Shown: positions 1 through 24,834 of the stretch, one piece after another
Layout of the letters: each line of letters starts with the position of its first letter
Position numbering within the stretch: the first letter of the stretch is position 1
From: a virus
Virus record (IMG/VR): IMGVR_UViG_3300021957_000286
Location: 1 to 24,834 of that record
Direction: 5' to 3' (one strand)
Length of the DNA: 24,834 nucleotides
Translations under genes and position numbers: made by a program
Notes under the pieces: generated by a model
Database searches by the model: none
Told to the model about the DNA's origin: nothing
The model's input: the letters and a program-made list of their open reading frames with translations, nothing else

Positions 1-546
1 ACTTTTATCTTCTTCTTCAATTTTTTTGTCGAATACTTCTTTAGCTTCAAGTTTTTGTTTTTCTGCTTCTGCTTCCTTAGAAGCTGTTTCTTCTTTTTCC
101 TTAGCTAGTTTTAATAAAGCTTCTTGCTCTGCTAATTCTTTCAATCGTTTTTCTTCTTCTTCTTTTTCTCTTTGTTGTCTAAGAATTAAGTCAGCAGCAG
201 CTTGTTCTATTTTTCTTGTATTCTCTTGTTCTTTTAATTTTTCTTCTAACATTGCTTGAGCAGCTTCTTGTATTCTTTTATCTTCTTGATCTTTTATTCT
301 TTGGATTTCTTCTTCTTCTTTTTGCTTTCTCAATGCTATCTGTTGTTTCATTTTAGCTTCTAACATATCTGTTCTAGAACTGTCATCTAGAGCTTCGAAA
401 TCATACTCTAATAAGTAAGCTATTTCTGTTAGTCTATCTTCGACAATTTCAAGTCTATTTTTTATAATATTAAGAACACTATCTTTTTTTATAATAGGTG
501 TTTTGATATCTTCTTCGTTATCAGATTTAATAGATTTTTTTCTCAT
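1..546 (-). CDS. Coiled-coil protein, C-terminus cut by window edge
   Basis: A minus-strand frame opens at an ATG at 546 and stays open to the left edge, giving the first 182 residues of a longer protein. It lies 2 nt after the stop of gene 41, so it is the next gene of the same operon. Residues 1-60 are mixed. From about residue 65 onward the sequence is almost purely Lys, Glu, Gln, Ala and Leu (runs such as KQKEEEEIQRIKDQEDKR), which predicts a long charged helix or coiled coil. I see no catalytic motif and no membrane segment. I do not recognise the family. It could be a structural or scaffold-type protein, but its position among replication genes does not settle this. Confidence 0.8.
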   Translation of the reverse strand, partial: MRKKSIKSDNEEDIKTPIIKKDSVLNIIKNRLEIVEDRLTEIAYLLEYDFEALDDSSRTDMLEAKMKQQIALRKQKEEEEIQRIKDQEDKRIQEAAQAMLEEKLKEQENTRKIEQAAADLILRQQREKEEEEKRLKELAEQEALLKLAKEKEETASKEAEAEKQKLEAKEVFDKKIEEEDKS

Positions 547-548
547 GT

Positions 549-1922
549 TTAATTCCAGTTTATATCCATAATTGATTTAGTGTCAGTTTGTTTATTTGAT
601 TCAGCTTCATTTAAAGCATCAATATGAGCTGGTTGTTCTGCTAAGTCAGTAATTTTCATTCTTGAATAATCAACATTCAAGAGCCAATTCTTTCTATCAG
701 CAGGATCGCCATATCTATTCTTTAATTGAGTAAATCTAACCATACCTTCATCTCTTAACTTATCGTTAGAGGTCATAGCAAAAAAGTAATCTGCAGTCAT
801 AGGAAGTCCGAAGGATTCAGAAACAGATGTTATATCAACATCAGCATCTGCAAAACCTTGACGGTTTGTTTGAGTAGCTGTAAGTACTGGTACATTGTAT
901 TCCATGGCCAAAGCTCTTAGTTCTTCCGCTGTCGCTTTTACTTGTTCATAGCTATTAGCATTCTTACCTATACTCATAGCTGTACATATATTTAAGTAAT
1001 CTATACACACTAAATCAGGAAAAAATTCTTTTTTTATCTCTAATTCTTTAAGTAATGATCTAAAATGGCCAGCATGAGCAGATTTAGTAGGGTATTCTTT
1101 AACAACTAATCTTCCTCTTGTTTTCATTTTAAGATTACTAAATCTTTTTAAGAAACTTTCTTTGCCTATAACATCTAAATCTTCAGAAGACAAGTTAAGT
1201 AAATTTTGATCTATTCTTTGAGCTATTTTTTCTTCAGCCATTTCTAAAGTAATATAAAGTACATTGTGGCCAGTTTCAATTAAACTACTTGCCATTGAAC
1301 ACATAAACAATGATTTACCAACACCAGTACCAGCCATGATGACACCTAATGTTTTAGAAGGGAATCCTCCTTTAAGAATATAGTCAAAGTGTTCTAAGCC
1401 TGAAGGTATTTTCTCTTCTTTTTTATTATAAAATTCCCATCTATCTTCAACATCTTCAATAAAATCGTGACCAACAGATTTGTCAAAGGATGTAGAAATA
1501 GCGTCTCTTAATAGATCAGGAAGTTCAGACTGTGTAGTCTTCTTATCGTCTCCGCCAATGACGTTTACAGCTTTATATACAGCATTAACAATAGCTTTTT
1601 CTTGACACCAATTCTCTGTCTTCTTAACTAGCCAATCAACTTTAGGTACCTCAGGTACTCTAGTTTCAGTAAAGGTGCTTATTTCTTTATATACACCTTC
1701 AGTAAGATCATTTCTACTTTCAACTTCAATCTTTAGAGCTTGGTATTGTGGTGACACATTATAACTTGTATAATACTTAGTTATTTCTTCAAGTATTATT
1801 CTTTCTGATGTATCGTTAAAATACTCTTGCTCTAAGAAAGGTAATACCTTTCTACAATACTCTTCATTTACAACTAAATTGTGTAGTATAGCTTTTCTAA
1901 GTTCATTAGAATCAATAGCCAT
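549..1922 (-). CDS. 41: Replicative DNA helicase, T4 gp41 (DnaB family)
   Basis: Hexameric 5'-3' helicase that unwinds the replication fork and pairs with the gp61 primase. The protein is 457 aa, close to T4 gp41 (about 475 aa). The N-terminal half is the primase-interacting helical domain. The RecA-like motor starts near residue 170, with Walker A GTGVGKS at 198-204, an ITLEMAEE motif at 224-231 and Walker B LVCIDYLN at 304-311. Further motor motifs (TATQTNRQG, then KNRYGDP) follow. The start codon ATG at 1922 shares its A with the TAA of the 44-aa ORF upstream (TAATG), pointing to translational coupling. In T4 the order is uvsX-40-41; here uvsX and 41 are separated by kdsB and small ORFs. 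Confidence 0.95.
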   Translation of the reverse strand: MAIDSNELRKAILHNLVVNEEYCRKVLPFLEQEYFNDTSERIILEEITKYYTSYNVSPQYQALKIEVESRNDLTEGVYKEISTFTETRVPEVPKVDWLVKKTENWCQEKAIVNAVYKAVNVIGGDDKKTTQSELPDLLRDAISTSFDKSVGHDFIEDVEDRWEFYNKKEEKIPSGLEHFDYILKGGFPSKTLGVIMAGTGVGKSLFMCSMASSLIETGHNVLYITLEMAEEKIAQRIDQNLLNLSSEDLDVIGKESFLKRFSNLKMKTRGRLVVKEYPTKSAHAGHFRSLLKELEIKKEFFPDLVCIDYLNICTAMSIGKNANSYEQVKATAEELRALAMEYNVPVLTATQTNRQGFADADVDITSVSESFGLPMTADYFFAMTSNDKLRDEGMVRFTQLKNRYGDPADRKNWLLNVDYSRMKITDLAEQPAHIDALNEAESNKQTDTKSIMDINWN

Positions 1923-2056
1923 TAAATTAATTTCCCCAACATCTCAGCAAAGAATATATATGCTCCATACGCATATACACAACAAATTACTACTTTTAAA
2001 GTTTTGTTTATACTATCATCAGCAGCATAAACCCAATCATGATATTTCTTTTTCAT
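1922..2056 (-). CDS. Small single-span membrane protein, 44 aa
   Basis: A 44-aa frame from an ATG at 2056 to a TAA at 1924-1922. The first 20 residues are polar and basic (MKKKYHDWVYAADDSINKTL). Residues 20-37 (KVVICCVYAYGAYIFFAE) look like one transmembrane helix, with a short tail. Its stop overlaps the gene 41 start (TAATG), and its own start overlaps the stop of a 19-aa ORF in the same way, so it sits in an unbroken chain of coupled frames. It fills the whole gap between kdsB and 41. The family is not recognised. The support is context, the exact junctions and the hydrophobic segment. Confidence 0.6.
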   Translation of the reverse strand: MKKKYHDWVYAADDSINKTLKVVICCVYAYGAYIFFAEMLGKLI

Positions 2057-2115
2057 TAAGATACCTGTAGAGCTACGTATATTAATGTTCCAAGAATGCT
2101 AAAGTTAATTACCAT
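2056..2115 (-). CDS. Possible 19-aa hydrophobic peptide
   Basis: A 19-codon frame, MVINFSILGTLIYVALQVS, starts one base after the kdsB stop and ends with a TAA that shares its last base with the next ATG (TAATG). Residues 4-17 are hydrophobic, enough for one short membrane helix. A frame this short can arise by chance. The case rests on the exact fit between its two neighbours and the hydrophobicity. It may act mainly as a coupling leader for the 44-aa protein. Confidence 0.35.
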   Translation of the reverse strand: MVINFSILGTLIYVALQVS

Positions 2116-2116
2116 A

Positions 2117-2824
2117 TTAACGTAATGAGGGTTTGGATTCATTTTTTTGTTTTTCCTTCCATTTAATTAAATCTTCTGGTGTGTTTATTTCCATTGTATT
2201 TTCTTCTGTGTATGTTATAGCTACATTTACATTATTGTTTAACCATCTTAATTGTTCTAATGATTCTTCTAACTCTGGTCTCATGACATCTAAATAAGGA
2301 TACTGAGCTAAAGCTGCTCTATCGTAACCATAAATTCCTAAATGCCAATCTCCATAAGCAAGAGGTGCTCTACAAAACCAATGAGATTGAAATCCATTAT
2401 GTATACATTTTACAGTATTTGGATTAGATCTTTCATCGTCGACCATAGGAGCTACTACTGTTACTACATTATTATAATCTAATAATTTTTCTATGTCTTC
2501 AAATACAGTTATTGGAGGATCTATCATATCTCCTTGTACATTAATAAATTTGTTATAATAAGGAAGTTGGTGAACAGCTTCTGCAATTCTTTCAGTTCCG
2601 TTTACACATTCAGAAGAAGTCATTATATGATTTTTAGGAAACAAACTAGCAATTTTTTTACTGTCTGTTGCTACAAAAACATGATCAGTATCATGAGCAC
2701 AACAACACCAATGATGAACTCTTTCAATTAAACAATGAATATCGTCTACTTGTTTAATCATTTTTTCCGGAAATCTTGTACTATCAATTCTAGCTGGAAT
2801 AACTATAGCTGTTTTATCGTTCAT
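2117..2824 (-). CDS. kdsB: 3-deoxy-manno-octulosonate cytidylyltransferase (CMP-KDO synthetase)
   Basis: Makes CMP-KDO from CTP and KDO, the activated sugar used for lipopolysaccharide inner core and some capsules. At 235 aa it is slightly shorter than bacterial KdsB (about 250). Family motifs are in order: the CTP-binding loop PARIDSTRFPEK (10-21), TERI (77-80), INVQGD (94-99), HLGIYGY (161-167), EQLR (190-193) and INTPEDL (213-219). The residues after NVQGD are MID rather than the usual EPxI, so one metal/substrate-side position differs. It overlaps the upstream 89-aa ORF by 11 nt and is followed by two tiny ORFs and gene 41. A NeuA-type sialic acid enzyme is the alternative; HLGIYGY and EQLR favour KdsB. 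Confidence 0.88.
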   Translation of the reverse strand: MNDKTAIVIPARIDSTRFPEKMIKQVDDIHCLIERVHHWCCCAHDTDHVFVATDSKKIASLFPKNHIMTSSECVNGTERIAEAVHQLPYYNKFINVQGDMIDPPITVFEDIEKLLDYNNVVTVVAPMVDDERSNPNTVKCIHNGFQSHWFCRAPLAYGDWHLGIYGYDRAALAQYPYLDVMRPELEESLEQLRWLNNNVNVAITYTEENTMEINTPEDLIKWKEKQKNESKPSLR

Positions 2825-3083
2825 CTGTTATACCTTTTCCAAGTATATCGTATACAATAGCATCTGCTAATTTATAAAAAGTTTTTTTCTTACTTTCTTT
2901 CCATTCCTTAATATCGTCATTCAACAAATCAATATTATACATGACTTGTCCTTTATTTTCTTCTACTAAATTCATGTTAGCTGGTCTCCAAATAACATTT
3001 TCAAAAGCACCTGACTTTATTCGAATCCATTCGCCTCCATCAGGATCTATATAACCTTCAAATATTTTAGGATTTGGTTTCAT
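2814..3083 (-). CDS. Hypothetical protein, 89 aa
   Basis: Unrecognised small cytoplasmic protein between the 80-aa ORF (17 nt overlap upstream) and kdsB (11 nt overlap downstream). It has an aromatic N-terminal half with DPDGGEWIRI and NVIWRPAN, which suggests a small beta-rich fold, and a helical, lysine-rich C-terminal third (DIKEWKESKKKTFYKLADAI). There is no signal peptide or membrane helix. Start is the ATG at 3083. It is part of the uvsX-to-41 operon. Confidence 0.7.
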   Translation of the reverse strand: MKPNPKIFEGYIDPDGGEWIRIKSGAFENVIWRPANMNLVEENKGQVMYNIDLLNDDIKEWKESKKKTFYKLADAIVYDILGKGITDER

Positions 3084-3309
3084 TATTTTTCTCCATAACT
3101 TTAATTAATCGTAATTCATTTCCTAGAATCTCTCTAATCTTTAACTCATTGTTATACATTGATTGATGACCCTCGTACTTGGTTAAACAATCTCTAGCTG
3201 TATAATTTTTCCATATTACTTTTTGACCAGATGGATATGTTATTTCATAAAATCTCATAGTCTTGTCCCAAGACTTAGGAGCTCCTTCTTTCATGTAAGT
3301 AACAGTCAT
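3067..3309 (-). CDS. Hypothetical protein, 80 aa
   Basis: The ATG at 3309 shares its first base with the TAA of uvsX (TAATG), so translation is probably coupled to the recombinase. The protein is small and mixed. The middle part, RFYEITYPSGQKVIWKNYTARDCLTKYEG, resembles the short beta-hairpin-plus-helix proteins common in T4-like phages. The C-terminus is lysine- and glutamate-rich. No motif identifies its function. Confidence 0.7.
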   Translation of the reverse strand: MTVTYMKEGAPKSWDKTMRFYEITYPSGQKVIWKNYTARDCLTKYEGHQSMYNNELKIREILGNELRLIKVMEKNNETKS

Positions 3310-4385
3310 TATTCAGTATCCTGCTCATCGTCTAATTCGACTTCTATTACTTCTGGTTCCTCAACAACACCTTTAGCTGAAGATATAGAATATCTTTTAG
3401 TGATATCATTAGCAAGTCCAGCTTTAAAAAGAGGTATCCAAAAGTCTGCTGTATTAGTATCAGCTTTTCTCTTTTTATCTGAAAGCACTTCACCAGTTCT
3501 AGCATTTATTGCTTCGTACCATCCATTAGAAGGTTTGTTTACCCAACCTAAATTTAAACCAATATCTAATAGACCTCCCCATTTTTGTATTCCTCCATCC
3601 CAAGTAACCTGTAAAGGTATTCTAGTTTTTTCCTTTACAAATCTGGATTTTTCAACACCCATCATAAAGTTATATCCAGCTATTTCTGTTCCTTCTTTTT
3701 CTTGTTGTCTTCCCATAAAAAATATTTGGTTAGCAGAATAATATACACCAGTTCCTCCTGACATAATGTCTTTAGGAAATAAACCTATTTCCTTATAAGT
3801 ATGATTAATAACTAAAGCTGGAATATCTCTAGTAGTTAAGTAAGGAGTTATTATTCTAAACAACCCTTTCAATGCTTTAGCTCTTGACATATCTGCTACT
3901 GATTTTTCATTCATAGCATCTTCAAGTTCTTTTTTAGATGCAAGGTTACCAATAGAATCTATAACAATGATAACTTTGTCACCTCTATCAATATTTTCTA
4001 GCTGCTTTACAATATCAAATTTAAGTTGTTCTACATGTTCTACAGGTGTATGTAAACATCTGTTAGGATCAACGTCCATAGCTTTAAGATAGTCTGGTGT
4101 AATACCAAACTCTGTATCATACAATAAACAAACAGCATCGTCGAATTTTTTAAGATAAGCTGAAGCCATTACTAATGCTAAGTTTGATTTAAAATGTTTA
4201 GATGGACCTGCAATAACAGTTAATCCAGGAGTCAATCCCCCATCAATGGAACCTGATAATGCAATATTTAAAATTGGTATATCTGTTGATACCATATCTT
4301 TTTTGTTGAACAATGTACTTTTTGATAGTACAGCAGTTTGTTTTACCGTTGAGGCTTTTTTTAATTTATCTAATAAGTTATTCAT
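3309..4385 (-). CDS. uvsX: UvsX RecA-like recombinase
   Basis: Strand-exchange ATPase for recombination-dependent replication and repair, acting on single-stranded DNA with UvsY and gp32 in T4. The length is 358 aa (T4 UvsX 391). The N-terminus (1-50) carries a linker and an ISGS-like turn (LNIALSGSIDGG). Walker A is GPSKHFKS (60-67), unusual for RecA but normal for UvsX. LLYDTEFG follows at 87-94 and Walker B IVIDSIG at 140-146. INHTYKEIG and the SGGTG L2 region come later, then an acidic C-terminal tail ending DDEQDTE. An AAGGA ribosome site lies 8 nt before the ATG. It follows a terminator hairpin and begins the uvsX-to-41 gene run. Confidence 0.95.
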   Translation of the reverse strand: MNNLLDKLKKASTVKQTAVLSKSTLFNKKDMVSTDIPILNIALSGSIDGGLTPGLTVIAGPSKHFKSNLALVMASAYLKKFDDAVCLLYDTEFGITPDYLKAMDVDPNRCLHTPVEHVEQLKFDIVKQLENIDRGDKVIIVIDSIGNLASKKELEDAMNEKSVADMSRAKALKGLFRIITPYLTTRDIPALVINHTYKEIGLFPKDIMSGGTGVYYSANQIFFMGRQQEKEGTEIAGYNFMMGVEKSRFVKEKTRIPLQVTWDGGIQKWGGLLDIGLNLGWVNKPSNGWYEAINARTGEVLSDKKRKADTNTADFWIPLFKAGLANDITKRYSISSAKGVVEEPEVIEVELDDEQDTE

Positions 4386-4424
4386 AATATATCCTTAAGC
4401 TGTTTTAATTACAGTTGCTAACTG

Positions 4425-4450
4425 AAAAAGAGAGGCAATTGAATTGCCTC
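4425..4450 (-). terminator. Intrinsic terminator after the 77-aa ORF
   Basis: On the minus strand GAGGCAATT and AATTGCCTC (4450-4442 and 4440-4432) form a perfect 9-bp inverted repeat around a single base, followed at once by TCTTTTT (4431-4425). It lies between the stop of the 77-aa gene and uvsX, so it separates the hsp20 unit from the recombination unit. Confidence 0.8.
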
Positions 4451-4468
4451 CCTTATTATAGTCTACAT

Positions 4469-4702
4469 TTAAGATCTTTTTAAAAATTCTCTAGAAGTTT
4501 TTTGATTTAATTGCATAATAATATGTTTTAAATCTTGATCTTTTCCATAGAATCCAAGTTGTTGAAGTTCTCTTGCTACTTGAGCATTAACAGCCATTTG
4601 TCGACCTACTATCATAGATCTTAATGTCTTTTTAAATACGTTAGCAACAGTTTCACATACTTTACATGTGATATTATATGTAGTTTGAGTAATTGCAGTC
4701 AT
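4469..4702 (-). CDS. Hypothetical protein, 77 aa
   Basis: Small, basic, largely helical protein downstream of hsp20 and upstream of a terminator, so probably the last gene of the late hsp20 transcript. An early CKVCETV (13-19) gives a Cys-x-x-Cys pair, but no second pair exists for a zinc site. A lysine/arginine-rich stretch (FKKTLRSMIVGRQMAVNAQVARELQQLGFY) follows. A GGAGTG ribosome site precedes the ATG at 4702. I do not recognise the family. Confidence 0.75.
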   Translation of the reverse strand: MTAITQTTYNITCKVCETVANVFKKTLRSMIVGRQMAVNAQVARELQQLGFYGKDQDLKHIIMQLNQKTSREFLKRS

Positions 4703-4746
4703 TGGTTCACTCCATTTTTGACTAAATTAAAAATGAGTGTCGCTGA

Positions 4747-5157
4747 TTAGTTAATCTTAATTACTTTAGGTTTTCTTTCTTCTGGAAGTTTAACTTCCAA
4801 ACTAATGACAAGAATTCCATCAGTAATATCAGCACCTGTAACTTCGGTGTACTCTGACAGCCTATAAGATTTTGTAAACTTACGAGCTGAAATGCCCTTG
4901 TGAATATACATTTCTTGTGGTCTTCGACGATCACGTTTACCTGTAATAGTAAGTACGTGTTCTTTAACTTCAATCGATATATCTTGTTTACTAAAACCAG
5001 CAACCGCAAGCTCAACTAAGTGTTCGTGATCACTCAATTTAACTACGTTATGCGGTGGATATGTATCTTTAGCATGTAAGCCGATGTTATCGATCTCGTT
5101 TAAGAGATGGTCGAAACCTAAAAAAGCGTTCCTTGGGAACATAAAAGTACCAGTCAT
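4747..5157 (-). CDS. hsp20: Small heat-shock protein Hsp20
   Basis: ATP-independent holdase of the alpha-crystallin family that binds unfolding proteins in the cytoplasm. An upstream ATG at 5169 lies before the strong GGAGG (5166-5162). That Shine-Dalgarno sequence is correctly spaced for the ATG at 5157, so I use 5157 (136 aa). After a short FMFPRNAFLGFDHLLNEID N-terminal arm, the alpha-crystallin domain spans about 35-125, with VELAVAGFSKQDISIEVK, LTITGKR and DGILVISLEV strands. The C-terminal PKVIKIN carries the IxI-type assembly motif. T4-like marine phages often carry hsp20. A TATAAATA late promoter lies about 60 nt upstream. Confidence 0.94.
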   Translation of the reverse strand: MTGTFMFPRNAFLGFDHLLNEIDNIGLHAKDTYPPHNVVKLSDHEHLVELAVAGFSKQDISIEVKEHVLTITGKRDRRRPQEMYIHKGISARKFTKSYRLSEYTEVTGADITDGILVISLEVKLPEERKPKVIKIN

Positions 5158-5216
5158 ATTTGCCTCCATTGTTTATGCAAGACGGTTTCAGATTTGCTTT
5201 CGCAACACCTGTATTT

Positions 5217-5224
5217 TATTTATA
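5217..5224 (-). promoter_or_regulatory. T4-type late promoter for hsp20
   Basis: Exact TATAAATA on the minus strand (5224-5217), overlapping the asnB stop codon region and about 60 nt before the hsp20 start. T4 late promoters, read by gp55 RNA polymerase with the sliding clamp, consist of this octamer alone. This would make hsp20 and the following 77-aa gene a late unit. Confidence 0.65.
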
Positions 5225-6905
5225 ATGATAAGTTAATTTTCTTAGCCCAAGTTTTAAAAAAAGCTGAAGCATAAAAAGTTTTTACTCCATCTTCACGGCG
5301 CCAATCAACAATATCATCTATTTTATTATATAGAGGTTCATGAATTTTTTTCAACATTTTTTCTCTAAATTTTTCTTGAGATTTTCTCCATTCGTTATCA
5401 GGAATAGACCATCCAGTTTTACCTTTGTTTAAAACATAATCTGGAATTTCATTTTTTAAACCAACTCTAGCTAAATACTTATATTCGCCGTTTTGAAAGT
5501 TATTTAAATCTCTGTTTTCCATTTTAATACCTGATGGAATGTCCATAACATATTTGTAATAACTTTGATTTAATAAAGGGAATCTTCCTTCCATTCCAAA
5601 GTAAGAACCAAACTTATCATTTCTAGTCAAAAAATCTTCTGACACTCTTGTTAACATTTCAACAAATAAACAATTGTTTAAATGATCAGGGCCAAATACT
5701 TTCTTTGGAAACCAACTTTCCATATATTGTGTATAACTATCAATGTTTATTTCTAATGATGGATCAGTAACTTTCATCCTCTTAGATGGTTTCCATGCTA
5801 TTGCATTATAATGATCTCTAAATGGATTTCCTGTATCTAGATATCTTCCATGAGTAACATATCCTGTATACATTTCATCTCCACCATCACCTGAATAAGT
5901 TACGATAGTTCCAGCTTCTCTTAAAATTTTATTAATATAAAAATAAGACGGAGTTGATTTGTTGAACACAGGTTGCTCTAAAGCATCAATAGTTTCATCA
6001 AGATTTTCAAAATAATTTTCTGGAGTAATTTCAATTTCTGTGTGATTAAAATTAAAATCGTTAGCATATTTTTTTGCTATTTGAGCATCTTCGTTAAAAT
6101 TAGAAGACTGAGGAGAATAGAAAGAAGTAAATGAATTCTTCTCATCTAAATACTTTGCTACACTTATACTATCCAAACCACCACTTAGAAAAATTCCTCT
6201 TTGTCTTACTCCTATTTTACTTTTGCTAATAGACTCAGACAATTTGTTTTTAAATTCTTCTATTGTTGAATCTCTCTCACTAAATTTATGATTGTCCCAC
6301 AAATTACCAATTGTTTTTTTCTTACTTTTACAATCATATGTTATGTGCTGTCCAGGAATAACTTTAAAAGTATCTTTAATTAAAGTAAGATAACCAGGAA
6401 CATAACCAAAATGTCTATATATTCCAAATGCAAATAAATCAAGCTGTGTACTTTTTCTTTCTAAAGCCTCAATTGAACTTGAAAATATAATTCCTTCATC
6501 TGTGTTTCTGTAGAAAAGAGGTTTCACACCAAAGTGATCTCTACAAATAGTTAATTTTCCATCTTTATAAAAAGCTAAAGACCACATTCCTTCTAGTTTA
6601 TCTAACCATTCAACACCATGTTCGTACAAACCTCTTGCTACTGCGTGTGTATCAATTTCATATTCAGGATAAAAATCTTTATGGTTATATATTGCACCGT
6701 TAAAAACTAATGCTGAATCTTTATACAAATATGGCTGTATAGATTCACCTACCTTGCCATATATTGCTAACAAGTTATGTCCTAAAGATACATTTTCATT
6801 TGTCCAAGTAGAAGATCCATCAGGACCTCTCCTCTTAGTATGATGCATCATTCTATAGATTCTAGCTAATTGATTACCCTTAGTAATACCATTTATTCCA
6901 CACAT
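5220..6905 (-). CDS. asnB: Asparagine synthetase, glutamine-hydrolysing (AsnB type)
   Basis: Transfers ammonia from glutamine to aspartate with ATP, giving asparagine. The length of 561 aa matches bacterial AsnB (about 554). The N-terminal class II glutaminase has the Cys2 nucleophile (MCGI), RRGPDGS (25-31), NGAIYNH (69-75, usually NGEIYNH) and CRDHFGVKPLFY (121-132). The synthetase half has the pyrophosphate loop SGGLDS (241-246) and SGDGGDE (338-344), both intact. The start overlaps the upstream 54-aa ORF by 13 nt. Relatives amidate surface-sugar precursors, so with kdsB nearby a role in cell-surface chemistry is possible. Intact catalytic residues make an active enzyme likely. Confidence 0.92.
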   Translation of the reverse strand: MCGINGITKGNQLARIYRMMHHTKRRGPDGSSTWTNENVSLGHNLLAIYGKVGESIQPYLYKDSALVFNGAIYNHKDFYPEYEIDTHAVARGLYEHGVEWLDKLEGMWSLAFYKDGKLTICRDHFGVKPLFYRNTDEGIIFSSSIEALERKSTQLDLFAFGIYRHFGYVPGYLTLIKDTFKVIPGQHITYDCKSKKKTIGNLWDNHKFSERDSTIEEFKNKLSESISKSKIGVRQRGIFLSGGLDSISVAKYLDEKNSFTSFYSPQSSNFNEDAQIAKKYANDFNFNHTEIEITPENYFENLDETIDALEQPVFNKSTPSYFYINKILREAGTIVTYSGDGGDEMYTGYVTHGRYLDTGNPFRDHYNAIAWKPSKRMKVTDPSLEINIDSYTQYMESWFPKKVFGPDHLNNCLFVEMLTRVSEDFLTRNDKFGSYFGMEGRFPLLNQSYYKYVMDIPSGIKMENRDLNNFQNGEYKYLARVGLKNEIPDYVLNKGKTGWSIPDNEWRKSQEKFREKMLKKIHEPLYNKIDDIVDWRREDGVKTFYASAFFKTWAKKINLSL

Positions 6906-7057
6906 TTATCTTTTATTTCTTTAATATAATGATGTGGAAGAACTGCAGGATTTATTTCAGCAAGATTGTCCATCCAATCTTCAGCTTGTTCTTTAGTTTT
7001 AAAACTAGCTACTACAACTTCATCTTGAATTCTTGGAATATAAAAAATGTTAAACAT
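6893..7057 (-). CDS. Hypothetical protein, 54 aa
   Basis: A frame from an ATG at 7057 to a TAA at 6895-6893, placed 1 nt after the 45-aa basic gene and overlapping the asnB start by 13 nt. An AAGG site lies 8 nt before the start. The protein opens with MFNIFYIPRIQDEVVVASFK and continues with a helical KTKEQAEDWMDNLAEINP segment, giving the look of a small alpha/beta protein. No family was recognised. The tight fit between genes and a good ribosome site support it. Confidence 0.65.
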   Translation of the reverse strand: MFNIFYIPRIQDEVVVASFKTKEQAEDWMDNLAEINPAVLPHHYIKEIKDKCVE

Positions 7058-7058
7058 G

Positions 7059-7196
7059 TTATTTACCTTGTCCTCTATATCTTTTAAATGAACGTCTCTT
7101 ATGTTTATTCAACATACATTTTGAGTGTCTTTTTCTTCCTATTGATGTTTTTTTTGGTATTGATTCGTGAATGTAAGTGCCTGCTGCTTTCGCCAT
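7059..7196 (-). CDS. Small basic protein, 45 aa
   Basis: The frame extends to an ATG at 7244, but that part runs through the tmRNA 3' end. The ATG at 7196 has a clean AGGAG 5 nt upstream, so I start there. The protein is rich in Lys, Arg, His and Ser (residues 10-45 contain SIPKKTSIGRKRHSKC, KHKRRSFKRYRGQGK), like a nucleic-acid-binding or ribosome-associated peptide. It follows the tmRNA directly and may be carried on the same late transcript. The function is unknown. Confidence 0.7.
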   Translation of the reverse strand: MAKAAGTYIHESIPKKTSIGRKRHSKCMLNKHKRRSFKRYRGQGK

Positions 7197-7216
7197 AATA
7201 ACTCCTATAATATAAA

Positions 7217-7668
7217 GGCACTTCTGTTGCCAGGTAGTACCCACCCCGCTAATCGCTACGAAACCGATTAGGCTGAAGCTCTCATTGCTTCTTCAACAAG
7301 CGAGACACGCTCTACTTGCATTGGAAGAATTGAAGCAAACGTAGATGGTTTTTTGCCATTTACATAAATTGTTATCTATCTCAAATAATCTTTTCACAGT
7401 ATGTCGATCCTATTTCAGCCCCATAAGAATTATTTGCAAAGGTCCTCATATTTTGTTGAATGTATTCTATGTTTAGATTTGTCACCTTGTAAATATTTTG
7501 GAACAGCATTTTTTATTTCTTGTTGCTTTTTCCATTTCTCAAAGCGTTTAAAAATTTTTCTAAATATATCTCTCATCCTCTTTTGCCTCTCAAATAATTA
7601 TGGTGGAGCTGTCGGGTACCGCCCCCGAGTCCATTCCTATTAGTTCAATTATCGTCATCGACTTCTAA
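7217..7668 (-). ncRNA. ssrA: Two-piece, circularly permuted tmRNA
   Basis: tmRNA rescues stalled ribosomes: alanine is loaded on its tRNA-like end and a short internal frame tags the nascent protein. On the minus strand the acceptor piece comes first. It has a T arm at 7628-7612 (stem TCGGG/CCCGA, 7-nt loop GGCGGTA), then CAGCTCC, then A and CCA ending at 7601. The coding piece starts at 7422 with GGGGCTGAAATAGGATCGAC, the classic tmRNA 5' end. GGGGCUG pairs with CAGCUCC over 7 bp with a G-U third pair, the alanine identity element. Acceptor before coding piece is the order found in alphaproteobacteria; the non-TTC T loop also fits them. Downstream, CTAATCG/CGATTAG (7269-7263 and 7253-7247) and GGCA/TGCC (7231-7228 and 7220-7217) form hairpins. 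The 5' end at 7668 is estimated from the TATAAATA box. Confidence 0.9.
7430..7576 (-). CDS. 48-aa ORF inside the tmRNA intervening segment
   Basis: The 178-nt segment between the acceptor CCA (7601) and the coding-piece 5' end (7422) is mostly filled by one frame. It starts at an ATG at 7576, with AGAGG 9 nt upstream, and ends at a TAA 7 nt before the coding piece. The product is strongly basic, opening MRDIFRKIFKRFEKWKKQQE and ending HSTKYEDLCK. No family was recognised. It would be read from the unprocessed precursor or destroyed on processing. It may be a real phage gene, or a chance frame in A+T-rich spacer; 48 codons with a good ribosome site make chance less likely. Confidence 0.5.
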   Translation of the reverse strand: MRDIFRKIFKRFEKWKKQQEIKNAVPKYLQGDKSKHRIHSTKYEDLCK

Positions 7669-7673
7669 CTATA

Positions 7674-7681
7674 TATTTATA
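7674..7681 (-). promoter_or_regulatory. T4-type late promoter for the tmRNA gene
   Basis: Exact TATAAATA on the minus strand (7681-7674). Transcription would begin near 7668, about 40 nt before the GGAC that leads into the T arm, leaving room for the 5' strand of the P2 helix. This implies that the phage makes its tmRNA late in infection. Confidence 0.65.
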
Positions 7682-7717
7682 GTGAAATTTTAGTTTTTTT
7701 TTAAAGATAAATATATT

Positions 7718-8068
7718 ATGAAAAAAGCGAAGAAGTTTAGAGTATATGTTACATATTTTCCCGATGGAAGATATTATATTGGATTTTCTCAAAAAAACGA
7801 GAAACAATATGAAAAATATTATGGATCCTCAAAAGAAGTTTTAGAATACGACAAAACTCTTTTACAAAAAGACACAATTGTAATATTTGACAAAAAGAAT
7901 GAAGCTAAGATGCAAGAATTGTTACTACAATGGTGGAACAGACATGATCCTAATTGTATAAATGATATGTTGAATATTAGATTAAGATCTAAGTATCTTG
8001 ATGACTTTGATCCAATACATTGGAGTCCTCGAGACATTCGTCAATTGGAATTAGATTTCCATAATTAG
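7718..8068 (+). CDS. GIY-YIG-like nuclease, putative homing endonuclease
   Basis: The only plus-strand gene of the window, 116 aa, divergent from the tmRNA. The N-terminus has VYV (9-11) and YYIG (19-22) with 7 residues between, then YYGSSKE (34-40), the layout of a GIY-YIG domain. A glutamate-bearing helix (NEAKMQELLLQWWNR, 61-75) follows and could supply the metal-binding Glu. The C-terminal part (IRLRSKYLDDFDP and SPRDIRQLELDF) may bind DNA. T4-like phages carry many free-standing GIY-YIG homing endonucleases. Isolation on the opposite strand beside an RNA gene fits a mobile endonuclease. The first signature is VYV rather than GIY, so activity is not certain. Confidence 0.6.
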   Translation: MKKAKKFRVYVTYFPDGRYYIGFSQKNEKQYEKYYGSSKEVLEYDKTLLQKDTIVIFDKKNEAKMQELLLQWWNRHDPNCINDMLNIRLRSKYLDDFDPIHWSPRDIRQLELDFHN

Positions 8069-8168
8069 GCCATCCATAGACTTCAGGATCTTCACCACAA
8101 TATCTCCATCTTATTTGACCCGTAGAAGGATTTCTTTCAAATATCTTTGGTGAATTAGAATCGTACAT
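7989..8168 (-). CDS. Hypothetical protein, 59 aa
   Basis: The ATG at 8168 shares a base with the TAA of the 77-aa gene upstream (TAATG), a junction used repeatedly in this genome. The frame ends with a TAG at 7991-7989, so its last 80 nt are antisense to the 3' end of the plus-strand nuclease gene. The first 40 residues (SPKIFERNPSTGQIRWRYCG, then DPEVYGWPNYGNLI) look like the short beta-hairpin proteins of T4-like phages. No function is recognised. The antisense tail may reflect later insertion of the nuclease gene. Confidence 0.6.
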   Translation of the reverse strand: MYDSNSPKIFERNPSTGQIRWRYCGEDPEVYGWPNYGNLIPIDECLEDSNVLDQSHQDT

Positions 8169-8401
8169 TAAGTTAATAATTGTGTGTCTAAATTATCGTT
8201 GAAATATTTGTTAATCATTTCTAAACGATCATCAGCTTCTGCTAATTTATTAAGTTCTGCAATAACAGCTTCTGTGACATCACTGTGTTCTCCAATTCCA
8301 GCTGGCATAGCTTTGTATACTTCAATATTAGCTTTGTGTACTGCTACTTCGCCCTCAGCTTGTTTTCTAGCTGCTTCTATTATATAATCACCTATTTGCA
8401 T
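8168..8401 (-). CDS. Hypothetical helical protein, 77 aa
   Basis: A small acidic, all-helical-looking protein (IIEAARKQAEGEVAVHKANIEVYKAM, then VTEAVIAELNKLAEADDRLEMINKYF). No membrane segment and no motif. It sits 9 nt after the 2OG oxygenase-like gene and is coupled by TAATG to the 59-aa ORF. The family is not recognised. Confidence 0.75.
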   Translation of the reverse strand: MQIGDYIIEAARKQAEGEVAVHKANIEVYKAMPAGIGEHSDVTEAVIAELNKLAEADDRLEMINKYFNDNLDTQLLT

Positions 8402-8410
8402 TTTACTCTC

Positions 8411-9223
8411 CTATGCATCTAATAATGTTTTGTAACCTTCAGTTTTATTTGTAATCTCTCTAAATGCATTTGAAGGTTCATATACTTGTATTTGCATTCC
8501 ATATCTCATTGTAGGATCAACTTCTTCGAATTTTTCAACTGCATGAAAAGCCCATCTTGATTTAAAAAATACAAACAGTTGATTTGGTTGATAAGCCATT
8601 TGTGCAACTTTTTCAAATCCCTCAAAGCCAAAATGTTTACCTCCATATGATAAATCACCTGGTTTTGCTTGCCATAAAGATGTACCTAGGTGTTCATAAC
8701 CTTTATCTTTAGGTAAAGAAAAAATATTTGTAAACACTCTATCGTGTCTATCTGTATGTGGTCCTATAAAATAACCTTTATCATGCTTTTGAACAAACCA
8801 TTCTTGAACTACTTTTTTAGCCCACGATCCTTCTTCATCCATTAATGGACCATATTGAGTAGCAAAATAAGTTTTGAAATGTTCACCAATTAGTTTTGCA
8901 TACCAATTATCTTTAAACAAAGCATCATGAACAATATTCCAAAATTGAATTTCCGGACTCTTTCCTTTTGTTTTTACAACTTCATATAAATCTATTTGCT
9001 TTCTAATTTTATAGTGAGGATTTTTTGCTGAATGTTTTTCTAACCAAGGTTTAGCTAAACCTTTTCTTATTTCTAAAGGATTAAACTCATGAAAACCATT
9101 ATATATATCTTCTGGCCAAATGTTTTCAACTTGAAAATGTGGAAAAGGAGACAAATTAATTTCAGTAGATTTAATTTTTGTTTCGAAACTATTTCTAATT
9201 CTGTTTATTGCTTGTTCATTCAT
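8411..9223 (-). CDS. 2OG-Fe(II) oxygenase-like (double-stranded beta-helix) protein
   Basis: 270 aa. A jelly-roll core carries HTD at 156-158 (the HxD iron motif), a second His at 227 (RWAFHAVEKF) and an Arg at 240 (MRYGMQI) that would bind the 2-oxoglutarate carboxylate. FPHFQVENIWPEDIY near residue 27 is typical of the N-terminus of prolyl-hydroxylase-like phage proteins. It would therefore be a 2-oxoglutarate and iron dependent hydroxylase, substrate unknown. The start shares a base with the nrdB stop (TAATG). T4-like marine phages carry several such enzymes, with DNA, protein or lipid substrates suggested. The fold assignment is more secure than the reaction. Confidence 0.72.
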   Translation of the reverse strand: MNEQAINRIRNSFETKIKSTEINLSPFPHFQVENIWPEDIYNGFHEFNPLEIRKGLAKPWLEKHSAKNPHYKIRKQIDLYEVVKTKGKSPEIQFWNIVHDALFKDNWYAKLIGEHFKTYFATQYGPLMDEEGSWAKKVVQEWFVQKHDKGYFIGPHTDRHDRVFTNIFSLPKDKGYEHLGTSLWQAKPGDLSYGGKHFGFEGFEKVAQMAYQPNQLFVFFKSRWAFHAVEKFEEVDPTMRYGMQIQVYEPSNAFREITNKTEGYKTLLDA

Positions 9224-10188
9224 TATGCACTCTCTCTTTTGTAATTACCCCATTCGCCAGTTAATCCAACAACTGAGTATTCAGTAACTCTTTTTTCAAA
9301 GAAGTTATCATGTGATGCACCGTTGAGTACCCAATCGAGCCACGGAAGAGGATTATCTTTAGCTTTAAAAATAGGTTTCATTCCAAGTTGTAAAAGACGA
9401 CGGTCAGCTATGTGACGTATGTATGCTTTAACTTCCTTTTTATCTAAACCTTCTATCTCGTTACCCTTGTAAGCTAAATTAATAAATTTATCTTCAAGGT
9501 TTACAGCACTTTTTGCCATATCATAAATTTTAGATTTAAGCTCATCGTTAACTACTCTTGGATGTTCATCACAAAATTCTCTAAACAATTTGGAATTTCC
9601 CATAACATGAATAGACTCGTCTCTTATAGACCATTCTACAATTGTTCCCATTCCTTTCATTTTGCCATACCTTTGAAAGTTTAACAACATAACAAACGAA
9701 GCAAATAAAGACATACCTTCGTTAAAAGTAGATTGCGCAAACGCTAAAGCTAAACCTGTATGAGAATTAACATTGTTGTCTTGCATAAATTCTAACTTTT
9801 CTGACATCTCTGTATAATCTAAAAATTTATGAAATTCATCTTCAGGCAATCCTAAAGTATCATTCAATAAAGCATAAGCTCTTTGATGAACACCTTCTCT
9901 TGAAGCAAACGAACCTAACATATTTCTAGCTTCATTATTTTTGATTTTAGGAATTAAAAAATCATAATAATTAGCTCCAACTTGTACATCTGATTGTGTA
10001 AAGAGTCTAAGTATGTGTGTAATAAATTCTTTCTCTTGATCGTTTAATTTTGTTTTCCAATCTTGAACGTCTTCTGAAAGCTCTGCTTCATCTTCAACCC
10101 AGTGTACTTCTTCGTGTTTTTTTGTTAACTCTACAGCCCATGGATATGCAAATGGTTTATATGATTTTGATTCGTCTAAAAGTGTCAT
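9223..10188 (-). CDS. nrdB: Ribonucleotide reductase class I, beta subunit (NrdB)
   Basis: Holds the diiron-tyrosyl radical that starts reduction of ribonucleotides by NrdA. The length is 321 aa. All ligands are present by family spacing: Asp67, Glu98, His101, Glu157, Glu191 and His194, with the radical tyrosine at 105 (EGVHQRAY). This makes it a tyrosyl-radical, class Ia-like subunit rather than a Phe or MnFe variant. GAGGA lies 5 nt before the ATG. A 57-aa ORF separates it from nrdA, and it is coupled to the oxygenase-like gene downstream. Confidence 0.95.
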   Translation of the reverse strand: MTLLDESKSYKPFAYPWAVELTKKHEEVHWVEDEAELSEDVQDWKTKLNDQEKEFITHILRLFTQSDVQVGANYYDFLIPKIKNNEARNMLGSFASREGVHQRAYALLNDTLGLPEDEFHKFLDYTEMSEKLEFMQDNNVNSHTGLALAFAQSTFNEGMSLFASFVMLLNFQRYGKMKGMGTIVEWSIRDESIHVMGNSKLFREFCDEHPRVVNDELKSKIYDMAKSAVNLEDKFINLAYKGNEIEGLDKKEVKAYIRHIADRRLLQLGMKPIFKAKDNPLPWLDWVLNGASHDNFFEKRVTEYSVVGLTGEWGNYKRESA

Positions 10189-10189
10189 T

Positions 10190-10363
10190 TTATTCCTCTT
10201 GTTTTATTTTTTCATCCAACACAACAGATTTTTCTATTTTATTAATTCTCTCATTTAAATCAAATATTATTTCTGCTAATGATCTTACAGTCTCTTTATC
10301 AGGAGATCCTCTAAGTACAACTCTATCAAGTTGGTTTTTTAATTTATCTGTATATGAAGCCAT
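10190..10363 (-). CDS. Hypothetical coiled-coil protein, 57 aa
   Basis: A frame from an ATG at 10363 (AGGAG 10 nt upstream) to a TAA at 10192-10190, exactly filling the space between nrdA and nrdB. The sequence is highly charged and helical (SYTDKLKNQLDRVVLRGSPD, then RSLAEIIFDLNERINKIEKS), with heptad-like hydrophobics. The family is not recognised. Its place between the two RNR subunits suggests it is read with them. Confidence 0.7.
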   Translation of the reverse strand: MASYTDKLKNQLDRVVLRGSPDKETVRSLAEIIFDLNERINKIEKSVVLDEKIKQEE

Positions 10364-10375
10364 AATATATTTCTC

Positions 10376-12370
10376 CTATCCTTGGCATGCTACGCACTCT
10401 TCACCTTCTATTTGATTAACAGTACTATTTAAATTGCTCATCATTTCTTCGTACCCTCCAACATAACTTCCGTTAATGTATATTTGTGGTACTGTTGTAA
10501 CTTTTCTTCCAGTTACCTGTGCAGCTGTTTTTCCAGCTAACTTTAAATCTACATACTCGAAAGGAATGTTTCTCATCTGTAGTTCTTCTTTTGCCATAGT
10601 ACAAAAAGGACAATCCTCTTTGCCATAAATTATTGTAGCTTTGTCATCTCCTAAAGCTACTCTTTCAACTTTTTCAGATACAGTTTCAGCTCTTGCTTTA
10701 GCTTCTGTTCTAAGATAGTATAAACCTTTTAATCCTTTTTCCCATGCTTTAAGATGTACATCATTAACATAACCTTTATCAGATTCAGCAGAGAAAAATA
10801 AGTTAACAGATTGACCTTGACAAATAAATCTTTGTCTGTCACCTGCATGTTTAATAACCCAATTTTGATCTAATTCTTGTGCTGTTTTAAAAATATTTTT
10901 TTCTTCCTTTGACAATTGTTCTAAATGTTGAACAGATCCTTTATTTGTTATAATAGATGACCATATTTTTTCTGAATTAATATTTTTTTCTTCTAATAAT
11001 TTTTCTAAGAATTTGTTTTTTACTAAAAATGAACCGCCTCTAGTTCTATGTGTATATGCATTTGCCTTTAACGGTTCAATACTAGGAGAAGTAGACAAAA
11101 TGATACCAGAACTAGCGTTGGGAGCGATTGCAAGAAGGTGTGCGTTTCTAACGCCAGATCCAATACCATCTAGATATTCTCCTCTTTCTGTTGATAATTT
11201 TTGTGATTGTTCGTATGCTTTACGTTTAATGTATCCAAAGATAACAGTGTTGTGAATTTCAGCCATTTCTGATTCCCAAGCAACTTTTTTCTTTTGTAAA
11301 TATGAATGAAAACCCATAGCTCCTAATCCAATAGATCTTTCTCTTTCAGCTGAAAATTTAGCTCTAGAAATATCATCAGGAGCATTTTCTATAAAATACT
11401 CTAAAACATTATCTAACATTGTAATTAAATCTTCTACAATAGTTGTATTTTTCCATTCATCATAATACTCTAAATTTAACGACGAGAGACAACACACAGC
11501 TGTTCTTTCATCATTTGTAGGAAGATGAATTTCATTACACAAGTTAGATCCGTGTATTTTTAAACCTTTATCTTTTAAAAATGAAGGTAGTGATTTATTT
11601 GCAGTATCAATAAAATTAATATATGGCTCACCAGTCCTAAATCTAATTTCAAGTATACGTTCCCATAATTTTCTCGCATCAACTGTTTCCTTTACTGAGT
11701 TATCCTTTGGATCAATTAAATTCCAAGGTTGATTTTCAAACACTGCGTGCATAAATGCATCAGAAATGTTAACAGCATTATGAAGATTTAATGCTTTTCT
11801 TTGAACATCTCCTGTAGGTATTCTTATATTAATAAATTCTATTACATCAGGATGTGATATATCAATATAAGCTGCATATGAACCTTTTCTTGTTCTTCCT
11901 TGTCTATATGCAATCATATCAGCGTCAACTGTTCTTAAAAAAGGAATCGGTCCTGGAGCTATATCTGAAACTGTTCTGACATCAGACCAATGTCCTCCTA
12001 TTCCTCCACCAAAAATTGATAACCATCTTAATTCTGTTGTATGACTAATTAAACCTTCAATGTTATCAGGAACATATGTTAAAAAACAAGAAATTGGTAG
12101 ACCTCTAGTTTTCACACCTTCAAATGGTGCATTAGACAAAACAGGAGAAGCAAATAAAAACCATTTCTTACTTACGTAGTCATATAATCTTTGAGCTAAT
12201 GCTTTGTCTTTAACTCCTTTAAAATTAGACCAAGCAACAGACGCTCTTCCAAAACATTCTTGAGGTGATTTTTCATCATCCTTCATGTAAAAATCTTTTA
12301 ATAACGAAATTGAGTAATCAGTTAATAACTCATCTCTTTTTAGATTTATCTTTATACCTTTATAATTCAT
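10376..12370 (-). CDS. nrdA: Ribonucleotide reductase class I alpha subunit with built-in glutaredoxin domain
   Basis: Reduces ribonucleoside diphosphates using the NrdB radical. I start at the ATG at 12370, whose A is shared with the primase TGA (TGATG), giving 664 aa; a TTG at 12385 is the alternative. The catalytic core is complete: Cys95 (PISCF), Asn276/Cys278/Glu280 (NLCNE), a Cys pair at 293-294 and radical-relay Tyr551-Tyr552. There is no N-terminal ATP-cone; the protein opens almost directly in the R1 N-lobe. After the core comes a glutaredoxin domain (about 577-647) with CPFC at 587-590, TVP at 626-628 and GG at 638-639. A final tail has CVAC at 659-662, the expected shuttle cysteines. 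The reductant is thus inserted between the core and its tail. Confidence 0.93.
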   Translation of the reverse strand: MNYKGIKINLKRDELLTDYSISLLKDFYMKDDEKSPQECFGRASVAWSNFKGVKDKALAQRLYDYVSKKWFLFASPVLSNAPFEGVKTRGLPISCFLTYVPDNIEGLISHTTELRWLSIFGGGIGGHWSDVRTVSDIAPGPIPFLRTVDADMIAYRQGRTRKGSYAAYIDISHPDVIEFINIRIPTGDVQRKALNLHNAVNISDAFMHAVFENQPWNLIDPKDNSVKETVDARKLWERILEIRFRTGEPYINFIDTANKSLPSFLKDKGLKIHGSNLCNEIHLPTNDERTAVCCLSSLNLEYYDEWKNTTIVEDLITMLDNVLEYFIENAPDDISRAKFSAERERSIGLGAMGFHSYLQKKKVAWESEMAEIHNTVIFGYIKRKAYEQSQKLSTERGEYLDGIGSGVRNAHLLAIAPNASSGIILSTSPSIEPLKANAYTHRTRGGSFLVKNKFLEKLLEEKNINSEKIWSSIITNKGSVQHLEQLSKEEKNIFKTAQELDQNWVIKHAGDRQRFICQGQSVNLFFSAESDKGYVNDVHLKAWEKGLKGLYYLRTEAKARAETVSEKVERVALGDDKATIIYGKEDCPFCTMAKEELQMRNIPFEYVDLKLAGKTAAQVTGRKVTTVPQIYINGSYVGGYEEMMSNLNSTVNQIEGEECVACQG

Positions 12371-13233
12371 CAAACTTTTTTCCAATTGTTAATTTTTACT
12401 TTTGCTTGTAATTTTGCATATATGTTAGTGTTGATAATATCATTTACATCCAAATTGGACATTACCATGTCGTTTATATCTTTTTGCTTAATATTGTCAG
12501 GCCACACAACAATCTTAAAACCCCTCTCAACATATTTTAGCATCTTATTAATTATTTGCACATTGCGAGGCTCATTGTCTAATACAATTGTTGCAAGTGT
12601 TGAGTATTTATTATCCATATCGTTTGATCCACATAACGCTACACAATTTTTTATAAAAAAACTATCGATAGGTCCTTCACATGCAAAAAAAGGTTTAGTT
12701 ACATCAACGTTATTCAAACCATACAATCTTTCTTTTTGATTAAAGTATAAAGTAATATACCTATATTCAGATGTCTTATTAAGACTTCTTGATTGTAAGC
12801 CATATAGCTTACCTTCTCTGTCTCTTATAGGTATTATTAACCTAGGTTCTTTGTCGTGTCTATTGAGCTTATGTCCTGCTTTATTAGCAATCTCTCCAAG
12901 GTCTTCAGTGTAAAAGAGATCCATATCCATACTAGTAGGAATCCTGCGATACCGTACGTAGATAACACTAGGGTGGCTGTCAGGAAGCTCAGCCAAGTTT
13001 TTACAATAGCGTAAGATAGAATTATAGTTGACGTTTTCTTTGATATCAACCCTGCTATTGCCATCGACAAGATTATATAACTTATCAGTCCTAAGATTGT
13101 CATATTCTAGTACCCTTTCATATAATTGATCACGTTGACACGAATGGCACAAAAATCTTTTTGTATCTAAAAGATTATATACAAAAGCGTTTGATTCGCA
13201 ATACGGACAATTTATTTTATTAACATTTAACAC
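12370..13233 (-). CDS. 61: DNA primase, T4 gp61 type
   Basis: Makes RNA primers for lagging-strand synthesis with the gp41 helicase. The length is 287 aa (T4 gp61 about 342). The N-terminal zinc ribbon has Cys9, Cys12, Cys29 and Cys32. The TOPRIM core has EGPIDS at 186-191 (catalytic Glu), LDNEPRN at 218-224 and WPDN at 244-247, followed by KDINDMV at 251-257, a pattern close to T4 gp61. The start is GTG at 13233; a nearby out-of-frame ATG stops at once, and a later start would lose the zinc ribbon. No strong ribosome site is visible. Its TGA overlaps the nrdA ATG. Confidence 0.88.
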   Translation of the reverse strand: MLNVNKINCPYCESNAFVYNLLDTKRFLCHSCQRDQLYERVLEYDNLRTDKLYNLVDGNSRVDIKENVNYNSILRYCKNLAELPDSHPSVIYVRYRRIPTSMDMDLFYTEDLGEIANKAGHKLNRHDKEPRLIIPIRDREGKLYGLQSRSLNKTSEYRYITLYFNQKERLYGLNNVDVTKPFFACEGPIDSFFIKNCVALCGSNDMDNKYSTLATIVLDNEPRNVQIINKMLKYVERGFKIVVWPDNIKQKDINDMVMSNLDVNDIINTNIYAKLQAKVKINNWKKV

Positions 13234-13245
13234 ATAGATATTATA

Positions 13246-13800
13246 TCAAATTCTTCGTAAAATGTTTGACATAGATTTAGTTTTTTTTCTTTTAGATGGT
13301 CCAGTTGGTCCTGCTAATCCAGTTGCATTAGCTTGAGCATTTGTAGAACCATGTCCTAAAGGACCTCCTAAAGCTGCTCCAGAATGCATTTCAGCCATAA
13401 TAGCTTCTTCCATTGCTGAGAGATAACCTTCTTTTGTACTAATATCATGTTCTATTTTAGGAATAATATGTTTTTCTTCCAATTTTTCTAATAATGCTTC
13501 GGCTGTTGGTTTATTGTAAGTTGTTTCTACGTGTTCTTTTAAAAGAGCTAAAGCTGCAATGTATGAAGCTAACCTAGTTTTACCACCAGGTATAGTTCCT
13601 AATAATCTTTTAAGATTAAAAACCATTCTATCTACAAGAGTCATAGCTCCTTTTTCATCTGATGTTTTTGCTTTTTTAAGAGATTTACCTTTAGCGTCTA
13701 TTAATCCAAGCTCAAATGCCTTAGTTTTGTCAAACGGAGTCACTAATTTCATTAGTATTCTAAAAATTATTGCAGCGTCAACGTAATTAACGGGTGGCAT
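13246..13800 (-). CDS. Conserved-looking hypothetical protein, 184 aa
   Basis: Function not recognised. Residues 1-125 look folded and helical (AAIIFRILMKLVTPFDKTKAFELGLID, then MVFNLKRLLGTIPGGKTRLASYIAALALLKEHV). IPGGKTR resembles a phosphate-binding loop, but the Walker pattern is incomplete. The C-terminus turns into a Gly/Ala-rich, then Lys/Arg-rich disordered tail (GAALGGPLGHGSTNAQANAT, then KRKKTKS). It overlaps the 123-aa gene upstream by 14 nt. It may be a structural or DNA-associated protein of T4-like marine phages; this is a guess. Confidence 0.8.
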   Translation of the reverse strand: MPPVNYVDAAIIFRILMKLVTPFDKTKAFELGLIDAKGKSLKKAKTSDEKGAMTLVDRMVFNLKRLLGTIPGGKTRLASYIAALALLKEHVETTYNKPTAEALLEKLEEKHIIPKIEHDISTKEGYLSAMEEAIMAEMHSGAALGGPLGHGSTNAQANATGLAGPTGPSKRKKTKSMSNILRRI

Positions 13801-14158
13801 TATCCATATCCTTTAGTAACTTTGCAGTTGTTAAACAATGAGATATTTCATTGTATTCTTGTGTATCCATTAGACTAAGATATGTCAATACTGTTTTAAA
13901 AACTTCTTTTTCTATGTCAGTAGCAAAATAAAATAAAATTTTCTTTGCTGCTTGAAGTTCAAAGTTGTTAGTAAAACATATTACATGATTAACTAACAAT
14001 CTTATATTTCTTGTTTTATCAGTATTAATTTTCTTAGCTAATTTTTTTGCTAATTTAAATCTATTTAAGTCATCTATAAATTCTTCCTTAGAATGACAAA
14101 AAGGATTTTTATAATTTTTAGCAGCAAAATATTCTAACGTACTACTGTTTAGTTCCAT
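13787..14158 (-). CDS. Hypothetical protein, 123 aa
   Basis: A small helical protein (EEFIDDLNRFKLAKKLAKKI, then RLLVNHVICFTNNFELQAAKKILFYF). The layout, a DDLNRFK helix followed by RLLxNHxxxFxNxF, resembles a small conserved family of T4-like phages with no known role, but I cannot name it with certainty. It overlaps the 184-aa gene by 14 nt and lies 3 nt after the disordered 184-aa protein upstream. Probably cytoplasmic. Confidence 0.78.
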   Translation of the reverse strand: MELNSSTLEYFAAKNYKNPFCHSKEEFIDDLNRFKLAKKLAKKINTDKTRNIRLLVNHVICFTNNFELQAAKKILFYFATDIEKEVFKTVLTYLSLMDTQEYNEISHCLTTAKLLKDMDNATR

Positions 14159-14161
14159 ATT

Positions 14162-14716
14162 TTATTTTTTTACGCCATAATCATTATCAGCTTTAATACT
14201 TAATTTTGGTTTCATGTCAACTTTTTGATCATTTTGTTTTCCAACTGTAAGTTTTATAGCTGCGGGGTCTATTTTTTTATCAGTATCTTTTCTTCCAATT
14301 TTTACTTGAGATCCTGGTTGAGCTTGAACAGGAGGAGGAGCAGGAGGCATCTCTTGTTGATCGTCTTGTTGCTCTACATCTTGATCAGGCATAGGTTCTT
14401 TTTCAACAGTTTTATGTGTCTCTGCACCATTGGCATGTTTTTTAACTGACGTTTCTTTAGTTTTAGTATTTCTATCGTGAGCTTTTGTTTTTTTCTCATC
14501 TTTTTTAGCTTCAGCTACTTCTTCTGTATCTTCTCTGTAGCCTCTTCTCTTAAGATCTATTCTTTTACTTTCTAAATCATTTTTCTTTTGAAATTTAGAT
14601 CTTTCAGAGTTTGTTTTTCCTCTTGATATTTCATTGCCATCATTTATTCTTTCATTTAGAAAAAGTGTCCATTCAGCCAAAGATTTAAACTTAGATAGTA
14701 TTTTATCATCAATCAT
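14162..14716 (-). CDS. Disordered charged protein, 184 aa
   Basis: Only the first 30 residues look folded (KFKSLAEWTLFLNERIND). The rest is low complexity: Lys/Glu/Arg-rich to about residue 110, then a Gln/Pro/Asp part (DVEQQDDQQEMPPAPPPVQAQ) and a final KIDPAAIKLTVGKQNDQKVD segment. There are no motifs. It is the gene after DNA polymerase. Possibly a structural, scaffold-associated or interaction protein, based only on composition. Confidence 0.75.
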   Translation of the reverse strand: MIDDKILSKFKSLAEWTLFLNERINDGNEISRGKTNSERSKFQKKNDLESKRIDLKRRGYREDTEEVAEAKKDEKKTKAHDRNTKTKETSVKKHANGAETHKTVEKEPMPDQDVEQQDDQQEMPPAPPPVQAQPGSQVKIGRKDTDKKIDPAAIKLTVGKQNDQKVDMKPKLSIKADNDYGVKK

Positions 14717-14740
14717 TGTAATTCTCCATTACATTATTTA

Positions 14741-17242
14741 TTAGGAAAAGAAGTCGACTAACGTAGCTATTTTCTTAGTAGACCAACCAATAGGATTCAA
14801 TATGTGTTTAAACGGTTCATCAACTGTTTTTTCAAACATTTTTTCTCTATCAATAAATTGATCAATCTCTATTTCTTTTGGTAAAGATGTCATAAAAGAT
14901 ATAACATGAGTTCCTACATTGTTAGGTTCTCTCAAATATATAAATTTACCTTTTTCTCCATCTTTAATAGTTTCCCACTTACTAGTTAGTTTTTTAGTAT
15001 TGAGTAATCTATTGAAAGCTATAGCTCCTTTAACATGAGGAGGTGTACCCTTCATATAACCGTCTTTAAGAGTATATTCTGTCACGTTATTCATTGTTCT
15101 AGGAAAAGCAATGTCTTGAGGAACCATGTTCATATATTCTTCTTTAACTTCCTTAATATATTTTTGCAAAGTCTCTTCATCAGTACACAACGTAAGAGTA
15201 ATCATTTTTAAAAGTTTATCTCTCATAATCTGAGGTGTAGATGATCTAATAGCTTCTAACCCTTGAATTTTTATCTTAGGTTCTTTGTGTCTAAAACCTT
15301 CAGTGTCCCAAACAGACATTGCATATCTTTTCTTAGCTGTCCAAAAAGCAGAGTCTGCAATACACTCTCGCTTCATAATCATTTTTTGACCTAATGTATT
15401 CTGATACTTAGAAACACTATCGTAACCATCTTCTAATACTTTATCTAATTGATCCTCAGCAATTTTATCTAAAATATCAATTATCTCTTCTTTAGTTTTA
15501 TCACTAAAAAATTTATCAACAAGAGGTTGTACATCTAAATAATTAGAGTCTGTATCTATAGCTATAATATAATCTTTGCTGTCAGTTTTTAACAACTTAT
15601 TCATATAATTGTTAAGATTCTTCTCAGCTTCTTGAATAATAAATTGTCCAGATAAAGTAATAGATTCGCCTAATCGTTGATCGAACCATCTATAAAATTT
15701 ATTAGTTATAGCACCATAACCACTATTCAGTAGAATCTTTCTTACCTGCTGGTTATTTTTGTCATATGAATATTCTTTTCCTTCTCTTTGTTTCTTAAGC
15801 ATTCTATCTTTGTACATTAATCTTTCTTCGTACAAAGTTCTCATTAACTTAGGAATAATACCTTCCTTCTTTTTGCTAAACATCCAACCAGAACCAGCAA
15901 CAATATAATCTTTACTATCTTGAGGTAATGTTTCTCTATCTAAAAACTTTTTTATTCTAGCTTCAGGACTTATGTCAGGCCACACTTTAGATTTGTTTAT
16001 AATAGTTTCAGGTGAAATATTATATTGCATAATTAGATGAGGATATAGAGAGTTTACATCAAACGACAATACCCATCCATGTTTGCCAACAATAGGTTCT
16101 TTAACATAACCTCCTGGTATTTGATTAACCTTTTCTTTAGGTTCTACTCTAAAATGAGGTTGCATGTTTTGCTTGTTCAACTCGTTGTTTATCAACGAAT
16201 CCCACGATCTCACCGGCGAACCTACTTCATCGAAGTTCATACACGACTTATAAGCTATAGCTAGTTGTGCATCGATTAAACCTAATCTTTCATCTAGTTT
16301 CTTTACAAGATTAACATCCTGTATATTATAATCAATAAACTTTTGATAGTTTGTGTAGTACAACGTATGAAGACCTGTTACTTCACTGTGATCTAATTTT
16401 CTTTGGCCAAGTTCAAGATATGCAATCCAGTCAAGTCTATATGATTCTTGTGTAAAGTTTTTTCTATAAAGTAGAATGTAATCAATAACAGAAACACCTT
16501 TGATTGTTACTTCTTTTATATTAAGATTTTGATTGTTATCTTTTTTAATGTTAATTTCTCTCATGTCACATCTGTTCCATGGAGATAATTTATTAACATC
16601 AAATCCTAAATTAGTCAATCTATTGAAAATATAAGGAATATCGAATCCAGCTACGTTCCAACCTGTTACAACATCAGGAAAATTATCAGACCAAAACTTC
16701 ATAAACTTGCTTATGAGCTGATGCTCAGATTCACATTTAATGTAAACAACCTTATCAAGCATATCTTTTTCTAACTCAGAATTTTTTTCTGACCAATCAC
16801 CATCCCCAAAACATACAAACTTGTCAAGTATGTTATCATGTATACAAATAGCAGTTATAGGGTAAGCAGCATTTTCAACAGTAGGAAAACCTTCGTTAGA
16901 AGTTACCTCAATATCAATATTAAAGGTTCTTATTTCTTCTCTTTTCCATAACTTATCAGCGTTAGGAAAAGTTTCGTTAATATATGTTGAATGAAATAAA
17001 GGAAACCCATAAACTTTTAAATTAGGATGATCTTTAACAAAGTTATTAGCATCAGTCATTGTATTGAACTGTGTAGGTTTCAACCAATTACCATATATAG
17101 ACGTAACACCTGTATTTTTATTAGATTCAAGATATAGTGTGGGACTATATTTTAATTTGTGTCTGAATTCTTTTCCATCTTGTAATCCTCTTACAAAAAG
17201 AGTATTACCCCATCGATTCACATTTGTATAATATCTACTCAT
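14741..17242 (-). CDS. 43: Family B DNA polymerase, T4 gp43
   Basis: Replicative polymerase with 3'-5' proofreading. The length is 833 aa (T4 898). Exonuclease motifs: FNIDIEVT (Asp110, Glu112), NVAGFDIPY (Asp201) and YNIQD (305-309). Polymerase motifs: A DVNSLYP (395-401), B KILLNSGYG (502-510) and C DTDS (563-566). The C-terminal end carries GWSTKKIATLVDFFS, the kind of tail that binds the sliding clamp. All catalytic acids are present. It follows regA directly, as in T4 (45-44-62-regA-43). Confidence 0.97.
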   Translation of the reverse strand: MSRYYTNVNRWGNTLFVRGLQDGKEFRHKLKYSPTLYLESNKNTGVTSIYGNWLKPTQFNTMTDANNFVKDHPNLKVYGFPLFHSTYINETFPNADKLWKREEIRTFNIDIEVTSNEGFPTVENAAYPITAICIHDNILDKFVCFGDGDWSEKNSELEKDMLDKVVYIKCESEHQLISKFMKFWSDNFPDVVTGWNVAGFDIPYIFNRLTNLGFDVNKLSPWNRCDMREINIKKDNNQNLNIKEVTIKGVSVIDYILLYRKNFTQESYRLDWIAYLELGQRKLDHSEVTGLHTLYYTNYQKFIDYNIQDVNLVKKLDERLGLIDAQLAIAYKSCMNFDEVGSPVRSWDSLINNELNKQNMQPHFRVEPKEKVNQIPGGYVKEPIVGKHGWVLSFDVNSLYPHLIMQYNISPETIINKSKVWPDISPEARIKKFLDRETLPQDSKDYIVAGSGWMFSKKKEGIIPKLMRTLYEERLMYKDRMLKKQREGKEYSYDKNNQQVRKILLNSGYGAITNKFYRWFDQRLGESITLSGQFIIQEAEKNLNNYMNKLLKTDSKDYIIAIDTDSNYLDVQPLVDKFFSDKTKEEIIDILDKIAEDQLDKVLEDGYDSVSKYQNTLGQKMIMKRECIADSAFWTAKKRYAMSVWDTEGFRHKEPKIKIQGLEAIRSSTPQIMRDKLLKMITLTLCTDEETLQKYIKEVKEEYMNMVPQDIAFPRTMNNVTEYTLKDGYMKGTPPHVKGAIAFNRLLNTKKLTSKWETIKDGEKGKFIYLREPNNVGTHVISFMTSLPKEIEIDQFIDREKMFEKTVDEPFKHILNPIGWSTKKIATLVDFFS

Positions 17243-17257
17243 GCTACTGTTATAGAG

Positions 17258-17644
17258 TTATTTGGTTTTATTTTTACCAATTGTATAATTTTGTTTGAGA
17301 GTCCATTCGCTTTTTTCTTTGAATGGTATTACTTTGACTCTTGAAAGAGATGAAGGTTCTAGTTTGTCTTTGTCTATTATTGTACATAAATTCCATTGCT
17401 CTAATAATTTAGCTATGCCATTTCTTCTTTTAATATCATCAGGAGTAAGTTCTCTTTGATAACCATCTAACATAAAGAGTTCTCTGTAATGACAAATGTA
17501 GTACTGACCTCTTTTATGTAAAACGTGACAAGATTGGACGAGTTTCTTATTAGAACTCTCCATTCCTATTCTTGACAGTGTTTCAATAATTTTAAGGAAA
17601 TTATCGCGATCGCCCAATTTTACTTCTAATAAATTTTCTATCAT
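17258..17644 (-). CDS. regA: RegA translational repressor
   Basis: RNA-binding protein that blocks ribosome binding on early phage mRNAs, including its own. The length is 128 aa (T4 122). Conserved parts: IETLSRIGMESSNKKLVQSCHVLHKRGQYYICHYRELF in the first half, the DGYQRELTPDDIKRRNGIAKLLEQW helix, and the C-terminal EWTLKQNYTIG. It stands between 62/64-aa ORF and polymerase as in T4. A TATAAATA box lies about 31 nt before the ATG. Confidence 0.95.
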   Translation of the reverse strand: MIENLLEVKLGDRDNFLKIIETLSRIGMESSNKKLVQSCHVLHKRGQYYICHYRELFMLDGYQRELTPDDIKRRNGIAKLLEQWNLCTIIDKDKLEPSSLSRVKVIPFKEKSEWTLKQNYTIGKNKTK

Positions 17645-17674
17645 AACCTAACGCATAATTTATGTTTGCTAAGT

Positions 17675-17682
17675 TATTTATA
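17675..17682 (-). promoter_or_regulatory. T4-type late promoter candidate before regA
   Basis: Exact TATAAATA on the minus strand (17682-17675), just after the stop of the 64-aa gene and about 31 nt before the regA ATG. The leader would be about 20 nt and contain a short AGGT site. A late promoter here would keep regA and polymerase on into the late phase. In T4 this region is early/middle, so the call is tentative. Confidence 0.5.
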
Positions 17683-17687
17683 ATAAT

Positions 17688-17882
17688 TTACTTTTTCAAT
17701 TTAAAAAATATATATTCTTCGCCGTTTTGAGCTTTTATTGAAATAGAAGGTACGTTTTTATCTACATCTTGTTTACCAACATATTCCCATTTATATCCAT
17801 TGGTCATTTGTTCGTTCATTTTATTAATAAAATTTTCATTATCTGTACTAAACATTGCTGCTAATAACACTAATATACCCAT
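17688..17882 (-). CDS. Small protein with hydrophobic N-terminus, 64 aa
   Basis: The frame runs back to a TTG at 17912, but AGGAGG lies 6 nt before the ATG at 17882, and that ATG shares a base with the stop of gene 62 (TAATG), so I use it. Residues 2-11 (GILVLLAAMF) are hydrophobic, a short signal-like or membrane-anchor stretch. The rest (NINKMNEQMTN-like region, then YKWEYVGKQD and EEYIFFKLKK) looks like a small beta domain. The family is unknown; position is between 62 and regA. Confidence 0.7.
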   Translation of the reverse strand: MGILVLLAAMFSTDNENFINKMNEQMTNGYKWEYVGKQDVDKNVPSISIKAQNGEEYIFFKLKK

Positions 17883-18313
17883 TATTTTCCTCCTTTTCGT
17901 TTTTGAAACCAATCAAGTATTACTTTTTTATCATCTTCTTTAATTAACTTTTCATATTGTTTAGCTACCCTACTAGAAACATTAAAATATTCACTCAGTG
18001 GTTCAACATATTCTGAAGTAAAATTCTTAGCCCACTTAGACCAATAATTTTTCTTAGGTAATCCATGAAAGTAAAAGTCAAAACACATTTGATCAGAAAT
18101 GTGTACATCTTTATTTAATTCATTTGCGTATAAAATAGTATCACTTCTTTGAGACATAGCTAAGTTTGTTAGATATTTGTTAAATCCATTCAAGTTGTCA
18201 GGATGACTTTTGTTAGATATGCTTTTTAAAAATACAAAAGGATTAATCTTTTCTTCTTCTATTTGATATTCTACAGGTCTGTTTATAACATCTCCAAATA
18301 AATCTATTTCCAT
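17882..18313 (-). CDS. 62: Clamp loader small subunit, T4 gp62
   Basis: Partner of gp44 in the complex that loads the sliding clamp. The length is 143 aa against 187 in T4, short but typical of marine relatives. The hallmark stretch is SDTILYANELNKDVHISDQM (57-76), followed by CFDFYFHGLPKKNYWSKWAK. It overlaps gene 44 by 10 nt and is coupled by TAATG to the next gene. There is no ATPase motif, as expected for this subunit. Confidence 0.9.
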   Translation of the reverse strand: MEIDLFGDVINRPVEYQIEEEKINPFVFLKSISNKSHPDNLNGFNKYLTNLAMSQRSDTILYANELNKDVHISDQMCFDFYFHGLPKKNYWSKWAKNFTSEYVEPLSEYFNVSSRVAKQYEKLIKEDDKKVILDWFQKRKGGK

Positions 18314-19242
18314 TTCACACCTTTTATAACTTCAATTACAAAAGCAGCTAGGTTTATTTCTTGATTTGTAACAAATGCAGCTTTATGTTGATAATCACTC
18401 ATACAAAGTATAAGAGTTGGAATAGATTCTTCTTGAATATAATCAACTATGTTTGTATACAGATCATTAAACAACTGATCAATATCAGGGTTATCAGATA
18501 TCCACTGTCGACATGATTTAAAATCACTTTTTTTCATAAAATTAATTAACGTCTTTACTTTGTTAGTATTAACAATAGATATGATTCCACTATCAATGTT
18601 ATTATTAACTTGACTATATCTCTGTAGCTCGTTAATAATTCTTCTTGTATCAGGATAAAAACGTTGTACAATTTCTAAAACACTAGCTTGATTAAATTCT
18701 ATTTCTTCAGAAGTAAGAATTTTAAACATTCTTCTTGCTATGTTAGCCATCATAGTAGGTTTTTCATCAGCGTTAACGCCAAAATCAATAACAGAACAAC
18801 GTGAATGTAATGGTGCTATAATTTTATGTTTAAAATTACACGTCAGTATGAATCTACTATTTTTAGAGAACTCTTCTATAAAATTTCTTAAAGCTGGCTG
18901 TACAGCTAAACCTAAGTAATCAGCTTCGTCAATGATAACAACTTTAGGTTTATCTTTCATAGACGAAGTGCTTACAAACTTCTTTATCTTATCTCTTAAA
19001 ACATCTATAGATCTACCTTCGTCTGAACCATTAACAACAATGTAATCAGAACCTAATTCTTTACATAGAGCTTTCGCTGCAGTAGTTTTTCCTGTACCAG
19101 CTGAACCAGAAAATAATAGATTAGTAACTTCACCTTTACTAATTAAGTTCTCAAAAGTTTTCGTAAGGTTAGTAGGTAAGATTATCTCGCTTATCTTTTC
19201 AGGTCTATACTTTTCAGCCCAAATAAATTGTTCAGTTATCAT
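18304..19242 (-). CDS. 44: Clamp loader ATPase, T4 gp44
   Basis: AAA+ ATPase that opens and loads the gp45 clamp. A longer frame reaches an ATG at 19308, but its first 22 residues lie over another ORF. The ATG at 19242 has AGAG 7 nt upstream and gives 312 aa, near T4 gp44 (319). Motifs: Walker A GSAGTGKT (46-53), Walker B IIDEAD (103-108), sensor LTCNFKHKI (133-141) and the SRC box (147-149) carrying the arginine finger. The protein begins WAEKYRPEKI, the usual opening of clamp loaders. Confidence 0.95.
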   Translation of the reverse strand: MITEQFIWAEKYRPEKISEIILPTNLTKTFENLISKGEVTNLLFSGSAGTGKTTAAKALCKELGSDYIVVNGSDEGRSIDVLRDKIKKFVSTSSMKDKPKVVIIDEADYLGLAVQPALRNFIEEFSKNSRFILTCNFKHKIIAPLHSRCSVIDFGVNADEKPTMMANIARRMFKILTSEEIEFNQASVLEIVQRFYPDTRRIINELQRYSQVNNNIDSGIISIVNTNKVKTLINFMKKSDFKSCRQWISDNPDIDQLFNDLYTNIVDYIQEESIPTLILCMSDYQHKAAFVTNQEINLAAFVIEVIKGVKWK

Positions 19243-19387
19243 ATTTCTCTTTTCTTTTTTTATTGTTATAGCTTTTTTGCTTAAAATCTTTTTTGTTATA
19301 TTGTTCATCTGGATGAAACATCATCCACTTTGTTATATTATTTTCTTTGGCCCAATAGCCAATTAAATCTAGTTTATGCTTCTTCAT
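19232..19387 (-). CDS. Hypothetical basic protein, 51 aa
   Basis: A frame from an ATG at 19387 to a TGA at 19234-19232. It overlaps the 90-aa gene by 14 nt and gene 44 by 11 nt, so it fills the whole gap between them. The sequence starts MKKHKLDLIGYWAKENNITK and ends in a very basic tail (QKSYNNKKRKEKYDN). The WAKENNITKWMMFHPDEQ centre looks like folded protein. The gene 44 ribosome site lies inside its 3' end. No family was recognised. Confidence 0.6.
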   Translation of the reverse strand: MKKHKLDLIGYWAKENNITKWMMFHPDEQYNKKDFKQKSYNNKKRKEKYDN

Positions 19388-19646
19388 TTTTTTCTTCCTG
19401 TAACATTAAGTGTAATTGTAAAGGTACTAACATATGTAGTTTATAGTTTTCTGCTTTTGGATCTTCTACCAATTTATCTTTATATTTGTTTATATAATCT
19501 ATAGCATCAGTTACTGTCAAATTTAACATTTTATGATGTACTTCTTTTCCTGTTGATAATAATTTATCAGCAGCCATGTGTGCATCCATTATAGAATCTT
19601 CTAAAATAATTCTTTCTTCAGTTGTTAGATTATTGTCCTTTGACAT
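19374..19646 (-). CDS. Hypothetical protein, 90 aa
   Basis: Acidic helical protein between clamp and clamp loader genes, overlapping gene 45 by 17 nt. GAGGG precedes the ATG at 19646. Segments include LTTEERIILEDSIMDAHMAA and VTDAIDYINKYKDKLV. T4 has small genes near this place (such as rpbA), but I see no clear resemblance. The function is unknown. Confidence 0.78.
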   Translation of the reverse strand: MSKDNNLTTEERIILEDSIMDAHMAADKLLSTGKEVHHKMLNLTVTDAIDYINKYKDKLVEDPKAENYKLHMLVPLQLHLMLQEEKNEEA

Positions 19647-20283
19647 AATTACCCTCTGGTTGTAATGCTACATAATATGTAATGTAATTTCCTTCAAACT
19701 TTACTAGACCTTTAGTACAAATAGCTATCTTATAATCATCTGGTACCATCTTTAACTTATCGACAGATATAGACAACTCATAAACATCTGATGTCTCTGG
19801 AATATCTACACTAAACACATTACTGTTAGGTATAGATTTATCATGAGCTAAAATACCTTTATTGCTAAATGTTAGATCTGTAGCGTTGTTGATACTGCAA
19901 GCTCTTATTATCATTGATAGTGTATTTCTATCTAAATTTGTATGTAATTCCTCACTAGGTAAAGTAACACCATTATCTGGTGGGGACGTTACAACAGTTG
20001 GATCAGCATAAAAATATTTCTGAGTTATCTTACCTTGTTTTAAGGTTAACGATTCGTCACCAAGTTCTAACTCAGGATCTTCAAACAAAGATACGACACC
20101 TAAAAATTCATTTAGATCATATATACATACTTGCTTATCAAAAGTTTCTTCAATAGTACTACGTGCATATATATCTTTAACATTGCTAATAGTTTCTAAT
20201 ATATTACCAGGCTTAATTACAATCGATTGGTTAATTGTAGAAAAATTCTTTAGAGTTGCTAAAGTTGGTTTACTCAGTTTCAT
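19630..20283 (-). CDS. 45: Sliding clamp, T4 gp45
   Basis: Trimeric processivity clamp that rings DNA, holds the polymerase and, in T4, activates late transcription. The length is 217 aa (T4 228). The N-terminus MKLSKPTLATLKNFSTINQSI closely follows T4 gp45. CIYDLNEFLGVVSLFEDPELEL and the C-terminal KFEGNYITYYVALQPEGN match equivalent regions. Late promoters of the TATAAATA type seen in this window depend on this clamp in T4. It overlaps the 188-aa gene upstream by 14 nt. Confidence 0.95.
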   Translation of the reverse strand: MKLSKPTLATLKNFSTINQSIVIKPGNILETISNVKDIYARSTIEETFDKQVCIYDLNEFLGVVSLFEDPELELGDESLTLKQGKITQKYFYADPTVVTSPPDNGVTLPSEELHTNLDRNTLSMIIRACSINNATDLTFSNKGILAHDKSIPNSNVFSVDIPETSDVYELSISVDKLKMVPDDYKIAICTKGLVKFEGNYITYYVALQPEGNYVKGQ

Positions 20284-20836
20284 TTCTTTTCCTTTTAAAT
20301 CTTCTTTTCTTTGTTATAGGAGTATCGTCAATTTTTTTCAAAGATTCTATGTTCCAAGTATCACCCTTCATAAACTCACTTGTTGTTCCAGCTGCAACAA
20401 CAACCCAATTAGTTTTTTGTCCCATATACTCTCCAAAATAATCACTTATCCAATCGCCAGTTCTCAAATACCAATTGATATCTGTTGCATAACCTTCCCA
20501 CAAATTATACATTGTAGTATTCTTTGCTCTTTGTTTGCTATCTGACAAACCTAATTTAGTTGATTGTTTATATGAGGACGCTTGTTCTTTAGCAGTTTTT
20601 AACCATTTTAGTACTTCTTTGAGTTCAACCATTTGGTTGTCATATACGGAAGAATGATAGGTTTTATTTTTTGATGGGCCATTTTTCTCAACTCGAAGTT
20701 CTCTAGCTTTCTTCAACCTTTCAGCTGCAGCAGCTCTTTGTTCTTCGGACATAGGCTTTCTTTTGCGTTTTATTTTTATAGGTTTTCTCTTACCCATAAT
20801 TTCTTTCGCAAGTTTATCTTTATCTATCTTTACCAT
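20270..20836 (-). CDS. Basic hypothetical protein, 188 aa
   Basis: A Lys/Arg-rich N-terminal helix (RKPIKIKRKRKPMSEEQRAAA, then ERLKKARELRVEKNG) is followed by a more folded part containing LKEVLKWLKTAKEQASSYKQ, TDINWYLRTGDWISDYFGEY and KTNWVVVAAG. A basic tail ends KKRRFKRKRNETE. It lies directly upstream of the sliding clamp. A nucleic-acid-binding role would fit the composition but is inference. Its ribosome site (AAGGG) sits in the 3' arm of a hairpin at 20840-20870. Confidence 0.82.
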   Translation of the reverse strand: MVKIDKDKLAKEIMGKRKPIKIKRKRKPMSEEQRAAAAERLKKARELRVEKNGPSKNKTYHSSVYDNQMVELKEVLKWLKTAKEQASSYKQSTKLGLSDSKQRAKNTTMYNLWEGYATDINWYLRTGDWISDYFGEYMGQKTNWVVVAAGTTSEFMKGDTWNIESLKKIDDTPITKKRRFKRKRNETE

Positions 20837-20839
20837 TTT

Positions 20840-20870
20840 ATTTCCCTTTCTATTATTATTATAGGGAAAT
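20840..20870 (-). promoter_or_regulatory. Hairpin over the ribosome site of the 188-aa gene, with a TATAAT element
   Basis: ATTTCCCT (20870-20863) and AGGGAAAT (20847-20840) form a perfect 8-bp stem around a 15-nt A+T loop. The 3' arm contains the AAGGG Shine-Dalgarno sequence for the ATG at 20836. The loop side begins with TATAAT (20863-20858), a possible promoter -10 box. If transcription starts in the loop the hairpin would be lost, but readthrough RNA would have the ribosome site masked. Confidence 0.4.
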
Positions 20871-20876
20871 TAAATT

Positions 20877-21080
20877 TTATTTTTTAGATGAAGTTTTTTT
20901 TACTTTGTAATTTTTTTCGTCTTGATGAAAAGACACTAGCCATTTGATGTCGGTTTTCATTTCTGTAATAGCATTTTGTATGTGAGATAAATGATTAGTT
21001 TCAATAATGTAAACTCTCCAGGCTACAAATCCAACCACAGATACTAAAGAAGTAATAAAAAGTGTTTCGTAAAAAGTCAT
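20877..21080 (-). CDS. Small single-span membrane protein, 67 aa
   Basis: A short N-terminus leads into one clear transmembrane helix (residues 5-26, ETLFITSLVSVVGFVAWRVYII), then a helical cytoplasmic part (SHIQNAITEMKTDIKWLVSF) and a lysine-rich tail. AGGAA precedes the ATG at 21080. A TATAAATA box lies 68 nt upstream. Its size and topology would suit a spanin- or holin-like helper or an infection-time membrane protein, but nothing identifies which. Confidence 0.72.
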   Translation of the reverse strand: MTFYETLFITSLVSVVGFVAWRVYIIETNHLSHIQNAITEMKTDIKWLVSFHQDEKNYKVKKTSSKK

Positions 21081-21146
21081 AGTAGTTCCTATAAATTAAA
21101 AAATATATACAATTGCTGTTTTAGCAACAGGAGCTACCTGGACATT

Positions 21147-22181
21147 CTATTTATAAATCTTATTATGTGTACTGTTACATTTTATAAAAGTTGTACATTT
21201 ACATATTTCTTTTAAGGCTTCTGCTCCTACATAAGTACAAGAAGATCTTAAACCACCTAATATTTCTTGAACTGTAGGAGTTAAAGGACCTTTAAAATCA
21301 ATTGTTACTATCTTACCTTCAGAAGCTTTATAATGAGCTAACCCTTCATTATATTTTTCTTGAGCTTTCATAGATGACATTCCATAAAATTCTTTTACCA
21401 TCTTTCCATCAATAGTTTTTAATTCGCCTCCAGATTCTTTATGACCTGCTAGCATTCCTCCTAACATAACAAAGTGAGCTCCTCCTCCAAATGCTTTTGC
21501 AACATCTCCTGAAGTTGTACATCCACCGTCTCCTATTATATGTCCTCCAATACCATTAGCAGCATCAGCACATTCTATAATTGCAGATAGTTGAGGATAT
21601 CCAACACCAGTTTGTATTCTTGTTGTACATACACTTCCAGGACCAATACCTATTTTTATGATGTCAGCTCCAGCTAGTAATAATTCTTGAGTTTGTTCTG
21701 CTGTACAAACATTACCAGCTACAATAATTGTATCAGGATTCGAATCTCTTAATCTTTTTATAAAATTAACAAATCTTTCTGTGTATCCATTTGCTACATC
21801 TATGTTTAACCATTTAATTGTATTCTTAGGCAATTTACCCTTTAACATTTTCCATTTTTGTACATCTAAATCTGTTATTCCAGTTGTATAACCTATGTTG
21901 TTTCTAGGTTTTGAAAAAAATAAATCGTATAATGTTTCAACATCATAATGTTTATGTAAGAAAGTTAACATTTTAAACTTATCTAAAATTTTACTTATTT
22001 CAATTGTACCCGTTGTATCCATGTTAGAAGCTATTATCGGAACGCCTTTCCATTTAGCGTTACTATTTAAAAAAGTATAAGATCTTTCAAGGTTTACTTG
22101 AGATCTTGATTTAAGAGTACTTCTTTTAGGTCTTATTAAAACATCTTCAAAGTTTAATTTTATATCATTTTCAATTCGCAT
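21147..22181 (-). CDS. guaC: GMP reductase
   Basis: Converts GMP to IMP with NADPH, feeding guanine nucleotides back into the purine pool. It matches E. coli GuaC along its length: MRIENDIKLNFEDVLIRPKR start, IASNMDT, IDVANGY, the catalytic loop GIGPGSVCTTR with Cys185 (E. coli Cys186), DGGCTT, MLGGMLAGHKESGG, FYGMSS and GLRSSCTYVGA. Two in-frame ATGs exist. The second, at 22181, is 7 nt after GGGAG and aligns with the E. coli start, so I use it (344 aa). The lack of CBS domains and the CTTRIQTGVGYPQ loop mark a GMP reductase rather than IMP dehydrogenase. It overlaps the phosphoribosyltransferase gene by 11 nt. Confidence 0.94.
   Translation of the reverse strand: MRIENDIKLNFEDVLIRPKRSTLKSRSQVNLERSYTFLNSNAKWKGVPIIASNMDTTGTIEISKILDKFKMLTFLHKHYDVETLYDLFFSKPRNNIGYTTGITDLDVQKWKMLKGKLPKNTIKWLNIDVANGYTERFVNFIKRLRDSNPDTIIVAGNVCTAEQTQELLLAGADIIKIGIGPGSVCTTRIQTGVGYPQLSAIIECADAANGIGGHIIGDGGCTTSGDVAKAFGGGAHFVMLGGMLAGHKESGGELKTIDGKMVKEFYGMSSMKAQEKYNEGLAHYKASEGKIVTIDFKGPLTPTVQEILGGLRSSCTYVGAEALKEICKCTTFIKCNSTHNKIYK
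21148..21155 (-). promoter_or_regulatory. T4-type late promoter candidate before the 67-aa membrane protein
   Basis: Exact TATAAATA on the minus strand (21155-21148), overlapping the last codons of guaC. The 66 nt from there to the membrane-protein start hold a small TTGCT/AGCAA hairpin (near 21124-21110) followed by a T-rich stretch, and no other gene. Confidence 0.5.
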
Positions 22182-22653
22182 TTTCATTCTCCCATGGAAA
22201 AATTATCCAGTCTCCTGACTCGTATACTTTTCCTGTATAATCTGATTCAACTGATGCACTTACTCGTTCGTATAAACTTGCAAATTTATAATCAAATATT
22301 AAATTATGTCTATTGCTTTTTATGTTGGAATCAATATATTTAAATGTATCACTAGTATCGTTAATATCATCAACAAAAAGTACTTTTTGTGATTGTGTAA
22401 AATCTACAGCAACATCAAAGAAGTGTTGAAAACCCATTGCATTAGATACTAATTTATCTCTCAATCTTAGATCTAATGGAAGAAAAGGTATATCCATAGT
22501 GTGAGATATCATTATACCTGGAACAGCTCCTCCTCTTACAATTCCTACTATAAAATCTGGAATCCATTTACTCTTGTATACATCTAAGACGATCTTCATA
22601 TGAAGATCGTCTATTTCATGCCAATTTATTTTGTCATAATTATGCATTTGCAT
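22171..22653 (-). CDS. Purine-type phosphoribosyltransferase
   Basis: Joins a purine base to PRPP to give the nucleotide. The length is 160 aa, near E. coli Gpt (152). The PRPP loop is VLFVDDINDTSDT (91-103). An upstream PDFIVGIVRGGAVPG (32-46) gives the pyrophosphate loop, and the C-terminal DWIIFPWE (148-155) is seen in Gpt-like enzymes. The overlapping guaC suggests the base is guanine, hypoxanthine or xanthine. The exact substrate cannot be fixed by eye. Start is ATG at 22653; a second ATG two codons on is possible. Confidence 0.87.
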   Translation of the reverse strand: MQMHNYDKINWHEIDDLHMKIVLDVYKSKWIPDFIVGIVRGGAVPGIMISHTMDIPFLPLDLRLRDKLVSNAMGFQHFFDVAVDFTQSQKVLFVDDINDTSDTFKYIDSNIKSNRHNLIFDYKFASLYERVSASVESDYTGKVYESGDWIIFPWENENAN

Positions 22654-23590
22654 AATCTAAAGCAAGCTTCACGGCATTTATTTTTTTAGATTTATTAGCA
22701 CCATACCACATACTATTAAGTCTATTCTCATCGTTGTTTCCAACTTTGTGATCTGTAACATAGGTAACAGCATTTAATGCTTGCCACCAAGAACCTGAAG
22801 CATATTCAGCTCCTGGTTGTTTATCAAAAGCATCATAAGCTAATTGTGCAGTTCTAGTTAACATATCATCTTTTTTAGATTCGCCAAATATTTTACCTAA
22901 GAATTCTTTAAACTGCTTATCTTCAACTTGTTTAGAACCTAAAGTTTCAGCAACTGTTTTATACTCATCCATCTTTTCAGATGCTAAACCAAGAATCTTT
23001 TTAACCATATCTGGTTCGAATTCTTTTCTATGAGTAATTCTTGCAAAATTTTCAACTTTAGAACCTAATGATAAAGTTAACGTATTGTTACATACAACTC
23101 TTATTGGAGTAAATCTTACATCAACTGATTGACCAAATTGATGTGGATTAGAAAATAAAAGATAACCTTGAACTTTATCACCACCAAACAATTCAAAAGA
23201 ACTATCAATCTTACCTAAAGCCCACACTTTTCTTCCATTCATCAAAGAACCTGCAGTATGCATTTTTATTGAACCTTCTTTACAAAATTCTTCGAAAAAT
23301 TCAAAAGCTGTTTTATTTTGTACAGGTACCCATTCGTCTCCAACAATATCTAAAATTTTATCATCAGATTTTCTAGTTAGAACTTTTTTGTTTGGTATTC
23401 TAACTCTTTCACCTTCTCTGTTCATAAATGAAAGATCTTTTTTTTCTACTTCCCAGTCCAAACCAGCAACTTTCATCATTTCTAAAGGCATTATACCTTC
23501 TTCAACTTCAGTACCTAACTTATGCCATGGCTTTTCGCCAACATAAGCCATTTGAGCATTTCCTTCAATCATTTCTAATTCATGTGCCAT
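22640..23590 (-). CDS. DUF932 / phage-plasmid-like protein
   Basis: 316 aa with the features of the DUF932 (TIGR03299-like) family common on phages and plasmids: an N-terminal MAYVGEKPWHKLGTEVEEG, then VGDEWVPVQN, TAGSLMNGRKVWALGKI and TPIRVVCNNTLTLSL. The C-terminal half is helical, with GSWWQALNAVTYVTDH and an NRLNSMWYGAN box. The biochemical role is unknown. GAGAGG lies before the ATG at 23590, and a TATAAT element (23628-23623) stands further upstream. It overlaps the phosphoribosyltransferase gene by 14 nt. Confidence 0.85.
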   Translation of the reverse strand: MAHELEMIEGNAQMAYVGEKPWHKLGTEVEEGIMPLEMMKVAGLDWEVEKKDLSFMNREGERVRIPNKKVLTRKSDDKILDIVGDEWVPVQNKTAFEFFEEFCKEGSIKMHTAGSLMNGRKVWALGKIDSSFELFGGDKVQGYLLFSNPHQFGQSVDVRFTPIRVVCNNTLTLSLGSKVENFARITHRKEFEPDMVKKILGLASEKMDEYKTVAETLGSKQVEDKQFKEFLGKIFGESKKDDMLTRTAQLAYDAFDKQPGAEYASGSWWQALNAVTYVTDHKVGNNDENRLNSMWYGANKSKKINAVKLALDYANA

Positions 23591-23622
23591 AATATACCTC
23601 TCAATGTTTTTATTATGTTATT

Positions 23623-23628
23623 ATTATA
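23623..23628 (-). promoter_or_regulatory. TATAAT -10 element upstream of the DUF932 gene
   Basis: ACTATAATAATAAC on the minus strand about 33 nt before the ATG at 23590, with no good -35 hexamer. It comes after an A/T-only inverted repeat (AAAAAAGTT/AACTTTTTT, within 23636-23666) that may end the upstream transcript. Together they suggest a new transcription unit starting at the DUF932 gene. Confidence 0.4.
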
Positions 23629-23666
23629 GTAAGTTTTATAAAAAAGTTTTTGTTAAAATAACTTTT

Positions 23667-23867
23667 TTAAAAAGGATTGTAATCAATATCTGAACCGTAT
23701 TCAAAATGTCCATTGTCCATATCAAATACACATCTATCGACTAAATTAATCCAAACTTCGTTAACTGAAATACCTTCCTTTTCACCAACAACTTCAACTA
23801 ATTCAATATTTTTAATTTTAGCCCAACCAAATTTACCAAATATTTTTTGACCTACTTTTAACTTCAT
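23667..23867 (-). CDS. Hypothetical protein, 66 aa
   Basis: A small acidic, probably all-beta protein (LKVGQKIFGKFGWAKIKNIE, then SVNEVWINLVDRCVFDMDNG), resembling SH3-like barrels in its opening KVGQKIFGKFG, though this is loose. AGGAG lies 8 nt before the ATG at 23867. It is the first gene after the structured leader at 23885-24060 and may be controlled by it. No function is recognised. Confidence 0.72.
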   Translation of the reverse strand: MKLKVGQKIFGKFGWAKIKNIELVEVVGEKEGISVNEVWINLVDRCVFDMDNGHFEYGSDIDYNPF

Positions 23868-23884
23868 TTACATCTCCTAAAAAT

Positions 23885-24060
23885 GAGGGGCTCTCTAACA
23901 ATCACTTCTACCTAGGTATGCCCCTCAGCGGTAGAAGCGGGTTGCTTTTATTGTAGGTTACGGTTCCTTGAGTCCAACCAGACTTGTAAACCTCTGAGAC
24001 TGTCGACCTTATTAAGTGGTCTCCCTTATTCAGTCTCTCAACCTTTACTTTCGCTATGTC
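23885..24060 (-). ncRNA. Structured leader RNA or small RNA with a pseudoknot
   Basis: This stretch is clearly richer in G+C than its surroundings and has several long pairings. 23937-23930 with 23912-23905 is a perfect 8-bp stem (CTTCTACC/GGTAGAAG). 23926-23920 with 23891-23885 is a perfect 7-bp stem (GAGGGGC/GCCCCTC). These interleave, so both together make an H-type pseudoknot. Upstream are a 7-bp GAGACTG/CAGTCTC helix (24037-24031 with 24002-23996), enclosing GACC/GGTC, and AGGTTTAC/GTAACCT (23993-23986 with 23961-23955) with one bulged base. The 3' stem is followed by ATTTTT, terminator-like. It lies between an early promoter and the 66-aa gene. I do not recognise a known RNA family. Confidence 0.55.
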
Positions 24061-24094
24061 ATTTTTTATTTCTCCTTAATTTCTCATTATGTTT

Positions 24095-24122
24095 ATAATA
24101 CCACATTACAAACTAAAGTCAA
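24095..24122 (-). promoter_or_regulatory. Early promoter 1 (upstream of the structured RNA)
   Basis: Minus strand: TTGACT (24122-24117), 16-nt spacer beginning TTAG and containing TAATGTG, then TATTAT (24100-24095). This is close to the sigma70 consensus and nearly identical to two other copies. Transcription would start near 24088 and run into the pseudoknotted RNA. Confidence 0.8.
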
Positions 24123-24125
24123 CAG

Positions 24126-24314
24126 TTATTTTATACTTTTTTGAACTTTTTTTTCATTTTCTAAGAAAACTTTATCCATCATTGTAACTTCAATAGAATT
24201 AGCTAATGTAAAAGCTACATTAGGATTTCTATCACATAACTTGTTAACAAAATCAACTTTATCGTTTGCGCTCATTAATTCAATCTGATCGATAATTTTA
24301 TTATAATTATACAT
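24126..24314 (-). CDS. Hypothetical protein, 62 aa
   Basis: A small helical protein (IIDQIELMSANDKVDFVNKL, then AFTLANSIEVTMMDKVFLEN) with its own early promoter (copy 2) and a strong AAGGAG ribosome site. No motif. Being a single-gene early unit, it may be a host-takeover factor, which is inference from promoter and size only. Confidence 0.72.
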   Translation of the reverse strand: MYNYNKIIDQIELMSANDKVDFVNKLCDRNPNVAFTLANSIEVTMMDKVFLENEKKVQKSIK

Positions 24315-24346
24315 TTTATTTTTCTCCTTAATTTCTTATTATATTC

Positions 24347-24374
24347 ATTATCACACATTAAAAACTAAAGTCAA
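24347..24374 (-). promoter_or_regulatory. Early promoter 2 (upstream of the 62-aa gene)
   Basis: Minus strand: TTGACT (24374-24369), 16-nt spacer TTAGTTTTTAATGTGT, then GATAAT (24352-24347). It is followed by AAGAAATTAAGGAG, the same leader as after promoter 1. Confidence 0.8.
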
Positions 24375-24377
24375 CAG

Positions 24378-24710
24378 TTAATTTATATTCATATTAACTT
24401 CTTCAAATCCAAAGCTACTTACTTCAAATTCTGCTCCAGTGTTAAAACCTAAAGAACAATCAATCATCATTCTATCACCTACCATAGTACTTCTCAATCC
24501 TAAACCATCTTTTCTAGTTTCTAAAACTTCTACATTATCATTAGAATCAGAACCTATTTTCTTAGACCACGAACCAGACATGTTCTGAGTCCACTTATAA
24601 GCATATTCTAATGCATCCATAACATTGTGTGTAGGTGCGTGAACATCAGCAACTACATCTAATCCATCGATGATTTCATGGTGCTTGTGCATAACAGTTA
24701 CTTTAATCAT
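24378..24710 (-). CDS. Hypothetical protein, 110 aa
   Basis: Reads from an ATG at 24710 (AAGGAG upstream) behind early promoter 3. The central VMDALEYAYKWTQNMSGSWSKK and later DGLGLRSTMVGDRMMID resemble a small conserved protein seen in marine T4-like and other marine phages, function unknown. There are no membrane segments or catalytic motifs. It ends only a few bases before promoter 2. Confidence 0.78.
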   Translation of the reverse strand: MIKVTVMHKHHEIIDGLDVVADVHAPTHNVMDALEYAYKWTQNMSGSWSKKIGSDSNDNVEVLETRKDGLGLRSTMVGDRMMIDCSLGFNTGAEFEVSSFGFEEVNMNIN

Positions 24711-24739
24711 TAAACTCTCCTTTAATTAACTATACTATT

Positions 24740-24767
24740 ATAATCACACATTTTATACTAAAGTCAA
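24740..24767 (-). promoter_or_regulatory. Early promoter 3 (upstream of the 110-aa gene)
   Basis: Minus strand: TTGACT (24767-24762), 16-nt spacer TTAGTATAAAATGTGT, then GATTAT (24745-24740); a TATAAT three bases further on is an alternative -10. It lies directly after the terminator at 24769-24798. Confidence 0.78.
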
Positions 24768-24768
24768 C

Positions 24769-24798
24769 AAAAAAAAGGCCCCTAAGGACCTTTTTTTA
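24769..24798. terminator. Bidirectional intrinsic terminator
   Basis: An 8-bp stem, AAAGGCCC (24774-24781) with GGACCTTT (24786-24793) including one G-T pair, loop CTAA. It has a T run on the 3' side of either strand. It would end minus-strand transcripts coming from beyond the right edge just before early promoter 3. Confidence 0.85.
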
Positions 24799-24834
24799 TT
24801 TTTTTTTTAATCGAAATAAGAAGTTTGTTTAAAT

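Follow-up and report, generated by a model that had tools for sequence, protein, structure and literature searches.

A two-piece tmRNA gene of a marine T4-like phage that probably encloses a small protein gene and lies behind a late-type promoter

Analysis of a stretch of viral DNA over its whole length of 24,834 nucleotides (hereafter the window) points, with good confidence, to a functional two-piece tmRNA gene of a marine T4-like phage, driven by a late promoter and holding a second gene inside it. A preliminary description made from the sequence had proposed a permuted tmRNA of the alphaproteobacterial type in a T4-like phage. This was borne out by Rfam, ARAGORN and covariation, and every element that it had named was found in place, on the minus strand; the nested protein gene and an unusual tag had been overlooked. 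Transcription from the phage late promoter, timed presumably by a gp55-type apparatus, would yield a precursor consisting of acceptor piece, intervening segment and coding piece. A stem between the ends of the intervening segment would extend the acceptor stem and keep the two halves together, and an RNase P cut before GGGG combined with 3' trimming to CCA would release the mature two-piece molecule. Once charged, and with host SmpB and AlaRS, this RNA would rescue ribosomes stalled late in infection on degrading messages, and the nascent chains would receive a phage-specific tag of 29 amino acids. As the intervening segment has the make-up of a complete small mRNA, with a Shine-Dalgarno sequence and a 48-aa gene whose stop lies 7 nt short of the coding piece and predicted RNase P site, the late transcript would give both a small protein and a tmRNA. 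The intervening segment of permuted tmRNAs has so far been viewed as discarded; here one gene appears to encode a rescue RNA and a protein. The features are listed in Table 1.

Table 1. Features of the tmRNA locus, in positions of the window
Feature	Position	Strand	Basis or remark
Divergent upstream gene, 116 aa, GIY-YIG-like N-terminus YVTYFPDGRYYIGFSQK	7718..8068	+	by eye; weak profile support
T4-type late promoter octamer TATAAATA	7674..7681	-	exact match; no TTGACA-like -35 at 15-19 nt spacing
tmRNA acceptor piece	7601..7665 (5' end approximate)	-	ARAGORN, Rfam, T-stem covariation
T arm and acceptor half, GGACTCGGGGGCGGTACCCGA-CAGCTCC-A-CCA	7632-7601	-	T arm 7632-7612; acceptor half CAGCTCC 7611-7605; discriminator A; encoded CCA ends 7601
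Intervening segment, 178 nt	7423..7600	-	from CCA to 5' end of coding piece
Intervening-segment stem, 5' strand AATTATTTGAGAGG	7586..7599	-	duplex, full-length fold; contains Shine-Dalgarno AGAGG
Shine-Dalgarno sequence AGAGG of nested gene	7590-7586	-	9 nt before ATG
Nested protein gene, 48 aa, MRDIFRKIFKRFEKWKKQQEIKNAVPKYLQGDKSKHRIHSTKYEDLCK	7430..7576	-	homologues nested and free-standing; family motif
Intervening-segment stem, 3' strand CCTTTGCAAATAATT	7428..7442	-	duplex, full-length fold; overlaps last codons and stop of nested gene
tmRNA coding piece, mRNA-like domain, starting with GGGGCTGAAATAGGATCGAC	7212..7422	-	3' end from Rfam match
Acceptor half GGGGCTG of coding piece	7422-7416	-	
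Tag reading frame, 29 aa and stop, GKKPSTFASILPMQVERVSLVEEAMRASA*	7268..7357	-	ARAGORN; conserved in relatives
Downstream gene, 45 aa, PHROG 17967	7059..7196	-	also in pelagiphages and Melnitz

The Rfam alpha_tmRNA model RF01849 matches the window with 79.2 bits (E = 3.2e-20; gathering score 50), RF04321 matches it with 52.2 bits (gathering score 47), and ARAGORN calls a permuted tmRNA at 7177-7696. The acceptor piece lies upstream of the coding piece, and the ends of the two pieces pair over 7 bp (GGGGCTG/CAGCTCC), as had been described, in an acceptor stem that includes G3-U70. Covariation between the pieces, whose absence the preliminary description had named among the refuting observations, was found in 212 distinct viral copies: in the acceptor stem, pairs 5 and 6, or more broadly 4-6, covary through several standard pair types, G3-U70 is invariant, and in the T stem pairs 1 and 2 covary with zero mispairs. 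The closest relative, L130, whose asparagine synthetase is 89% identical and whose regional DNA is about 81-90% identical to the window, scores 94 bits with RF01849 and 67.9 bits with RF04321. Because of this score, and because two pairs of its acceptor stem (GGGGGCG/CGCCUCC) are altered on both sides relative to the window, chance resemblance is excluded; taken with the covariation and the codon comparisons below, the relative also leads to rejection of a pseudogene. Over 211 nt the coding piece is 95% identical to that of L130 and 79% identical to that of L275. Judged from these patterns, the tmRNA is very likely functional. A search for an SmpB gene in the window and in 19 related contigs found none, and SmpB presumably comes from the host. 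A group I intron or homing ORF within the tmRNA was considered and rejected, the T loop being intact and free of intron structure. ARAGORN misses the permuted tmRNA of L130 (5084-5510) despite its Rfam score; phage surveys relying on ARAGORN only will therefore undercount such genes.

The protein encoded in the intervening segment belongs to a family, here called A, whose members are nested likewise in L215, L165 and phage Melnitz and are free-standing in five other loci (L249, L119, L137, L143 and L162). A C-terminal motif, S-HR-H-[ST][KR]YEDLC[KQ], is common to the window, the nested copy of L215 and the free-standing members. Since the frame has diverged, its synonymous sites being saturated against L215 (pS 0.83, pN 0.33), and its length stands out from shuffled sequences at p = 0.015, the support for the gene of the window comes partly from synteny and the family motif. 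A different frame, of 35 aa and preceded by AAAGGAG, is nested in L130. A family search with the nested proteins for a function gave no significant match. The frame is not that of a homing endonuclease, as it lies in the permutation segment and has no endonuclease match in Pfam or PHROG.

Comparison across phages and hosts places this gene in a broader setting. The viral loci are the matches listed for exact T-arm patterns in metagenomic contigs, which may be redundant, and the fractions given here therefore describe this sample and not population frequencies. Intervening segments reach 266 nt among the 212 distinct viral copies, and at least 41 of these hold an ORF with a diverged homologue (less than 90% identical) at another locus, 41 being a filter count that includes a few short frames which may not be genes. 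In 43 of the 95 segments of at least 90 nt, an ATG-initiated ORF is longer than in dinucleotide shuffles at p<=0.05, about 5 being expected. Host segments measure 4-12 nt in SAR11 and mostly 22-49 nt in other Alphaproteobacteria (median about 30, maximum 139), and none of 141 contains an ORF of at least 25 aa. The nested genes fall into about ten families in a list compiled after inspection. Where codons could be compared (families B, C, D, E, G and H), dN is well below dS: 0.031 against 1.33 in family D (L126/L106), 0.04 against 0.91 in C (L220/L185), 0.05 against 0.51 in B (L191/L115), 0.046 against 0.66 in H, and 0.20 against 1.32 in E. These codon comparisons indicate that the nested genes encode proteins under purifying selection in their families, the case being weaker for the member in the window.

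Free-standing genes of families A, C, D, E and J were also observed in other phages, near the tmRNA and on the same strand, in many cases no more than a few hundred bases away. In L192 and L308 the family-E gene is nested, and in Melnitz it is the annotated gene just upstream of ssrA; the family-A frame of Melnitz, whose protein begins MFKWLSKTRLVVITRDYFRERN, sits unannotated inside the annotated SsrA feature. Conserved protein genes occupy the segment in numerous marine phages, so that small phage genes of this class appear to have been missed within RNA annotations. In the open-access literature, as distinct from subscription papers, we found no account of a tmRNA intervening segment containing protein genes, and the nested 48-aa gene is previously unreported. 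Elsewhere in the window (1922-2056, minus strand), a free-standing 44-aa gene, MKKKYHDWVYAADDSINKTLKVVICCVYAYGAYIFFAEMLGKLI, is 62% homologous to the gene nested in the tmRNAs of L086, L116 and L084.

Why genes should lie in this position can be read in more than one way. The plainer reading, to which we give more weight than to any coupling of nested gene and tmRNA and which is somewhat probable, is that the segment is an insertion-tolerant slot and that nested genes are passengers on a strong tmRNA promoter in compact genomes, unlinked to tmRNA function. Unrelated families occupy the same slot, and five of them also stand free nearby, as this reading leads one to expect; yet start and stop fit the segment ends tightly and the Shine-Dalgarno sequence is often buried in a stem, which suggests more than tolerance. 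In the window the two ends of the segment form a duplex of -11.4 kcal/mol that extends the acceptor stem. The fold of the whole precursor is of weak significance (z -1.47), and no conclusion here depends on it. Among viral segments of at least 40 nt, 92% pair their own ends at -8 kcal/mol or better, against 22% with ends swapped between copies; for nested segments only, the closing stem is retained in 83% against 12%. The nested frame stops 1-12 nt short of the predicted RNase P site in families A (window and L215), C, D, E, G and H. In B and F the stop is the TAG of GAAATAG, 13 nt into the coding piece, and in the family-A copies of Melnitz, L165, L211, L244 and L250 it falls 42 nt inside.

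This overlap of gene ends and stem raises the possibility, doubtful as we see it, that translation of the nested gene competes with maturation and that the two are mutually exclusive. Shine-Dalgarno sequence and gene end would lie in the stem needed for RNase P cutting, ribosomes on the nested message would hold the precursor open, and tmRNA would be made only under a shortage of free ribosomes; with a stop located within the coding piece, cutting would create a non-stop RNA to be rescued by the tmRNA itself. By inspection, a Shine-Dalgarno-like sequence occupies the 5' stem strand in families A, B, C (first start), E, F and H, and the positions of the stops and the retention of closing stems in nested segments agree with such a coupling. 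The stem, however, is also present in hosts and in copies without nested genes and may thus be purely structural, families D and G have the Shine-Dalgarno sequence outside the stem or a weak stem, and the overlap of gene end and stem also follows from tight packing. A bolder extension, rather unlikely as a whole, would make the cut-out segment a standing site for small genes, with a precursor that senses free ribosomes and yields either protein or rescue RNA, and with a 29-aa tag that replaces the ClpXP-type tag and sends proteins to another fate. Whichever holds, the system is suited to the study of competition between translation and RNase P on one RNA, and to asking what phages gain from a ribosome rescue of their own late in infection.

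The preliminary description had also placed the gene under late control, on account of an exact octamer, TATAAATA, just upstream of it. The octamer is present, 40 nt before the GGAC of the T arm. At least 120 viral stretches match the pattern of TATAAATA 25-55 nt before a T arm; the fractions that follow come from loci retrieved by the T arm alone, which avoids a bias keyed to the octamer. It lies within 75 nt of the T arm in 75 of 106 viral copies, nearly always 34-42 nt and mostly 34-40 nt before GGAC, and in 10 of 39 copies of a second set retrieved in the same manner. Before host tmRNAs it was found in none of 114-116 alphaproteobacterial copies and in one of 27 from the SAR11 order, or 1/141 in total. 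By number alone the octamer shows no enrichment in the window (4 occurrences against an expected 5.9); all four nevertheless lie on the transcribed strand, no more than 80 nt ahead of a minus-strand gene, the corresponding figure for permuted versions of the octamer being 12.6%. Homologues of gp45, gp44, gp62 and gp43 are present in the window, and gp55 and gp33 were not located in this fragment. When 16 larger whole contigs, including L114 and L259, were typed for promoter and T4 Gp23 (the gp23 capsid gene), the latter turned up in 7 of the 10 octamer-bearing contigs, in 7/7 of those above 110 kb, and in 0/6 without it, the last being weaker evidence because these contigs measure 64-100 kb.

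Placement and co-occurrence with Gp23 thus uphold the late element, but control by a late promoter alone is not the usual state, as 59 of 85 octamers double as a -10 box. In these 59 octamer-bearing viral copies a perfect TTGACA stands 16-18 nt before the octamer, against 1/255 at shifted positions. A sigma-70 -10 box resembles the octamer, which counts against a late assignment, and the published account assigns the Melnitz ssrA to an early promoter (PMC9004378). That the octamer is merely such a -10 box and the tmRNA early or constitutive, as proposed for Melnitz, is nevertheless quite improbable: where TTGACA is present, the TATA-octamer is TATAAATA in 59 of 61 copies and TATAAT in none, the octamer co-occurs with Gp23, and no -35 match was found in the window at 15-19 nt or, by direct reading of the sequence, in L275. 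Since the octamer is locked behind TTGACA, most of the phage promoters look composite, the sigma-70 -10 box and the T4 late octamer being the same element; since the window and L275 lack a -35 box, the promoter looks late only in their lineage. Composite early and late control in most phages, with late control only in the lineage of the window, is the best reading of these promoter sequences, and it revises the published early-promoter view.

The tag of the window has atypical ends, G... and ...ASA. L130 encodes the same GKKPSTFASILPMQVERVSLVEEAMRASA, and L275, L277 and L346 encode a related tag, AKKSTTFASILPVKVERVSLVQEALAASA. Between the window and L275, pS is 0.53 and pN 0.19 over the tag, which is why the peptide is probably selected and, within one phage lineage, the 29-aa tag probably conserved at the amino-acid level. 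Among the viral tags sampled, most resemble ANDN...LAA, and the four SAR11 copies taken in full encode tags of the ANDNRLAxAA type. A degenerate pattern for the tag core FASILPMQVER had no match in GTDB genomes and among viral contigs recovered L131 alone, which is part of the contig that also contains L130; a tblastn search of phage records with the related tag gave no match. An alternative tag frame, AKNHLRLLQFFQCK, was rejected, as it is the 29-aa frame that L275 conserves and that fits the A at -4 in the alpha consensus. Mollicutes have long tags with a single alanine at the end, and there Lon reads them, which offers a lead only. Tags of 19-31 aa are encoded by other viral permuted tmRNAs (L156, L192, L268, L231 and L271), some of which have standard ends around an inserted middle, e.g. 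ANDNALSNVTFVDFSAPVTAVNEDFALAA.

Simple capture of the gene from a host, as had been supposed, found no support: the tag has no counterpart among the hosts sampled or the GTDB representative genomes, matches between the coding piece and hosts extend over 20-36 nt only, and the gene is a member of a widespread phage lineage. That it is a decaying remnant of a captured host tmRNA, which the odd tag, an Rfam score below nearly all SAR11 host copies (175-240 bits) and the absence of SmpB from the phage contigs examined might suggest, is highly improbable given a coding piece conserved in two relatives, compensatory changes in the acceptor stem and a tag frame retained with excess synonymous change.

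Permuted tmRNAs in marine T4-like phages are already known; the promoter placement, the nested genes and the odd tag go beyond what was described. A two-piece tmRNA of the alphaproteobacterial type was described in phage Melnitz of OM43 (Methylophilales) (Buchholz et al. 2022, PMC9004378), which also lists the Pelagibacter phage Mosig as a riboswitch-bearing isolate that encodes a tmRNA and counts two-piece tmRNAs as 53 of 133 unique phage tmRNA structures, mostly marine. Melnitz resembles the window as a marine T4-like myophage with a permuted tmRNA of this type, TATAAATA upstream and a nested family-A gene, but it has a standard tag, ANDNYVPVDYALAA, a TTGACA -35 box and a reported glutamine riboswitch (PMC9004378); the accessible part of that report makes no mention of a gene nested in ssrA. 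Alphaproteobacterial and SAR11 tmRNAs (RF01849/RF04321) share with the window the T arm, the G3-U70 acceptor stem, the encoded CCA, the permuted order and a tagged coding piece, whereas their segments are short, without ORFs of at least 25 aa, and the late octamer is absent save in the single copy noted above. The tmRNAs of mycobacteriophages and phage G are phage-carried but one-piece, without an intervening segment, and the DS6A molecule, also phage-carried, has little beyond the tRNA-like part, being neither permuted nor provided with such a segment (PMC4131195). A permuted tmRNA with a tRNA-Ala gene in its intervening sequence (PMC11915505) has a gene inside the segment, as in the window. 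That case concerns a tRNA gene in one nominally archaeal assembly, whereas the type seen here concerns protein genes in many phages; the accessible part of the report mentions only the tRNA gene and a repeat in the segment.

As to the surroundings of the tmRNA, the divergent 116-aa gene adjoins it in all five loci with a 29-aa tag and in no other locus, and the downstream 45-aa gene hints at a SAR11-like or similar marine host for the phage. The window carries several host-like metabolic genes, all on the minus strand: an asparagine-synthetase-like gene (5220-6905), Hsp20 (4747-5169; PHROG 432), a CMP-KDO synthetase-like protein recognised by eye (2117-2824) and a dehydrogenase (21147-22187; PHROG 9582). 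Permuted tmRNAs were also observed in other phages. Pelagiphage HTVC008M has one that is unannotated in its record (L498, about 1480-1689; KC465899.1 near 145180), with the tag ANFNEYALAA, a short intervening segment and no exact TATAAATA directly upstream. The Sinorhizobium jumbo phage Phosso (L501, 1424-2113) has an intervening segment of 410 nt with no obvious ORF. In the Ruegeria phage vB_RpoS-V10 (L499, 843-1276), a GOLLD RNA lies just upstream of the permuted tmRNA. Finally, one genome of the SAR11 order (G031, contigs C33 and C55) carries two full-length alpha tmRNA copies, scoring 234.1 and 221.6 bits.
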